A stretch of 64,000 nt of DNA from assembly GCA_030748735.1 (NCBI GenBank), contig JASMLK010000027.1, positions 1-64,000 on the forward strand. Reading direction: 5' to 3'. The notes under the pieces are model-generated. The model made no database searches, had not been told where the DNA came from, and was given only the letters and a program-made list of their open reading frames with translations. Within the stretch, counting starts at the first letter, position 1. Each line of letters begins with the position of its first letter. Below are positions 1 to 64,000 of the stretch, piece after piece. Source of the stretch: Myxococcota bacterium. Its GTDB lineage: Bacteria; Myxococcota_A; UBA9160; UBA4427. A program made the translations under genes and the position numbers.

Positions 1-2
1 GC

Positions 3-179
3 TTCGGTAGGCCCGACTATAAGATGTGGCGTCTTTACAAAACGGCGCTCGCTGTCACAAGCAAGGATGCGATTGTTCGAGCAATGCACATAGTGATGGC
101 CCCGCTTCGGAGTTTTTCGCCCAGGGCGAACTCAGTTGACATAGCGCTACTTATCGGCGAAATCCGGAAACCCAGCTAA
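3..179 (+). CDS. C-terminal end of an unidentified protein, cut by the left window edge
   Basis: Frame 3 is open from the first base to a TAA at 177-179, giving about 58 residues with no start in view. It is not in the ORF track because the start lies outside the window. The composition (mixed charged and hydrophobic residues such as DYKMWRLYKTAL) looks protein-like, but I recognise no family. It could equally be a chance open frame. Sequence to the left would decide. Confidence 0.3.
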   Translation, partial: FGRPDYKMWRLYKTALAVTSKDAIVRAMHIVMAPLRSFSPRANSVDIALLIGEIRKPS

Positions 180-472
180 TTCCTCCTATGCGCCGTGAAC
201 GCCTTCGCCCCCTTCGATGGCCTGAACGGAAGACATGGGTGCCTCTGCGCGGCGATGGCGTCCGGACAGCAGTCGTCCGACGGCGTCGCAGCCGTGTGGT
301 TCGGATGATGTTCTGGGCGCGGGGGTGGCGATGAAGGGGCGCCGGCGGTGGGACTCGATGGCGCCGTCGCAGCGCGTGCGGGGGCGCACCGCGCGCGGAG
401 GAGAGGGACTCTAACGCACCGAAACCAAAGCGAAACGCCGGGCTCACACGGAAAGCCGACGAGCGCCCGGCT
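180..472. other. gene-less stretch
   Basis: I see no convincing gene here. The short ORFs listed on both strands are arginine- and proline-rich frames typical of noncoding GC-rich DNA and carry no recognisable motif. No strong hairpin was seen. Confidence 0.4.
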
Positions 473-676
473 CTACCCGGTGGCCGCCCCTTCCTGCTCG
501 TCCGGCACGTCGGTTTCGGGGTCGTCGCGCAGCGGCAGCGTGACCGTGATGCAGGTCCCCTCGCCCGGTTCGCTTTCCACGGCGATCTCGCCGCCGTCTC
601 CCATCACGATGCCATGAGCGACCGATAGCCCGAGCCCGGTTCCCCCTTCGTGGACACGCGTCGAGAAGAACGGGTC
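473..676 (-). pseudogene. histidine kinase remnant (C-terminal HATPase_c end only)
   Basis: The minus-strand frame contains the end of a sensor histidine kinase ATPase domain: DPFFSTR, then the G2 box GGTGLGLSVAHGIV, the final strands EIAVESEPGEGT and ITVTLPL, and a short acidic tail. A complete kinase has 150-200 more residues of HisKA and ATP lid before this point, and the frame upstream (MPFSRARWLV...) shows no kinase similarity. The homology begins abruptly at the FDPFF position, so this is a 5'-truncated relic. It lies downstream of the pntB terminator, so transcription from the pnt operon is unlikely. An alternative, that the N-terminal part was lost through an assembly join, cannot be excluded. 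Confidence 0.65.
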
Positions 677-745
677 GGTGCACCCTCGAAGCGCCGGGCA
701 TGCTCGCGTAGAGCGCATCACGAGCCACCTTGCGCGTGAAAACGG

Positions 746-780
746 CACGGGAGAACCGCCGCTCGAACGGTTCTCCCGTG
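746..780 (-). terminator. rho-independent terminator of the pnt operon
   Basis: A perfect 13-bp inverted repeat (CACGGGAGAACCG / CGGTTCTCCCGTG) with a 9-nt loop lies 31 bp after the pntB stop. On the minus strand it is followed by CCGTTTTC, a short T tract. Confidence 0.8.
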
Positions 781-810
781 GTTCCCAGAAGATCTGCAGT
801 GCGACTCGCG

Positions 811-2214
811 TTAGTAGTTGCGCACCGCTTCGGCCAGCGAGATCACGACCTTCTTCGCGTCGCCGAAGATCATCATCGTGTTGTCCTTGAAGAACAGCGG
901 GTTCTGGATGCCCGCGAAGCCCGGGTTCATCGAGCGCTTGATCACGAACACGTGTTCAGCGAGATCGACGTTGAGGATCGGCATGCCGTAGATCGGGCTG
1001 CCCTTCTCTTCGCGCGCCGAAGGATTGACGACGTCGTTTGCACCCAGCACCAACGCCACGTCGGTTTCGGGGAAGTGCGGGTTGATCTCGTCCATTTCGA
1101 CCAGGCGGTCGTAGGGGACGTCCGCCTCGGCGAGCAACACGTTCATGTGGCCGGGCATCCGACCCGCGACCGGGTGGATCGCAAACTTCACGTCGATCCC
1201 CGACTCGGCGAGCGTATCGGTCAACTCGCGCACTGCGTGCTGCGCCTGCGCGACCGCCATGCCGTAACCGGGCACCACGATCACCGACTGGGCGTTCGAG
1301 AAGATCACCGCCGCGTCTTCCGGCGTGTAGGACACGACATTGCCCTGGTCCTGTCCGCCGGCCGCAGCAGCCGCACCCTCTTCCGAGGCCGCACCGAACG
1401 CGCCGAAGAGCACGTTGCCCAACGAGCGGTTCATCGCCACGCACATGATCTGGGTGAGGATGAGACCCGAAGCACCGACCAACGAACCACTGACGACCAG
1501 CGTGCTGTTGTCGAGCACGAAGCCCGTCGCACAAGCGGCCAGGCCCGAGTAGGAGTTGAGCAGCGAGATCACGACCGGCATGTCGGCGCCGCCGATCGGA
1601 ATCACGAGCAGCACGCCGAGCAGCAGCGAGATCCCGACGACGCCGTAGAAGGCCGTCACGTTGCCGGTGTCGGCCATCAGCATGCCCGCGAGCCCGAGCA
1701 CGGCAATACCCAGCGCGCCGTTCACGAACTGCTGTCCGGGATACGTCACGGCCGCACCGCCCACGAGTTCCTTGAGCTTCGCGAACGCCACGAGAGAACC
1801 GGTGAGGGTGACGGAACCGATCAAGACGGATGCCGCAATCGCGAAGGGCACGATGCCCGCGAGTTCTGCGCCTGTCTCTTGCGCGCCGAGCAGCTCGGCC
1901 GAAGCCACGAAGGCCGAGGCCGCGCCACCGAAGCCGTTGAGCAGGGCCACCATCTCGGGCATCGATGTCATTTCGATGCGCATCGCGAGTACGGCACCGA
2001 TCAAGGAACCGACGACGATGCCTGCGATGATCACGGTGTAAGAAACGATCGCCCCGTTGACCAGGGTCGCCACGATCGCGATGAGCATGCCGGTCGCCGC
2101 GAGCTGATTGCCGCGAACCGCTGTCTTGGGCGAAGAGAGGTTGCGCAGGCCCAGGATGAACAGGACCGCCGCAACGAGATAAGCCGATTGGATGACTGTG
2201 GGACTGAGACTCAT
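811..2214 (-). CDS. pntB: NAD(P) transhydrogenase subunit beta
   Basis: Membrane plus NADP-binding subunit of the proton-translocating transhydrogenase, which reduces NADP+ with NADH at the expense of the proton gradient. The 467 residues match the usual length. The N-terminal half is a series of transmembrane helices (LIGSVTLTGSLVAF and similar) and the C-terminal 180 residues form the NADP(H) domain III, with the nucleotide loop VVPGYGMAVAQAQH and the late motif LGANDVVNPSA. It is the last gene of a three-gene operon, starting 11 bp after the pntAB stop, and is followed by a strong terminator. The large antisense ORFs across it are shadows. Confidence 0.97.
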   Translation of the reverse strand: MSLSPTVIQSAYLVAAVLFILGLRNLSSPKTAVRGNQLAATGMLIAIVATLVNGAIVSYTVIIAGIVVGSLIGAVLAMRIEMTSMPEMVALLNGFGGAASAFVASAELLGAQETGAELAGIVPFAIAASVLIGSVTLTGSLVAFAKLKELVGGAAVTYPGQQFVNGALGIAVLGLAGMLMADTGNVTAFYGVVGISLLLGVLLVIPIGGADMPVVISLLNSYSGLAACATGFVLDNSTLVVSGSLVGASGLILTQIMCVAMNRSLGNVLFGAFGAASEEGAAAAAGGQDQGNVVSYTPEDAAVIFSNAQSVIVVPGYGMAVAQAQHAVRELTDTLAESGIDVKFAIHPVAGRMPGHMNVLLAEADVPYDRLVEMDEINPHFPETDVALVLGANDVVNPSAREEKGSPIYGMPILNVDLAEHVFVIKRSMNPGFAGIQNPLFFKDNTMMIFGDAKKVVISLAEAVRNY

Positions 2215-2225
2215 GATGACGATCT

Positions 2226-2510
2226 CTACTTCTTCTTGAACATGGCAAGCATGCGATTGGTCACCAGGAAGCCGCCCACCACGTTGATGGTGGCCATCAC
2301 GATCGCGACGAACCCGAGCACGGTTGCCGTCGTGCCGTTGTCGCTACCGGCAGCCAGAATGGCGCCGACGATCGTGATGCCGGAAATGGCGTTGGACCCG
2401 CTCATCAGCGGCGTGTGCAGCAGCGGCGGAACCTTGGTGATGACTTCGACCCCGACGAACAGGGCGAGAACCAGAATCGTCAGCGCAGCAATTGCGGGCG
2501 CTTCGAGCAT
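2226..2510 (-). CDS. pntAB: NAD(P) transhydrogenase subunit alpha, membrane part
   Basis: A 94-residue membrane protein that corresponds to the C-terminal transmembrane part of E. coli PntA. In split systems such as that of Rhodospirillum rubrum it is a separate subunit. Four hydrophobic segments are visible, including LTILVLALFVGVEVI and the conserved TPLMSGSNAISGI turn near residues 34-46, which helps form the proton channel with PntB. It sits 82 bp after pntAA and 11 bp before pntB. The short length is normal for the split form, not a truncation. Confidence 0.95.
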   Translation of the reverse strand: MLEAPAIAALTILVLALFVGVEVITKVPPLLHTPLMSGSNAISGITIVGAILAAGSDNGTTATVLGFVAIVMATINVVGGFLVTNRMLAMFKKK

Positions 2511-2592
2511 GGGGAGTCTCCTTGCCTTTCGATTTGGCGGGCACGCGGCTGCGCGCCCATGACTTCGATGCCTCGATGAACCTGAGGGCGAA

Positions 2593-3726
2593 CTAGCCTT
2601 CGATCCGCGACTTGATCATCTCGTGGATGACGCTGCCACCGTGGGTCACCAGGGTGCCGGAGGTGATCTCGTCTTCGAGGTCGATCACCAGCTTGCCCTC
2701 GTCGAGCAGGTGCTCGAGGAAGGTCACGACGTTCTTCGAAAACATCTGGCTGGCGTGGGCCGGAACCAGAGCCGGCAGATTCGTATTGCCAATGATCGTC
2801 ACGCCGTCGACAACGATGTCCTTGTCGGGCTCGGTGAGTTCGCAGTTGCCGCCCTTCTCGGCGGCGAGATCGACGATCACGGAGCCGGGGCGCATGGCGC
2901 GCACCGCGTCGGCGGTGATCAGCAGCGGCGCTTCGCGTCCGGGGACCAACGCCGTCGTGATCACGACATCGGCCTGAGCGACCTGCTTGGCGAGTTCTTC
3001 GCGCTGCTTGATGTAGAACTCCTCGGTCTCCGCCTTCGCGTAACCACCGGAGTCTTCGGAATCGCCGGTGTCGAGGTCGAGTTCGATGAACTTGGCGCCG
3101 ACACTCTGCACCTGCTCGCGCACCGCCACGCGGGTGTCGTAAGCCGAGGTGATCGCGCCCAGGCGCTTGGCGCTGCCCAGGGCCTGCAGGCCCGCGACGC
3201 CGGCGCCAATGATGAACGCCTTGCCGGGACGCAGCGTCCCCGCCGCCGTCACCATCATCGGGAACACGCGCGGCAGGGCCATCGCGGCCATCAAGACCGC
3301 GCGGTAGCCCGCGATCGTGCTCTGCGAAGAAAGGACGTCCATCGACTGTGCACGCGTGATGCGCGGCATCATCTCGAGGGAGAATGCGTTCACGTTGCGA
3401 CCGGCGAGTTGCTTGGCCAGGTCGAGCAGATCGAGGGGCTTGAGCAGGCTGATCAGCGAGGTGCCCTCGCGCAGGGCCTCGACCTCGTCGCCCCCCGGCG
3501 GCTGCACCTTCAAGACGAGATCGGCCGCGCCGAACACCTCGGCGGCGCTCGCTGCGATCCTGGCTTCTTCTTCTACGTAGGCGTCGTCGAGAAAACCGGC
3601 GGCGCTACCCGCGCCGGTTTCGATCAGCACGTCTACGCCGAGCTTCTTGAGCGCCTTCACGCCCTCGGGAATCAACGCCACGCGGCGTTCATCCGTGGCG
3701 ATTTCCTTGGGTACTCCAATGATCAC
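2593..3726 (-). CDS. pntAA: NAD(P) transhydrogenase subunit alpha, NAD-binding part
   Basis: The soluble domain I of transhydrogenase, 377 residues, binding NAD(H). It starts with MIIGVPKEIATDERRVAL, the signature shared with alanine dehydrogenase. It carries the conserved RITRAQSMDVLSSQ segment near residue 123, the Rossmann glycine motif GAGVAGLQALGSAKRLGA near 173 and the NCELTEPDK segment near the end. It is the first gene of pntAA-pntAB-pntB. Alanine dehydrogenase is excluded by the neighbouring membrane subunits. Confidence 0.97.
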   Translation of the reverse strand: MIIGVPKEIATDERRVALIPEGVKALKKLGVDVLIETGAGSAAGFLDDAYVEEEARIAASAAEVFGAADLVLKVQPPGGDEVEALREGTSLISLLKPLDLLDLAKQLAGRNVNAFSLEMMPRITRAQSMDVLSSQSTIAGYRAVLMAAMALPRVFPMMVTAAGTLRPGKAFIIGAGVAGLQALGSAKRLGAITSAYDTRVAVREQVQSVGAKFIELDLDTGDSEDSGGYAKAETEEFYIKQREELAKQVAQADVVITTALVPGREAPLLITADAVRAMRPGSVIVDLAAEKGGNCELTEPDKDIVVDGVTIIGNTNLPALVPAHASQMFSKNVVTFLEHLLDEGKLVIDLEDEITSGTLVTHGGSVIHEMIKSRIEG

Positions 3727-4048
3727 GATGCGTACTCCAACTCTTTGCGCAGTTGCGCCGCTTTAGAACGTTTCGTTCGCGTCGGGGCACCGGGGGTGGA
3801 TGACGCGAACCGCCCCACTTCCAACCGGCTCATGGGCACATAGCAGGCTCGAAACGGGAGGGGGGCGACCGGCAAATCGGGGCGTACTTCCCGATTCCGC
3901 GAACCATTGTTTAGGTGATTTCCGGTCGATTGGCAGGGTGGCGCCCAGTCTCGCTTTCGGGGACAAGCAACAAAATCCGAAAAGCCACGTTTCCACGCGG
4001 GCTTGCTAATGTCCCGCCCCCAATTTCAAGGAGTTTCAAGGAGCGGCA
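3727..4048. promoter_or_regulatory. divergent intergenic region pntAA / mch
   Basis: This 322-bp stretch separates the minus-strand pnt operon from the plus-strand hydratase gene and must hold both promoters. I cannot place -35/-10 boxes with confidence. The only distinct element is a doubled Shine-Dalgarno sequence, TTTCAAGGAGTTTCAAGGAG, at about 4024-4043. Its second copy lies 6 bp before the ATG at 4049. The short ORFs here are unconvincing. Confidence 0.45.
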
Positions 4049-5161
4049 ATGAGCGAGAAGCTTCGCGTCATCGAGAAAAAGACCGGGAATTTCCTGGAGG
4101 ACTTCGGCCCGGGCCAGATCCTCCGCCACCGCGGCGGCAAAACGATCACCGACGGCCTGTTTTCGACCTTCAACGACTTTTCTTTCTGTACCCACCCGAT
4201 CACCAAGAACCGCCGCTACGCGAAGGCGCACGGCTACCGCGATCTCGCCTGCCCGCCCGGCCTGGTGATGCTCGTCGCCTTCAGCCAGACGGTTGGCGAC
4301 ATCTCGGAAAACGCACGGGCGAACCTCGAGTACATCAACATGCGCTTCGGCGCGCCGGTGTACGTCGGCGACACGATCGAAGTCGAAACGAAGATCCTCG
4401 GCGTGCGCCCGTCTTCGAGTCGGCCGAACCTCGGCATCGTTCACGTGCAGTCGACGGCACGCAAGAACATCGGCAGCAAGGAAGAAGCCATCGTCCTCAC
4501 CTTCGAGCGCAAGGTGCAGGTGTTCAAGGGCGACGACGACGTCACGGTCGAAGGCTTCGAGGTCGATGCCGACCCGATCGAATGCGATCTCTGGCTCCCG
4601 CCCTATGCCGGGCAACGCCAGAAGTACGCCGAAATCGCTCATCTCGGTGGCGACGACGGTTACTTCGAAGACTTCGAACCCGGCACCCTGCTCGCGCACT
4701 CGCGTGGTCGCACGGTGACGAGTGAGCACATCCACCTGACGGGCATCCTCGACAACACGTCACAGGTGCACTGCAACCAGCACATGATCGACCTCGAGCC
4801 CGAGCGCTATCTCGGCGGTCAGCTCGTGGTCTACGGAGGAATCCCCTTCGTGCTGTGCCTCGGCATCTCGGGTCCCGACATCGGCGACCAGAGCTTCGGC
4901 GATGTGATCTACAAGACGGGACGCCACACGGCACCACTTGCGGCTGGAGAAACCGTCTTCGCTTCGACCGAAATCCTCGGCAAGCGCGATCACGCCACGC
5001 GCGAAGATCTCGGCATCGTCGAAACCCGCCTCTACGGACACAAATTCGACAAGGAAGACGGGGCGACCCACGAAGACGCGCCCGCCGGTTGCAAGCGGAC
5101 GAAGATCTTCGAGCTCGACCGAGACGTCATCGTGAAGCGACGCTCGCACTACACGGTGTAA
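4049..5161 (+). CDS. mch: mesaconyl-CoA hydratase-like double MaoC protein
   Basis: A 370-residue protein with two hot-dog MaoC domains, the layout of mesaconyl-CoA (beta-methylmalyl-CoA) hydratase of the ethylmalonyl-CoA and 3-hydroxypropionate pathways. Domain 1 (about 10-165) starts GNFLEDFGPGQ and includes VGDISENARANLEY. Domain 2 (about 200-365) contains DNTSQVHCNQHMIDLEPERY and GGQLVVYGG, close in form to the RVHFN...IVYGG region of Rhodobacter Mch. The start is set by a strong AAGGAG. A malyl-CoA lyase gene lies 1.45 kb downstream on the same strand, which supports the assignment: the hydratase product beta-methylmalyl-CoA is the lyase substrate. A hydratase acting on a different branched acyl-CoA is possible. 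Confidence 0.8.
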   Translation: MSEKLRVIEKKTGNFLEDFGPGQILRHRGGKTITDGLFSTFNDFSFCTHPITKNRRYAKAHGYRDLACPPGLVMLVAFSQTVGDISENARANLEYINMRFGAPVYVGDTIEVETKILGVRPSSSRPNLGIVHVQSTARKNIGSKEEAIVLTFERKVQVFKGDDDVTVEGFEVDADPIECDLWLPPYAGQRQKYAEIAHLGGDDGYFEDFEPGTLLAHSRGRTVTSEHIHLTGILDNTSQVHCNQHMIDLEPERYLGGQLVVYGGIPFVLCLGISGPDIGDQSFGDVIYKTGRHTAPLAAGETVFASTEILGKRDHATREDLGIVETRLYGHKFDKEDGATHEDAPAGCKRTKIFELDRDVIVKRRSHYTV

Positions 5162-5181
5162 CGAAGCCGGTTCACGAAGAG

Positions 5182-5211
5182 CGACCGCTTCGCCGCGAGG
5201 CGGAGCGGTCG
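5182..5211. terminator. bidirectional terminator between convergent genes
   Basis: A 13-bp stem with one imperfect pair (CGACCGCTTCGCC / GGCGGAGCGGTCG) and a GCGA loop lies 20 bp after the mch stop and 4 bp before the end of the minus-strand CheX-like gene. It can serve both directions, although T tracts are weak. Confidence 0.6.
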
Positions 5212-5215
5212 TCCC

Positions 5216-6046
5216 TCACTCCGTGGCCAGCACCACGGAAGCACAGCCTTCACCGACCACGAGTTCGAACGCAATGCCGCCGTCGAGTGAGGCATCTCGC
5301 ACCGGCGGGCCGAGACTCACGTAGACATCGTCGCGTTCGAGGGCTGCGGCCACGTTGCCACATAGGACATTCAGGAACTCGCCGAGCCCGTCGTAGACAG
5401 AGTCGCTGTCGAGGCGGCCCTCGTCGATGCACGCGGTGGCCGCCGCGAGCTTGCGACCGAGGTGTTCGTCCGCGACGAGCGTCACCTGCAGGTTCGGCGG
5501 CCCTTCCATCCGCAAGCCGACGTTGTACGGAAACGACGCGAGCCTGCTGAGCGAAAGTCCGAACCCTGTCTTCATCTTCACTTTCGCGATGCGCAAGCAG
5601 AACTTCGGCAGCATGTCGAGCACGAGATGTGCCACCGGGTTGCCGTCGAGTTCGCCGGGGAGGGTTTGCACTTCGGCTTCGTAGGGAGCCTGGTCGGCCT
5701 TAAACTCGTCGAGCAGCCGCGGGAGTTGGTCGGGTTCGAGGCTGCCGAGTTCGACGAGCACTTCGCCGATCTGCACGCGGGTCTTTTGCTGGGTCGTGCT
5801 CACTTCGTCCAGCTGGGACTCGGTGAGCAGCCCGAGCGCGCAGGCGAGTTCGCCGAAGGGGCGGTCGCCGTTTCGTTGTTCGCGATTGATGCGGTCGGCG
5901 GCGGCGCGCGTGAGACAGCCGGCCTCGACCGCGATCTCGCCCAGCGGTCGGTTCTGGGCGTCCATGCGCAGGAGTGCTTCGCGCAACTGCGTGGCGTCGA
6001 TCTCACCCTGTTCGATCAGGAACTGCCCGAAGAATTTCACGCTCAT
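5216..6046 (-). CDS. MshEN-type repeat protein fused to a CheX-like phosphatase domain
   Basis: A 276-residue cytoplasmic protein with two parts. Residues 5-115 hold four repeats of about 29 residues, each of the form (F/P/I)GE/Q-x5-G-x-L/I-x(10): FFGQFLIEQG at 5, RPLGEIAVEAG at 33, RPFGELACALG at 62 and VQIGEVLVELG at 91. This resembles the c-di-GMP-binding MshEN motif of type II secretion and pilus ATPases. Residues about 125-276 match CheX/CheC-type CheY-P phosphatases and keep the catalytic pair in GEFLNVLCGN (E223, N226). The gene starts 4 bp after a receiver-only gene, its probable substrate. The repeat assignment rests on spacing and conserved G/E/L positions; nucleotide binding is inference. 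Confidence 0.75.
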   Translation of the reverse strand: MSVKFFGQFLIEQGEIDATQLREALLRMDAQNRPLGEIAVEAGCLTRAAADRINREQRNGDRPFGELACALGLLTESQLDEVSTTQQKTRVQIGEVLVELGSLEPDQLPRLLDEFKADQAPYEAEVQTLPGELDGNPVAHLVLDMLPKFCLRIAKVKMKTGFGLSLSRLASFPYNVGLRMEGPPNLQVTLVADEHLGRKLAAATACIDEGRLDSDSVYDGLGEFLNVLCGNVAAALERDDVYVSLGPPVRDASLDGGIAFELVVGEGCASVVLATE

Positions 6047-6050
6047 CGTG

Positions 6051-6473
6051 CTACTCCCCGCCTCCCTCGGCGCTGCGATGTTCGCGTTCGGTTTCGAAGA
6101 GCGCCTCCAGGATGCTCCGCTCGAAGGGCTTGCTGATCACCTGGATCGCACCGAGGCGGAACGCCTCTTCGGCCTTCGACGCCGCGCCCGCGAGAGACGA
6201 GAGCATCGCGACCCGCGTATGGGAGAAGTTCGCGTTGATCAGGCGCAACGCAGCGAGGCCATCCATGCCCGGCATCACGATGTCCAGGATCGCGAGGTCC
6301 GGTTGCACTTCGCGAATCACGCGAATCGCGCTTGCACCGTCGTTCGCCGTCCCGACGACCTCGACATCGTCGATCGAACCGATCAACTCCTCGAGCTGCG
6401 TGAGCACCACCCTGCTGTCGTCGACCAGGACGACCGAAAGGGGCTTGCTCGATATGGACTGCGCGTCAGACAT
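6051..6473 (-). CDS. CheY-like single-domain response regulator
   Basis: A 140-residue receiver domain with no output domain. The acidic pocket is D18-D19 (VLVDDS), the phosphoacceptor is D64 (AILDIVMPGMDG), the switch serine is S92 (MLSS) and the conserved lysine is K115 (ISKPF). The track ORF starts at 6998, but the true start is the ATG at 6473, because upstream residues overlap the divergent lyase gene and have no receiver similarity. It is the first gene of a two-gene operon with the CheX-like protein, so it is probably dephosphorylated by its neighbour. No kinase gene is nearby. Confidence 0.9.
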   Translation of the reverse strand: MSDAQSISSKPLSVVLVDDSRVVLTQLEELIGSIDDVEVVGTANDGASAIRVIREVQPDLAILDIVMPGMDGLAALRLINANFSHTRVAMLSSLAGAASKAEEAFRLGAIQVISKPFERSILEALFETEREHRSAEGGGE

Positions 6474-6612
6474 GCAGGTCTCCGTGAAACCTGCAGGTGG
6501 ACATCGTCCTGTGCGTTTGCAGGATTGAGACGCAAACGCACGACTCGCCCGCTGACGCTTGCCCGCGTTGGGCCTTCGCAATAGAGTACGCGCCCACTCA
6601 GGAGAACCCCCG

Positions 6613-7662
6613 ATGCGAAGTGCCAAGGATTTCTTCCAGCCGCTCGCCCTCGGCGCACCGGCGCCCGAGCGCGAGATTCCCCTGCGCCCGTCGCGCATGA
6701 TCCACTTCTTCGACCCGAGCAATCCAAAGATGGTCGACAAGGTTCCGCAGATCGCCACCAGGTGTGACGTGCTGCTCGGCAACCTCGAAGATGCGATCGA
6801 GACCGACAAGAAGGAAGCGGCGCGCGAGGGCTTGATCAACATCGCGAACAACACCGACTTCGGTGCTTGCCAGCTGTGGACGCGAATCAACAGCCTCGAC
6901 TCGCCCTGGATGCTCGACGACATCACCAGCATCGTGCTCGAAGCCGGCGAGAAGTTCGACGTCATCATGGTGCCCAAGGTCGAGGGGGCCTGGGACATCC
7001 ACTACATGGATCGCCTGCTCGCGCAGCTCGAAGCGAAAGCCGGGCTTTCGAAGCCGCTGCAGATCCACGCGATCCTCGAAACCGCGCTCGGCGTGGCGAA
7101 CGTCGAAGAGATCTGTTCGGCATCGCCCCGCATGCAGGGCCTTTCCCTTGGTCCGGCCGACCTCGCTGCAAGCCGCCGCATGAAGACGACGCGCGTCGGC
7201 GGTGGCCACCCGGGCTACGTGGTTCGCACCGATCCCGTGGAAGACGAACCCGATTCGGCGCGCATCTCGGCACAGCAGGACCTGTGGCACTACACGATGG
7301 CGCGCATGGTCGACGCCTGTGCGGCGAACGGCATCTACGCCTACTACGGCCCGTTCGGCGACATCAAGGACGAACTCGCCTGCGAGGACCAGTTCCGCAA
7401 CGCGTTCCTGATGGGCTGCGTGGGGGCGTGGAGCTTGCACCCGGCGCAGATCGCCATCGCGAAGAAGGTGTTCTCGCCACCCGCAGAGGAAGTGCTCTGG
7501 GCGAAGCGTGTGCTCGAGGCGATGGGTGATGGGTCGGGGACGGCGATGATCGATGGCAAGATGCAAGATGATGCGACGGTCAAGCAGTGTCGGGTCATGA
7601 TCGATCTTGCGACGCTTCTGGCAGAGAGTGATCCGGAGCTCAAGAGCGCTTACGAGTTCTAG
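6613..7662 (+). CDS. mcl: malyl-CoA / beta-methylmalyl-CoA lyase-type aldolase
   Basis: A member of the HpcH/HpaI-citrate lyase beta family, about 349 residues, which cleaves (S)-malyl-CoA or beta-methylmalyl-CoA to acetyl- or propionyl-CoA and glyoxylate using Mg2+. Visible family motifs are [31 protein letters not shown], the metal-ligand region [25 protein letters not shown] and PFGDIKDE near the C-terminus. The start was moved from 6559 to the ATG at 6613 because GGAG lies 8 bp before it and the conserved sequence begins there. Its stop overlaps the convergent nadA end by 23 bp. It pairs functionally with the mesaconyl-CoA hydratase upstream. Confidence 0.85.
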
Positions 7663-8620
7663 CCGAAAGCGCGAGCATCCGCTCGATCGGCACCAACGCC
7701 TTCACCCGGATGTCTTCCTTCACCTCGACCTGCGGGCGCAGATCGCGAAGGGCCGTGTAGAGCTTTTCCATGGTGTTGAGCCGCATGAACGGACACTGGT
7801 TGCACGAGCAGCTCTCGTCCATGCCAGGCGCCTGGTGCAGCACCTTGCCGGGCACCTGCTGCAGGATCGAATGAAACACACCGTCTTCGGTCGCGATGAT
7901 CGAGGGGCGGTCCGGCGTTTCGACCGCACGCCTGATGATGCCGGTCGTCGACGCGATGAAGTCGGCCTGGTCGAGCACCGCCTGGTCGCATTCGGGATGG
8001 GCGAGCACTTCGGCTTCGGGGTGCTGCACGCGCAGTCTGGCGAGCCCCTTCGCGCTGAACAACTCGTGGACCAAACAGGCGCCCTGCCACACGGCGAGAT
8101 CGTCGCGGCCGGTTTCCTGCATGACCCAGCGTGCGAGATGGCGGTCGGGGGCGAAGACGATCTTCTCGCCCTTCAGCGCTTCCACCATCTTCACCGCGTT
8201 CGACGAGGTGCAGATGAGATCGCTCATCGCCTTCACTTCTGCCGACGCGTTGATGTACGTCAGCACCTTCGCGCCCGGGTATTGGTCGACGAAGGCCTGG
8301 AACTCCTCGGCCGGGCAGCCGTCGGCCAGCGAGCAGCCGGCTTCCATGTCGGGCACCACGACCGGCTTGTCGGGGTTCAAGATCTTCGCCGTCTCGGCCA
8401 TGAAGTGGACGCCGCAAAAGGCGATCACGTCACAGTCGGCGCGCTGGGCCGCCTGGGCGAGCGCGAGTGAATCCCCCACCACGTCGGCGACGTCCTGCAG
8501 GTCGTCGTCCTGGTAGTAGTGCGCGAGGATGATCGCGTTGCGCTCGCGCTTGAGGTCGAGGATGGCGCCCTCGAGATCTTCGGGGAGGTCCCCCGTTGCG
8601 GGGTCGGTCGTCGATGCCAT
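7640..8620 (-). CDS. nadA: quinolinate synthase A
   Basis: Condenses iminoaspartate with dihydroxyacetone phosphate to quinolinate in NAD biosynthesis, using an oxygen-sensitive [4Fe-4S] cluster. The 326 residues contain [17 protein letters not shown] near the N-terminus and the three expected cluster cysteines in [17 protein letters not shown] and [13 protein letters not shown]. Start choice is ATG 8620; a GTG at 8629 in frame is possible. No nadB or nadC is in the window. It lies downstream of cysE and the ccmH-like gene on the same strand. The 3' end overlaps the lyase gene by 23 bp in convergent orientation. Confidence 0.96.
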
Positions 8621-8704
8621 GGAGATCACGGTCCTGGGTTGGGGGGCGCTTTGAAAACGAACGCATCTTGCCCCGGGAATTCTAGCCGGGACTGCGCTGA
8701 GCGA

Positions 8705-9199
8705 TCAGTATTCGGCGAGTTCGCGTTCGAGCTGGCGCTCGAGTTCGGGGTCGACCGGAGCCTTCGGTTCGCTGCTGGGTGCAGCCGGCTTTTCGGGCTC
8801 GCCACCACCGCCCGTGAGACGTCGAATGACCCAGAGCGCAATCGGCAGCCCCACAACGAAAGCCGCGATCGGAACCGCGTACGCCGAGAGCCCCCAGCCT
8901 TCGGCGCGAGGCGCAGCGAGGAGCACGTCCCCGAACCGCTGCGCGAGCATCTCGCGAACCTCTTCTTCGGAGACGCCGGCCGCGGCCTGGTTGAGGATCC
9001 AGAAGCGCAGTTCGGCCGCGTTCGGGCTCGGGCATTCCGCCAGCGTGCGGCCCGGGCAGTAGGGGCTCATCAATTCGTGCGCCATCGCGTACGCCCAGTC
9101 GGGTGCGCCTTCGACGGCCGATGCCGATGTCGTCAGCAGCGGGACCGCGAGGGCAAGCACCAGGGCAGACGAGAACGCGCGCCGTTTCACAGATCCCAT
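8705..9199 (-). CDS. CcmH-like cytochrome c biogenesis protein with wide-spaced cysteines
   Basis: A 164-residue exported, membrane-anchored protein. A signal peptide (residues 1-28, ending TSASA) is followed by a CcmH-type helical domain. A transmembrane helix (AVPIAAFVVGLPIALWVI, about 105-125) and an acidic cytoplasmic tail come after it. In CcmH proteins the LRCxxC pair reduces apocytochrome c for haem attachment. Here the site reads SPYCPGRTLAECPS, so the two cysteines are seven residues apart instead of three. The rest (ELRFWILNQAAAGVSEEEVREML and QRFGDVLLAAP) fits the family well. Its start overlaps the cysE end by 13 bp. No other ccm gene is present. Confidence 0.8.
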   Translation of the reverse strand: MGSVKRRAFSSALVLALAVPLLTTSASAVEGAPDWAYAMAHELMSPYCPGRTLAECPSPNAAELRFWILNQAAAGVSEEEVREMLAQRFGDVLLAAPRAEGWGLSAYAVPIAAFVVGLPIALWVIRRLTGGGGEPEKPAAPSSEPKAPVDPELERQLERELAEY

Positions 9200-10149
9200 T
9201 TCAGTTGCTCCACGGTGGCGGGGTCTTCGTCACGGACCGCCTGATGGGGCGGCTCGGCGACGACGTGCGAGCCCGCTTCGATCGACTTCGTGATCCAGAC
9301 GTTGCCGCCGATCACGCTGCCGGTGCCGATCACGGTGTCGCCGCCCAGGATCGTCGCACCCGCGTAGATGGTGACGTCGTCTTCGACCGTCGGGTGTCGC
9401 TTTCGCCCACGCAACGACGGGCCGTCGCGCAGCGAGGCCGCGCCGAGGGTCACGCCCTGGTAGATGCGCACGCGATCGCCGATCACGGTCGTCTCGCCGA
9501 CCACCACGCCAGTGCCGTGATCGATGAAGAAGTAGTGGCCGATCGTGGCGCCCGGGTGGATGTCGATCCCCGTCGTGCTGTGCGCGTACTCGCTCATGAT
9601 GCGCGGCAACGTCGGCACAGCGAGGTTGTGGAGTTCGTGAGCCACCCGGTGGACGGCGAGAGCCTGTAGCGAGGGATAGGAGACGGCGATCTCGGTGTAG
9701 CTCTGGGAGGCGGGATCACCCTGATACGCCGCTTCGATATCGAGGGAGAGCACGTAGCGGATGGGTGCGAGCTTCATCACGAACGCGCGCGCGATCGAAT
9801 CGGGCGTCGCATCCGCCGGAAGCTCCACTTCACCGAGAAGCACCGCGAGCCCGCGCGCGAGCTCGGGCACTTCGGCGCGCAGCAGGTCTTCGTCTCGTTG
9901 ATAGAGGATCAGGCGCCGCGCGAACTCGGTCCACACGACCACCTCGGCGGGGTCCACGATGCCGCCGCAGGCGGCTTCCGAGAGCGCATCATCGGCACAC
10001 TCGGTGAGGTCGCCGACGATCTCCTCGAGTTCATCGTCGTTCAAGAGTTCGCTCACTTCACCATTCGGGGTTTCGGGCTCGATCGCCCGAGGGCCGCTAC
10101 GGACCGAGGCCTTCGCCTGGGCCGCCGCCCAGACCTTGTTGCGCGACAT
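9187..10149 (-). CDS. cysE: serine O-acetyltransferase, long form
   Basis: Catalyses the first step of cysteine synthesis from serine and acetyl-CoA. The 320-residue length is that of the long EpsC-type form with an extended helical N-terminus. The C-terminal half is a left-handed beta-helix with hexapeptide repeats and the catalytic region GIDIHPGATIGHYFFIDHGTG, followed by VVIGETT-like and GVTLGA segments. It overlaps the ccmH-like gene downstream. The region in front (10150-10352) is shared with a divergent nuclease gene. No cysK is present in the window. Confidence 0.95.
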   Translation of the reverse strand: MSRNKVWAAAQAKASVRSGPRAIEPETPNGEVSELLNDDELEEIVGDLTECADDALSEAACGGIVDPAEVVVWTEFARRLILYQRDEDLLRAEVPELARGLAVLLGEVELPADATPDSIARAFVMKLAPIRYVLSLDIEAAYQGDPASQSYTEIAVSYPSLQALAVHRVAHELHNLAVPTLPRIMSEYAHSTTGIDIHPGATIGHYFFIDHGTGVVVGETTVIGDRVRIYQGVTLGAASLRDGPSLRGRKRHPTVEDDVTIYAGATILGGDTVIGTGSVIGGNVWITKSIEAGSHVVAEPPHQAVRDEDPATVEQLKWDL

Positions 10150-10352
10150 GGTGCTCCTCGTCTCGTGGCGCGTGGCGGGAGCTTAGCAGCCCGATTGCGA
10201 GCCCTCGGCACGTCCCACCGATGGCAGCGCGACGGGGGATCGAGTACCCCTCCGCGCACCCCGCTCGAACACCTGGCAATCGCCATTCCCGTGCACGTCG
10301 TTTCCATTGCCCCCGCCCATCGACCCAGCCGGCCGAGGTCCCAAACCGCGCG

Positions 10353-11117
10353 ATGACGATCTACAGCCACTCTCGCCTGGCGAGTTTCGAGAAGTGCCCC
10401 AAGCAGTTCGAATACCGCTACATCCAGGAGCTGCCGGCCGAGCGTGAGGGCATCGAGGCCTTCATGGGCAAGCGCGTCCACGAAGTTCTCGAACGGCTCT
10501 ACGAGTTTGCCGGCCAGGGCATGATCCCCTCGCTCCCCCAGGTGATCTTCCGCTACCACGCATTCTGGGACGAACACTACGACGACAAGCGCGTCCAGGT
10601 CGTACGCAAGGGGACGCCCGTCTCGCACTACCGCAACCTCGGTGTGCGCTGTCTCGAGTACTACTACCGCCGCTATCACCCCTTCGACCAGGACGAGACC
10701 CTGGGCGTCGAAGAAGAGGTGAAGTTCGACCTCGACGGCAACGGCGACTACGCCATGCGCGGGGTCATCGACCGCATCGTGCGCGGCGAAGACGGCGCGA
10801 TCGAAATCCACGACTACAAGACCGGGCGTTACATGCCTTCACAGAAGGAACTGAACAACGACCGGCAGCTCGCCCTCTACCAACTCGGGCTGCGCGACCA
10901 GTACGGCCACGACAGCGAGTACCGCCTCGTGTGGCACTACCTGCAGCGGCACGAATTCCGCACGTCCACGCGCAGCAACGATCAACTCGACGCCCTGCGG
11001 GAACAGACGATCGGCGTCATCAACGAGATCGAAGCCGCGAGCGCGTATCCGGTGCAGCGCAACCGGCTGTGCGACTGGTGCGAGTACAAGGACCGCTGCC
11101 ATGCCGAACATCCCTGA
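10353..11117 (+). CDS. PD-(D/E)XK nuclease with Cas4/AddB-type iron-sulfur cysteines
   Basis: A 254-residue stand-alone nuclease of the RecB/Cas4 superfamily. The core is GVIDRIVR followed by IEIHDYKTGR (the D...ExK metal site) and the QLALYQL motif that helps bind DNA ends. One cysteine near the N-terminus (SFEKCPKQFEYRY, C15) and three at the C-terminus (LCDWCEYKDRC, C240, C243, C249) fit the [4Fe-4S] arrangement of Cas4 and AddB. The start is ATG 10353; the track start at 10221 adds 44 unrelated residues. No cas genes, helicase or repeat array lie nearby, so a general repair role is more likely than CRISPR adaptation. Confidence 0.88.
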   Translation: MTIYSHSRLASFEKCPKQFEYRYIQELPAEREGIEAFMGKRVHEVLERLYEFAGQGMIPSLPQVIFRYHAFWDEHYDDKRVQVVRKGTPVSHYRNLGVRCLEYYYRRYHPFDQDETLGVEEEVKFDLDGNGDYAMRGVIDRIVRGEDGAIEIHDYKTGRYMPSQKELNNDRQLALYQLGLRDQYGHDSEYRLVWHYLQRHEFRTSTRSNDQLDALREQTIGVINEIEAASAYPVQRNRLCDWCEYKDRCHAEHP

Positions 11118-11242
11118 AATTGGTCACGCGCGACGCGATGATCGGCGTCGCCCGCGTGCCATCGCCATAGACCGACGCACCGAGCCTGCAGTCTCACGCG
11201 CGCCGGGCCCGTTGTTCTGCCTACCCGGTGTCCAACCGACCG

Positions 11243-11743
11243 TCACGAAGACGTTCGAAGCACCCGACGGAACACTTCGGGCAGCCGGCTCGTCACCTGC
11301 TCGTCCGTCCATTCGGTGACGCGGTGGACCGCGTCGAGGGCGTCGCCCTGCCCCGACCAGTGCGAGCGCACCACGTCGGGGTGCACGCTCTTGAGCAAGC
11401 GCGAAAGCGCCGTCCCCACGACCAGCAGGTCGTCGATCAGGCCAATCGGGCCGAGCAAGATCTCGGGCAGGACTTCGATCGGCGAAAGCACGTAGCCCAC
11501 ACCCAGCCCGGCGATCAGTTTCGCTCCGATGGGTACCCGTGGGTCGCGCGCCAGGCGAAACAACAGGACAGCCAGGTCGGGCAACAAGAGCAGTAGATCG
11601 GTGAGGCTGCTCCCCACCCCGCTTCGCGGCGCCACCACCGCTGAACGGATGCGATCGTAGAACCGCGCCTCGCGCGGATTGAGTTCGATCTCGATCAGTT
11701 GTTCCTGCCGGTGTGCCATGAAGTGCTTCGATCCAACTTCCAT
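11243..11743 (-). CDS. DUF1232 (YkvA-like) membrane protein
   Basis: About 166 residues. The conserved DUF1232 core is GYVLSPIEVLPEILLGPIGL followed by IDDLLVVGTALSRLL at about residues 90-125, with hydrophobic stretches before it (LTDLLLLLPDLAVLLF). The function of the family is not known. Several start codons are possible (GTG 11749, ATG 11743, ATG 11719) and none has a clear ribosome-binding site. It is convergent with the nuclease gene and divergent from the alpha/beta hydrolase-like gene. Confidence 0.85.
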   Translation of the reverse strand: MEVGSKHFMAHRQEQLIEIELNPREARFYDRIRSAVVAPRSGVGSSLTDLLLLLPDLAVLLFRLARDPRVPIGAKLIAGLGVGYVLSPIEVLPEILLGPIGLIDDLLVVGTALSRLLKSVHPDVVRSHWSGQGDALDAVHRVTEWTDEQVTSRLPEVFRRVLRTSS

Positions 11744-11826
11744 TCGCACGGGCGCGCCATCACCTGCCGTCGCGCGTCCGATTCGCGGGTGATCCGTGCT
11801 ATATCATAGTTCCCCAAAGGGAATCC

Positions 11827-12549
11827 GTGGTCGACCAGAGCCCGCAATTCAAAGAATTCCAGATCCCCCTGCCCGAGAGTGTGGGCGGGGTCGATTCCGT
11901 TTCGGCGGTAATGGGCATCCCCGAGTGGTGGCCCACCTGCCAGCGCATCGCGATGGTGATCGCACACGACGCCGACGCCGACATCCATCATCCGATGCTC
12001 GAGCACCTCCAGCAGCGCCTCACCCACGAAAAGTTCCTCACGCTGCTCTTCAACTTCCCCTTCGCCGAGCTGTCCGAGCGGACCGAGCACGATTCGGGCG
12101 AAACGCTCCTGCGCATCTTCCGCGCAGCCATTGCCGCCCTGCTCCGCGACCCGACTTCGGCGCCCGCTCACATCTTCATCGCGGGCCACGGACTCGGTGC
12201 CCGGGTCGCCGCACAGATCGCGACGACGCAGATCCGGATCGAGGGCACCGTCCTGTTGAGCTTTCCGCTCCATCCGCCCGGCCAACCCGACCAGGTAAGC
12301 GCGGAGCAGCTCTACCGGATCACATCGCCCACCTTGTTCGTGCAGGGCAGCCGCGATCGTCACTGCGACCTTTCCGTCCTCAAGCAGGTCGTGCGCCGCA
12401 TGGGGACGACGATCGAAGTGCGCAGCGTCCACGAAGCCGACGAAGACTTCACGGTCCCCGGCGAATCCCTTCGCAGCCCCGACGAGATCTACGACGAGAT
12501 CTGTGGATACCTGCTCCAATGGAGTGACAAGCACCACGCTGCGAGCTGA
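11827..12549 (+). CDS. KANL3/TEX30-type alpha/beta hydrolase fold protein lacking the nucleophile
   Basis: A 240-residue alpha/beta hydrolase fold protein. Fold landmarks are IAMVIAHDADADIHHP (oxyanion strand and loop), LLFNFPFAELSE, the nucleophile elbow IAGHGLGARVAAQ near 118-130, and LFVQGSRDRHCDL. The elbow is normally G-x-S-x-G; here it reads GHGLG, with glycine (G122) in place of the serine. The late catalytic histidine region, GADHSF in relatives, reads EADEDF. Two of three triad residues are therefore missing, and it is probably not a hydrolase. Start is GTG 11827. No close operon partner. Confidence 0.75.
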   Translation: MVDQSPQFKEFQIPLPESVGGVDSVSAVMGIPEWWPTCQRIAMVIAHDADADIHHPMLEHLQQRLTHEKFLTLLFNFPFAELSERTEHDSGETLLRIFRAAIAALLRDPTSAPAHIFIAGHGLGARVAAQIATTQIRIEGTVLLSFPLHPPGQPDQVSAEQLYRITSPTLFVQGSRDRHCDLSVLKQVVRRMGTTIEVRSVHEADEDFTVPGESLRSPDEIYDEICGYLLQWSDKHHAAS

Positions 12550-12767
12550 CTTCGAATGCATGCATGACGCTGGCTTCGCGCTCTTCGCGACTCGCATGCA
12601 GATGTGCGCGAACCCCCCGAAAAGTGACCGGAATTCGCCGCTTATCGCCACTGTGCACCCGTTGAAATGGGTGGGGGGCTCCGTTAGGGTTCCGGCCGCT
12701 CCACGGCTCCCGGAGGTTCCCCTCCGTCGCGAGCCCATCCACCCAGTTCAGCACTCAGCGCGTCACT

Positions 12768-12803
12768 CATCGCAATTCCATCGCAATTATTGTCATTGCA
12801 ATT
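12768..12803 (+). repeat. three CATYGCAATT direct repeats before etfB
   Basis: CATCGCAATT at 12768-12777 and 12779-12788, and CATTGCAATT at 12794-12803, spaced 11 and 15 bp apart and oriented alike. The block is AT-rich against a GC-rich background and ends 3 bp before the GGAGG ribosome-binding site of etfB. A regulator operator or leader RNA element is possible. Confidence 0.7.
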
Positions 12804-12821
12804 TCTGGAGGTTTTCCCCCC

Positions 12822-13598
12822 ATGAAGGTCATGGTGTGTCTCAAGCAGGTCCCGCACCAGGATGCACGGCTCGACGTGAACGCCGACGGCACCTGGATTC
12901 AGGACGGCAACATCAAGTTCGAAATCAACAGCTACGACACGTACGCACTCGAAGAGGCGCTCAAGATCAAGGACGCCGGCGAAGCGGACGTTGTGGTCGT
13001 GTCGATCGGGCCCGACCGCGTGACCCAGGCCCTGCGCACCGCGCTCGGCATGGGGGCTGACCGCGCGATCCACGTGAAGGATGACGACGCCGATCTCTCC
13101 GACACGCTCGGCTGCGCCAAGATCCTCGCGGCGATCGCGAAGGAAGAGAACCCGGACATCGTTTTCACGGGCTTCATGTCGGACGACGGCAACTTCTCCG
13201 CCGTTGCGCCGATGCTCGCCGAGCTGCTCGACCTGCCGTCCGCCACGGGCGTGCTCAGCGTCGAAGTCGGTGACTCGCTCAAGTGCGAGCGCGAACTCGA
13301 AGGCGGTGCCCTCGAAGTCGTCGAGCTGCCGAAGCCCTGCCTCGCGGCCATCCAGACCGGTGCGAACCAGGTCCGCTACGCCTCGCTCAAGGGCATCATG
13401 CAGGCCAAGAAGAAGCCCGTCGACGTGAAGACGATGGCCGACCTCGGCGTTTCCGACGCCGGCGCAGGCGCCGTCAAGGCGAAGATCGAAAAGGTCTACG
13501 TCCCGCCCAAGGGCGATTCGGCGGAAATCCTCAGCGGCTCGACGGACGAAATCGTTGGTCAGCTCGTTACCAAGATCAAGGAACTCGGCGTGCTGTAA
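12822..13598 (+). CDS. etfB: electron transfer flavoprotein subunit beta
   Basis: The AMP-binding subunit of ETF, which carries electrons from acyl-CoA dehydrogenases towards the quinone pool. The 258 residues include the family opening MKVMVCLKQVPHQDARL, the INSYDTYALEEAL segment, the signature VFTGFMSDDGNFSAVAPMLA near 112-131 and the conserved LKGIMQAKKKP. The start is fixed by GGAGG 10 bp upstream. It precedes etfA by 111 bp and the two form the heterodimer. The 272-bp region in front holds the CATYGCAATT repeats. No ETF-quinone oxidoreductase gene is in the window. Confidence 0.97.
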   Translation: MKVMVCLKQVPHQDARLDVNADGTWIQDGNIKFEINSYDTYALEEALKIKDAGEADVVVVSIGPDRVTQALRTALGMGADRAIHVKDDDADLSDTLGCAKILAAIAKEENPDIVFTGFMSDDGNFSAVAPMLAELLDLPSATGVLSVEVGDSLKCERELEGGALEVVELPKPCLAAIQTGANQVRYASLKGIMQAKKKPVDVKTMADLGVSDAGAGAVKAKIEKVYVPPKGDSAEILSGSTDEIVGQLVTKIKELGVL

Positions 13599-13599
13599 T

Positions 13600-13634
13600 C
13601 CAGCTGCTTGCGGGGCTCCGCCCCACGCAGCTGG
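13600..13634 (+). other. intercistronic hairpin between etfB and etfA
   Basis: CCAGCTGC and GCAGCTGG flank a GC-rich inner pairing (GGGGC/GCCCC), starting directly after the etfB stop. There is no T tract, so it is more likely an mRNA stability or processing element than a terminator. Confidence 0.45.
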
Positions 13635-13709
13635 GGATTCAGGCATTCGAGTCCAATTGGCCGACGCCTCGTTTCGAGAGAGCGGGCCTTTCAAAGAGAG
13701 AAATCAACC

Positions 13710-14678
13710 ATGGCAAGCGTTCTGGTCGTTACTGAAGTCAACAATGGAGCCATCCGTGAATCCAGCCTCGAGCTGGTTTCGTTTGCGCGCAAGGTCGCCG
13801 AGTCGAGCGGTCGTGAGGTCAAGAGCCTCGTGATCGGCAGTGGCGTCGACGGCATCGCGGGCGAATTCGCGGGCAAGGGCGGAGGCGAGACCCTCGTGGT
13901 CGACAGCGCCGACGCCGCCAACTACAACGTCGACGTCTACAAGAAGGCGATCCTCGCCGGTGTCGAAGCCGCAGGCGCGGACCTCGTGCTCATTTCGAAC
14001 ACACCGCAGGGTTGGGACGTGGCACCGCGCATCGCCGCCGCCCTCGACTGCGCCTTCGTCTCCGACTGCACCAACGTCGAGGCCAGCGGTTCGAGCACCA
14101 CGTTCACGCGACGCGTATTCAACGGCAAGCTCGACGCACAGCTCTCGGTCGAAGGCACCGCGGTGGCCAGCGTGCAGCCCGGCGCAACCGAGCCCTTCGC
14201 CGGTTCGGCCGACGGCAGCACCACCGCCCTCGACGCGGACGTTTCGGGCGCCCGCGCGAAGTTCGTCGAGATCAAGCAGAGCGAGAGCACGGGCATCGAC
14301 CTCACCAAGGCCGATGTCGTCGTCTCGGGTGGCCGCGGCGTCGGAGACCCCGACAAATTCGCCGAAGTCATCCAGCCGCTGGCCGACGCGCTCGGCGGCG
14401 CGATGGGCGCTTCGCGCCCGGTGGTGGACGCCGGCTGGCTGCCCCACGCCCACCAGGTCGGTTCGTCGGGTCAGGTCGTCACGCCGAAGCTCTACGTTGC
14501 GGCCGGCATCAGCGGCGCGATCCAGCACCTCGTCGGCATGAAGGGTTCGAACTTCATCGTCGCGATCAACAAGGACGCGGACGCGCCGATCTTCGAGATC
14601 GCCGATGTCGGCGTGGTGGCCGATCTCTTCGAGATCGTTCCCGCCCTCACCGAGGCTGCGAACGCGGCCAAGGGTTGA
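13710..14678 (+). CDS. etfA: electron transfer flavoprotein subunit alpha
   Basis: FAD-binding subunit of ETF, 322 residues. The C-terminal FAD domain has [35 protein letters not shown], the [20 protein letters not shown] signature and a [17 protein letters not shown] ending, all typical. The start was set to ATG 13710, where MASVLVVTE begins; the track start at 13608 lies in the intergenic hairpin. It is co-transcribed with etfB and followed 40 bp later by a strong terminator. Confidence 0.97.
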
Positions 14679-14718
14679 TCCAAACGGCGCCTCGGCGCCG
14701 GCAAGGCAAGACCTCCAG

Positions 14719-14747
14719 GGCCCGCGATCCGGAATGGATCGCGGGCC
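14719..14747 (+). terminator. rho-independent terminator of etfBA
   Basis: A perfect 12-bp stem, GGCCCGCGATCC / GGATCGCGGGCC, with a 5-nt loop, followed by TTGTTCG. Confidence 0.8.
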
Positions 14748-14785
14748 TTGTTCGTTCGGCCATCAGCCAACCGTCACTTCTGCGC

Positions 14786-15067
14786 ATGACGGCCGCTAAA
14801 CGATTGTTTGGGAAACTCGTTTCCGTGTTCCGGGCAAAGTCGTTCCGATGCGAACCCAGCCCGCACGCGAGCTTCTACGCCGTCAGGCCCTGTGGTCTCT
14901 CGGTTGGCAGCGCACGTGACTTCGCGCTCGACGTCGGAACCACGGGCTCGGGCGATTCCAGCGACTTCGTCCACACCCTGAACTTCAACGTCGCAGTCCC
15001 CGAGCCTGGCACTGGCCTGCTCTTCGGCCTCGGACTGCTCGCGCTGGCTGGCTCGCGACGGCGCTAA
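14786..15067 (+). pseudogene. PEP-CTERM protein, C-terminal remnant
   Basis: The frame ends with a classic PEP-CTERM tail: VPEPGTGLLFGLGLLALAGSRRR, that is, VPEP, a hydrophobic helix and an arginine cluster. Such tails direct exported proteins to an exosortase in bacteria that make exopolysaccharide. Before it come about 70 residues with DSSDFVHTLNFNV, typical of the end of PEP-CTERM beta-sandwich proteins. No signal peptide or full domain is present, and the frame upstream runs into the etfA shadow. I therefore read it as a truncated relic, although a 93-residue product from ATG 14786 is possible. A strong terminator follows. No exosortase gene is in the window. Confidence 0.7.
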
Positions 15068-15096
15068 CCGTTCTCGACAGCCCCGGTTCTCGATTT

Positions 15097-15124
15097 CGAG
15101 GCCCGCCCACCAGGGCGGGCCTCG
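15097..15124 (+). terminator. rho-independent terminator after the PEP-CTERM frame
   Basis: A perfect 12-bp stem, CGAGGCCCGCCC / GGGCGGGCCTCG, with an ACCA loop, followed by TTGTTTTTTG. This is the best terminator in the window. Confidence 0.9.
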
Positions 15125-15416
15125 TTGTTTTTTGCAGCCCCGAGCTTCGGTTCTGCGCAACCGAGATACGCCCTGTCGGCTTCCCGCCACGGGTCCCTGC
15201 TCGATCGGCAGCGGGAAGAACCCTCCGCTATGCTGCGCGCCGCCTCGCAACCGCGGGGTCAAGTCAACGGCAGAATCACGCGATAGGAACGCTGTCGGTT
15301 CGGCATTCGAGCCACTGCGGTCGTCATCGTCTCCGTTGTCCCTGTCGGCATCGATTCTCCTCATCCGCGCGCATCCCGTGCAGACGAAACCGGGCGCGCA
15401 CGAAAGCGATTGGAAC
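15125..15416. promoter_or_regulatory. gene-less stretch in front of efp
   Basis: After the terminator there are 292 bp with no convincing gene. It must hold the efp promoter, but I could not place its boxes. The track ORF starting at 15132 is an upstream extension of efp without conserved sequence. Confidence 0.4.
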
Positions 15417-15983
15417 ATGGCACTCAGCACTTCGGACTTCAGAAACGGACTCAAGATCGACATCGACGGCGCGCCCTGGGTCATCACCTACTTCCAACAC
15501 GTGAAGCCCGGCAAGGGCGGCGCCTTCGTGCGCACCAAGGTGAAGAACCTGCTCAACGGCAAGACGGTCGACAAGACCTTCCGCGCGGGCGAGAAGGTCA
15601 GCGAAGCCGAAGTCGAAGAGCGCGGCATGCAGTACCTCTACAACGACGGCGAGTCGTGCATCTTCATGGACAGCAAGGACTACGAACAGATCCCGATCAG
15701 CGACGAAGTGATCGGCGATAACTCGAAGTTCCTGCTCGAGAACGCAGAAGTCGACGTGCTCTTCTGGAAGGGCAAGCCGGTCAACATCGAACTGCCGTCG
15801 TTCGTCGAGATCGTGATCCAGAAGTCGGATCCGGGCGTCAAGGGCGACACCAGCTCCGGTGCGACCAAGCCCGCCACGCTCGAGACGGGCGCCGTCATCA
15901 ATGTTCCGCTCTTCATCAACGAGGGCGAGAAGGTCCGCGTCGACACCCGCACCGGCGAGTACTGCGAACGCGTCAACGACTAA
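15417..15983 (+). CDS. efp: elongation factor P
   Basis: Relieves ribosome stalling at polyproline stretches. The 188 residues have the three-domain layout: a KOW-like N-terminal domain, then two OB domains, ending in the signature GAVINVPLFINEGEKVRVDTRTGEY. The tip of domain I reads KPGKGGAF, with K33 in the position that is beta-lysylated in E. coli. This suggests a lysine-type modification, although no epmA or epmB is seen here. The start is ATG 15417, where conserved sequence begins. Confidence 0.97.
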   Translation: MALSTSDFRNGLKIDIDGAPWVITYFQHVKPGKGGAFVRTKVKNLLNGKTVDKTFRAGEKVSEAEVEERGMQYLYNDGESCIFMDSKDYEQIPISDEVIGDNSKFLLENAEVDVLFWKGKPVNIELPSFVEIVIQKSDPGVKGDTSSGATKPATLETGAVINVPLFINEGEKVRVDTRTGEYCERVND

Positions 15984-16007
15984 CGTCCGGGTAGGAAGGC
16001 GAGCCGG

Positions 16008-17258
16008 GTGCATCAGCCGGAGATCAAGCGCGCCATCGTGTTGGCGGGCGGCGGGGCGCGAGGCGCCTACGAAGCCGGCGTGCTCAGCTATCTGCTCGAG
16101 GACCTGCCCAGGGAACTCGGTCGGCCGATCGATTTCGACATCGTCTGTGGCACGTCCGTGGGCGCCATTCACGCCGCCTTTCTCGCGGCCACGGCCGACG
16201 TCGAAGAGGGGCGCGGTCACGCCCTGAAAGAGATCTGGGAACGCCTCCGCGTCGACGAGATCTTCCAGTTCGGCTTGAGGGATTTCCTGCGCATCCCGAA
16301 GCGCATGATCGGCGTTCGCCGGGTCGCCCGGCGCCTGCACGAGGGCCAGCGCCCCGACCGGCTCTACGGCCTGCTCGACACCCAGCCCCTCGAACGACTG
16401 GTGCTCGATTCGATCCCCTGGCGCGGGATTCGGCGAAACCTGCGCAACGACCGCCTCGAGGCCGTCTGCATCGCGACCACCCAGATCGCGACCGGGCACG
16501 CCGTCATCTTCGTCGAGCAGAAGGAACGCGCGCTCCCCGACTGGGCCAACCAGGACAGCGTGCGCATGCAGCCAATCCGGCTTTCGCCCATGCACGCGCT
16601 CGCTTCGGCAGCGATCCCCATGCTGTTTCCCGCCGTGCGCCTGGGCTCGCGCTACTACGCCGACGGCGGCCTGCGACTCAACACCCCCCTGGCCCCCGCC
16701 GTGCGCCTGGGCGCCAACCGTGTGCTCGTAATCGGCACGGGGACGAAGGACGTGGCCAACATCAACGAAGAACTCGCCCAGCAACGCACCGAGGGCTTCG
16801 GCAACCCGATGTTCCTGGCCGGCAAGGTGCTGAATGCCCTGATGCTCAGCCCGGTGGACGCCGACCTCGCGCGCCTGCGCCTGATCAACCGCTTCATCGA
16901 CAACGCGTCGCAGACCTACGGCGACGACTTCCTCGCGCGCGTGAACGCCACCGCGGCGACGACCGAGGACCACCGCCCGATGCAGAAGATCCACGACCTC
17001 GTCGTGCGCCCCTCGGAGGACCTGGGCGTGCTCGCCGGCCAGCTCCTCGCCAACTCGCGTGACCAGTTTTCCCTGTCTCCCTTCCTCCGCCTCGTGATGC
17101 GCATGCTCGGCAGCGGGGCGGAAGCCCGCGAATCGGACCTGCTCTCCTACCTGCTGTTCGACCACGCCTATTCGCGTCCGTTGATCGATCTCGGCTACCG
17201 CGACGCCATGGCCCAGCGCGACGAGCTGGCGGCGTTCTTTTCCGACGACCCGCTGTAG
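16008..17258 (+). CDS. patatin-like phospholipase
   Basis: A 416-residue serine lipid hydrolase with a Ser-Asp dyad. The oxyanion hole is VLAGGGARGAYEAGVL (13-25), the nucleophile elbow is CGTSVGAIH (S50) and the catalytic aspartate is in YYADGGLRLNTPL near residue 217. There is no signal peptide, so it probably acts inside the cell, and the C-terminal 150 residues are unassigned. Start is GTG 16008, 24 bp after efp. It is followed 38 bp later by a WYL regulator gene on the same strand, so co-transcription with efp and the regulator is possible. Confidence 0.9.
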   Translation: MHQPEIKRAIVLAGGGARGAYEAGVLSYLLEDLPRELGRPIDFDIVCGTSVGAIHAAFLAATADVEEGRGHALKEIWERLRVDEIFQFGLRDFLRIPKRMIGVRRVARRLHEGQRPDRLYGLLDTQPLERLVLDSIPWRGIRRNLRNDRLEAVCIATTQIATGHAVIFVEQKERALPDWANQDSVRMQPIRLSPMHALASAAIPMLFPAVRLGSRYYADGGLRLNTPLAPAVRLGANRVLVIGTGTKDVANINEELAQQRTEGFGNPMFLAGKVLNALMLSPVDADLARLRLINRFIDNASQTYGDDFLARVNATAATTEDHRPMQKIHDLVVRPSEDLGVLAGQLLANSRDQFSLSPFLRLVMRMLGSGAEARESDLLSYLLFDHAYSRPLIDLGYRDAMAQRDELAAFFSDDPL

Positions 17259-17296
17259 ACTCCCCATCGCGCCAGACGGCGTGTTCAGGGGGTGTC

Positions 17297-18283
17297 ATGC
17301 GGGGAGATCAGCTCGCACGTCAGTGGCAGTTGATTGCGCGGCTAGCGAAGAGCCGCGCGGGTGTCGGGCTCGACGAACTCGCGCGCGATCTCGATTGCGT
17401 GCGGCGCACGGTGTATCGCGACCTCGACGCGCTGATGTACGCGGGCTTTCCCGTCATGAGCGAAAAACGTGACGGCCGGGTCTTCTACCGCTTCACCGAC
17501 AGCTTCAAGCTGGGCGACGTCCCCTTCACCCCGGACGAACTCCTCGCCCTCGCCTTCAGCGCCGACCTGCTGAAGACCCTCGAAGGCACGGTCTTCCACG
17601 ATTCCATCCAGTCCGCCCTGGCCAAGATCCGCGCCGGGCTCGGCCCGGAACTCGGCGGCGTACTCGACCGCATGGCGGACACCTTTCGGGTCCTACCGGG
17701 CCCTCACAAGCGCTACGAGGGCTCCTCGGAGGCGATTCGCGCACTGAACGAGTCGGTGCTCCAGCAACGCACGGTGGACATCGAATACCGCACGGGACGC
17801 AGCGGCGAGGAAGGCCGGCGCGAACTCGACCCCTACCGACTCTGGTACCGCAACGGTGGGTTGTACGTGATCGGCCACGACCACCGCTCCGGCGAGATCC
17901 GAACCTTCGCCGTCGACCGTATCCTTTCGATCCGCGTCACCGAAAAGGTCTTCGACGCCGACCCGGGCTTCGACTTCGAAACGATCGTCTCGAACGCCTT
18001 CGGCGTCATCGCCGAAACACCCGAACGCGTCCACATCCGTTTCGCCCCCGCCTGGCGCAGCCACGTGATGGAACACACCTGGCACACCAGTCAGCAGATC
18101 GAAGTACGCGAAGACGGCCGCGTCGATCTCACCCTGCAGGTCGGCACCAGCGTCGAACTCCGCAACTGGATCATGTCCTTCGGCGCCGGCGCCACCGTCA
18201 TCGCCCCCGACACCCTACGCCAGGAGATCCTCAGCGAACTCGAAGCCACGCTCCAGAACTACAGCGAGCCCAACGACAGCTAG
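17297..18283 (+). CDS. WYL-domain transcriptional regulator
   Basis: A 328-residue regulator. The N-terminal winged helix-turn-helix (about 1-65) contains GLDELARDLDCVRRTVYRDL. A WYL domain at about 150-225 has ELDPYRLWYRNGGLYVIGHD and EIRTFAVDRILS, and a C-terminal WCX extension follows. WYL domains sense nucleic acids or nucleotides in several DNA-damage and phage-defence regulators; the target here is unknown. It directly follows the patatin gene. The 3' end is oddly built: a 15-bp tandem repeat spans the stop codon, so the protein end (SEPNDS) and the following noncoding bases are copies of each other. Confidence 0.9.
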   Translation: MRGDQLARQWQLIARLAKSRAGVGLDELARDLDCVRRTVYRDLDALMYAGFPVMSEKRDGRVFYRFTDSFKLGDVPFTPDELLALAFSADLLKTLEGTVFHDSIQSALAKIRAGLGPELGGVLDRMADTFRVLPGPHKRYEGSSEAIRALNESVLQQRTVDIEYRTGRSGEEGRRELDPYRLWYRNGGLYVIGHDHRSGEIRTFAVDRILSIRVTEKVFDADPGFDFETIVSNAFGVIAETPERVHIRFAPAWRSHVMEHTWHTSQQIEVREDGRVDLTLQVGTSVELRNWIMSFGAGATVIAPDTLRQEILSELEATLQNYSEPNDS

Positions 18284-18311
18284 CCCAACGACAGCCAGCC
18301 CAACGACAGCT
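18267..18311 (+). repeat. 15-bp tandem repeat, three copies, across a stop codon
   Basis: AGCCCAACGACAGCT, AGCCCAACGACAGCC and AGCCCAACGACAGCT follow each other without a gap. The TAG stop of the WYL gene is formed at the junction of copies 1 and 2; a TGA in the same frame follows copy 3. The pattern suggests a recent slippage duplication of the gene end. Confidence 0.9.
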
Positions 18312-18324
18312 GACCGGGCCGCCT

Positions 18325-19755
18325 CTACCAGGTGACGACCTCGACTTCTCCAAGCCCATCGAGCCTGGGCACCAGCGCTTCAGCCGGCCCCACGATCACG
18401 ACCGCCAACCGATCCGGATGCAACAGTGATTCGGCGAGCCCATGCACCTGTTCGAGCGTCACGCCATTGACCCGCGCCCGATAGGTATCGAGGGAGTCCT
18501 CGGGAAGACCGTAGACCGCAAGGTTGACCAGCCTGCCGAGCACCGCACCGGACGTTTCGAGGCCCAGTGCAAAGTGACCGAGGCTGAACGCCTTGGCGTT
18601 GCGCAGTTCTTCCTCGCTGACGGGTCGCTCGCCGCGAATCGCTTCGAGTTCTTCGAGGATCGACTCGATCGCGGGGCGCGCCTGATCGGCGCGCGTAAAG
18701 GTCGAGACCCCGAAGCGGCCCGGCCGGCGGCGCAACACGAAGCCCGAGCGAATGCTGTAGGTGAGGCCTTCGTTCGAGCGCAGGCGCACGGTCAGGCGAG
18801 ATGAAAAGCCGCTGCCACCGAGCACGTTGTTGAGCAAGGACGCCGGGATGCGACGCTCGTCACTTCGCTGCAGACCTTCGTGCGCCAGCGCCATCTGCAC
18901 CTGGACCATCTCCGGTCGGTCGACGACCATGATGCGCGGGGCGGGTGGCGTCGTCCGCGGAGGCGCGGCGACGGGCTTCGCGACGGGCCCCGGACGCCAG
19001 TTGCCGAACGCGGCTTCGATCTTCGCCAGCAGTGTTTCGGGATCGAAGTCACCTGCAGCGTGAAAGATGGCGTTGTTGGGATGAAAGAGCCGGCCATGCA
19101 TCGCGCGGACGTCTGCGACGCCAAGGGGCTCGACGGTTTCGGGCAGGCCAGCCGACGGCACGCCGTAACGATGGCTCCCGAACAGCGTGCGCTGGAGCTG
19201 CCATCCCAACACGTTGCGCGGGTTGTCGAGACTCGCGGCGAGCCCCGCCAACTGCTCGCTACGCGCGCGCTCGACTTCACCCACTTCGAAGCGCGGGCGC
19301 AGCGCAACGTCGGCCACGAAGCCCAGTAGCGCATCCGTATCGCGCGATAGCCCCGAAGCCCCGACACCCGTCGAATCCCAACCGACCGAAACACCGAGAT
19401 CCGCCCCCAGGGCTTCGACATCGCGGGCGAGTTCGAGCGCGTCTCGATCGCCGGCGCCGCGCTGCATGACCTCGCCCATCAAGACCGCGAGGCCCTCTTT
19501 GCCAGCGGGATCGATCGCAGCGCCCCGCTTCAGCTCGAGCCCCAGCGAAATCATCGGGCGCGAGCGATCGCGTAGCAGCATCACGTGGAGCCCGTTGGGC
19601 AGGCGCTTCTCGACGAGCGCTCCTTCGGCCACGATCGGCACTTCGCGCGCCGGCGGTGCCGGCAGCTCCCAGGCCGGGCGCGTCGATGCGCAACCGGAAA
19701 GCAGCAGGCACACCACAACGAACGAAAGGAGCTTTGCCTGAACGACCGACCTCAC
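18325..19755 (-). CDS. M16-family lipoprotein lacking the zinc site (partner subunit)
   Basis: About 476 residues with a lipoprotein signal (VVVCLLLSGC, lipidated Cys). The insulinase/M16 fold follows, with NGLHVMLLRDRSRPMISLGL at the start and LGGSGFSSRL...NEGLTYSIRSGF in the second half. The position of the zinc motif HxxEH reads VLMGE, so it cannot bind zinc. It does keep the Arg/Tyr region that the inactive subunit supplies in two-protein M16 peptidases. The GTG start overlaps the stop of the active partner (GTGA), which shows tight coupling. The track ORF starting at 21396 fuses it to an unrelated upstream frame. Confidence 0.88.
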   Translation of the reverse strand: MRSVVQAKLLSFVVVCLLLSGCASTRPAWELPAPPAREVPIVAEGALVEKRLPNGLHVMLLRDRSRPMISLGLELKRGAAIDPAGKEGLAVLMGEVMQRGAGDRDALELARDVEALGADLGVSVGWDSTGVGASGLSRDTDALLGFVADVALRPRFEVGEVERARSEQLAGLAASLDNPRNVLGWQLQRTLFGSHRYGVPSAGLPETVEPLGVADVRAMHGRLFHPNNAIFHAAGDFDPETLLAKIEAAFGNWRPGPVAKPVAAPPRTTPPAPRIMVVDRPEMVQVQMALAHEGLQRSDERRIPASLLNNVLGGSGFSSRLTVRLRSNEGLTYSIRSGFVLRRRPGRFGVSTFTRADQARPAIESILEELEAIRGERPVSEEELRNAKAFSLGHFALGLETSGAVLGRLVNLAVYGLPEDSLDTYRARVNGVTLEQVHGLAESLLHPDRLAVVIVGPAEALVPRLDGLGEVEVVTW

Positions 19756-21152
19756 GGTGTTTCCTCCCCGGTCGGCGGTACCAGGCGCACGACGCTGCGT
19801 TGATCGGTGCGAATCACCTTGCGCAAGGCGCGTTGCACGTCTTCGGCGCTGACCGCGCGAATCTCGGCGATGCGCTCCGCCAGCGGACGCACACGAGCGA
19901 ACAGCGACATCTCCCGACCGATGCGATCGGCCGTCGCGTGCGCGGTACCCAGCCCGCCGACCAACGACACTTCGAGTTGTCGCTTGGCCTTTTCGACTTC
20001 GTCGAGCTCGACGCCTTCGCGCGCTGCCTCTTCGATGACCTCGAACATGCGCGCTTCGGCGGCGTCGATCGACCCGCCGGGACGCACGGCCGCGGTCGCG
20101 TACAGGAGCCCCGCGTGCATGTACTCGATGTAGTAGGCGTGAACCGAGTTCACGAGTGGCTCGTCGTAGACCAGCGCACGATACAAGCGACTCGAACGGC
20201 CCCCCGAAAGAACCAGGCTCGCCACGTCGAGGGTGACTGAATCTTCGTGCCCCGCTTTGGGCGCATGCCAGGCGGCGTAGACGAGGGGGGCCTGCACCTC
20301 GAAGGTGACCGTGCTGCGACGCTCGCCCCGCTGTTCGGGTTCTCGCCTGACGGGACGCACGACTTCGGGGCCGCGCTCGAAGCCCCCGAACGCTCGCTCG
20401 ACGTGGGCCAGGGTCTCGGCCGTGTCGAAGTCGCCCACGATCACGATCCGATAGTTGTTCGGTGCGTAGTAGGTGTCGAAGAAATCGCGACAGGCTTCGA
20501 GGGGAACCTCGGCGACATCGCTTCGCCAACCGATCACGGGGTGCCGGTACGGATGGGCCTGCCATGCAAGCGCCGAGAGCGCCTCGTACGCGCGCCCGTT
20601 CGGGCGGTCTTCGTACCTGAGCCGCCGCTCCTCGAGCACCACCTCGCGCTCGCTTTCGAGCATGCGGTCGGACAGGTCGAGAGAACCGAAGCGCTCCGCC
20701 TCGAGGTCGATCACCAGCGGCAGCGACTCGGCCGTGATGTCCTCGTGGTAGACCGTCACGTCGCGGCTCGTGAAGGCGTTCATGCGCCCGCCACGGCGCT
20801 GAATCCACTGGGCGTGCTCCTCGGGCCCGAGCCGCTTCGAGCCCTTGAACATCATGTGCTCGAACAGATGCGCGAGGCCCGTGTAGCGGGTTTCGTCCTT
20901 CGAACCGACCTGCACCCAGATCTGGAACGAGACGACGGGCGTAGAGTGATCCTCCAGGGTGTAGACGCGCAGACCGTTTGCGAGAACGGTCTCGTCCACG
21001 CGTGCCGCGGGGTCGTCGAAGCTGGCCTCGTCGGCCGAGGCCGGGGCCGCGGGCGCCAGGGCCAGGACCGCCGGAGCCACGACCGCCGGAGCCATGAAAA
21101 GCGCGAAGATCGGGAAGGTCGCCAAGCCCGCGACGACCTTCGGAAAAACCAT
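19752..21152 (-). CDS. M16-family zinc metallopeptidase, exported
   Basis: About 466 residues with a signal peptide (MVFPKVVAG to ASA, residue 40). Zinc-binding sequence is GLAHLFEHMMFKGS with H95, E98 and H99, and the third ligand is in the downstream ESEREVVLEERR segment. The M16 C-terminal half has LVLSGGRSSRLYRAL. It is the first gene of the pair and is predicted to form a periplasmic heterodimer with the next gene, like other two-subunit M16 peptidases. The start could also be ATG 21200; 21152 was chosen because the signal peptide is then well formed. The track start at 21851 is spurious. Confidence 0.9.
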   Translation of the reverse strand: MVFPKVVAGLATFPIFALFMAPAVVAPAVLALAPAAPASADEASFDDPAARVDETVLANGLRVYTLEDHSTPVVSFQIWVQVGSKDETRYTGLAHLFEHMMFKGSKRLGPEEHAQWIQRRGGRMNAFTSRDVTVYHEDITAESLPLVIDLEAERFGSLDLSDRMLESEREVVLEERRLRYEDRPNGRAYEALSALAWQAHPYRHPVIGWRSDVAEVPLEACRDFFDTYYAPNNYRIVIVGDFDTAETLAHVERAFGGFERGPEVVRPVRREPEQRGERRSTVTFEVQAPLVYAAWHAPKAGHEDSVTLDVASLVLSGGRSSRLYRALVYDEPLVNSVHAYYIEYMHAGLLYATAAVRPGGSIDAAEARMFEVIEEAAREGVELDEVEKAKRQLEVSLVGGLGTAHATADRIGREMSLFARVRPLAERIAEIRAVSAEDVQRALRKVIRTDQRSVVRLVPPTGEETP

Positions 21153-21383
21153 GGGCCGAAACGTCAGCCCCTTTCGCGGTACGCCGAGCGTGCTGTGCAT
21201 GGCGCGGTACCGTATCGGGCGCCTTGATCGATGTCGACGGCCCGGCCCGCGAAAACTCGCACCCAACTCGCGCGCACGCGGGAAGCAAACGGCGACATCG
21301 CGCTCCCCCAGCACCCGAGACGACCGCGATACACGCACCAGGCGCCCCCCGGATCTGAACCTGCAAGGACGCAAGGAGAAGGC

Positions 21384-21815
21384 GTGAGCACCACACCGGA
21401 CGACGACAAGAAGTTGCGTGAGATCCTCGAAGAATCCAAGACGATCGCCGTGGTCGGCGTCAAGAGCGACGAAAGCGAGGATGCCTACCGCGTGCCCCTC
21501 TACATGCAGGAACACGGCGCTCGCATCATCCCGGTCAACCCCAAGATCGACAGCATCCTCGGAGAACAGGCACACCCGAGCCTGCGCAACGTGAAGGAAC
21601 CGATCGATCTGGTGAACCTGTTCCGCGCGCCAGAGAACATCCCCGACCACGTGCGCGAAATTCTCGCCCTCGACCCCCTGCCCAAAGCCGTGTGGATGCA
21701 ACTCGGCATCCATCACGGAAAGGCGGCGGCCGCGCTTCGCGCAGCGGGGATCGACGTCGTCCAGGATCGCTGCATCATGGTCGACCATCGCCGTCTGGTC
21801 GGCGAAAGCGCCTAG
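21384..21815 (+). CDS. CoA-binding domain protein (YccU family)
   Basis: A 143-residue single Rossmann-like CoA-binding domain. Motifs are KTIAVVGVKSDESEDAYRVP, GARIIPVNPKIDSILGE and KAVWMQLGIHH. A cysteine near the end (VVQDRCIMVDH) is a common feature of the family. Its role is not settled. The start is GTG 21384 with AAGGAGAAGG directly in front; the track start at 21231 adds unrelated sequence that overlaps the divergent peptidase leader. Only 13 bp separate it from the SUI1 gene. Confidence 0.9.
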   Translation: MSTTPDDDKKLREILEESKTIAVVGVKSDESEDAYRVPLYMQEHGARIIPVNPKIDSILGEQAHPSLRNVKEPIDLVNLFRAPENIPDHVREILALDPLPKAVWMQLGIHHGKAAAALRAAGIDVVQDRCIMVDHRRLVGESA

Positions 21816-21828
21816 GCGGTTTCCTCCG

Positions 21829-22200
21829 ATGTCCTCACGAAATCGCGACAACCTCGTCTACTCGTCCGAGCACGGACGCATGTGCCCCCACTGCGGGCTT
21901 CCGAGCAAGCGCTGCCAATGTCGCAAGAACCCCCGGCAGCGCGAAGCCGTGCCCGAGGGCGATGGCATCGTGCGCGTGCGGCGCGAAACCAAGGGCCGTG
22001 GCGGCAAGACGGTGACGACCCTCACTGGCATCCTGCTCGCCGAAAGCGAACTCAAGGCCCTCGCCAAGGAACTCAAGCGACGCTGCGGTGGCGGAGGTTC
22101 GGTGAAGGACGGTGTGATCGAGATCCAGGGCGACCACCGCGACGTGCTGGTCGAAGAACTCGAAAAGCGCGAGTTCAAGGTCAAACGCGCCGGAGGCTGA
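21829..22200 (+). CDS. SUI1-family translation factor (YciH-like)
   Basis: A 123-residue homologue of eIF1/YciH. The N-terminus carries a likely zinc motif (MCPHCG ... RCQC, residues 18-31), and the SUI1 domain follows with RRETKGRGGKTVTTLTG, KRRCGGGGSVKDGVIEIQGD and a conserved C-terminus. Bacterial members can take part in start-codon selection or stress translation. It lies between the CoA-binding gene and a GNAT gene, all on one strand with gaps of 13 and 2 bp, so the three form an operon. Confidence 0.93.
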   Translation: MSSRNRDNLVYSSEHGRMCPHCGLPSKRCQCRKNPRQREAVPEGDGIVRVRRETKGRGGKTVTTLTGILLAESELKALAKELKRRCGGGGSVKDGVIEIQGDHRDVLVEELEKREFKVKRAGG

Positions 22201-22202
22201 AC

Positions 22203-22775
22203 GTGTCTCCCGAGCTCGAAACGGAGCGCCTGCTGCTGCGACGCTGGCGCGACGACGATCGCGCACCCTTTGCCGCGTTGAACCGCGACCCCGAAGTCGT
22301 CGAGTTCCTGACGGGTGCGCTCACGCGCGAAGCCAGCGATGCCATGATCGATCGCATCGAGGCGCATTTCGACGAGCGGGGCTATGGACTGTGGGCCGGG
22401 GAGCCGCGCGAAGGCGGCCCGTGCGTGGGATTCGTCGGGCTGTGGACGCCGAACTTCGAAGCCCACTTCACGCCGGCGGTCGAAGTCGGCTGGCGGCTCG
22501 CCCGTTCCGCATGGGGGCACGGCTATGCGAGCGAAGGCGCCCGCGCGGCACTGCGCTTCGGGTTCGAAGACGCAGGCCTCAGCGAAATCGTTTCGTTCAC
22601 GGTACCGGCGAACACCCGCTCCCGATCGGTAATGGAGCGGATCGGCCTGCACCGCGACCCGGCCGACGACTTCGACCATCCGAAACTCGCCGAGGGCCAC
22701 CCCTTGCGACGGCACGTACTCTACCGGCTGGCTGCAGACGAGTGGCGTGAGCAGTCGCGCGATCGCGCTGGCTAG
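22203..22775 (+). CDS. GNAT acetyltransferase (RimJ/RimL type)
   Basis: About 190 residues, beginning with the RimJ-like ELETERLLLRRWRDDD. The acetyl-CoA site is in EVGWRLARSAWGHGYASEGA, and the C-terminal IVSFTVPANTRSRSVMERIGL matches proteins that acetylate ribosomal protein or small-molecule amines. The start is GTG 22203, two bases after the SUI1 stop, with GGAGG in front; the track ORF at 21882 is an artificial extension. Its end overlaps the convergent glycosyltransferase by 4 bp. Substrate unknown. Confidence 0.9.
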   Translation: MSPELETERLLLRRWRDDDRAPFAALNRDPEVVEFLTGALTREASDAMIDRIEAHFDERGYGLWAGEPREGGPCVGFVGLWTPNFEAHFTPAVEVGWRLARSAWGHGYASEGARAALRFGFEDAGLSEIVSFTVPANTRSRSVMERIGLHRDPADDFDHPKLAEGHPLRRHVLYRLAADEWREQSRDRAG

Positions 22776-23536
22776 ACGCGCCGCCCGTAGCGCAGGGCGC
22801 GGCGCTGCATCCAACACACGGCCAGCAGATCGGCAATCGAAACAAAGAGCCGATTGCCGATGCCGTACTTCGACGTGCCGTAGCGGCGCGGGCGATGCGA
22901 GACCTCGACCTCGCGAAGGCGCGCCCCTTCCATCGCGAGCAGCGTGGGCAGGAAGCGATGAAGCCCGTTGTAGAGCTTGATCCGTCGCACATGGTGCGCC
23001 CGCATCACGCGCAGCGAGCAACCGATGTCACTCACCGGTACGCCGGTCGCGCGGTTTCGCACCGCGTTGGCCACGCGAGACGCCAGACGTCGCGACCAGG
23101 AATCGAAGCGGGGGGTGCGGATGCCGTTCACGACATCGGCCCCCTCGAGCAGCGGCAGAAGCCGCACGATGTCGGCCGGGTCGTTCTGGAGATCGGCGTC
23201 GAGGGTCGCGATCACTTCGCCGCGCGCGGCACGGAACCCTGCGCCCAGGGCCGCCGACTGGCCCGCGTTCACATCGAGCGCAATCACGCGAACGCGCGCG
23301 TCCTTGGCTTCGAGTGCTTTCGCGATGCGCAGACTCTCGTCGCGACTCCCGTCGTCGACCAGGACGATCTCACTGCGCCCTTCGACACGCGCGAGCACAT
23401 CGACGAGTTCGCCGTAGAGCGGATCGAGAGATTCGGCTTCGTCGTAGACAGGGACCACGACCGAGAGGTACACGCCGCCCTCGCCCGATTCCCCGGTCCC
23501 CGTCACCCGCTCAACGACCTTCCCTGCAGAGGACAA
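22772..23536 (-). CDS. polyprenyl-phosphate glycosyltransferase (GT2, GtrB/DPM1-like)
   Basis: A 254-residue family 2 glycosyltransferase that moves a sugar from a nucleotide donor to undecaprenyl phosphate. Motifs are LSVVVPVYDEAESL, IVLVDDGSRDES, NAGQSAALGAGFRAARGE, the metal-binding TLDADLQNDP and the C-terminal HRPRRYGTSKYGIGNRL typical of the DPM1/GtrB/ArnC group. No long pair of membrane helices is visible, so it lacks the GtrB anchor. Its start overlaps the preceding unknown gene by 26 bp. Divergently placed is an ArnT-like transferase that would use such a lipid-linked sugar. Confidence 0.9.
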   Translation of the reverse strand: MSSAGKVVERVTGTGESGEGGVYLSVVVPVYDEAESLDPLYGELVDVLARVEGRSEIVLVDDGSRDESLRIAKALEAKDARVRVIALDVNAGQSAALGAGFRAARGEVIATLDADLQNDPADIVRLLPLLEGADVVNGIRTPRFDSWSRRLASRVANAVRNRATGVPVSDIGCSLRVMRAHHVRRIKLYNGLHRFLPTLLAMEGARLREVEVSHRPRRYGTSKYGIGNRLFVSIADLLAVCWMQRRALRYGRRV

Positions 23537-24143
23537 ACCAGTTCCCCGTGTCCTTGCCGTGACGCGCCGCGGAACCGATCGTGACGTGTTCCGAAACCCG
23601 CCGCAGCGTGTCGATCATGAACCCGTAGACGAAGCGCGCCAACCCGCGGTCGTTGGGCTTGATCTCCGGCCAGCCGTCGGGATGACAATCCGGCAGCAGG
23701 TTGTAGTCGACCAGCACTTCACGGCGGTCTTCGTCTTCGCGTGCGAGGTAGTACCCAGGACCCGTGATCGGGGACATGGTCTGGAAATTGAAGCCCATAA
23801 GTTCGCTGGGGGCTTCGGGATCGCGACCCGGCGGGCGAGAAAAGCGTTTCTCGAAGTGGCTGAAGAGAGGAAGCGAATTCTTGCCGTGATGCCGCACCTC
23901 GGTGAGGTCGGGAATCAAGGGCGAAACGAGATCCACCAGCCGCACTTCGGCGAAACCGTCGGCCGCGTCGTAGAGCCGACTCTGCTCCTTCGCACCGAGT
24001 GCGCGAATCGCGCTGACGCGCTCGTCGTGCGAAAGCGCGTCGAGAAACTGCGCGATCTCGGCAGTCTTGATCGAGTGGTCGCGCAGACGACCGACAAGCT
24101 CCTTGCCCGGTTCGCCTGTGGCCTGGGGCGACGCTGTGCTCAT
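23511..24143 (-). CDS. conserved-looking protein of unknown function
   Basis: A 210-residue soluble protein that I do not recognise. It has an alpha-helical N-terminus (KELVGRLRDHSIKTAEIAQFLDALSHDERVSAI, residues 14-46) and a C-terminal region rich in aromatic residues (GPGYYLAREDEDRREVLVDY, GWPEIKPNDRGLARFVYGFM). No signal peptide or membrane segment is seen. It overlaps the start of the GT2 gene by 26 bp, so it is translated with it and may assist the same glycan pathway. Confidence 0.7.
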   Translation of the reverse strand: MSTASPQATGEPGKELVGRLRDHSIKTAEIAQFLDALSHDERVSAIRALGAKEQSRLYDAADGFAEVRLVDLVSPLIPDLTEVRHHGKNSLPLFSHFEKRFSRPPGRDPEAPSELMGFNFQTMSPITGPGYYLAREDEDRREVLVDYNLLPDCHPDGWPEIKPNDRGLARFVYGFMIDTLRRVSEHVTIGSAARHGKDTGNWFVLCREGR

Positions 24144-24247
24144 GGGGCACCTCCTCTTGCAGCAGGGTAACGTCGATCGGCCCGAAACCGCAGCGTGCTG
24201 GACTGCCTCGCGAACCGCCCTCGAAATCCACCTCGACTGGCCACCGC

Positions 24248-25984
24248 ATGTTCCCAGAAGCCATGAATTCGATCGAAAGGCGTCTGTTCGCGCTGCTTCT
24301 GTGCGCGGCGACGCTGATGTTCAGCTTCGGGCTCGGGGCGACGGATCTGTGGGCTCCGGACGAGCCACGCTTTGCGGCGGTCGCCGAAGAAGTCCGGCAG
24401 CTCGAGCACGGCGCCGAAAGCCTGGTCGTGCTGCGCCTCGCGGGCGAGCCCTACACCCAGAAGCCGCCTTTCTACTACTGGCTGGTCGCGGGTCTCGCGT
24501 CCTTCGAAGGGCACGTGAGTGAGATCAGCGCCCGGCTGCCTTCGGCGCTGGCCGGCCTCGTGTGCATCTGGCTGACGGTTCACTTCGGCGCGGCGGTGGC
24601 ACGACGGCCCACGGTGGGTTTGTGGAGTGGCGCCATTCTGCTCACCGTCTTTCGCTTCGCGCACCTCGCGCGACGCGCACAACTCGACGTGATCCTCACG
24701 GCCTTCGTACTGCTCGCGCTCCATGCGCTCTTTCGTCTGCGCGATTGCCGCGGATTGCGCGGCCGTGACTTCTATCTCCTGCACGGCGCTCTCGCACTCG
24801 GGGTGCTCACCAAGGGGCCGGTTGCCCTGCTGCCGATCCCCGCGTTCGCGATCTACCTGGCATGGCAGGGGCGGTTGTCGGGGTTCTCGCGCGTGTTCCC
24901 GCTCTGGAGCTTCGGGCTCTCGCTTGGCCCGGTGCTCGCCTGGATCGGCCTCGCGGTGGCCCTCACACCACCGGGCTTCTTCGAGGCGGCGGTCGTCGAC
25001 AACGTGTTCGCGCGCTTTGCGTCGGGCACGGCCCACGTCCGGCCCTTCTACTACTTCTTCTATCAGTTTCCCCTCGAGTTCCTGCCGTGGACTTTGCTCT
25101 GGCCGGCTGCAGCGCTGTTCGCCATGAAGAGCGTGAAACAACGAGACGACGACGCGCTGCGCGACGCGACCCGCCTGCTCACGACCTTCGTGGTCTTGTG
25201 CTTCGTCTTCTTCTCGCTGTCGGCGGGAAAGCGCGGTTTGTACCTCCTACCCACCTACCCTGCCGTCGCCCTGCTGTGCGGCATGGCGCTGGACGACCTC
25301 TCGCGCAGGAGCACCCCGATGCCACGAGCGGTGTGGTACGGCGCAGCCGCTGCGGGTGCCCTCGCGATCGTGTTCGGTGCGTGGGTCTGGTTGGGAGACG
25401 GTTTCGCCCTCGCGCCGTGGCCCGCTTTTCGCCTGCCCGCCGCATTCGGCGCGGGACTCGCGGCCGCAGTCGGTGCCTGTGTCGTCGCGGGATGGCTCGC
25501 GGCGCACCGGGGCTGGCCCACCGCGGGGCGACTGGTCCCCGTGGTCGCCGGGCTCTTCGCGCTCGAATGGCTCGTCTTCAGCCTGGCCTACCCGGCCTTC
25601 GACAGCGAAAAGTCGCCTGCGCCGATCGCGCGAGCCGCAGCTTCACTGAGCCAGAAAAACGCCCCGATTGGCGTCTTCGATCACACCGCGATGAAGGGTG
25701 GTATCGCGTTCTATTCCGGCCATCGCGTGGTCGATCTGCGAAGCGAGGAGAGCGTTCGCGCCTTCTTCGCAAGCGGCGGCGAGAACATCATCGTGAAGGC
25801 TTCGAAACTCGACCGTGTCCCTGCAGTCACGGACTTCGAAGTCCGTGCGGCTTTTCGCCGCGGATCCCGCCGCGTTCTTGTCATCGGGCCGACACCTGCG
25901 ACCGCGAATCCCAGCCGCCGTACGATATGGGTCGAAGAATCCAAGCCGGGTCGAGCGCGTGACCGTGTGAGAACACACCGCTGA
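24248..25984 (+). CDS. ArnT-like membrane glycosyltransferase (GT39/GT83)
   Basis: A 578-residue integral membrane glycosyltransferase with about 10-12 hydrophobic helices. The first periplasmic loop carries the catalytic-type acidic motif GATDLWAPDEPRFAAVAEE, and GEPYTQKPPFYYWLVAG follows, both typical of ArnT and PMT-like enzymes that take sugars from polyprenyl phosphate. A soluble periplasmic C-terminus of about 130 residues follows. ATG 24263 is an alternative start. It is divergent from the GT2 gene, which would make its donor. Substrate (lipid A or protein) cannot be read from the sequence. Confidence 0.88.
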   Translation: MFPEAMNSIERRLFALLLCAATLMFSFGLGATDLWAPDEPRFAAVAEEVRQLEHGAESLVVLRLAGEPYTQKPPFYYWLVAGLASFEGHVSEISARLPSALAGLVCIWLTVHFGAAVARRPTVGLWSGAILLTVFRFAHLARRAQLDVILTAFVLLALHALFRLRDCRGLRGRDFYLLHGALALGVLTKGPVALLPIPAFAIYLAWQGRLSGFSRVFPLWSFGLSLGPVLAWIGLAVALTPPGFFEAAVVDNVFARFASGTAHVRPFYYFFYQFPLEFLPWTLLWPAAALFAMKSVKQRDDDALRDATRLLTTFVVLCFVFFSLSAGKRGLYLLPTYPAVALLCGMALDDLSRRSTPMPRAVWYGAAAAGALAIVFGAWVWLGDGFALAPWPAFRLPAAFGAGLAAAVGACVVAGWLAAHRGWPTAGRLVPVVAGLFALEWLVFSLAYPAFDSEKSPAPIARAAASLSQKNAPIGVFDHTAMKGGIAFYSGHRVVDLRSEESVRAFFASGGENIIVKASKLDRVPAVTDFEVRAAFRRGSRRVLVIGPTPATANPSRRTIWVEESKPGRARDRVRTHR

Positions 25985-26314
25985 CCCATTGATTTCCAAG
26001 ACGTTTCCGGGTCGCGGTCTCCCCGCCGCTATCGCGATCGGCTAACCTGCCGGACGCACCACCGGTGGCATTGGCTCGTCGCAGACCCGTCGAAATCGAA
26101 TGGGTCCACGGTCGAACATCCGCAGCGTTCGAGCCCGACGACCGGCGTGCAGACCAGCAAACCGCCAGGCTCGCACCCACTCCCCCACAAGATGCGCTGC
26201 AATTGCGAAGCACCGCGATCGCGGCCACGGGGCGAAATCAGGGGCGAGCCCAGGCCGCATCGAAGCGGCCGCAGGGCGAATCATGCGACCAATCAGGCCA
26301 GGGGAGGGAAACCG
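25985..26314. promoter_or_regulatory. gene-less region before citrate synthase
   Basis: This 330-bp stretch has only short frames on both strands without motifs. It should contain the gltA promoter and ends with a strong GGGGAGGG ribosome-binding site. I saw no clear hairpin terminator for the upstream gene. Confidence 0.4.
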
Positions 26315-27601
<1,287 letters not shown>

Positions 27602-27620
27602 TCGGTCGCGCGCATCCGAG

Positions 27621-28421
27621 ATGCTTCCACTCTGGTTCGACGGACGGATCGTCGAACGCGGGGACCCTTGTCTCTCCGTGCTTTCGGACCCGACCGAGCG
27701 GCCGGTCTGCTGCACGGCCGCGCGCGTTCGCGGCGGACGGGTCCGGCACGAAGCAGCGCATCGCGCGAGGCTGACGCGCGACGCCATGACGCTCGGGGCG
27801 GGTCGAGTCGATGACGATCGGCTGACCGAGGCCTGGGCACAGCTCTCGGAAGCGGCCTTCGGCGCCGCTGGCGCCGAGGGGATCATCCGCATCGAGGCGC
27901 ATCCCTCGGAAGACGGCGAGGCCGCCCACCTGTTGGGAACGCCGCGAGAAGTCGGCGACGAGCCCACGACCTGGAAAGCGATCAGCTGCCCCACGCCGCA
28001 CCCGGGCCCCGGCGCACACCGCGGCGCGAAGCTCGTCCACTTCCCGGCGTACGAAGCTGCGCGAGCACATTCGGCGTCGGCCGGTGTCGACGAGGGGTTG
28101 CTCTTCAACGGCATCGATCATGTCGTCGAGGGGGCGCGCAGCAACCTCGTCGTCGTGCGAAGCGACGGGAGCGTGGTGACCCCCGACCCCAAGCTCGGTG
28201 CGGTTCGCGGCGTCGGCCTTTCGGTATTGCAGGGCGCCATCGCCGAGATCAAGCCGGCGGCCGTGACGCGCGACGAACTGCGAGCCGCGCGAGAACTCAT
28301 CGCGGTCAACGCGGTGCGCGGTGCACGCGCCATCGTGGAAGTCGACGCAGCGCCTGTGGGTGACGGCAAGCCGGGAGACTGGGCCGCCCGGCTCGACGCC
28401 GTTCTCAGCGACGGCGACTAA
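27621..28421 (+). CDS. class IV PLP-dependent aminotransferase / aminodeoxychorismate lyase-like
   Basis: A 266-residue protein of the branched-chain aminotransferase-like fold. It has the likely Schiff-base lysine in HRGAKLVHFPAYEAARA, followed by GVDEGLLFNGIDHVVEGARSNLVVV and LGAVRGVGLSVLQGAI, which are family signatures. Length favours 4-amino-4-deoxychorismate lyase (PabC) or D-amino acid transaminase over the longer IlvE. Substrate cannot be decided. It probably shares the gltA transcript. Confidence 0.85.
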   Translation: MLPLWFDGRIVERGDPCLSVLSDPTERPVCCTAARVRGGRVRHEAAHRARLTRDAMTLGAGRVDDDRLTEAWAQLSEAAFGAAGAEGIIRIEAHPSEDGEAAHLLGTPREVGDEPTTWKAISCPTPHPGPGAHRGAKLVHFPAYEAARAHSASAGVDEGLLFNGIDHVVEGARSNLVVVRSDGSVVTPDPKLGAVRGVGLSVLQGAIAEIKPAAVTRDELRAARELIAVNAVRGARAIVEVDAAPVGDGKPGDWAARLDAVLSDGD

Positions 28422-28543
28422 CCAGCGATCACCTGCTGGCGTCGAAGGGGGTGTCGAAGCAGAGGCCGTCGATCTCGTCGCAGCCCCATGGCCAGGGCGA
28501 AGGCGACGGTCATCGAAAGCACGAGTTCAATGGACAGCTTCAT
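28418..28543 (-). CDS. possible 41-residue membrane protein
   Basis: A short frame with a clear GGAGA 8 bp before its ATG, encoding MKLSIELVLSMTVAFALAMG, one hydrophobic helix, followed by an arginine-rich tail. It overlaps the PLP gene stop by 4 bp in convergent orientation. It could be a real small membrane protein or a chance frame; there is no family evidence. Confidence 0.3.
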   Translation of the reverse strand: MKLSIELVLSMTVAFALAMGLRRDRRPLLRHPLRRQQVIAG

Positions 28544-28570
28544 GGGTCGTTCTCCATCCACGCCGGTCGG

Positions 28571-28598
28571 CGGGTCGCGGGTCGCGGGTCGCGCGTCG
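28571..28598. repeat. 7-bp tandem repeat CGGGTCG
   Basis: Three exact copies of CGGGTCG and a fourth with one change (CGCGTCG) in the noncoding region between two convergent genes. Confidence 0.85.
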
Positions 28599-28703
28599 TG
28601 TCGGATCGAAAACACAAACGCGCGAGCCAGGGGGCAGAGCGTGAATCGCGCTCACCCGGAAGTGTTCAGCGTGCACCCGGGCTTGCATCACATCTCACAC
28701 GAA

Positions 28704-29936
28704 TCATTCAACGAAACATGCGAATGGAGGCGCTCGAGGTTCCACTGCAACCGGATCGGAGTTGCGCCGCAACGGCGTCGCGAACGACTCACCCCACATG
28801 AAGTTCACGCGGTAGGTGAAATTGAGTTCGTCGTCGGTCCACTGGCCGAGGATGCCCGTTTCGATCGCCAACCCGCGAGACGGATGAAACACGAGGGTGC
28901 CTCCGAGCTGCGCGTAGTCTTCGAGTTGGTAGAGCGGGTCGCCGCGCTCGAGCACGAGATCGTTGCCGCGGAAGTACGACGCGTGAATGCGGCCTTCGGT
29001 GGTTCGGTTGAGCGGCACGACCGCGATCGTTTCGACTTCCCAGCCGGTGCCGCTTTCGCTGTCGATGTCGCGGCCCGACTTGCGCGAATGCAGGAAGCGC
29101 CCGCCCAGGCGGAGATCGCCGAGACAGGGGGCACTGCACGAACGTGCGTATCCAACCGAAGCACCGCCGAGGAAGATCAGGTCGTTCTCGAGCCGATCGC
29201 TTTCGGTGATCTGTCCACCCGCGTGAACCCAGATCGCCTGCGCGTCGACGAAGAGCCAGTCGTCGAAGAAGCGCCCCTGGCTCGCCGAGGCAATTTCGAA
29301 TTCTTCGGGCTCGGCACGCGTTTCGCGGATGAACCAGTTCACCCAGAGGTCCTGCTTGAAGCGCCTCTTGTCGACGCGGAGCTGAACGCCCTGCTCGGCG
29401 CGACCGCGCAGCTTGTTCGTGTCGTCGACCAGCGCGTCGTGGATCCAGTGTGTGGGCAGGATCGTCCCGGCGATCACATAGACGCGGTTGTCCGGCGCAC
29501 CCGGCGCGAAGGTCAGGCGGATGAGCGGCTCAGCGACGTTCACGCGCTGGTCGTCGCCGAAGTCCTCGCCCACGATCGCACCGAACTCGAACTGCAAGTG
29601 CTTTGTTGGGCGATAGCGAAAGCGCAGCGGGAGCAGCGCGCCGAAGAGGGTTTCCCCTTCGACCGTTTCGAGGCCGAGAAGTTCCATGTTCTTGAAGTAG
29701 AAGGCCGACTCGGCCACGAAGTCGACGCGCCCGACACTGGCTTCGGCGCGGGGATCACCGACCGGCGCATCCGCGGTACCGGTCGACAGGCCGTGGTTGA
29801 AGCCGAGGACCGTGCTGTTGCGAAAGGTCGCGCGCTCATCGGCCTGGGCCGATGGCACCGCCAGCATGGCGAGCGTCACGACGGGCGCCGCCATCCGCGC
29901 GAACCGGAACACACGTCCGATGAAATCCCCTCGCAC
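28704..29936 (-). CDS. outer-membrane beta-barrel protein of unknown function
   Basis: About 410 residues after a signal peptide (AAPVVTLAMLAVPSAQA). The mature part is a run of alternating hydrophobic/polar strands, many ending in aromatic residues (LRFRYRPTKHLQFEFGAIVGE, GLAIETGILGQWTDDELNFTYRVNFMWG), as in barrel porins of the DUF1302 or alginate-export type. Start is uncertain: GTG 29936, ATG 29894 or ATG 29996. The usual C-terminal aromatic residue is missing: the protein ends ACFVE after a proline-rich stretch, so the last strand probably lies some 20 residues earlier. No operon partner. Confidence 0.75.
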   Translation of the reverse strand: MRGDFIGRVFRFARMAAPVVTLAMLAVPSAQADERATFRNSTVLGFNHGLSTGTADAPVGDPRAEASVGRVDFVAESAFYFKNMELLGLETVEGETLFGALLPLRFRYRPTKHLQFEFGAIVGEDFGDDQRVNVAEPLIRLTFAPGAPDNRVYVIAGTILPTHWIHDALVDDTNKLRGRAEQGVQLRVDKRRFKQDLWVNWFIRETRAEPEEFEIASASQGRFFDDWLFVDAQAIWVHAGGQITESDRLENDLIFLGGASVGYARSCSAPCLGDLRLGGRFLHSRKSGRDIDSESGTGWEVETIAVVPLNRTTEGRIHASYFRGNDLVLERGDPLYQLEDYAQLGGTLVFHPSRGLAIETGILGQWTDDELNFTYRVNFMWGESFATPLRRNSDPVAVEPRAPPFACFVE

Positions 29937-30113
29937 CACTCCCCCCGGGCCGGTCGCAACGGTGTGACGAGTCACACGAGCAACACCACAGCACATCGCG
30001 TAGCAAACTAGAGGTCCGGCCGAACCTCTAGCCCCGAGTGCGACACGGGGCGCGGCGCTTTCTGCGCTAGCGCGTGCGAAAAGAGGCGCGGCGCTTGCGG
30101 GAACCGGGACGGA

Positions 30114-30533
30114 TCAGTGGAGCAGGCGCTCCGGGAAGATCTCTTTCAGCAGGGTCCCGTTGTCGAGGTTCTCACAGCCGGGCGGCACGAGGAAGTAGTG
30201 CATGTCGAAGGCGGGGTCCTTCGAGATCGGGAATTCCTCGAGGAACTCCTCCATCAGACGCGTGATCACCGACTGGCCGCCGTCCATGTCGAGGTCGGCG
30301 AGGTGAACCACGGCCCGTTCGCGGGTCATCCGGAAGATGCCGTCTTCGACGCGAAGTGCGCTGCTCAGGAATTCCACGAACTCTGGAAACAAACGGCCGC
30401 CCGTAGGCGCGGCCAGACCGACGATCACCGACCCCACGTTGTGGGCCTGGGAAAGTTCGGCGACGCGTGCGAGAAGCGAACTCAGTTTGCGGGGATCATC
30501 GACGGAGGGCTTCGGCGTAGATTCTTCAATCAT
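30114..30533 (-). CDS. small protein resembling a degenerate GGDEF half-domain
   Basis: A 139-residue soluble protein. The region FVEFLSSALRVEDGIFRMTRERAVVHLADLDMDGG lines up with the part of GGDEF domains that reads R..D...R.GGDEF...L...D, but the GGDEF loop itself is replaced by MTRERA. The following helix and strand (ITRLMEEFLEEF, DMHYFLVPPG) fit the same fold. If so, it has no cyclase activity. This is a pattern judgement of low certainty; otherwise the protein is unassigned. Confidence 0.6.
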   Translation of the reverse strand: MIEESTPKPSVDDPRKLSSLLARVAELSQAHNVGSVIVGLAAPTGGRLFPEFVEFLSSALRVEDGIFRMTRERAVVHLADLDMDGGQSVITRLMEEFLEEFPISKDPAFDMHYFLVPPGCENLDNGTLLKEIFPERLLH

Positions 30534-30745
30534 GATGCGGGGCTTATCGACCCGGCGCTTGGGGATCTGAAGACCTCCCCGCGGCCATGTCCCCCCATGG
30601 GGCGGAGGGCCGTGACACGCGGAGTTGCGTCGAGGCGATACGCGGCGGTTGCCTGCTCGCGATGCTAAGAACTCGCGACTTCGCCGCTCAGCGGCAGCCC
30701 GGATGAATCGTCCGGGCTACCGCCATTCCGCTCCGAGGAGACACG

Positions 30746-31225
30746 ATGAAGGCCTACCAGATCTTCGCCAGCATGGACCCCGACCGCTGCGAGGCGTTCT
30801 TTCGCGAGATCGCCGAGAACTCGCCGGGCGCCTTCACGCAGGCGGTCTACGCCGCGGCCGCGGCCTTCAAGAGCCGCCCCAAGGCCGTGATCAAACTGCC
30901 CTTCGGCAAGCGGGCTTCGATGGTGCGCCGCGCCCTGGCCCGGGTTTCGAGCAACGTCGTTGCCGAAGAAATGCTCGCCATCTACTTCCTCGAGTGCAAA
31001 CAGGACATGCTGGTCGAATGGCTCGACATGCTCGGCATCGAGCACGAGGAGGGAAGTCTCAAGGAGAACAACCCCGCCGAGCCCGCGAAGGACAAGCTCG
31101 AAGCGACGATCAAGGACTTCTGCGGCAAGGACAACGACCCGGACCGCGGGCTCCTGCTGAAGGCCTTTGCCTCGCAGGACGCGATCGACTGGCCGCTTCT
31201 CGACGCCTACAACGAGGCCGGCTGA
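30746..31225 (+). CDS. alpha-helical protein of unknown function
   Basis: A 159-residue soluble protein, almost entirely helical by composition, with MKAYQIFASMDPDRCEAFFREI at the start, KAVIKLPFGKRASMVRRALARV in the middle and VAEEMLAIYFLECKQDMLVEWLDMLGI. No family recognised. A good ribosome-binding sequence (GAGGAGAC) precedes the ATG. It stands alone and is followed by a bidirectional hairpin. Confidence 0.75.
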   Translation: MKAYQIFASMDPDRCEAFFREIAENSPGAFTQAVYAAAAAFKSRPKAVIKLPFGKRASMVRRALARVSSNVVAEEMLAIYFLECKQDMLVEWLDMLGIEHEEGSLKENNPAEPAKDKLEATIKDFCGKDNDPDRGLLLKAFASQDAIDWPLLDAYNEAG

Positions 31226-31255
31226 CCGCCCACCAACGCACCTCGAAACGCAGAC

Positions 31256-31285
31256 GGCCCGACCGAGCCAACGCTCGATCGGGCC
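31256..31285. terminator. bidirectional terminator
   Basis: Stem GGCCCGACCGAG / CTCGATCGGGCC with one imperfect pair and a 6-nt loop, between convergent gene ends at 31225 and 31292. Confidence 0.6.
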
Positions 31286-31291
31286 GGGCCT

Positions 31292-32146
31292 CTAGCTGCG
31301 GACCGTTACCGCGCAGTTCGAGATGATCTTCGCGTCGCGTTCTTTCGAAGTCGCTTCGACGTAGATCTTGTCGCCCTCGTTCCAGTAGTCGATCAGGTAC
31401 GTCTCGCCCGGGAAGCCGACGCCCGCGAAGCGCGCCGCGTAGCCTGCCACCTTCGTGGTGTCGCCACCGAGGCAGTTGTCGACGATCGCCTTGCACACGA
31501 CACCGTACGAACACAGCCCGTGGATGATGGGCGTGTCGAAGCCCGCCATCTTGGCGAACTCGGGGTCGGCGTGGAGCGGGTTCTTGTCTCCCGAAAGGCG
31601 ATACAAGAGCGCCTGCTGGGGCAGCGTCGGCACCTCGATGCGACCATCGGGTGCGCGGTCCGGCGCCACGTTGCCCGCGGCCGGGCCGGGCTCACCACCG
31701 AAGCCGCCCTCGCCTCGCAAGAAGAGCGAATAGCGGTTGGTGAAGAGGGGCTCTCCGTTTTCATCACTGGTGTCGACTTCGAGCACGCACAGGCAAGCCT
31801 TGCCCTTGTCCCACAGTTCGGCAACGCGACCGCGATTGGTCACCTTCGCTTCGACCGGGAGCGGCTTGTGCAGGATGATTTCCTGCTCGCCGTGCAGCAG
31901 CATCGCGAAGTTGAACTCGAGACCTTCGATGCCACCCACGCCCATCATCGAGCCGAAGGTCGGGATCACCGCGAAGCTCGGCAGCGCCTTCAGGTTCTTT
32001 TCGTAGGTGTATTCGAGTTCGTTCGGGTCCGTCGGCGGGTTGCCCGCACCAACGCCGAGGTTGTAGAGGATGATGTCATCCTGGGTCCAGCTCCCCGTAC
32101 CTTCGCCAATGTCGGCGCCAAGGGCTTTCGAGGGATCGATCGGCAT
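31292..32146 (-). CDS. 2-enoyl-CoA hydratase 2 (MaoC family)
   Basis: A 284-residue double hot-dog protein like the hydratase-2 part of eukaryotic peroxisomal multifunctional enzyme 2, which makes (R)-3-hydroxyacyl-CoA. The catalytic motif is YRLSGDKNPLHADPEFAKMAGF...IIHGLCSYG at about 183-215 in the second domain; the first domain (about 1-130) is substrate-binding. It directly follows the SDR gene (39-bp gap), which fits the dehydrogenase part of the same enzyme, so together they do two steps of beta-oxidation. Confidence 0.92.
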   Translation of the reverse strand: MPIDPSKALGADIGEGTGSWTQDDIILYNLGVGAGNPPTDPNELEYTYEKNLKALPSFAVIPTFGSMMGVGGIEGLEFNFAMLLHGEQEIILHKPLPVEAKVTNRGRVAELWDKGKACLCVLEVDTSDENGEPLFTNRYSLFLRGEGGFGGEPGPAAGNVAPDRAPDGRIEVPTLPQQALLYRLSGDKNPLHADPEFAKMAGFDTPIIHGLCSYGVVCKAIVDNCLGGDTTKVAGYAARFAGVGFPGETYLIDYWNEGDKIYVEATSKERDAKIISNCAVTVRS

Positions 32147-32185
32147 GTCTTTCTTCTCCTTGTCTCGACGGCTGCGTGAACCGGC

Positions 32186-33097
32186 TCAGGAAGATTCTTC
32201 GAAGGACTTCGCCACGGCCTGCATCTCACCCGCGATGCTGGTCGGGATCGTGTAGCCAGAGGTGTCGTGGATCTCGCCGATGCCGTCGCGAATTTCTTCG
32301 GCGCTGGGCTTCGCGGCCTTGCCGAAGGTCTTGCCTTCGCAGAGACCGACGAAGATGCGCGCGTAGCGGCCTCCGCCCACGTCGTAGATTTCGTGGGTCT
32401 GCTCGCAGGCCTCGCTCGCGAGGTAGGTGACGAGCGGGGTCACGCATTCGGGGTCGAGGGCTTCGGCGAGCGGGCCGAGCAGGTTCTCGGTGAGACGTGT
32501 ACGCGCGATGGGGGCGATCACGTTCGACTTGATGTCGTACTTGGCGCCTTCGACGGCGAGCACGTTGGAAAGACCCACGAGGCCCATCTTGGCGGCGCCG
32601 TAGTTCGTCTGGCCGAAGTTGCCGAAGATGCCGGCGCCCGACGCGGTGAACACGAAGCGGCCATAACCCTGGTCCTTCATCACGCGGAAGGCCGGCTGCG
32701 AAACGAAGAACGCGCCCTTCAGGTGCACGTCGATCACGATCTCGAGATCGGCGGGTTCGAGCTTCGCGAAGGTCTTGTCCCGCAGAATGCCAGCGTTGTT
32801 GATGACGACGTCGACCTTGCCGAAGTTGTCGAGCGCAGTCTGCACGATGGCTTCGCCGCCTTCGGGGGTCGCGACCGAATCGTGGTTCGCCACCGCCTTG
32901 CCGCCGGCTTCGGTGATCTCCTTCACCACTTCGTCGGCCGGGGTCGCGCCCGAGCCCGTGCCGTCTGCAGCACCGCCGAGGTCATTCACCACGACCATCG
33001 CGCCGCGGCGCGCGAATTCGAGGGCGTAGGTCTTGCCGAGGCCGCCGCCGGCGCCGGTCACGATGGCTACACGATCCTGGAAACTGATATCGCTCAT
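32186..33097 (-). CDS. (R)-3-hydroxyacyl-CoA dehydrogenase-like SDR (MFE-2 type)
   Basis: A 303-residue short-chain dehydrogenase. NAD binding is in VAIVTGAGGGLGKTYALEFA, then VVVNDLGGAADGTG (typical of MFE-2 dehydrogenases), NNAGILRDKTF, the catalytic serine in FTASGAGIFGNFGQ and YGAAKMG with the active Tyr and Lys. The C-terminal 60 residues, with YDVGGGRYARIF, match the extended MFE-2 form. It is the first gene of a two-gene operon with the MaoC hydratase. A close bile-acid or sterol side-chain role is possible but not shown. Confidence 0.92.
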   Translation of the reverse strand: MSDISFQDRVAIVTGAGGGLGKTYALEFARRGAMVVVNDLGGAADGTGSGATPADEVVKEITEAGGKAVANHDSVATPEGGEAIVQTALDNFGKVDVVINNAGILRDKTFAKLEPADLEIVIDVHLKGAFFVSQPAFRVMKDQGYGRFVFTASGAGIFGNFGQTNYGAAKMGLVGLSNVLAVEGAKYDIKSNVIAPIARTRLTENLLGPLAEALDPECVTPLVTYLASEACEQTHEIYDVGGGRYARIFVGLCEGKTFGKAAKPSAEEIRDGIGEIHDTSGYTIPTSIAGEMQAVAKSFEESS

Positions 33098-33554
33098 GCT
33101 GGGTTCCTATTCTGGATGGGTGGGGTTGCGGGTCGGGGGTGACCGTGGGGCTCGGAGGCCGCTGTGGGATCGCTCGGCGGCGAGTGGTTCGCCTCGAAAC
33201 CGGCCCGGCTCGGCGACTTGCAACGGCGGAGCGCCGGAGTCGTCGAGCGCGCGGCAGCATAGCGAAGGGGGTCCTGATCGCTGCGGATCCCCTGTGGGGA
33301 TCATGCTGTGCTGGAGTAGCCGCGGGCTCTGACGGGCGGCAGCGGCAGCGACAAGCTGGCCTAACATCGCGCGCGGCCTGCGCACGACCTTCACTTCGCA
33401 ATGGAGCGAGTCTCGAAGTCACACCGCACATGCGCAGCAGCGACGCGGCACGGACACGGCATGACGGCAGCCCGCTTTTGTCGCGTAACCAATGGCGGTT
33501 ACGGCGCGTAACTGGGGCGAGTCGAAACAACCATTCGGAGGAAGTGCACGCGTC
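33098..33554. promoter_or_regulatory. divergent intergenic region with a short palindrome
   Basis: A 457-bp gene-less stretch between the SDR and the arsenic operon, holding both promoters. It contains GATCCCC-TGT-GGGGATC at 33286-33302, a perfect 7-bp inverted repeat that could be an operator. No ArsR-type regulator gene is in the window. The frames in this stretch are unconvincing. Confidence 0.45.
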
Positions 33555-34715
33555 ATGCCCCCAACGAGTTCCTTGCCCAATTCCGAACGCGCCACCGCTG
33601 ACCGTTACAGCGCAGCGGCCCTCGAACGCGAAGCTGCCCTGTGCTGCCCGGTGGATTACGACCCGCAATATCTCGAGATCATTCCGGCCGAGGTCCTCGA
33701 ACGCGACTACGGCTGCGGCGACCCTTCGCGCTACGTGCGCGAAGGCGACCGCGTGCTCGACCTCGGAAGTGGCGGCGGCAAGATCTGCTTCATCGCTTCG
33801 CAGATCGTGGGCCCGAAGGGCCAGGTGACCGGTGTCGACATGAACCTCGACATGCTGGCCCTGGCGCGCGGCTCGGCACCGGCCGTTTCGCAGACGCTCG
33901 GCTACCGCAACGTCGAGTTCAAGCGCGGACGCATCCAGGACCTGGCCCTCGACATGGACGACCTCGAGCGCTTTCTCGCTGAGCATCCGGTGCAGAGCGT
34001 CGAACACCTCGACGCCCTCGAAGACGCCAAGGCCCAGCTCCGGCGCGACGCCACGATGATCCCCGACGGCTCGGTCGACATCGTGGTGAGCAACTGCGTA
34101 CTGAACCTCGTGCGCGAAGAAGACAAGCAGCAGCTCATCCAAGAGATCTACCGCGTGCTCGACCACGGCGGCCGTATCGCGATCAGCGACATCGTCAGCG
34201 ACGAGGTCGTGCCGGCAGAGCTGAGGGCCGACCCGAAGCTCTGGAGCGGTTGCATCTCGGGTGCTTTCTACGAGCTGGATCTAATCCAGAAACTCGAAGA
34301 CGCGGGCTTCTACGGCATCGAAATCGACAAATGGGAAGACGAACCGTTCGCGGTCGTCGAGGGCATCGAGTTCCGCTCGGTGACCGTCACCGCACGCAAG
34401 GGAAAAGAAGGCTCTTGCCTCGAAGCCAATCAGGCGGTGATCTACCGCGGCCCGTGGAAGGAAGTCGTGGACGATGACGGCCATACGCTGAAGCGGGGTG
34501 AACGCACGGCCGTTTGCGCCAAGACCTATGCGATCTACCACCAGGCACCCTACCGTGATGATTTCATCGCTGTGCCGCCTCGCGTGCACGTGCCCGAAGA
34601 CGAACGCGGTGAATTCGATTGTTGCCGCGACCAGGTGCGCGACCCGCGCGAAACCAAGGGACAGGACTATCGCCTGACCCGCGAACCCGGCGAAGGTGAA
34701 AGCTCGTGCTGCTGA
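33555..34715 (+). CDS. ArsM-like arsenic methyltransferase
   Basis: A 386-residue SAM methyltransferase of the kind found beside arsS. The SAM site is VLDLGSGGGKICFIASQ (67-83). Cysteines that fit the arsenite-binding set of ArsM are C54 (DYGCGDPS), C181 (VVSNCVLNL) and C233 (WSGCISGAF), with an extra CC at 30-31 and a C-terminal GESSCC. The start is ATG 33555 after GGAGGAAG; the track start at 33492 is 21 residues earlier. It overlaps arsS by 10 bp. It differs from classic ArsM by its long, Cys-ending C-terminus, so the exact reaction, although likely arsenic methylation, is inferred. Confidence 0.85.
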   Translation: MPPTSSLPNSERATADRYSAAALEREAALCCPVDYDPQYLEIIPAEVLERDYGCGDPSRYVREGDRVLDLGSGGGKICFIASQIVGPKGQVTGVDMNLDMLALARGSAPAVSQTLGYRNVEFKRGRIQDLALDMDDLERFLAEHPVQSVEHLDALEDAKAQLRRDATMIPDGSVDIVVSNCVLNLVREEDKQQLIQEIYRVLDHGGRIAISDIVSDEVVPAELRADPKLWSGCISGAFYELDLIQKLEDAGFYGIEIDKWEDEPFAVVEGIEFRSVTVTARKGKEGSCLEANQAVIYRGPWKEVVDDDGHTLKRGERTAVCAKTYAIYHQAPYRDDFIAVPPRVHVPEDERGEFDCCRDQVRDPRETKGQDYRLTREPGEGESSCC

Positions 34716-35761
34716 AAGACGAACCGGACATCGCAGCGGGCAGCGTAGGCGCGGCGGCGGACGAAGGAGTGACGACGGCGCGCGAAGCAGCGAGCGTCGC
34801 AGACGCCAACTTCGATAGCTACGCGCGCGACGCCCTCGGCACGGGCCTCGTGCGCGGTGCGGCGACGACGCTGCAGGTGAACATCACCAAGCGCTGCAAC
34901 CTCGCCTGCCATCACTGCCACGTCGAAAGCGGACCGAAGCGCAGCGAGGCGGTGAGCGAGAAGATCGCCAACCGCGTGCTCGAACTGCTCGAACGGAACC
35001 CCTCCCTCGAGGTGCTCGACCTGACTGGCGGCGCACCGGAGTTGTCCGGTCAGTTTCGCCGACTCGTCACCGGTGCGCGCGCGCTCGGACGCCGGGTGAT
35101 CGATCGCTGCAACCTCACGATCCTGTACGAACCCGGCCAGGAAGACACGGCCGCCTTCCTCGCCGAAAACCGCGTGGACGTCGTGGCCAGCCTTCCCTGC
35201 TACACCGCCGAAAACGTCGAAGCCCAGCGCGGGCGCGGCGTGTTCGACAAGAGCATCGAGGGGCTCCGCTGGCTTGTGGAGCTGGGTTATGGCGACCCGG
35301 GAGGCGACCTCGTCCTCGACCTCGTCTACAACCCGGGCGGTGCCTTCCTTCCACCCGCGCAAGCCGAACTCGAAGCCACCTATCGCGATCGACTCGCAGG
35401 CAACTTCGGTATCCGCTTCAACCGGCTGCTCACCATCACCAACATGCCGATCAAGCGCTTCGCGCACGACCTCGAACGCGAGGGCCGTCACGGCGAATAC
35501 ATGTCGTTGCTCGTGAACCACTTCAACCCCGACACGGTGGCGGGGCTCATGTGCCGCGAAACCATTTCGGTAGGCCACGACGGCCAGCTCTACGACTGCG
35601 ACTTCAATCAACAACTCGAATTGGGAATGACGGGCCCCGCGAGCTCGATCTTCGACTTCCACGACGCGGCCGCTCTGACCGGTCAGCGCGTGGCCACCGC
35701 GGCACACTGCTTCGGCTGCACGGCCGGCGCGGGATCGAGCTGCGGTGGCGCCCTGGACTGA
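34706..35761 (+). CDS. arsS: arsenosugar biosynthesis radical SAM protein
   Basis: A 351-residue radical SAM enzyme. The cluster motif is CNLACHHC (C64, C68, C71). The DLTGGAPEL segment (113-121) is the SAM-binding GGE equivalent. The C-terminal auxiliary region has CRETISVGHDGQLYDCDFNQQ and CFGCTAGAGSSCGG, the pattern of the ArsS family (radical SAM plus DUF3641). ArsS transfers the deoxyadenosyl group to dimethylarsenite, giving 5'-deoxy-5'-dimethylarsinoyl-adenosine, the precursor of arsenosugars. GTG start inside the upstream gene shows coupling with the ArsM-like methyltransferase that would supply its substrate. Confidence 0.93.
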   Translation: MLLKDEPDIAAGSVGAAADEGVTTAREAASVADANFDSYARDALGTGLVRGAATTLQVNITKRCNLACHHCHVESGPKRSEAVSEKIANRVLELLERNPSLEVLDLTGGAPELSGQFRRLVTGARALGRRVIDRCNLTILYEPGQEDTAAFLAENRVDVVASLPCYTAENVEAQRGRGVFDKSIEGLRWLVELGYGDPGGDLVLDLVYNPGGAFLPPAQAELEATYRDRLAGNFGIRFNRLLTITNMPIKRFAHDLEREGRHGEYMSLLVNHFNPDTVAGLMCRETISVGHDGQLYDCDFNQQLELGMTGPASSIFDFHDAAALTGQRVATAAHCFGCTAGAGSSCGGALD

Positions 35762-35771
35762 ACCACCCCTC

Positions 35772-36521
35772 ATGAAACGAGAGACGAACGACGCCGCGGA
35801 CGAAAGCGGCGAGAGCAACACCACGCGTCTCGTGGTCGGGGCCGCCGTGCTGGTGGCCTTGCTCTTCGGCGCACGGCACCTCGGTGGCTACCTCCCGCAG
35901 GTCGTCGAATATGTCGAAGGACTCGGGGCACTGGGCCCCCTGGTCTTCATGCTCGCGTACATCGTCGGGGTGGTGGCGTTTCTACCGGGTGCGCTTCTCA
36001 CGTTGACCGGTGGCGCACTCTTCGACATCGGCCCGGGCACGGTCTACGTGTTCGTCGCCGCAACGATCGGTTCCGCGCTGGCCTTTCTCGCTTCGCGCTA
36101 CATCGCGCGCAGCATGATCGAAGCCAGACTGCGCGAGAACCCGCGCTTCGCTGCGCTCGATGAAGCCGTCGGCGACCAGGGACGCAAGATCGTCTTCTTG
36201 CTGCGACTCTCGCCCGCCTTCCCCTTCAATTTCATGAACTACGCGCTCGGGCTCACCCGCGTGAGTTTCCGCGACTACTTCATGGCGAGCGCGGGCATGT
36301 TGCCGGGGACGCTCTTGTACGTCTATTACGGCAAGGTGGCCGGCGACGCTGCGGCACTGGCGGCGGGAGCGACCGTCGAGAAAGACGCCAGCCAATACGT
36401 CGTGCTCGCTCTCGGGCTGGTGGCCACCATTGCGGTAACCACCATCGTGACTCGCATCGCACGCAAGGCACTCGCCGAAACCACCCACATCGCCGAGCCC
36501 GCGGACAGGAACGCGACATGA
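35772..36521 (+). CDS. TVP38/TMEM64-family membrane protein
   Basis: A 249-residue inner membrane protein of the DedA/VTT superfamily, with about five or six hydrophobic segments. The core is AYIVGVVAFLPGALLTLTGGALF, then ATIGSALAFLASRYIAR and LLRLSPAFPFNFMNYALGLTRV, the family signature. It sits 10 bp after arsS and overlaps the next gene by 4 bp (ATGA). Its role in arsenic handling is unknown; export or transport of an organoarsenical is a guess from position. Confidence 0.9.
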   Translation: MKRETNDAADESGESNTTRLVVGAAVLVALLFGARHLGGYLPQVVEYVEGLGALGPLVFMLAYIVGVVAFLPGALLTLTGGALFDIGPGTVYVFVAATIGSALAFLASRYIARSMIEARLRENPRFAALDEAVGDQGRKIVFLLRLSPAFPFNFMNYALGLTRVSFRDYFMASAGMLPGTLLYVYYGKVAGDAAALAAGATVEKDASQYVVLALGLVATIAVTTIVTRIARKALAETTHIAEPADRNAT

Positions 36522-38101
36522 ACGAAGCCAGCGCGATCAGTGACGTCATCCCCGTCGAAGTGCCGCCGATGGACGCGCACAACCGCAAGCTCGTGGACAA
36601 TGTGCACCCGGCCGAGTGGCCCAACCCGGAACCAGCCCCCTCGTACAACCTCGTGGTCATCGGAGGCGGCACTGCGGGGCTCGTCGCCGCCGCGGGTTCG
36701 GCGGGGCTGGGTGCGAGGGTTGCGTTGATCGAGCGGCACCTGCTCGGCGGTGACTGCCTCAATTCCGGCTGTGTCCCTTCGAAGTCCCTGCTGCGTTCGG
36801 CCCATGCGATCGCGGACATCCGGGCGGCGGCCGACGTCGGTGTGGCAGTCGACCCGAGTGGGGTGAAAGTCGACTTCGGTTCGGTGATGGAAAGGCTTCG
36901 AGAGATTCGCAGCCGGATCAGCAAGCACGATTCGGCGACCCGGTTTCGCGACGAGTTGGGCGTCGACGTCTTCATCGGCGATGGCAGATTCAAGAGTGCG
37001 GGCGAAATCGAAGTGGCGGGCAAGACCCTGAAGTTCAAGAAGGCGGTAATCGCCACCGGGGCACGGCCTTTCGTACCGCAGATCCCCGGGCTCGAAGGAG
37101 CCGGCTATCACACCAACGAGAGCATCTTCGGCCTGACCGAACTACCCGCTCGCATCGGGATCATTGGCGGCGGGCCGATCGGGTGCGAACTCGCGCAGTC
37201 TTTCGCGTGCCTGGGCAGCAAGGTGACGTTGATCGAGCAGTCGCATCAGTTCCTGGTCCGCGAAGACCCCGACGCGGCGGACACCCTGCGCGCCGCCCTC
37301 GAGCGTGACGGGGTCGACGTCGCGTTGGACACCGCGGTAGCCGCAGTCGAGGGCAGCGGCGAAGAGAAGCGGATGAAGCTGGTCCGGGGCGGGAGCGCGG
37401 GCGGCGAACAGAGCGCAGGCGAACAGACGAGAGAAGAATGGATCGAGGTCGACGCCATTCTGGTCGGCGCCGGCCGCATTCCCAACGTCGAAGACCTGGG
37501 CCTCGAAGCCGCGGGCATCGAGACCGATCGCGCGGGCGTCGTGGTCGACGACCAGCTGCGCACCACCAACCCCAACGTCTACGCCAGCGGCGATGTATGC
37601 ATGTCGACCAAATTCACCCACGCGGCCGACTTCGCTTCGCGCGCCGTCATCCAGAACGCGCTCTTCTTCGGCCGCAAGAAGGTATCGAGCCTGACCATCC
37701 CCTGGTGCACCTACACCCGCCCCGAGATCGCCCACGTGGGGATGTACGAGCGCGACGCCCGGGAAAAGGGGATCGAAGTCGACACCTGGGTTCGCTCGTT
37801 TGCCGAGGTGGACCGCGCGATCGCCGAAGGCGAAGAAGAAGGCTTCGTGAAGATCCACACGGTGAAGGGCAAGGACACGATCGTGGGCGCAACCATCGTG
37901 GCGAAGCACGCGGGCGAGATGATCAGCGAGGTGAGTGTCGCGATGGCCGGTGGCCTCGGGCTGTCGAAGCTTTCCGCAGTGATCCACCCCTACCCCACCC
38001 AGGCCGAAGCGATCCGGCAAGTGGGGGATGCCTTCAATCGCACGAAGCTGACGCCGCTCGTAACGAGGCTCTTCGATCTGATTCTGCGCTGGCGGCGGTA
38101 G
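36518..38101 (+). CDS. FAD-dependent pyridine nucleotide-disulfide oxidoreductase (MerA-like)
   Basis: A 527-residue class I flavoprotein. FAD site VVIGGGTAGLVAAAGSAGLGA (47-67), redox pair CLNSGC (C80, C85), NAD(P)H site IGIIGGGPIGCELAQSFACLG and FAD motif VYASGDVC are intact, followed by the dimerisation domain with HPYPTQAEA. It often bears the name mercuric reductase, but it lacks the MerA heavy-metal domain and the C-terminal vicinal cysteines, so mercury reduction is unlikely. A low-complexity insert (GGSAGGEQSAGEQT) is seen near residue 290. It is the last gene of the arsenic operon and could reduce an arsenic or thiol intermediate. Confidence 0.9.
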   Translation: MNEASAISDVIPVEVPPMDAHNRKLVDNVHPAEWPNPEPAPSYNLVVIGGGTAGLVAAAGSAGLGARVALIERHLLGGDCLNSGCVPSKSLLRSAHAIADIRAAADVGVAVDPSGVKVDFGSVMERLREIRSRISKHDSATRFRDELGVDVFIGDGRFKSAGEIEVAGKTLKFKKAVIATGARPFVPQIPGLEGAGYHTNESIFGLTELPARIGIIGGGPIGCELAQSFACLGSKVTLIEQSHQFLVREDPDAADTLRAALERDGVDVALDTAVAAVEGSGEEKRMKLVRGGSAGGEQSAGEQTREEWIEVDAILVGAGRIPNVEDLGLEAAGIETDRAGVVVDDQLRTTNPNVYASGDVCMSTKFTHAADFASRAVIQNALFFGRKKVSSLTIPWCTYTRPEIAHVGMYERDAREKGIEVDTWVRSFAEVDRAIAEGEEEGFVKIHTVKGKDTIVGATIVAKHAGEMISEVSVAMAGGLGLSKLSAVIHPYPTQAEAIRQVGDAFNRTKLTPLVTRLFDLILRWRR

Positions 38102-38136
38102 TCGCCGCCCCGTAACGGGGACGGCATACTGCGCCC

Positions 38137-39015
38137 ATGACGATCGGCATCGACATGGGCGGCACCGGCGTGAAGATCGCCAGTGTGGAGGGACCGCGCG
38201 TGCTGGGCTCGTGTTCCATCCCAACGGATGTGAGCGGCGGGCCACTTGCGTTGCTGGATGCGATTGCCGAGGCAGCCCTCGGCCTGGAGGCGAAGCCGCG
38301 CGCCGCCGGCTTCGGCGTACCGGGTGAAGTGGACGACGAGGGGCGCTGTTATCGGCTGCCGAACGTGCCCGGCTTCGAAGGCGTTGCGATGCAGGCGGAA
38401 ATGGAAGCGCGGCTCGGTTGTCCGGTGAAGGTGGAGAACGAAGCGACGGCGGCCGGCCTGGCGGAGCTGCACTACGGGCATGGCCGCGAACATCCGACCT
38501 TTCTGTTGATCACGCTGGGCACCGGGGTCGGCGGTAGCGTCGTGATCGACGGCAAGGTGCGGCGCGGCCGGCACGGCTTCGGCGGCGAACTTGGGCACAT
38601 CGCTCTCCACCGCGAGGAATCGTGGTCTTGTGCGTGTGGGCAACACGGGTGTCTCGAGGCGTACGCGGGAACCAGGGGATTGATGCGCTACTTCGAGGCC
38701 GGAGGCGGGCGCGCGAAAGAGGTGCGTGACATCGCAGACAGCGCACGACGCGGCGAGCGTGCGGGGCTCGCAGCGTTCGAACAGATGGGCGAGGCGTTGG
38801 CCGATGGGATTCGCTCGCTTCAGTGCGTGCTGGACGTCGATGCGATCGTCTTCTCGGGCGGAATCTCGGCAGCGTTCGACCTGTTCGAGCCGAGCTGCCG
38901 AAGGGCACTCCGAGCGCGGGCTTATGGGCCGCCGTTGGGAGAGGTGCCGCTACTGGTCAGCGCGCTGGGCGAGCAAGCCGGGCAGGTGGGGGCGGGGTTG
39001 TTGCCGAGCGCGTAG
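38137..39015 (+). CDS. ROK-family sugar kinase
   Basis: A 292-residue kinase of the ROK group, probably glucokinase-like. ATP motif IGIDMGGTGVKIASV at the start, VKVENEATAAGLAEL with the catalytic-type region, LITLGTGVGGSVV, GELGHIALH and the zinc motif CACGQHGCLEAYAG. No DNA-binding domain is present, so it is an enzyme rather than a repressor. It starts 35 bp after the oxidoreductase gene and ends 3 bp from the convergent SDR gene. Sugar specificity is not readable. Confidence 0.9.
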   Translation: MTIGIDMGGTGVKIASVEGPRVLGSCSIPTDVSGGPLALLDAIAEAALGLEAKPRAAGFGVPGEVDDEGRCYRLPNVPGFEGVAMQAEMEARLGCPVKVENEATAAGLAELHYGHGREHPTFLLITLGTGVGGSVVIDGKVRRGRHGFGGELGHIALHREESWSCACGQHGCLEAYAGTRGLMRYFEAGGGRAKEVRDIADSARRGERAGLAAFEQMGEALADGIRSLQCVLDVDAIVFSGGISAAFDLFEPSCRRALRARAYGPPLGEVPLLVSALGEQAGQVGAGLLPSA

Positions 39016-39018
39016 CCC

Positions 39019-39768
39019 CTACGCCGTCGCGGGGTTGTTCTCGACCGTCACGATCTCCGCGACTTTCGAATCGTCGCGAACCAGCGAGATGACCACTTCG
39101 GCGATCTGTTCGGGGCTGAGCAACGTCACGCCGTCATGGACGGGGCGCAGCCAGTCGGCGACCTCGCCTCCTCCCGTCTCCAGGATCATCGGCGTATCGA
39201 CGAGCCCCGGACAGATGCAATTGACCCGGACACCGTGGCTCTCTGCGAGCGGAACACACGAACGCGTGAAGTGCACGACACCGGCCTTCGTCGCCGCATA
39301 CACCGCCTGCGGAGGCAGCGGCACGAACGCGCCGCCAGACGAGGTATTGATGACGACACCGCCACCACTTCGCTTCATCGGATCGAGGGCGAGCTGCGTA
39401 CCCAACACGACACCCGTGAGGTTCACACCGACGATCGCAGCACACCGCGCAGGGTCGACGTCGGGCCAGATGCCACTGCCTTCTCCCATGCCAGCGTTGT
39501 TGTGGAGAATGTCCAACCGGCCGAAGGTCTTCTCGGTCTGATCGAAGAGCGTGCGCAACGAGCCGAGGTCCGACACGTCGGTCTCGACCGGGAGCGCTTC
39601 GGCGCCCGCGGCCTCCACCGCAGCTACCGCGGCATCGAGCCCTTGCACGTCTGCCAGAACCACACCACGCGCACCGGCCTGCGCGAGCGCAATCGCTGTC
39701 GCGCGACCGATGCCACTCGCAGAACCCGTGACGATGGCAACGCGATCCTTCACATCCATGGTGGGCAA
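39019..39768 (-). CDS. short-chain dehydrogenase/reductase
   Basis: A 249-residue classical SDR. Cofactor site VAIVTGSASGIGRATAIALA, then NNAGMGEG, the catalytic serine in NTSSGGAFVPL, YAATKAG with Tyr and Lys, and CPGLVDTPMI. The aspartate in VLADVQG after the second strand favours NAD over NADP. Substrate unknown. It is downstream of the carbamoyltransferase gene on the same strand with a 29-bp gap, but membership of the glycan cluster is uncertain. Confidence 0.9.
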   Translation of the reverse strand: MPTMDVKDRVAIVTGSASGIGRATAIALAQAGARGVVLADVQGLDAAVAAVEAAGAEALPVETDVSDLGSLRTLFDQTEKTFGRLDILHNNAGMGEGSGIWPDVDPARCAAIVGVNLTGVVLGTQLALDPMKRSGGGVVINTSSGGAFVPLPPQAVYAATKAGVVHFTRSCVPLAESHGVRVNCICPGLVDTPMILETGGGEVADWLRPVHDGVTLLSPEQIAEVVISLVRDDSKVAEIVTVENNPATA

Positions 39769-39797
39769 GCTAGCACCGCTTCACGCCTCGCTCGAAC

Positions 39798-41534
39798 TCA
39801 CCTTTGCGCCGAAGCCCGCACCACGAAGTCGCCCACCACCAGTACGTCCATTCCCGTCTCACGGAACGTCCGCACCGCATCGTCGACCGTGTTCACGATC
39901 GTATCCCCCTTGATGTTGAAGCTCGTATTCATCAACACGGGGGTTCCGGTCTCCTGGCGAAAGGACTCGATCAATTTCCAGTAGCGCGGATTGACGTCGC
40001 GCTTCACGGTATGTGGGCGCGCCGTACCGTCGACATGGACGACCGCCGGCACCTCCTCTCGTCGCTCGGGCTCCACCTCGAAGGTCAGGATCATGAAGGG
40101 TGAGTCCTTTGCACCCACGAGGTAGTCGTCCTTCGCTTCGTCCAGGATCGATGGACAGAAGGGGCGCCAGGCTTCGCGGAACTTGATGATCTCGTTGATC
40201 CTGTCGTCCATGCCGGGGATCTTGGGGTTGCCGAGAATGCTTCGATTGCCGAGCGCGCGTGGCCCCACTTCCGCCCTGCCCTGAAACCAGCCGACGATCT
40301 TGCCCGCGGCCAGCTCGGCCGCGGTTTCCGACTCGACGTCATCGCTACATGCGTAGTCGAGGCCGGCCCTGTCGAGCGCTTCTTCGATGGCTTCCTCGGA
40401 GACTTCGGGCCCGTAGTAGGTGTGCTCCATCTTCCACTTCGTCTCGTTGCCGAGACGCGCGTTCAGCTCGAGCGCGGCACCCAGGGCTACACCCGCATCG
40501 TTCGCTACCGGCTGCACGAACAACCCGTCCACCAGGCCGCTCTGCAAGAGCTCGCCGTTGTTCTTGCAGTTGAGCGCGACGCCACCGGCGAGACACAGGT
40601 TGCGCGAACCGGTCTGCTCGACGGCCCGCTCGACCAGATGCCGCGAAACGTCCTCCAACCGCCTCTGTATCGAAGCCGCGACGTTCTTGTGCCGCTGATC
40701 GATCGGGGCATCGTCATCGACCCGGCGCGGACCGCACAGCGCCTCCAATGCGTCCACCCGAAAGCGGCCCTGCGGTATCGAGTACCGGTAGAAATACTTC
40801 GGATCGAGTTCATACCCATCGCTCGTGTCGCGGATGATCTCGGAAAGGTCGAACTCGGGCTCCCCATACGAAGCCAGCCCCATGACCTTGTACTCGTCGT
40901 TGTTGCGAACGAAGCCCAGGTATTCGGTGAACTCGCTGTACGCGCGGCCCAGGGAATGAGGGACCGAGATCTCGCGAAGGGTTTCGATTTCGTTCCCGCG
41001 GCCGTGTCCGATGTAGGTCGCAGTCGTCTCCCCGGCCCCGTCGAAGTTGACGAGGGTCGCTTCGTCGAAGCCCGAGCAGCGAAAGCTACTCGCCGCGTGA
41101 CAACGGTGGTGGTGAATGCAGGTGATCGGTGGCACGTATGAACCGAAGTGCTTCTTGAACGCCCGCTCGAGTCCACCCGCCACCAGTTCCAGGGCATCGA
41201 TCGTGAGCACACCGAGCGGATACTCGGTCTTGAACGCAAGACCGCTGCGCACGTAGGTCGAGAGCCGGTTCCAGACGAGGCCCGGAATGTTCATCCACCC
41301 GTAGGCGACGTGATCGACCTCTTCGATCGAAAGGCCCTGGCTTTCCAGGCAGTAGCGGATCGATTGGGCGGGAAAGCCGCCGAACTGCTTCACATGCGTG
41401 AAACGCTCTTCTTCGACGAAGGCCTCGAGTTCGCCGTCCACCAACAGGCAGGCGGACGCGTTGTGCATACCGCCGAAGCGACGAAACAAGCCGTCGCGCA
41501 GGGTGCTGCCGTTGATGCCGAGGATGGTGGTCAA
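39798..41534 (-). CDS. NodU/CmcH-type carbamoyltransferase
   Basis: A 578-residue enzyme that transfers a carbamoyl group from carbamoyl phosphate via an adenylate intermediate to a sugar or antibiotic hydroxyl. The N-terminal ASKHA domain has GGMHNASACLLVDGEL and the metal-binding HHHRCHAASSFRCSG near 130-145. LCLAGGVALNCKNNGEL and GRAEVGPRALGNRSILGNP follow, and the C-terminal NodU domain ends with MNTSFNIKGD. The surrounding acyltransferase, glycosyltransferases and methyltransferase indicate that a surface glycan is modified. Confidence 0.93.
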   Translation of the reverse strand: MTTILGINGSTLRDGLFRRFGGMHNASACLLVDGELEAFVEEERFTHVKQFGGFPAQSIRYCLESQGLSIEEVDHVAYGWMNIPGLVWNRLSTYVRSGLAFKTEYPLGVLTIDALELVAGGLERAFKKHFGSYVPPITCIHHHRCHAASSFRCSGFDEATLVNFDGAGETTATYIGHGRGNEIETLREISVPHSLGRAYSEFTEYLGFVRNNDEYKVMGLASYGEPEFDLSEIIRDTSDGYELDPKYFYRYSIPQGRFRVDALEALCGPRRVDDDAPIDQRHKNVAASIQRRLEDVSRHLVERAVEQTGSRNLCLAGGVALNCKNNGELLQSGLVDGLFVQPVANDAGVALGAALELNARLGNETKWKMEHTYYGPEVSEEAIEEALDRAGLDYACSDDVESETAAELAAGKIVGWFQGRAEVGPRALGNRSILGNPKIPGMDDRINEIIKFREAWRPFCPSILDEAKDDYLVGAKDSPFMILTFEVEPERREEVPAVVHVDGTARPHTVKRDVNPRYWKLIESFRQETGTPVLMNTSFNIKGDTIVNTVDDAVRTFRETGMDVLVVGDFVVRASAQR

Positions 41535-41549
41535 GCCAGGCGATCCAGG

Positions 41550-42080
41550 CTAACGGGGGGCGATTTCGCGGATGAACTTCGCGGGGTTGCCGGCGTAGAT
41601 CCCGGGCTTGGTGATGTCCTTCGTCACCACCGCACCGGCGCCGATCACGACGTCGTCACAAATCGAAACGGGCATGAGGGTCGCGTTGCTCCCGACCGAA
41701 ACCCGGTCACCGATCACCGTCGCGTGCCATTCCGAGGTGTCGAAGGAAGGCCCACCCGTGTGGAAGGGGTCGTTGATGGTCACGACGCCGTGACCGATGA
41801 AGCAGTCCTCGCCGATGCTCACCATCTCGCACAAGAAGCTGTGGGACTGCACGCGCGTGCGAGCACCGATCTTTACGTGGCGCTGGACCTCGACGAAGGG
41901 GCCGATGAAGCAGCCGTCGCCAATCTCGCAGCCGTAGAGGTTCACCGGACGCACCACGCGCACGTCCTTGCCGAACTTCACATCGACGATGTCTGCGTCG
42001 ATGAATCGAACGCCGTCCACGATGCTCCCGCCTTCTAGTTTGACCGGTTGGCCCGTCCGCGCGCAGGATACCCCAGCCAC
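41550..42080 (-). CDS. left-handed beta-helix acyltransferase (WbbJ-like)
   Basis: About 176 residues of hexapeptide repeats, for example VNLYGCEIGDGCFIGPFVEVQ, IGEDCFIGHGVVTIND and VSVGSNATLMPVSICDDVVIGAGAVVTKDI, ending in the usual GNPAKFIREI. Members acetylate amino sugars or sugar hydroxyls in O-antigen synthesis. The true start may be slightly downstream of 42080. It precedes the carbamoyltransferase gene by 15 bp and is transcribed with it; the divergent GT2 gene starts 50 bp away. Confidence 0.88.
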   Translation of the reverse strand: MAGVSCARTGQPVKLEGGSIVDGVRFIDADIVDVKFGKDVRVVRPVNLYGCEIGDGCFIGPFVEVQRHVKIGARTRVQSHSFLCEMVSIGEDCFIGHGVVTINDPFHTGGPSFDTSEWHATVIGDRVSVGSNATLMPVSICDDVVIGAGAVVTKDITKPGIYAGNPAKFIREIAPR

Positions 42081-42130
42081 GCGCGAGTGGTCCCCGTCGC
42101 GCCGGGCCTCGGCTACCCTCGCTGATCACC

Positions 42131-43117
42131 ATGACCACACCCCGCGTATCCATTGCCATGACGACCTGCAACGCGGGTCCGTGGCTGGCCGGACAACTCG
42201 AGAGCTTCGTACGCCAGAGCATGCCCCCCGACCAGGTGGTCATCTGCGACGACGGCTCCACCGACGGCACCATCGACGCGCTGCAGGCCTTCGCGCAGAG
42301 CGCCCCCTTCGAGGTGCAGGTCGTGTGCAATCCCGAGAACCTCACCACGACACCCAACTTCGAACAGGCGGTGTCGCTGTGTCGGGGCGAGTTCATCTTC
42401 TTCGCGGATCAGGACGACGTCTGGCACGAAGACAAGATCGAAACACTCGTGGGCACTCTCGAAGCCGACCCCGAAGCGGGGGCCGTGTTCAGCAACGGGC
42501 GTGTCGTCGACGAAAGTCTGGCGCCGCTCGGCTACACGCTGTGGGACTCGCTCTGGTTCCACCCGAACGAACGCGTGCTGGTGCGCAGCGAACGCGAGGC
42601 CAAAGTCTTCGTGCGCCACGTGGTCGCGGCGGGGACCACCCTCGCGTTTCGATCCTGCTATCGCGACGTCTTCCTGCCTTTCCCCGATCTGCACGATTGT
42701 CACGACGCCTGGGTCACGTTCAGTATCTGTGGTGTCGCGAAAGTCCGAATCGTCGAGCGCGACCTGATCGAATACCGCCTTCACGGGCAGAACCAGTTTG
42801 GCCTGCAGCGCTTCAACCTGCGGGAACAGTTCGCCAAGGCCAAAGAGCAACTCGAGATCGGCGCCTTCCATCACAACGTGGTCTTCTTCACGACCGCGCG
42901 CGACCGCTTTCGCAAAGTCGAAGCCGAAGGACGAACGCTGCGACCGGAGGTCGTGGCCCTTGCAGAGGGAAAGATCCGTCATGCGGGCCTACGCGACGCC
43001 ATGTCGGGCGGCTTCTTCGAGCGGCTGCCGACGATCGTGCGCGAGGTACTCAATCGCGGCTACTGGCGCTTTGGCTATGGCGTAAAGAGCCTGGCACAGG
43101 ACCTTCTCCTGCGTTGA
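42131..43117 (+). CDS. family 2 glycosyltransferase
   Basis: A 328-residue GT-A enzyme. VSIAMTTCNAGPWLAGQLES, VVICDDGSTDGTIDAL and the metal-binding FADQDDVWHEDKIE are plain, and RLHGQNQFG resembles rhamnosyltransferase-type GT2 enzymes of surface polysaccharide clusters. No membrane segment. It is convergent with the methyltransferase gene (12-bp gap). Sugar donor unknown. Confidence 0.9.
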   Translation: MTTPRVSIAMTTCNAGPWLAGQLESFVRQSMPPDQVVICDDGSTDGTIDALQAFAQSAPFEVQVVCNPENLTTTPNFEQAVSLCRGEFIFFADQDDVWHEDKIETLVGTLEADPEAGAVFSNGRVVDESLAPLGYTLWDSLWFHPNERVLVRSEREAKVFVRHVVAAGTTLAFRSCYRDVFLPFPDLHDCHDAWVTFSICGVAKVRIVERDLIEYRLHGQNQFGLQRFNLREQFAKAKEQLEIGAFHHNVVFFTTARDRFRKVEAEGRTLRPEVVALAEGKIRHAGLRDAMSGGFFERLPTIVREVLNRGYWRFGYGVKSLAQDLLLR

Positions 43118-43129
43118 TCCAGCGCGCCC

Positions 43130-43735
43130 CTACGCCGGGGCCTTCCGCCCGATCGCCACGAACTCGTTGTGCGGGAACACGTGCCCGACGAAGCGCGGGA
43201 AGGGAAACGAATAGGCACGCTCCTGCGGTGCGCCCGCACCTTCGAGGATGCGCGCGAGCTTGGGCGGATCCATGAATTCGACGTGCGTCGCGTCCGTGCG
43301 GTAGCCCGCCTGCTGCGGCGCGATCAAGACCACCCGCCCCCCGGCGCGCAGGTACTGCAGGTAGCTCGCAATCATCTGCACCGCTTCGTCCAGCGACATG
43401 TGTTCGACTACGTGCGCACAGAGCAGCGAGTCGAAGCGACCTGCGACCGCATATTCCGAAGCCCCGAAGTCCGCGGGCACGAAGGCCTCGCATCCGCGCT
43501 CGCGGGCCGCAGCGACCGAATCCGCGTTATGGTCGACGCCGACGCCGTTGTTCTGCAGATGCACGAGATTGCGCCCGATGCCGCAACCCACGTCGAGCAC
43601 GAACCCCAGGTCGAGCCCGCGCACGTGCCGGCGATACGGCGCCTGCACATCGAGCCACTGCTTCCACCCGGCTTCGCCCAGGGTTTCCAGACGACGGGTG
43701 TAACTCTCGCCGCGTGTCGACCGCTCTTCGCTCAT
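43130..43735 (-). CDS. class I SAM-dependent methyltransferase
   Basis: A 201-residue methyltransferase. The SAM site is FVLDVGCGIGRNLVHLQNNG (about 48-67), with the acidic GVDHNADSV strand end and LLCAHVVEHMSLDEAV later. Its start overlaps the stop of the upstream membrane glycosyltransferase by 4 bp, so both probably act on the same lipid-linked or surface sugar. Target unknown. Confidence 0.9.
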   Translation of the reverse strand: MSEERSTRGESYTRRLETLGEAGWKQWLDVQAPYRRHVRGLDLGFVLDVGCGIGRNLVHLQNNGVGVDHNADSVAAARERGCEAFVPADFGASEYAVAGRFDSLLCAHVVEHMSLDEAVQMIASYLQYLRAGGRVVLIAPQQAGYRTDATHVEFMDPPKLARILEGAGAPQERAYSFPFPRFVGHVFPHNEFVAIGRKAPA

Positions 43736-45153
43736 GGCTCCAACTCCAGCGCCGCACCCGCACTCGACGTCTTCTGCACACGCTCATAATGGCGCGAAGG
43801 ATCGACGCGCGGCCACTCGAAACCGGGACCTTCGCGCTTGGTGAAGACCAACCCCACGGTAAACACGGAGGCCGACCCCAGCAGCAACGCACCCAGCAAC
43901 ACTCCCACCACACCGCGGCGCAACGCATTCCCCGCAGTCAGCCAGTCAGCGAGCACTTCACTCGAATACACCCCGAACGGCACCGCGGCGCCCAGCAAGT
44001 AGCTCGCTTTCACGGTCGCGTACCACGGATTGTTCCAGGTGAACATCACGTAGCCGGCGATCGTCAACACGACGAGCGCGACGAAGACCGTGTCCGCACC
44101 TCCCGGATCGCGAAGCGCGCGCTTCACACCGCGCGTGAACCCGATCGCGAATGCCATCGTGGGGAGCAGCCCCAACAACAGCAACAGCGTGCCCGTGTTT
44201 TCGACCGGAGGCGCCGAACGCGGCAGCATCACACGATGCCCGTCATACCACAGCGTCGTATAGGTCGTGCCCCAGACCGAATGCAGCAGGTCGGGCGATA
44301 GCACCTGCGGGTCAGTGAACGTAGCCAGCGGGAATCGCAGGTAATCGGTCGCGAACCGCTCTCCCGGCGGCATCGTGAACATGATCTCGTGCACCGAGAG
44401 GTTCTGGGGATAGAAGTAGCCGTACTGCACGAAGTTGAGCACATACGGCCAACCACCGATCACCGTCGCAACCGAACCGAAGAGCAGGATTCGCACAGCG
44501 GCGTCACGAATCGCTCCCCGCTTCCAGCCCGCAATCGCCCAGGCCAGGCACGCCGCCACCATGACGAGCACGCCCGTGAGCTTGGTCAGGAAGCCGAACC
44601 CAGCGACCACGCCCAACCCCGCAACCAGCGGCACGGACAGCCCCCAGCCCTCCTCGCTTGCGAGATCCAGCGCCACTCCGAGCACCACGATCGAGATCAA
44701 CGCACTCGATAGAATCTCTTCCCCGAGCATTGCGCTCATGTAGAGATGCGCAGGCAAGAAGAGGATGAGCGCAGCGGCGATCACAGCCCGCAGCGCCCGT
44801 CCGGGGTCGACACGTCGTACCCAAACGACTGCGCAACCTGCCGCCGCGAGTCCCACAAGACTGCTGAACACCCGCACCGCGATCGTGATCGTCTGCTTGT
44901 CGCCGGCGATCACGCGCCCGAGCAACGCCGACACGTAGTAGAAGAACGGCGGATGCGCGGTCGACCAACCTTCATTGGGCCGGGGCAGACGCCACGAAGA
45001 AAGCAGGTGCTGGATGTAGTCCCAATTCGCAGGCGCATCGAACCCGAAGTGGAGCGGGTACGCGAACGCGTTGTGGATGCGGATCGCAGTCGCCGTGAGA
45101 ACGATGCCGACGCCCCACCAGCCGATTCGAGTTGACTTCTGTTGATCCGTCAC
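43732..45153 (-). CDS. membrane glycosyltransferase of the ArnT/PMT type
   Basis: About 473 residues with 10 or more transmembrane helices. The first loop has HFGFDAPANWDYIQHLLSSW, a variant of the acidic catalytic motif of polyprenyl-dependent GT-C enzymes, followed by HPPFFYYVSALLGRV. The start is uncertain; GTG 45153 was chosen because the residues before it in the track ORF (start 45246) are unlike a membrane protein start. The downstream gene is translationally coupled. It is divergent from the TerB gene. Confidence 0.8.
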   Translation of the reverse strand: MTDQQKSTRIGWWGVGIVLTATAIRIHNAFAYPLHFGFDAPANWDYIQHLLSSWRLPRPNEGWSTAHPPFFYYVSALLGRVIAGDKQTITIAVRVFSSLVGLAAAGCAVVWVRRVDPGRALRAVIAAALILFLPAHLYMSAMLGEEILSSALISIVVLGVALDLASEEGWGLSVPLVAGLGVVAGFGFLTKLTGVLVMVAACLAWAIAGWKRGAIRDAAVRILLFGSVATVIGGWPYVLNFVQYGYFYPQNLSVHEIMFTMPPGERFATDYLRFPLATFTDPQVLSPDLLHSVWGTTYTTLWYDGHRVMLPRSAPPVENTGTLLLLLGLLPTMAFAIGFTRGVKRALRDPGGADTVFVALVVLTIAGYVMFTWNNPWYATVKASYLLGAAVPFGVYSSEVLADWLTAGNALRRGVVGVLLGALLLGSASVFTVGLVFTKREGPGFEWPRVDPSRHYERVQKTSSAGAALELEP

Positions 45154-45294
45154 CGCAGGCAAGCGTACTCGTTCACTGGAGCCCCCACAAAACGCGCTTG
45201 ATCGACATCGGCCCGTGGCCGAAACTCCTGAACCGCACCGCGCCACGTGGGTACAGGATCGTCACAACCCGTTCATTCTCTGAGGAGCCCCACA

Positions 45295-45831
45295 TTGTCC
45301 CTGCTCAAGCGTTTCCTGGGCCTCGACATCGACGACGCCAACACGGCGCCCTCCCCCGGGCTCGACCGGATCATCGAGGCTCTCGAACACCTGCCGACCG
45401 ATCGCGCGCGCTACCTGGCCGCGTTCGCCTGCGTGCTTGCACGCGTGGCGCACGCCGATCTCAAGATCGAGGAGTCCGAAGTCGACGCGATGCGCCGCGC
45501 AGTCGCATCACTCGGGAACTTGAGCGAAGACGAAGCGTTACTCGCGGTCGACATCGCCGTGAATCACGCCGTGGAAGACGGCGGCACGCAGAACTACCTG
45601 GTGACCCGCGAGTTCAAGGAAATCGCCAACCGCGAGCAGCGCTTCGGGCTGGTGGAATGCCTCTACGCCGTGTCGGCGGCCGACGGCTCGATCTCGACGA
45701 CCGAGAGCGGCGAGGTGCTCAAGATCGCCGAGGAACTCGGCCTATCGCGCAACGAAACGATGGCGCTCCGCTCGGGATGGAAGGAGCACCTCGCGGAGTT
45801 TCAGGGGCTCAAGCAGTCGCCGAAGGAATGA
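45295..45831 (+). CDS. TerB-family protein
   Basis: A 178-residue helical protein with the TerB domain (about 30-160): AAFACVLARVAHADLKIEESE, and later RFGLVECLYAVSAADGSISTTE, two metal-binding-like helical repeats. TerB-like domains occur in tellurite resistance and in DnaJ-linked proteins, but the single-domain form has no fixed role. The start is TTG 45295, because GAGGAG lies 7 bp before it; the track start 45247 is upstream of that site. Its end overlaps the convergent hydrolase gene by 23 bp. Confidence 0.85.
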   Translation: MSLLKRFLGLDIDDANTAPSPGLDRIIEALEHLPTDRARYLAAFACVLARVAHADLKIEESEVDAMRRAVASLGNLSEDEALLAVDIAVNHAVEDGGTQNYLVTREFKEIANREQRFGLVECLYAVSAADGSISTTESGEVLKIAEELGLSRNETMALRSGWKEHLAEFQGLKQSPKE

Positions 45832-46615
45832 GCCGCTCGCGAAAGACCTCGATGATACGGTAGAGCGCCGCCTGCGTGGGGTGACCGTCCTCGTCCACCA
45901 GTTCGGTGGTGACGACCGAATGCGCCGCCCTCGTGAGGCCGTGCGGATTGCCGGGGCCCGAATCGATTTCGATGGCTTCGAACCCATCGCCCAACTCCGC
46001 TTCGAGGCGACGAAAGCGTTCGCCCGGACACATGGGATCACCTGTGAAGCGCATCGCCAGCACGCCCGCCCCTTCGTTCGCCCGCCGCTTCACGATCTGG
46101 AGATCTTCATCCGAAAGGTGAAGCGCTTCGCGATGCGACGCACTCACACCAAAGGGCAGTGAAGGCTGACTCAGCACCGGGGCCATCACGCTTTCGTCGA
46201 CCATCAGCGACAGCGCGAAGTTGCCCGTCAAACACATGCCGATCGCACCGACGCCCGACCCGCCGCATTCCGCGTGGGCATGGCGGCAGAGGGCGCGGAG
46301 CCAATCGGTGATCGGGCTCGATTCGTTGCGCGCCAACACGCTGAATTCTCGTGAGATGCATGCGCGCCCCATCTGGCCCAGTACGTAGGGCATGCTCAGC
46401 GGCTTGTTCGGTTTGCCGAACATGTGGGGCATGTAGACGGTGAAACCTTCTTCGGCGACGCGGCGCGCAAAGCCCGCGACCTCCGGCGTGATCCCGGGAA
46501 TCTCGTGCATCACCACGACGCCCGGCCCCGAGCCACGGCGATAGACTGGACGGGCCACTCCGTCATGGGCGAACTCGAAATCGTCGAAGCCTTCGAGCGA
46601 CGCTTCTGCTGACAT
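45809..46615 (-). CDS. dienelactone hydrolase-family protein
   Basis: A 268-residue alpha/beta hydrolase. The cysteine nucleophile of this family is in GAIGMCLTGNFALSL, the early VVVMHEIPGITPEV forms the oxyanion side, and GNPHGLTRA lies in the region of the late histidine. The start ATG 46615 has AGAGGAGG in front; the track start at 46813 would run into the SLC13 gene leader. Substrate unknown: the family includes carboxymethylenebutenolidase and other esterases. Confidence 0.88.
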   Translation of the reverse strand: MSAEASLEGFDDFEFAHDGVARPVYRRGSGPGVVVMHEIPGITPEVAGFARRVAEEGFTVYMPHMFGKPNKPLSMPYVLGQMGRACISREFSVLARNESSPITDWLRALCRHAHAECGGSGVGAIGMCLTGNFALSLMVDESVMAPVLSQPSLPFGVSASHREALHLSDEDLQIVKRRANEGAGVLAMRFTGDPMCPGERFRRLEAELGDGFEAIEIDSGPGNPHGLTRAAHSVVTTELVDEDGHPTQAALYRIIEVFRERLIPSATA

Positions 46616-46812
46616 CGCGGGGCAACCTCCTCTCTTCGGGCCGCGGCGGATCCGGTCCGGCAGATTTCGATGCGCACCGCGAACGTAGCTCTCGTGCATC
46701 CCCCTGACCCGCGTGTGAGTCATCTCAGATGGGGTGGGCAACACTCGCGTTGGGCCCCGGACAACGGCCCCACGATGGTTCTTTCGATCGCTACCGGGTA
46801 TCGTGAATCGCA

Positions 46813-48591
46813 ATGGAAACCCTCGACTGGCAGGGCTGGTTCACGCTCGGCGTGATCTTCTTGGTCCTGGTCGCCATGATTCGCGGGATCGCCGCGCCCG
46901 ATTTCGTGATGATCGCCGGCTTGATCACGCTCGGGCTCGCGGGGGTGCTCTCGCCCGAAGAAACCTTCGTCGGTTTCGCGAACCCCGCCATGGCCACGGT
47001 CGCGGCACTCTTCGTGCTGTCGGCGGCAATGCGCGAAACCGGCGCACTCGAAATCACGCTGGGGCGCCTCTACGGCAAGGCGAAGAGCGAACTCAGTGGC
47101 ATGGTGCGAACCCTGCCCGTGCTCGCGGGGCTTTCCGGCTTCCTGAACAACGCACCGATCGTGGCCATGATGACGCCACTCGTGATCGACTGGTGCCGCC
47201 GCAATCGCATCGCCCCGAGCCGGGTTCTGATTCCACTTTCGTATTCCACGATCCTGGGTAGCTCGTGCACGGTGATCGGCACCAGTGTGACGCTGATGGT
47301 CGTCGGCCTCGTGGCACAGAGCGACATGGAACCCATGACGCTCTTCGAAGTCGCGCCGGTGGGCGTTCCGATCACCCTGGTCGGCTTGCTGTACCTCATC
47401 TTCATTGCACCGCGCATCCTGCCCGAACGCATCGACCCGGCTTCCGACGTCGGGAACAAGCGGCGCGAGTATACGGTCGCGATGCTCGTGGAAGACGACT
47501 GCGCGCTCATCGACCAGAGCATCGAAGATGCGGGCCTGCGCGACCTACCCGGCCTCTTTCTCTTCGAGATCCGACGCAGCGATGAGACGATTCGCAACGT
47601 GGGTCCGTCCGAAGTCATTCACGGTGGCGACCACCTGGTCTTCGCCGGAGTCGTTTCGACCATCGTCGACCTCCAACGCATTCGAGGTCTCGTCCCGATC
47701 GACGACGACGACCTGCCCGCCCGCGGTTCTTCTCGCCACCGCCTGACCGAAGCCGTGATCTCGCGCTCTTCGCCCCTGGTGAACCGCACCCTCAAGGCGG
47801 CGAACTTTCGCACCATGTACAACGCCGCGGTGATCGCGGTGCATCGCAATGGCGAGCGTGTCCAGGGCAAGCTCGGGCAGATCGTCCTCAACGCCGGCGA
47901 CACCCTCGTCTTTCAGGCGACATCGAACTTCGCCGAACGCCACCGCAACAGCCCCGACTTCTATCTGGTGAGTGAAGTCGAGGACTCGCACTCTCCCGAA
48001 CACGAAAAAGCGTGGCTGGCGATCGGGGTGTTCGCGCTGATGGTCGTGCTCGCAGCAACGGAAGTGGTCCCGATCGCAATTGGGGCCTTCGTCGCGAGCG
48101 GCATCCTCATGACCATGCGCTGCATCACCGGACAGATGGCGCGCAAGAGCGTGCAGCTGCATGTCCTGGTCGTCATCGCTGCGGGCCTCGGCATTGCGTC
48201 GGCCATCGAGAAGACTGGCGCCGCGACGGCGATCGCCCATCTGCTCGTTTCGCAGTCCGAAGCCTTCGGGGCGCTCGCGATCCTCGCGACCGTCTATCTG
48301 CTCACCAACGTGATGGCCGAGATGCTCCACCACAACGCATCGGCTGCCATCATGTTTCCAATCGCCGTCGCAGCGGCAAACGAAGCTGGAGTCGACCCGC
48401 GCAGCTTCATCATCGCCGTCACCCTCGGTGCACAGCTTTCCTTTTCGTCGCCCGTCGCATACCAGACCCATCTGCTCGTCTATGGCCCGGGCGGTTATCG
48501 CTTCACCGATTTCGTGAAGGTCGGTCTGCCGCTGAACCTGATCTGCGCGGCCATTGCCCTGTACGTGATCCCGATCGTCTGGCCGTTCTGA
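46813..48591 (+). CDS. SLC13/DASS-type ion transporter with two RCK_C domains
   Basis: A 592-residue inner membrane transporter of the divalent anion/sodium symporter group. N-terminal helices include GLSGFLNNAPIVAMMTPLV and the SSCTVIGTSVTLMV helix-break motif, and the C-terminal half repeats this with MLHHNASAAIMFPIA and LSFSSPVAYQTHLLVYGPGG. Between them, at about 215-390, are two TrkA-C (RCK_C) domains (EVIHGGDHLVFAGVV, GQIVLNAGDTLVFQA) that could gate transport. Substrate may be sulfate, a dicarboxylate or another anion. It stands alone. Confidence 0.9.
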   Translation: METLDWQGWFTLGVIFLVLVAMIRGIAAPDFVMIAGLITLGLAGVLSPEETFVGFANPAMATVAALFVLSAAMRETGALEITLGRLYGKAKSELSGMVRTLPVLAGLSGFLNNAPIVAMMTPLVIDWCRRNRIAPSRVLIPLSYSTILGSSCTVIGTSVTLMVVGLVAQSDMEPMTLFEVAPVGVPITLVGLLYLIFIAPRILPERIDPASDVGNKRREYTVAMLVEDDCALIDQSIEDAGLRDLPGLFLFEIRRSDETIRNVGPSEVIHGGDHLVFAGVVSTIVDLQRIRGLVPIDDDDLPARGSSRHRLTEAVISRSSPLVNRTLKAANFRTMYNAAVIAVHRNGERVQGKLGQIVLNAGDTLVFQATSNFAERHRNSPDFYLVSEVEDSHSPEHEKAWLAIGVFALMVVLAATEVVPIAIGAFVASGILMTMRCITGQMARKSVQLHVLVVIAAGLGIASAIEKTGAATAIAHLLVSQSEAFGALAILATVYLLTNVMAEMLHHNASAAIMFPIAVAAANEAGVDPRSFIIAVTLGAQLSFSSPVAYQTHLLVYGPGGYRFTDFVKVGLPLNLICAAIALYVIPIVWPF

Positions 48592-48623
48592 TTCCACCCG
48601 GAGCCGAAAAAATCAAGCAGTTC

Positions 48624-48740
48624 ATGAAGATGTACAAGTCGGCCAAGTGGCTGGCGGACAACTTCGAGCAGTACCCGCTGCTGCTGGGGGAACCGGTCGG
48701 TTTCGAGATCCCCTACCCTCCCTGGCCCGACCCGGAATAA
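48624..48740 (+). CDS. possible 38-residue protein
   Basis: A short frame, MKMYKSAKWLADNFEQYPLL followed by LGEPVGFEIPYPPWPDPE, lies 32 bp after the transporter stop. The composition is protein-like and unlike the arginine-rich shadow frames of the window. I see no strong ribosome-binding site. It might be a small protein or the remnant of a larger one. Confidence 0.3.
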   Translation: MKMYKSAKWLADNFEQYPLLLGEPVGFEIPYPPWPDPE

Positions 48741-48817
48741 TCGGGTATCGAGTCAGCATCGGGTTCGACCGATGAGTGAAGACCGGGAAGCCCACTGAAC
48801 GGCGAGTTCGAAAACGC

Positions 48818-49219
48818 ATGAAATTCCAGCAGCGCATACGGCTCATCGCAACGCTTGCAGCGATCATCATGCTGCAAGCGCCGTTCTGCGCCGTCGCATG
48901 CACGCTCGAACCAACGCCGCCCCCGAGCGATGCGGCGCACACCGACATGCCTCCCTGTCACGGCGCCTCGAACGACACCGAGGTGCCAGCCGCTCCCCAC
49001 GAGTCGAACGAAGACTGCGGATGCGACGACGCGCTCCAGGCCGCGATCCCAGCACCCGGGCAGAACACTCCTGCGAACCCGACCGCGCAGCTTACGCTGG
49101 CTCTGCCGTTGGCCCCGTCTCTCGCACAGGCCCACGCCACGTATCTGCTGGCGCCTCTGCGCGAAACCGATCTTCCTCCACCGAAGATCCTGCTGCTGAA
49201 GCAATCGTTTCTGATCTGA
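48818..49219 (+). CDS. small exported Cys-rich protein of the metal-efflux operon
   Basis: About 133 residues with a signal peptide (RIRLIATLAAIIMLQAPFCAVA). The mature part has MPPCHG and EDCGCDD, a proline-rich linker and a hydrophobic C-terminal segment ending PPPKILLLKQSFLI. A Cys at the cleavage site (VACT) might be lipidated. It lies 99 bp before the TolC gene on the same strand, as small metal-binding or DUF2946-like proteins do in some copper loci. Metal binding is inferred from Cys/His/Met content and position, not from a known family. Confidence 0.7.
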   Translation: MKFQQRIRLIATLAAIIMLQAPFCAVACTLEPTPPPSDAAHTDMPPCHGASNDTEVPAAPHESNEDCGCDDALQAAIPAPGQNTPANPTAQLTLALPLAPSLAQAHATYLLAPLRETDLPPPKILLLKQSFLI

Positions 49220-49318
49220 TTCCCGACTTCTCAAGATGAGGCCGCGCGCTGGTTTGCGCGGCACCGCGCATGGCGTTGATCCGCCGTGCGATCGATCGAG
49301 AACTCGGGAGCCAGAAAG

Positions 49319-50683
49319 ATGACAACACAGATTGCAGGTCCGCGCACCAGACGCGCATGGGCCGACCACGCCGGCTGGCGGACACGCGGCCTCCGCGCAG
49401 TGCTCTTCGCGGGCGGCTTCGGCCTCTTCGCCAGCTTCGCCCTCTTCGCGACACAGGCGCAGGCCGGTACGCCCGCGCAACTCCCACCCGTGCTCACCCT
49501 CGAGTGGTGTCTCGAACGGGCGAAGAGCGCGAACCCCTCGCTCGAAGTCGCGCGTGCGCGCGCAACGGCGGCGGAACATCGCGTGAAGCCTGCGGGCGCC
49601 TTCGACGACCCGCGCCTTTCGTACAACGCGAGCAACATCCCGGCCGGTGACTTCGATTTCGCTTCCACTCCGCTTTCGGGGCACCAGTTCGGACTTCGCC
49701 AGAAGCTCCCCTTCCCGGGCGAACGCTCGAACCGCCGAAGGGCGGCGGCACGCGAAGCGACGGCACTGTCGCTATCGGCCGAAGACGAACGACTCGCCAT
49801 CGAAGCGACCGTCGAATCCGCCTGGGCGGAACTCGGTTTCGCGAGGCGGGCCCTCGACATCACGGACCGCAACATCCAGCTCCTGCGTCAACTCGCTTCG
49901 ACCGCCGAAGCGCGGTACCGGGTCGGAAACGGTCTGCAACAGGACGTCCTTCGCGCCCAGGTGGAACTCACCGCGCGACTCGAGGAACGCCTGCGGCGAG
50001 AGGAAGCCATCGAAGCGAGCGCCGCGCGCCTGGTTGCGCTCCTCGACCTGCCGCCGACGACCGCCCTTCCCCCGATCGAAGCGCTGGGGCTCACGACGGC
50101 CGAACCCGCGCTCGAACCCCTGCTGATCAATCTCGATGAGAAGAGCCCGCGCCTGCTTGCCGCGCGCGCGCAGGTTTCGTCGGCGCGACACCGCGTGCGC
50201 GCGACCGAACTCGAGGGGTTGCCCGACATCGATCTGGACGTCGGCTATCGCGTGCGGCGCGACCACCCGGGCGACGCCGTCGACGGCGACGACTTCATCT
50301 CGGCCGGCTTCACCCTTCGCCTGCCGGTAGATCGCGGCCGCTGGCGTGCGCGCGCTGCGGAACAGAAAGCGAACCTGCGTCGCGCAGAAGCCGAGCTTCG
50401 AAGTGCGCGTGCGCACCTCGCATCGCGGGTGCGCACGGCGCACGCCCAACTCGTTCGCGCCGCTTCCGAAGTCGAACTGCTTCGAACGGGCCTCGTGCCC
50501 CAGGCCCAGCAATCCCTCGAGTCGAGCCGCTCCGCGTACAAGGTCGGCCGAATCGAATTTCTGAGTCTGCTCGATAGCCAGGTGCGACTGCTCAACGCAG
50601 AGCTCAGGCTCGCGCGCGCAACCGCGGACACACATCACGCGTTTGCGTCACTCGAAAGTGCCGCGGGAGAAAAACTCCGATGA
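49319..50683 (+). CDS. TolC-family outer membrane factor of a CusC/CzcC-type pump
   Basis: A 454-residue outer-membrane channel protein. A long signal region ends near FATQAQAG; the mature protein has two outer membrane efflux repeats of coiled-coil helices (LEVARARATAAEHRVKPAGAF, LQQDVLRAQVELTARLEERL, SLESSRSAYKVGRIEFLSLL). The alternative start at 49286 is in the track; ATG 49319 follows CGGGAG. Its stop overlaps the adaptor start (ATGA). Together with the next two genes it forms a three-part pump across the envelope. Confidence 0.93.
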   Translation: MTTQIAGPRTRRAWADHAGWRTRGLRAVLFAGGFGLFASFALFATQAQAGTPAQLPPVLTLEWCLERAKSANPSLEVARARATAAEHRVKPAGAFDDPRLSYNASNIPAGDFDFASTPLSGHQFGLRQKLPFPGERSNRRRAAAREATALSLSAEDERLAIEATVESAWAELGFARRALDITDRNIQLLRQLASTAEARYRVGNGLQQDVLRAQVELTARLEERLRREEAIEASAARLVALLDLPPTTALPPIEALGLTTAEPALEPLLINLDEKSPRLLAARAQVSSARHRVRATELEGLPDIDLDVGYRVRRDHPGDAVDGDDFISAGFTLRLPVDRGRWRARAAEQKANLRRAEAELRSARAHLASRVRTAHAQLVRAASEVELLRTGLVPQAQQSLESSRSAYKVGRIEFLSLLDSQVRLLNAELRLARATADTHHAFASLESAAGEKLR

Positions 50684-52008
50684 TTCTCATGACATCCACG
50701 ACGAATTTCGCCCGCACGTTGCTCACCGTCGCCGGCCTTGCACTCGCCCTCGCGGCCGGCTGGTTTTCCCGCGACCTCTTCCCGCCGACACACACACCGG
50801 CGATGGACCCCGAGGACGAACACGCCGCGCATGCGGTCGGCTCGCCCTGCCCCGGCGGCGCGGCACCGCGTTACTGGAAGGCGCCCATGGACCCGACCTA
50901 CGTGCGCGACGCACCAGGCAAGTCTCCAATGGGGATGGACCTGGTCCCCGAATGTCCCGCCGACGACGCGGACGCTCCCGAAGGTGCGGTGGTCATCGAC
51001 GCTGCAACGATGCAGAACATGGGCGTACGCACGGCGCGCGTCGAACGTCGCGACCTCGTTCGCACGGTGCGCGCCTTGGGCCGCGTCGCCTACGACGAAC
51101 GTCGCGTTGTGCACATCCACACCAAGGTGCAGGGCTGGGTCGAAGAACTCTTCGTCGACTACGTGGGCCAGACCGTTCAGCAAGGCGAGCCGCTGCTCGA
51201 GATCTATTCACCCGAACTCGTCGCCACGCAGGAAGAACTCCTGCTCGCCCACCGCTACACGGCGGCCACGCAGGAAAGCCCCTTCGAAGACGTACGCGAA
51301 AGCGGAGCGTCGCTCTTCGACGCCACCCGGCGCCGTCTCGAACTGATGGACATCCCCGAGCGAGACATCGACCGGCTGCTCGAAACGGGCGAAGCGAAAC
51401 GTACGCTCACGCTCTATGCCCCCTCTTCGGGCATCGTGACGCAGCTGGGCGTGCGCTCGGGTATGGAGGTGAGACCGAACTCGAACCTCTACACGATCTC
51501 CGACGTCTCGCGCGTATGGGTGCTGGCCGACGTCTACGAGTACGAACTCCCGTGGCTGGCCGTCGGACAGAATGCCAGCGTAGAGCTCAGCTACCTCCCG
51601 GGCGAAACCATGGAAGGCCAGGTCAGCTATATCGCCCCCTTCCTCGACCCGACGACGCGAACCGCCGAGGTCCGGGTCGAACTCGACAACGCCGAAGGGA
51701 AACTCAAGCCCGAGATGTTCGGCAACGTGCTGATCGCGGGGGCGCCCCGTCCGGACACCGTTGCGATCCCGCAAGACGCGGTGATTCGTTCGGGCACGCG
51801 CACCCTCGCCATCGTCTCCCTCGGCGATGGACGTTTCGAACCCCGCCCCGTCGAAATCGGCCTCGACACCGGCGACGGATGGTTCGAGGTCGTGGCGGGT
51901 CTCGACGTCGGTGAGGAGATCGTCTTGTCGAGCCAGTTCCTGATCGACAGCGAGAGCAATCTCCAGGAAGTCGTGCGCAAGCGCCTCGCCAAGAGTGGAG
52001 GCGAGTAG
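50680..52008 (+). CDS. cusB: periplasmic adaptor of a heavy-metal RND pump (CusB-like)
   Basis: A 442-residue membrane-fusion protein anchored by an N-terminal helix (10-28). A heavy-metal-binding segment at 65-92 reads YWKAPMDPTYVRDAPGKSPMGMDLVPE, methionine-rich and typical of CusB-type adaptors for copper or silver. The lipoyl/barrel-sandwich and beta-barrel parts follow (HIHTKVQGWVEELFVDYVGQ, SRVWVLADVYEYELPWL). It overlaps the TolC gene by 4 bp and ends 5 bp before the pump gene. Confidence 0.93.
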   Translation: MILMTSTTNFARTLLTVAGLALALAAGWFSRDLFPPTHTPAMDPEDEHAAHAVGSPCPGGAAPRYWKAPMDPTYVRDAPGKSPMGMDLVPECPADDADAPEGAVVIDAATMQNMGVRTARVERRDLVRTVRALGRVAYDERRVVHIHTKVQGWVEELFVDYVGQTVQQGEPLLEIYSPELVATQEELLLAHRYTAATQESPFEDVRESGASLFDATRRRLELMDIPERDIDRLLETGEAKRTLTLYAPSSGIVTQLGVRSGMEVRPNSNLYTISDVSRVWVLADVYEYELPWLAVGQNASVELSYLPGETMEGQVSYIAPFLDPTTRTAEVRVELDNAEGKLKPEMFGNVLIAGAPRPDTVAIPQDAVIRSGTRTLAIVSLGDGRFEPRPVEIGLDTGDGWFEVVAGLDVGEEIVLSSQFLIDSESNLQEVVRKRLAKSGGE

Positions 52009-52013
52009 ACGTC

Positions 52014-55000
52014 ATGCTGAGGAAGATCGTCGAAGGTTCTGCGCGCAACCCGTTCCTGGTCGCCATCGGCATTGCGGCGCTGCTGGCATGGGGAAGCTAC
52101 GCCGTCGTCAACACGCCACTCGACGCGATCCCGGACCTGTCCGATGTGCAGGTGATCGTCTTCACGGAATACCCCGGCCAGGCGCCTCAAGTCGTCGAAG
52201 ACCAGGTCACCTATCCGCTCTCGACCGCGATGCTCGGCGTCCCGTTCGCGAAAGTCGTGCGGGGCTACTCGTTCTTCGGGCTGTCGTTCGTCTACGTGAT
52301 CTTCGAAGACGGCACCGACCTCTATTGGGCGCGCAGCCGGGTGCTCGAGTCACTCAACTTCGTTTCGGGACGCCTGCCCAAAGGTGTCAGTCCGACACTC
52401 GGACCGGACGCGACGGGCGTGGGCTGGATCTACGAATACGCGCTGGTCGATCGCACCGGCACCCACGATCTCGCGGCACTTCGCTCGGTTCAGGATTGGC
52501 ATCTCCGGTACGAACTCCAGAGCGTGCCCGGCGTGGCCGAAGTCGCGAGCGTCGGTGGTCACGTGCGTCAGTACCAGGTCGAAGTCGACCCGAACCAGCT
52601 CGCGATCTACGGGCTTTCGCTCGATCACGTCCGACACGCGATCGAGCGCAGCAATCGCGACATCGGCGGCAGGCTCGTCGAGCAGGCCGAAACCGAATTC
52701 ATGGTGCGCGGTCGCGGTTACATCGCATCGACGCAAGACCTCGAACAGATCGCCGTCGGGGCGAACGCAACCGGCACGCCGGTCCTGCTGCGAAACGTGG
52801 CCAGCGTGTCACTGGGACCGGAGCTGCGCCGCGGACTCACCGACCTCGACGGTGAAGGCGACGTCGCTGCGGGCATCGTCATCATGCGCTCCGGCGAGAA
52901 CGCGCTCGAGACCATCGCGAAGGTCAAGGAAAGACTCGCCCAACTCAGCGAGAGCCTTCCGGCCGGCGTCGAGATCGTCCCCGTCTACGATCGCGCGCCA
53001 TTGATCGAGCGCGCGATCGAAAACCTGCGTGAGAAGTTGTTCGAGCAGGGGTTCATCGTGGCGCTCATCTGCGTGGTGTTCCTTGCGCACGTGCGAAGCG
53101 CGCTCGTCGCCATCCTGCTCTTGCCGCTGGGCATCCTCTTTTCGTTCGTCGTGATGTTCCACCAGGGCATCAACGCGAACATCATGTCGCTCGGCGGGAT
53201 CGCGATCGCCATCGGCACCATGATCGACGCAGGCATCGTCATGGTGGAGAACGCGCACAAGCATCTCGAACGAGACGGCGGCAAGCGGCCGCGTCGGGAA
53301 ATCCTCATCGAAGCCGCGGTGGAAGTCGGGCCTTCGCTCTTCTTTTCGCTGCTCATCATCACCGTGTCGTTCTTGCCGATCTTCGCGCTCGAAGCGCAGG
53401 AAGGAAGGCTCTTCAAGCCACTCGCATTCACGAAGACCTATGCGATGGGAGGCGCCGCGCTTCTATCCATCACGGCCGTTCCCGCGCTCATGGTCTGGCT
53501 CGTGCGCGGGAAGGTCCGCCCGGAGCGAAAGAACCCCCTGAACCGACTCGCGCTCGCGGCCTATCGACCGCTACTGGCCGCTGCACTTCGCCATCGCTTC
53601 GTGGTGCTGGCCGTGGCGGTCCTGGTCTTGTTGTCGAGCCTGGTACCGCTCCAACGCATCGGCTCGGAATTCATGCCGCCGCTCGATGAAGGCGACCTGC
53701 TCTACATGCCCACCACCCTGCCGGGGCTCTCCATTACGAAGGCGCGGGAGATTCTCCAGCAGACCGATCGCCTGATCGCGACCGTGCCCGAAGTAGAGCG
53801 CGTATTCGGCAAGATCGGGCGCGCCGAAACCGCCACCGACCCGGCGCCACTGTCGATGATCGAGACCACCATCACGCTCAAACCCAAGAGCGAATGGCGG
53901 TCGGGCATGACGACCGAGAAGCTGATCGCCGAGCTGGACAGCTTGATTCGTTTTCCGGGTCTCACGAACGCGTGGACCATGCCGATCAAGACGCGGCTCG
54001 ACATGCTGGCGACGGGAATCAAGACCCCGGTCGGCATCAAGGTTTCGGGCCCCGACCTCTCCACGCTCGAAACCCTCGGGCGAGAGATCGAAGCCACGCT
54101 GCGAGATCTTCCCGGAACGCTCAGCGTCTATTCGGAGCGTGTCGTGGGCGGCAACTATCTCGACTTCGACGTCGACCGCGCGCAGATCGCTCGCTACGGG
54201 CTGACCGTCGGCGACGTTCAGGACGTGATCCAGACCGCGGTCGGCGGCATGAACATCAGCCAGACCGTCGAAGGCCTCGAACGCTACCCCGTGAATCTCC
54301 GCTACAGCCGCGAGCTTCGCAGCGATGTCGCAGCACTCAGGCGCGTACTCGTCCCCACTCCGAGCGGGGCCCAGGTGCCGCTCGAGCAACTCGCCGAGCT
54401 CCGCTTCACGAAAGGGCCGCCCGCGATCAAGACCGAAAACGCGCGACCGAACGCAACGATCATGGTCGACCTCGAAGGGATCGATGTCGGCACCTACGTG
54501 CGCAACGCCCGGGCGGCACTCGCCGAAGGTGTCGACCTGCCGCCCGGCTATTCACTCACCTGGAGTGGCCAGTTCGAATACCTCGAGCGCGCGATCGACC
54601 GCCTCATCCTGGTCGTGCCCGTCACCCTCGGCGTCATCTTCCTGCTGCTCTTCTTGAACTTCCGCGCGGTCGTCGACACCCTGCTCGTGATCGGTGCCAT
54701 TCCATTCGCACTCGTGGGCGGCCTCTTCCTGCTCTGGGTGCTCGACTACGACTTCAGCGTTGCGGTGGGCGCAGGCTTCCTCGCCCTGGCCGGGCTCACG
54801 GCGGAAACCGGCGTGATCATGCTGCTCTTCTTGAACCAGGCGCGAGCACGTGCTTCGCAGGCGGGAACACTGCGAACCGTCGAAGATCTCTGGCACACGA
54901 CGATCGAGGGCGCGACCTCGCGCGCACGCCCCCTGCTCATGACCGTGGCGTCCGACGTGATCGGACTGCTCCCGATCATGTGGGGTATCGGAACGGGCTC

Positions 55001-55139
55001 GGAGACCATGCGCCGCATTGCGGCCCCGATGGTGGGCGGCGTGCTGAGCGCGACGCTCGTCACCCTGTTCGTCATCCCGGTGCTGTACGTCGTGATCCAC
55101 GGGTGGAGGCTCCCCCGCGCCGAACGGTCGCCGAAATAG
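52014..55139 (+). CDS. cusA: heavy-metal efflux RND pump (CusA/CzcA family)
   Basis: A 1041-residue inner-membrane RND transporter of the heavy-metal efflux class. It has 12 membrane helices in two halves. Periplasmic motifs are DAIPDLSDVQVIV, GEYPGQAPQ-like segment and GSEFMPPLDEGDLLYMP, and in helix 4 GIAIAIGTMIDAGIVMVENAHKHL, which carries the acidic proton-relay position. The CusB partner with a Met-rich metal segment favours Cu(I)/Ag(I) over Co/Zn/Cd, but the substrate is not certain. Last gene of the pump operon; a strong hairpin follows. Confidence 0.94.
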   Translation: MLRKIVEGSARNPFLVAIGIAALLAWGSYAVVNTPLDAIPDLSDVQVIVFTEYPGQAPQVVEDQVTYPLSTAMLGVPFAKVVRGYSFFGLSFVYVIFEDGTDLYWARSRVLESLNFVSGRLPKGVSPTLGPDATGVGWIYEYALVDRTGTHDLAALRSVQDWHLRYELQSVPGVAEVASVGGHVRQYQVEVDPNQLAIYGLSLDHVRHAIERSNRDIGGRLVEQAETEFMVRGRGYIASTQDLEQIAVGANATGTPVLLRNVASVSLGPELRRGLTDLDGEGDVAAGIVIMRSGENALETIAKVKERLAQLSESLPAGVEIVPVYDRAPLIERAIENLREKLFEQGFIVALICVVFLAHVRSALVAILLLPLGILFSFVVMFHQGINANIMSLGGIAIAIGTMIDAGIVMVENAHKHLERDGGKRPRREILIEAAVEVGPSLFFSLLIITVSFLPIFALEAQEGRLFKPLAFTKTYAMGGAALLSITAVPALMVWLVRGKVRPERKNPLNRLALAAYRPLLAAALRHRFVVLAVAVLVLLSSLVPLQRIGSEFMPPLDEGDLLYMPTTLPGLSITKAREILQQTDRLIATVPEVERVFGKIGRAETATDPAPLSMIETTITLKPKSEWRSGMTTEKLIAELDSLIRFPGLTNAWTMPIKTRLDMLATGIKTPVGIKVSGPDLSTLETLGREIEATLRDLPGTLSVYSERVVGGNYLDFDVDRAQIARYGLTVGDVQDVIQTAVGGMNISQTVEGLERYPVNLRYSRELRSDVAALRRVLVPTPSGAQVPLEQLAELRFTKGPPAIKTENARPNATIMVDLEGIDVGTYVRNARAALAEGVDLPPGYSLTWSGQFEYLERAIDRLILVVPVTLGVIFLLLFLNFRAVVDTLLVIGAIPFALVGGLFLLWVLDYDFSVAVGAGFLALAGLTAETGVIMLLFLNQARARASQAGTLRTVEDLWHTTIEGATSRARPLLMTVASDVIGLLPIMWGIGTGSETMRRIAAPMVGGVLSATLVTLFVIPVLYVVIHGWRLPRAERSPK

Positions 55140-55141
55140 CA

Positions 55142-55172
55142 AGCGCCCGGATGCCGTTCGTATCCGGGCGCT
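55142..55172. terminator. bidirectional terminator between cusA and fusA
   Basis: A perfect 11-bp stem, AGCGCCCGGAT / ATCCGGGCGCT, with a 9-nt loop, starts 2 bp after the cusA stop and lies 49 bp from the convergent fusA end. Confidence 0.75.
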
Positions 55173-55220
55173 CGGTGTGACGTTGGTGGTCGACGTGAAG
55201 GACGACCGTGCAAGCGACGG

Positions 55221-57323
<2,103 letters not shown>

Positions 57324-57689
57324 GGTCTGGCCTTCTTTGGATTGCGATGCTCTGATTCTGGTGCGTGGGCTTTGCTCGGTATGAGATTCACACCGCAGCG
57401 ATCCATTCCGATCTCGAATGGATCAGATGGCTTGTTGCCAGCCCGCGGCCGATCGCTGAAGGAGATCTTCGGCTTCCGGCGGAAGCGGCTGAATCCTTCA
57501 ACTGCGGTCGCTCGTCACGCGTGTGACGAGATGCGATGGGCTGCGATTGACTTCGCTTGTGGACTGGGGGGGACCCGCTCAGGGGACGGTCTCGGGTCCT
57601 TAGTGGCCGCGCACTCTAGCTAGGTGTCAAAGGCTTTTCCAGCGGGGAAACCCCCGTCGCGATTGACGAATCGCTGGTCCCCGTGGGAA
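57324..57689. promoter_or_regulatory. gene-less region upstream of fusA
   Basis: A 366-bp region between the infA-led operon and fusA. It must hold the fusA promoter, and a ribosome-binding sequence AAGAAGG lies 7 bp before the ATG. No other feature was recognised; rpsG/rpsL, the common upstream neighbours, are absent. Confidence 0.4.
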
Positions 57690-58460
57690 TCAGCTGCCGC
57701 GGAAGTGCGCGGTCATGTGATGAGCGAGCGCTTCGCTCGAATAGCGCGATGCAGTCCCGATCGGACAGGCGAGCCTGGCGTCGCAACGCGAGGCGCATTG
57801 CGCTTCGCGGTGCCGCCAATCGCTGCAGCGAGCGATGTCGATTCCCACCTCGCCGACGGCTCCGGCCGGGCATGCGACGACGCACGGGGCAGCGCAATCA
57901 CTGCAGAAATCAGGGGTGGGAGGCGCTTCGCTTCCGGCTGGGGCGGCGCGATCGGTCAAGAGAACCGCGCGAATCGCGAACCAGGGGCCGTGCTCGCGGT
58001 GCAGCAGCACGCCGATGCGGCTGCGCACACCCAGCCCTGCGGCGTGGGCAATGGCCACGAAGTCGGCGAACTCACCCTCCCCGGCCCCGCGCCGTTCCCA
58101 ATAGAAGAGTGCGCGGCTTTCGACGTCTCGTTCGCGAAGTTGCGCGACGACCGTGGTCACGCGCGCTTCGCAAACCTCGTCCAGCGGATGCGGGCTGTCG
58201 GGGCGCTCGCCACGTGCATGTTCGTAGAATGCCGAGCCGCCAGACCCGATCACGTAGGCCGATGCGGCGCCGGGCAGAAGTGCACCGCTCTGCCAGGCGT
58301 CGGGGACGAGCGAATCGTAGGTGTCGACGCGGAGCACCCCCGCGACGTTGAGGCCGCAAGCGCCCAGAGCGGGCTCGAAGCCCAGGGCATCGGGTGTGCC
58401 AGCGACCGGCATCGACCCGGTCCGCGGCAGCGACGCTCCGTTCTCAGCCGAGTCGATCAT
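57690..58460 (-). CDS. QueG-like iron-sulfur protein
   Basis: A 256-residue protein whose C-terminus has a double-cluster ferredoxin-like region: CSDCAAPCVVACPAGAV, then RCSDW and QCASRCDARLACPIGTASRY. The N-terminal part (GLNVAGVLRVDTYDSLVPDA, and RSRIGVLLHREHGPWFAIRAVL) fits epoxyqueuosine reductase-type proteins, which reduce the tRNA base using cobalamin. It is shorter than QueG (about 350), so a related role is more likely than queuosine synthesis. The start is ATG 58460; the track start 58682 overlaps fmt. It overlaps the formyltransferase gene by 17 bp. Confidence 0.75.
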   Translation of the reverse strand: MIDSAENGASLPRTGSMPVAGTPDALGFEPALGACGLNVAGVLRVDTYDSLVPDAWQSGALLPGAASAYVIGSGGSAFYEHARGERPDSPHPLDEVCEARVTTVVAQLRERDVESRALFYWERRGAGEGEFADFVAIAHAAGLGVRSRIGVLLHREHGPWFAIRAVLLTDRAAPAGSEAPPTPDFCSDCAAPCVVACPAGAVGEVGIDIARCSDWRHREAQCASRCDARLACPIGTASRYSSEALAHHMTAHFRGS

Positions 58461-59367
58461 CCTCTTGCACACCCTGTTCGGCCGCCGCGGTCTTCTTGCC
58501 ATCCGCACCACGCGCCTTGGCGACGAACACCGCGCCCTTGCCACACGCCACCACGATGCCACCGTCGCGCACCGCGACCACGGTGCCGGGCTCTCGCGCG
58601 ACCGAAGCGTCATCGAGCCGGCCCCCGAAGAGCCGGATGTCCTCGTCACCACGCCGGGCGAGCGCACCCGGCGAGGGATCACAACCGCGGATCTTGCGAT
58701 CGACGACGACCGCGTCCTCGCTCCAATCGATGCGCGCCGCTTCGTCGTTCACCAGCCCCTGCTCACTCGCTCCCGCTTCGCTTTGCTCCACGAACTGCGC
58801 CGAGCCATCCGCCACGCCGCTCACCGCGTCGAGCATGGCGGTCACACCCATCGGATAGAGCTTGTCGAAGTAGAGCGAGCCCATGGTGTCCTGGTTGCTG
58901 ATCTCGACACCACCGCGTTGCACGACGAGCGGGCCCGCGTCCACACCCTCGGTCACCTTGAAGACACTCACTCCGCTTTCGCGCGCACCCATGATGATCT
59001 GCCACGAGAGCGCCGCGCCCCCGCGAAACGCGGGCAAGAGCGATGGATGGAAGCAGAGGGAGCCCTGGGGCGGCGCATCGGTGATTTCGGGCGGCAGGAT
59101 CGCCGTCGTGAACGGCAACACATTCAGGTCGACGTCGAAGCGCTTGTACTCGTCGACGATCTCGGGGATCGCGACACCCTTCTTGCGGAAGCGCTTGTAG
59201 CGAAAGAGCGGCCAGCCGCGCTCTTCGGCGAGCGTCGCCAACGGATCGGGGCGGCCTGCGTCCGGAGGTGCGTAGACGACGGCGATCTCGAAGCCGGCGT
59301 CTGCGAGTTTCTCGGTCACCTCTGCACCGAAGGGGGCCTGTCCAAAGACGGCGAGCTTGAGCGACAT
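58444..59367 (-). CDS. formyltransferase-fold protein (10-formyl-THF dehydrogenase N-domain/Fmt-like)
   Basis: A 307-residue two-domain protein. The N-terminal hydrolase/transferase domain opens with LKLAVFGQAPFGAEVTEKLA, then ELNVLPFTTAILPPEI-type sequence and the catalytic FHPSLLPAFRGGAALSW. The Asn before His of Met-tRNA formyltransferases is not conserved (LCFHPS), matching the N-domain of ALDH1L1, which hydrolyses 10-formyl-THF. The C-terminal domain (about 205-305) is OB-like. It lies in the infA operon. Whether it serves initiator-tRNA formylation or folate turnover is undecided. Confidence 0.8.
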   Translation of the reverse strand: MSLKLAVFGQAPFGAEVTEKLADAGFEIAVVYAPPDAGRPDPLATLAEERGWPLFRYKRFRKKGVAIPEIVDEYKRFDVDLNVLPFTTAILPPEITDAPPQGSLCFHPSLLPAFRGGAALSWQIIMGARESGVSVFKVTEGVDAGPLVVQRGGVEISNQDTMGSLYFDKLYPMGVTAMLDAVSGVADGSAQFVEQSEAGASEQGLVNDEAARIDWSEDAVVVDRKIRGCDPSPGALARRGDEDIRLFGGRLDDASVAREPGTVVAVRDGGIVVACGKGAVFVAKARGADGKKTAAAEQGVQEDDRLG

Positions 59368-59418
59368 CGCGGGGGGTCCTCTTTGCTGGAATCGAATGAG
59401 TATGGAAGCAGGCCGGCG

Positions 59419-60084
59419 TCAGCGTGCGAGTGACGCGCGATCGCCGACCTTGCTGTAGAGCCTCGCCGGATTACCGGTCACGACGGTGTGGGGTTCGACG
59501 ATGCCACGCACGAGCGATCGCGTCCCCACGACGCTCTCGCGGCCGATCGTCGCACCGCGCAGGATCGTCGAATCCGCGGCGATCCACACGTGATCTTCGA
59601 TGCGCACGGGCAAAGAGACCTCGGGGTGCTCGCTGTCGACGGGGTGCTGATCCGAATCGAACACCCGCGAGCCCATGCCGAGCAACACGTTTTCGCCGAC
59701 ATCGACTTCGACCTTGGCGCTCAACATGCAGCTATTGAGTTGGCTGGCCCGCCCGACCCGGAGATACCCGCTCTCGAAGGCCCGGAGAAACAACGGACCC
59801 AATTCCGAGCGCAGCCAGACGTCGTTCTCGATCTTGACCTCGGCGTTCGCCGCAACGCTGAACCGCACGCCATCGCGGATGCGCTCGGCCACGACGCCGT
59901 CGCCGATCGAGAGCTTCGCTCCTGGTGCCAGGTCGAAGCGCGCGACGGCGAGGTTCGTGCTTGCGCCGGGATGGATGTCGAGACCCGGGTGGCGGACCAT
60001 CAACATACGCAGGCGCACGCGATCCCAGGCCCGAACCCCCTTCAAGAGCAAGACCTGCAAGCGGAAGAGCAGACGGGAAACCAT
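59419..60084 (-). CDS. left-handed beta-helix acyltransferase
   Basis: A 221-residue protein with an N-terminal amphipathic stretch and a hexapeptide-repeat helix: LSIGDGVVAERIRDGVRF, VEVDVGENVLLGMGSRVFDSD, HVWIAADSTILRGATIGRESVVG, and the typical GNPARLYSKVG ending. Such enzymes acetylate sugars of surface polysaccharides. It follows infA by 21 bp, an unusual partner, and precedes the formyltransferase gene by 51 bp. Substrate unknown. Confidence 0.85.
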   Translation of the reverse strand: MVSRLLFRLQVLLLKGVRAWDRVRLRMLMVRHPGLDIHPGASTNLAVARFDLAPGAKLSIGDGVVAERIRDGVRFSVAANAEVKIENDVWLRSELGPLFLRAFESGYLRVGRASQLNSCMLSAKVEVDVGENVLLGMGSRVFDSDQHPVDSEHPEVSLPVRIEDHVWIAADSTILRGATIGRESVVGTRSLVRGIVEPHTVVTGNPARLYSKVGDRASLAR

Positions 60085-60105
60085 CGCCCTGGGACGGGCC
60101 GGGGC

Positions 60106-60351
60106 TCAGCCCTGGCCGGGGCCGCTCTGACCTTCGCGCAGGCGGAAGGTGATGAAGCCATGGGTCGGGTCGTAGGGAGAAAGCCCAACGGTCACGCGGT
60201 CGCCGGGGATCACGCGGATCCGAAAGCGCCTCATGCGGCCCGACAACTGAGCGGTGACTTCCTGACCTGATTCGAGGGTGATCTGATATCGGCCACCGCC
60301 CAGAATCTTGTCGACACTGCCTGTCGCCTGGATGAGGTCGTCGCGCGCCAA
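60106..60351 (-). CDS. infA: translation initiation factor IF-1
   Basis: An 81-residue OB-fold protein. MARDDLIQATGSVDKILGGGRYQITL and SGRMRRFRIRVIPGDRVTVGLSPYD carry the usual IF-1 pattern, and the C-terminus is extended by a glycine-rich tail (GQSGPGQG) compared with the 72-residue E. coli form. It is first in an operon-like run with an acyltransferase, a formyltransferase-like gene and a QueG-like gene. Confidence 0.95.
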   Translation of the reverse strand: MARDDLIQATGSVDKILGGGRYQITLESGQEVTAQLSGRMRRFRIRVIPGDRVTVGLSPYDPTHGFITFRLREGQSGPGQG

Positions 60352-60501
60352 ATGCCTGCTCCCGTGTTGCTGTTTCCTCGAGTGTGATCACCCGAACTCG
60401 CGCAGACCCTAGCGGAAAGGACCGCCACTGAGAACCCAGGGTCAATTCAGGCCGAACTCCGCGACCGCGCTCGCGAAAGAGATGCTAGCCTCGCCCGCCG
60501 C

Positions 60502-60593
<92 letters not shown>

Positions 60594-60673
60594 CCAACAC
60601 TCATCTTTTTGGGTGTCCCGGGCGGCATTTCGCTGACGAGATCAACCCACGCCATCAATCTCTCGAGAACCAG

Positions 60674-62518
60674 CTACGAGAGTTCCGAGCCGTTGGCGGC
60701 ACCGGCGACCTCTTCGGGTGATCTAACGTGCTGGTAGAAGGCAATGATGTCTCTGAGGTTGATATGACCGAGCAATCCTCCGCGCTCACCGGTGGTCTCG
60801 ACGATCGGTAGGTTCTCGAATTCACCTTCACCGAAGAACTCGAGCGCTCGGATCAAGCTGTCCCCAGGGCTGAGATGGATGATGCGCCGGTTGGCGAGAT
60901 CGTGCGCGACCACGAGAGGTCCGAGGTCTTCGATGTTCTCTCGATCGGCGATCTCGTTGAGTGACAAGAGGCCAGACAGTTCACCGCAGTCATTCGCGAG
61001 CAATAGGTCGCTGTGCCCTGTGCTCTCCGCGACGGATTCGATCTCGGAGAGTCGCGCCTGTGGAGATACGATCGCTGACCGGTCGTAGACACCGCGCATG
61101 GCCTCACCGATCGTGACGCGGTTGAGAACTCTCGGATTCATCTCCCAGAGGTGAGCTCGTGTCGCGAATTTGTTGTCGACCTGCGCGACGTAGATCGACC
61201 AGCGCCGCGACGTCACGAGAGCAATGATGGCCACAACCATCAACGGCGGCAGGAGTTCGTAGGCGCCGGTGAGCTCGCTGACCATCATGAGTGAGGCGAT
61301 CGGAGCGTTTGCGACGCCAGCGAAGAACGCCCCCATTCCAACGATGACGAACGGAGTCACATCGGGAACGAGTTCGGGAAAGGCTTGATGACTCAGCATT
61401 CCGACGCATCCCCCCAACATCGAGCCAATGAAGAGACTTGGAGCAAAGACACCACCGGATCCTCCCGACGAAATCGTAAACGAAGTCGTCACGATCTTGA
61501 GCACTGCGAGTGTCGCAAGCAGTCCCACGGTGATATCGAGCCCGTCGACGGGCTTACGGAGAATCAGTTGTTGGACGTATCCGAACCCCTGGCCCATTAC
61601 TTGTGGATAGGCGAGGCCGACCAAACCGACGAGAAGTCCGCCTAGCGGCGGGACGAGGTACCGGTTGATGGGCAGCCTGTCGAAGAAGAGTCGCTTCGAA
61701 CCATGGAGGAAGTTCACGTACAGGTAGCCCGCCCCCGAGCAAACGAGGCCGAGTACGGCATAGAAGAGGAGCTGTATCGGGGTGTGAAACGTGTCACTGC
61801 TGTAAGCGAAAACGTGATGAAAGCCGTTTGCCGAGCAAAATACGGTGTAGGCGGTGACGGACGACAGAATCGCGGGGGTCAGTGCGTCGGTCTCGAGGTC
61901 TTCCTTGTAGAGGACTTCGACGGCCGTGAGTGCTCCGCCGAGTGGTGCGCGAAAGATCGCACCGAGTCCGCCGGCTGCGCCGGCCACCATCATCGTACGT
62001 CGGGCCCGCGCTCCCATCTTGAGATAGCCGCCCAATGCGGATCCGATTCCCGCACCAATCTGAGCGATTGGCCCTTCTTTCCCCGCGCTACCACCGGATG
62101 AGAGGGTTGCGAGAGTGGCCAGCGACTTGACCAGCGGCACGCGACCTCGCATCGCTCCGGCTTTGTTGTGGAACGCATCGATGTATCCGTCTGTGCCCGT
62201 GCCCTCGGCTTCTGGAGCAAAGGTCTTCACGAGGAGGCCCGAAACGAGCCCACCCGCGACGGGAAGAACAAATAGAACCCACCGCCTCGGTGGACCGTCA
62301 GGCATCAGCGCACCAGATGCCTCGCCGGACGGGTGCGGCAAATTCACCTGCGCCCACCATCCCATCGTGACTTCGGTGGCGACGTGCAACAGTTCGTTGA
62401 AGAGGATCGCCCCGAAGCCTGAGAGCAAGCCGATCGCTATGGAGTACAGGTAGATGGTTCGAGGGTTCAGGCTGGTGAAGAGCCGCTGCAGCACCTTGAA
62501 TTCGGGCCGCGATTTCAT
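60674..62518 (-). CDS. ClC-family chloride channel/transporter with CBS domains
   Basis: A 614-residue membrane protein with the ClC fold. The gating-glutamate motif is SGGSAGKEGPIAQIGAGIGS and the selectivity region GGSGGVFAPSLFIG follows later. The C-terminal 190 residues hold two CBS domains (TIGEAMRGVYDRSAIV, GLLSLNEIADRENIEDLG, INLRDIIAFYQHV). The GKEGP glutamate is consistent with an exchanger. Base composition is less GC-rich than in its neighbours. The start ATG 62518 has AAGGAAG in front and overlaps a small frame. Confidence 0.92.
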   Translation of the reverse strand: MKSRPEFKVLQRLFTSLNPRTIYLYSIAIGLLSGFGAILFNELLHVATEVTMGWWAQVNLPHPSGEASGALMPDGPPRRWVLFVLPVAGGLVSGLLVKTFAPEAEGTGTDGYIDAFHNKAGAMRGRVPLVKSLATLATLSSGGSAGKEGPIAQIGAGIGSALGGYLKMGARARRTMMVAGAAGGLGAIFRAPLGGALTAVEVLYKEDLETDALTPAILSSVTAYTVFCSANGFHHVFAYSSDTFHTPIQLLFYAVLGLVCSGAGYLYVNFLHGSKRLFFDRLPINRYLVPPLGGLLVGLVGLAYPQVMGQGFGYVQQLILRKPVDGLDITVGLLATLAVLKIVTTSFTISSGGSGGVFAPSLFIGSMLGGCVGMLSHQAFPELVPDVTPFVIVGMGAFFAGVANAPIASLMMVSELTGAYELLPPLMVVAIIALVTSRRWSIYVAQVDNKFATRAHLWEMNPRVLNRVTIGEAMRGVYDRSAIVSPQARLSEIESVAESTGHSDLLLANDCGELSGLLSLNEIADRENIEDLGPLVVAHDLANRRIIHLSPGDSLIRALEFFGEGEFENLPIVETTGERGGLLGHINLRDIIAFYQHVRSPEEVAGAANGSELS

Positions 62519-62778
62519 TGCGCTTCCTTGGCTGTTCTTGCGGTGGAGGTGAGCGCAAGATACATCGCATGAGCAGCGATTGCGGCGCCAACTCGCTCCT
62601 GGAGTAGCTGCTTCATGATCGTAGGGAGTTCTTTCGAGTTGCCAAACCCCGATAGGTACATCGCATTCAGCACAGATGCCTGCCTTGAACTATCGACGCA
62701 GTTGTTGGTTCGGCCGCAGATCATCGACACGTGGCTCGACGCGCACCGCCCGGCAGCGGCCGCTGTCCCGAGGAACAC
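62515..62778 (-). CDS. possible small protein upstream of the ClC gene
   Basis: An 87-residue frame whose TGA overlaps the ClC ATG (ATGA), which suggests translational coupling. The sequence (KELPTIMKQLLQERVGAAIA, MYLALTSTARTAKEAQ) belongs to no family I know. It could be noncoding remains between the broken trkH and the ClC gene. Confidence 0.25.
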   Translation of the reverse strand: MFLGTAAAAGRCASSHVSMICGRTNNCVDSSRQASVLNAMYLSGFGNSKELPTIMKQLLQERVGAAIAAHAMYLALTSTARTAKEAQ

Positions 62779-62823
62779 ACTTCAGGAATGGTCCGTCATC
62801 GGAACCCCAGGGCGGTGCCTGCC

Positions 62824-63530
62824 CTACGGCTTCCAAAAACGCGGGAGCATCAGAGCAAGAACAGCGAAGAACTCGAGCCGCCCCAGCCACATGAGGAGAA
62901 TCATCACGAGTTTCTGCCATCCCGCGAAGAATGCGAAGTTCTCTGTGGGGCCGACCGACGACAGGCCAGGCCCGATGTTCGAAACGGTCGCAAGCGAGGC
63001 CGTCGCAGCTGTCACGATGTCGGTGTCCCCCACCGACAGCAAGAGGGCGCCGCCTCCACAGCCGAGTGCCCAGAAGAGGAGAAGTGCTGTGACTCCTCGG
63101 GCACGACCTGGTCGCCGACGGTGATGGCAACAACCGAGTTGGGGCTGAACGTCAGGCGAACCTCTCGGAGGGCGACTTTGGCTCCGATCAGCAACCGGAT
63201 GACCTTCGCGCCACCAGCGGTCGAGCCAGCGCAGCCGCCAACGAACATCAACGAGAGAAGCGTGGCGTGGGCGAATCCCGGCCAGCCTGAGAAGTCCGCT
63301 GTAGCGAAGCCAGTCGTCGTGAGGAGGGAGACGACCTGGAAGGTGGCATCGAACAGTGCATGGACAGGGGCAGTGTCGATGCCTGAAGCGTAGATGTCGA
63401 CTGCGACAACGGCCGCCGCAAAGGCTGCCATCGAGAGATAGACACGGAACTCGACGTCGCGGAGGGCTTCCAATCTGGCGTGGCCCAAGAGCGAATAGTA
63501 AAGGGCGAAGTTCACACCCGCGGCCCGTCG
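62824..63530 (-). pseudogene. trkH potassium transporter subunit, truncated and frameshifted
   Basis: Two minus-strand frames together cover the C-terminal half of a Trk/Ktr potassium-transport membrane protein. Frame 1 (to about 63097) has AAGVNFALYYSLLGHARLEA, VVSLLTTTGFATADFSGWPG and FVGGCAGSTAGGAKVIRLLI. Frame 2 (from about 63090 down to 62824) has FWALGCGGGALLLSVGD, ATVSNIGPGLSSVGPTENFA and MWLGRLEFFAVLALMLPRFW. They join if one base is restored near 63091-63097 (GACTCCTC). The N-terminal half of about 250 residues is missing, and the frame before AAGVNF is unrelated. So it is a truncated pseudogene; a sequencing error explains only the frameshift. Confidence 0.85.
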
Positions 63531-63766
63531 AGCGACCCAGGTGTCAACGAAGCGATCCTGGGGGGGGCCTGCGTCGACGGCAACGGAGGTTGGTAGTGAA
63601 CCTGCGACTGGTGTTGCGCGGCCTTTCTGGGAATCGCGCCGAAACCCAACCTGTCCTTCCTGCATGAGTGGCACGCCGCTTGCTGTGAGACCTGTAGCTC
63701 AACCCGAAACACGACCTCTGGCGGTACGAGCCCGTGACCGCCTTCGCACGATTTCAGTCTGAACCC

Positions 63767-64000
63767 ATGCATACACAGAATCGAAACACCCCTTCGAACC
63801 AGACCGGAAGTCCAACGAAAGGCAGCGCATCAGCACGCCCCGCGAAGCTTATGCGAGCCGAAACCGGCTACCGCTACGTGTGGCCGAGACCCGATCCTTC
63901 CGAGCAGAAGCATCTCTACGAGAGGGTTTTCTACGAGAACGATCACCCCGGCATCCTGAACAAGATGGAGCGCGAGCTCGACTACTGGAATGCCATCTGG
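63767..64000 (+). CDS. N-terminal part of a probable SAM-dependent methyltransferase (right edge)
   Basis: An open frame from ATG 63767 runs off the window end with 78 codons. After a Ser/Thr/Asn-rich leader of about 28 residues comes MRAETGYRYVWPRPDPSEQ, then ERVFYENDHPGILNKMEREL and DYWNAIW. The FYE...P..l.rm..Dl.ww pattern is common at the start of class I methyltransferases of surface-glycan loci. The SAM motif itself would lie beyond the edge, so the family call is tentative. Confidence 0.55.
   Translation, partial: MHTQNRNTPSNQTGSPTKGSASARPAKLMRAETGYRYVWPRPDPSEQKHLYERVFYENDHPGILNKMERELDYWNAIW

Follow-up and report, generated by a model that had tools for sequence, protein, structure and literature searches.

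The c-di-GMP motif of MshE-like proteins has been described as (R/K/L)LGxx(L/V/I)(L/V/I)xxG with a final glutamine and two leucines per motif which stack on the guanines (PMC11731258, PMC5013675). In MshE MshEN_N (5htl) and PilF GSPII-B (8pdk, 9gl5), two such motifs with a period of 29 residues form a four-helix bundle. The arginines of PilF GSPII-B are dispensable for binding (PMC11731258); in PilF, replacement of either glutamine by glutamate lowers the affinity 77- to 158-fold with binding at 0.5–1 µM remaining, and replacement of both glutamines abolishes binding. According to Wang et al. 2016 (PMC5013675), substitutions at key motif positions have cost XpsE its c-di-GMP binding, MshEN is able to bind cGAMP, though weakly, and it occurs together with REC, HD-GYP, CheA and the phosphatase CheX. 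The MshEN-CheX architecture as such is therefore known, and the view of the preliminary description of the locus treated here that MshEN is unusual on a phosphatase is unsupported in that form. These fusions carry the same c-di-GMP-type motif on a CheX domain as the protein described below, and the main text of the source lists the association only. A tie between MshEN and a receiver-based pathway is likewise found in Bdellovibrio Bd2402 (same source), where, however, the domain is part of the response regulator and binding has been demonstrated, whereas in the present protein it resides on the phosphatase. A literature search for functional or experimental work on the MshEN-CheX fusion, in any member, found none, and apart from Wang et al. 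no paper of the collection searched mentions MshEN together with CheX.

The CheX proteins of T. maritima (1xko) and B. burgdorferi (3hzh) share fold and ExxN active site with the present protein, but stand alone as chemotaxis proteins and have no N-terminal part for ligand binding. From the CheX-CheY structure, roles of the CheX asparagine and acidic residue in catalysis have been described (PMC3035606). In Myxococcus, the orphan single-domain receiver EpsW is phosphorylated by the CheA-type kinase DifE (PMC4671073). To the association listed by Wang et al. 2016, the present analysis adds that a receiver is the conserved partner, how far the unit is spread among phyla, that four repeats occur without MshEN_C, and that the motif has decayed in the Myxococcota clade.

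Gene content and domain architecture of the locus

The window (the whole analysed stretch of 64,000 nucleotides) contains two genes arranged in tandem, with the receiver gene upstream and 4 nt between its stop codon and the start codon of the MshEN-CheX gene. The following features were assigned:

6051–6473, minus strand: single-domain CheY-type receiver of 140 aa without output domain (PF00072, 83.8 bits)
5216–6046, minus strand: 276-aa fusion of MshEN_N-type tandem repeats to CheX (ORF, profiles, AlphaFold, Foldseek)
5963–6034, minus strand: repeat R1, residues 5–28 (FFGQFLIEQGEIDATQLREALLRM), with Met28 instead of the motif-end Gln
5876–5947, minus strand: repeat R2, residues 34–57 (PLGEIAVEAGCLTRAAADRINREQ), with Gln57 present in 42/42 aligned sequences and Ala50/Asn54 in place of the stacking Leu
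5789–5860, minus strand: repeat R3, residues 63–86 (PFGELACALGLLTESQLDEVSTTQ), with Gln86 present in at least 90% of relatives
5702–5773, minus strand: repeat R4, residues 92–115 (QIGEVLVELGSLEPDQLPRLLDEF), with Phe/Tyr family-wide for the motif-end Gln
5219–5647, minus strand: CheX domain, residues about 134–276 (PF13690, profile matches to 1xko, 3hm4 and 3hzh, Foldseek)
5369–5380, minus strand: ExxN catalytic motif E223-F-L-N226, aligned with 1xko

By domain identities, active sites and operon conservation at the sequence level, the two genes form a real, coherent signalling module. The preliminary description had given coordinates, lengths and residues of both genes correctly, and its accounts of a lone CheY-type receiver in front of the phosphatase gene, of four repeats of about 29 residues and of a CheX-type domain with intact E223 and N226 are borne out by the evidence presented below. 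Its statement that no kinase gene lies nearby holds apart from one 91-aa HATPase_c fragment at 473–748 on the minus strand (PF02518, profile positions 59–110, E=1e-9), which is either a remnant or an assembly effect; the next gene begins at 811, leaving no space for the remaining kinase parts. Directly 3' of the MshEN-CheX stop codon, a strong hairpin (5172–5222, minus strand; −28.8 kcal/mol, z −2.9) sits between convergent genes; it lacks a T run and is absent from the output of the terminator scan. A promoter scan and a viral fold search found nothing.

The receiver matches PF00072 with E=1e-23, and its phosphorylation site is intact, comprising the acidic pair D18 and D19, the phospho-Asp D64, the Ser/Thr position S92 and the lysine K115. 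The C-terminal part of the 276-aa protein exceeds the PF13690 (CheX) cut-off (31.8 vs 27 bits), as do 37 of the 42 relatives scanned. A family profile built from 42 members aligned residues 134–255 to residues 5–127 of T. maritima CheX 1xko, with E223 and N226 in register with the glutamate and asparagine of its ExxN motif, and also matched 3hm4, 3hzh and further CheX/CheC structures. Foldseek placed 13 CheX or CheX-like chains, including 3hm4 and 1xko, at top ranks (prob 1.00), and returned prob 1.00 also for the CheX-CheY complex 3hzh.

Four 29-residue MshEN-type repeats span residues 5–120. The 29-residue period in the first 121 residues yields a lag-29 self-similarity of +60 BLOSUM62 units, a score reached by none of 5000 shuffled sequences (mean maximum −41, sd 11). 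NF053729, the curated NCBIfam model for the c-di-GMP motif of MshE-like proteins, matches the protein with 66 bits (cut-off 38) and was likewise matched by all 42 relatives scanned. Phmmer searches of the PDB with the window protein found PilF and MshE, and the family profile finds MshE, PilF and PilB among structures. AlphaFold predicted eight helices in four hairpins followed by the alpha/beta domain of CheX (full protein: pLDDT 87.5, pTM 0.57, the latter rendering the domain packing unsure). In Foldseek, the repeats superimpose on MshE with c-di-GMP (5htl_B) at 0.8 Å over 56 residues (prob 1.00) and on PilF GSPII-B at 0.8–1.3 Å; modelled alone (pLDDT 93.3), they again have 5htl ranked first. 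In the fold search, MshE is matched with weak E-values (0.04–0.3), as the match is short, and these matches are therefore to be read jointly with the sequence profiles. Period, NF053729 match and superposition on 5htl_B thus agree on two 24-residue motifs 29 residues apart in a four-helix bundle.

The assignment of individual pairs to MshE depends on the method: identity is 28% for R1R2, 31% for R2R3 and 30% for R3R4, hmmsearch places MshE on R2R3 and hhalign on R3R4, and NF053729 scores R1R2 best (39.5 bits), followed by R3R4 (37.2) and R2R3 (31.3). Compared to MshE and PilF, the protein has four repeats instead of two, and lacks the ATPase and the MshEN_C subdomain. Absence of the latter follows from the lack of a match to PF05157, the Pfam MshEN model, which does match PilB and GspE of the same genome. 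In the genome's own PilB, PF05157 covers only the part after the motifs, so that this model would miss the repeat similarity.

Several minor matches were rejected. FumaraseC_C (PF10415; 28.9 bits, cut-off 32.5) was taken as a cross-hit of the helical repeat, since fumarases are among the weak fold matches of the repeats. The NCBIfam matches to EpsG/NfrB were far below cut-off and were likewise read as cross-hits of the helical repeat, given that NfrB carries an MshEN motif. DUF4388 scored 17 bits, below cut-off.

Distribution and conservation of the gene pair

The fusion recurs in related genomes. Matches were detected in half of a set of 61 genomes (that of the window plus 60 close to it), in 38 of the 379 genomes sampled from the phylum at E below 1e-20, and at 44 loci in a scan of named genomes from Myxococcota/Deltaproteobacteria, Geobacter and Desulfuromonadia, Nitrospirota and Auribacterota. 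The complete pair of receiver and MshEN-CheX gene recurs in Myxococcota, Desulfuromonadia and Auribacterota. Upstream DNA could be scored for 55 distinct members, of which 40 have a receiver gene directly in front. Most intergenic distances fall within −4 to +12 nt for the Myxococcota clade and 19–105 nt for the Geobacter-type clade; in many pairs, start and stop overlap by 1 or 4 nt. The catalytic positions DD/D/(S or T)/K are present in 40 of 41 paired receivers, the remaining one being incomplete. Among individual loci, an orthologue (L037, G003:C14) is frameshifted near the start of R2, with residues 1–43 and 36–275 in different frames, and three Nitrospirota members (L102–L104) retain ExxN without an upstream receiver gene.

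Members with an adjacent receiver retain the ExxN motif in 39 of 40 cases, as opposed to 7 of 15 members without one (8/15 lost; Fisher p 4e-5). When relatedness is allowed for, the tree holds only 3–5 independent pairs and the link is not significant, so that the association of receiver adjacency with ExxN retention is suggestive only. Receiver and CheX distances correlate with r=0.92, a value which shared ancestry alone can produce. The sole receiver-linked member without ExxN (L048, G029; EFLT instead) is accompanied by a receiver without recognisable first half; judged from their sequences, both halves of this module look to have decayed together.

In ten neighbourhoods, by-eye reading of unannotated, mechanically called ORFs revealed no evident CheA/CheW/receptor cluster; one large ORF at L092 and one at L100 could encode sensor proteins. 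The genome of the window itself harbours three CheA clusters in trans, two of them with their own CheX or CheC, as well as flagellar genes (FliL, FliM-like, FliO, FliP) and c-di-GMP synthesis genes with eight GGDEF domains.

A candidate mechanism and its alternatives

We tentatively propose a two-gene module in which a receiver phosphatase is gated by a cyclic dinucleotide, a reading whose chances, taken as a whole, fall just short of even. The lone receiver would obtain its phosphoryl group in trans, with one of the CheA kinases of the genome as the most likely donor; this assignment is speculative and derives from the CheA clusters in trans and the precedent of EpsW and DifE, which together make a CheA protein the probable kinase. 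The CheX domain would then dock on the phosphorylated receiver and insert E223 and N226, leading to dephosphorylation. From the CheX-CheY structure, E223 would form a salt bridge to Lys115 of the receiver and N226 would orient the attacking water. Dephosphorylation of the partner receiver by the CheX domain is a well-supported prediction. The tandem MshEN_N helical bundles at the N-terminus would represent the part responsive to cyclic dinucleotides (c-di-GMP in the first place, cGAMP possibly), and the nucleotide would change CheX activity, dimerisation or access to the receiver. The messenger level would thereby be converted into the lifetime of receiver phosphorylation, and the receiver would in turn act on, for instance, the flagellar switch or a different regulator. 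Nucleotide control of the CheX phosphatase is plausible; speculative elements are ligand binding in the Myxococcota lineage, the direction of the effect, and the identities of kinase and output.

The ligand motifs themselves are incomplete, which, like the missing C-terminal MshEN subdomain, weighs against the proposal. The preliminary description had held loss of the arginine and glutamine contacts to count against its reading, and half of this loss is observed: the motif-start arginine (extended to Arg/Lys/Leu) is absent from all four repeats (F5, P34, P63 and Q92 instead), and the motif-end glutamine is lost from R1 (M28) and R4 (F115), so that R1R2 (M28/Q57) and R3R4 (Q86/F115) each keep one. 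MshE and PilF differ in both respects. In addition, the leucine stacking positions of R2 are occupied by Ala50 and Asn54, and, in this member, Ser83 within R3 is counted among the incomplete-motif residues. As PilF mutants with a single glutamine still bind and the double mutant does not, c-di-GMP binding by the window protein is possible, yet not to be assumed.

Comparison of the relatives traces the change at the end of R1 and those in R2 to one clade. In Geobacter-type, Nitrospirota and Auribacterota relatives, the final residue is Gln in 19/19 cases for R1 as well as for R2, and the first residue of R2 is Lys or Arg in 18/19. In the Myxococcota clade, including the window, R1 ends with Met in 20 of 21 members, R2 mostly starts with Ser, Thr or Pro, and its leucine positions are mostly Ala and Asn (N54 in 16/21, A50 in 12/21). 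The R4 motif ends with Phe or Tyr throughout. By these residues, the Geobacter-type relatives retain a fuller predicted ligand site, and direct c-di-GMP control appears less secure in the Myxococcota clade than the preliminary description had assumed.

Such conserved replacement of motif residues looks like re-purposing and, together with the precedent of XpsE (PMC5013675), agrees with repeats that bind no nucleotide in the Myxococcota lineage and serve as a module for dimerisation, docking or localisation, the phosphatase acting on the neighbouring receiver constitutively or under control of a protein. We consider this rather unlikely, since the family shows strong conservation of Phe6, Phe64, Gln57, Gln86 and the key glycines, one glutamine per pair in PilF still permits binding at about 0.5–1 µM, and R2 and R3 together retain both glutamines. 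These two, Gln57 and Gln86, are nearly fixed in the Myxococcota clade as well as in the other relatives, and are combined in the adjacent pair R2R3. A more specific version of dinucleotide gating, rather doubtful at present, is that of a widespread orphan receiver/phosphatase operon in which the dinucleotide gates dephosphorylation directly, so that a second messenger would reach two-component signalling independently of a kinase, and the ligand site was rebuilt in Myxococcota, either on R2R3 or with altered specificity.

An improbable alternative to the gated phosphatase is that CheX sequesters the phosphorylated receiver without fast turnover, or acts on receivers encoded elsewhere instead of on its neighbour. 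The three chemotaxis clusters of the genome, two with their own CheX or CheC, and the seven members which retain ExxN without an adjacent receiver would fit this, but ExxN retention beside nearly every receiver, with L048 and its degenerate receiver as the exception, speaks against it, as does the distance correlation within the limit set by shared ancestry. Least probable is recognition of another or asymmetric cyclic dinucleotide, e.g., 3',3'-cGAMP, in place of c-di-GMP, a notion in accordance with the weak cGAMP binding of MshEN (PMC5013675) and with the divergence of the two R1R2 half-sites from each other; at motif position 21 of R2, Geobacter-type members mostly have His and Myxococcota-type members Asn.

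If CheX is controlled by nucleotide binding, as in the gated phosphatase proposed here, the rate at which a phosphorylation signal is switched off would be set directly by the c-di-GMP level. A phosphatase, rather than a kinase, motor or transcription factor, would then be the point at which the two main signalling currencies of bacteria meet. As a small, soluble unit that is conserved in Geobacter-like bacteria, the gene pair lends itself to a direct test of this idea.

Other MshEN-type proteins encoded in the genome are PilB, GspE and a PilT-like T2SSE ATPase of 553 aa (L114, G000:C25), the N-terminal MshEN-type motif pair of which scores below the NF053729 cut-off. Weak own-genome matches on contig C144 were dropped; they are located in efflux-pump-like ORFs. 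A paralogue (L063, G000:C5, 845–1675) combines MshEN-type repeats with a CheX-like tail lacking ExxN, has no adjacent receiver and falls in a small clade formed by paralogues of this kind within the genus.
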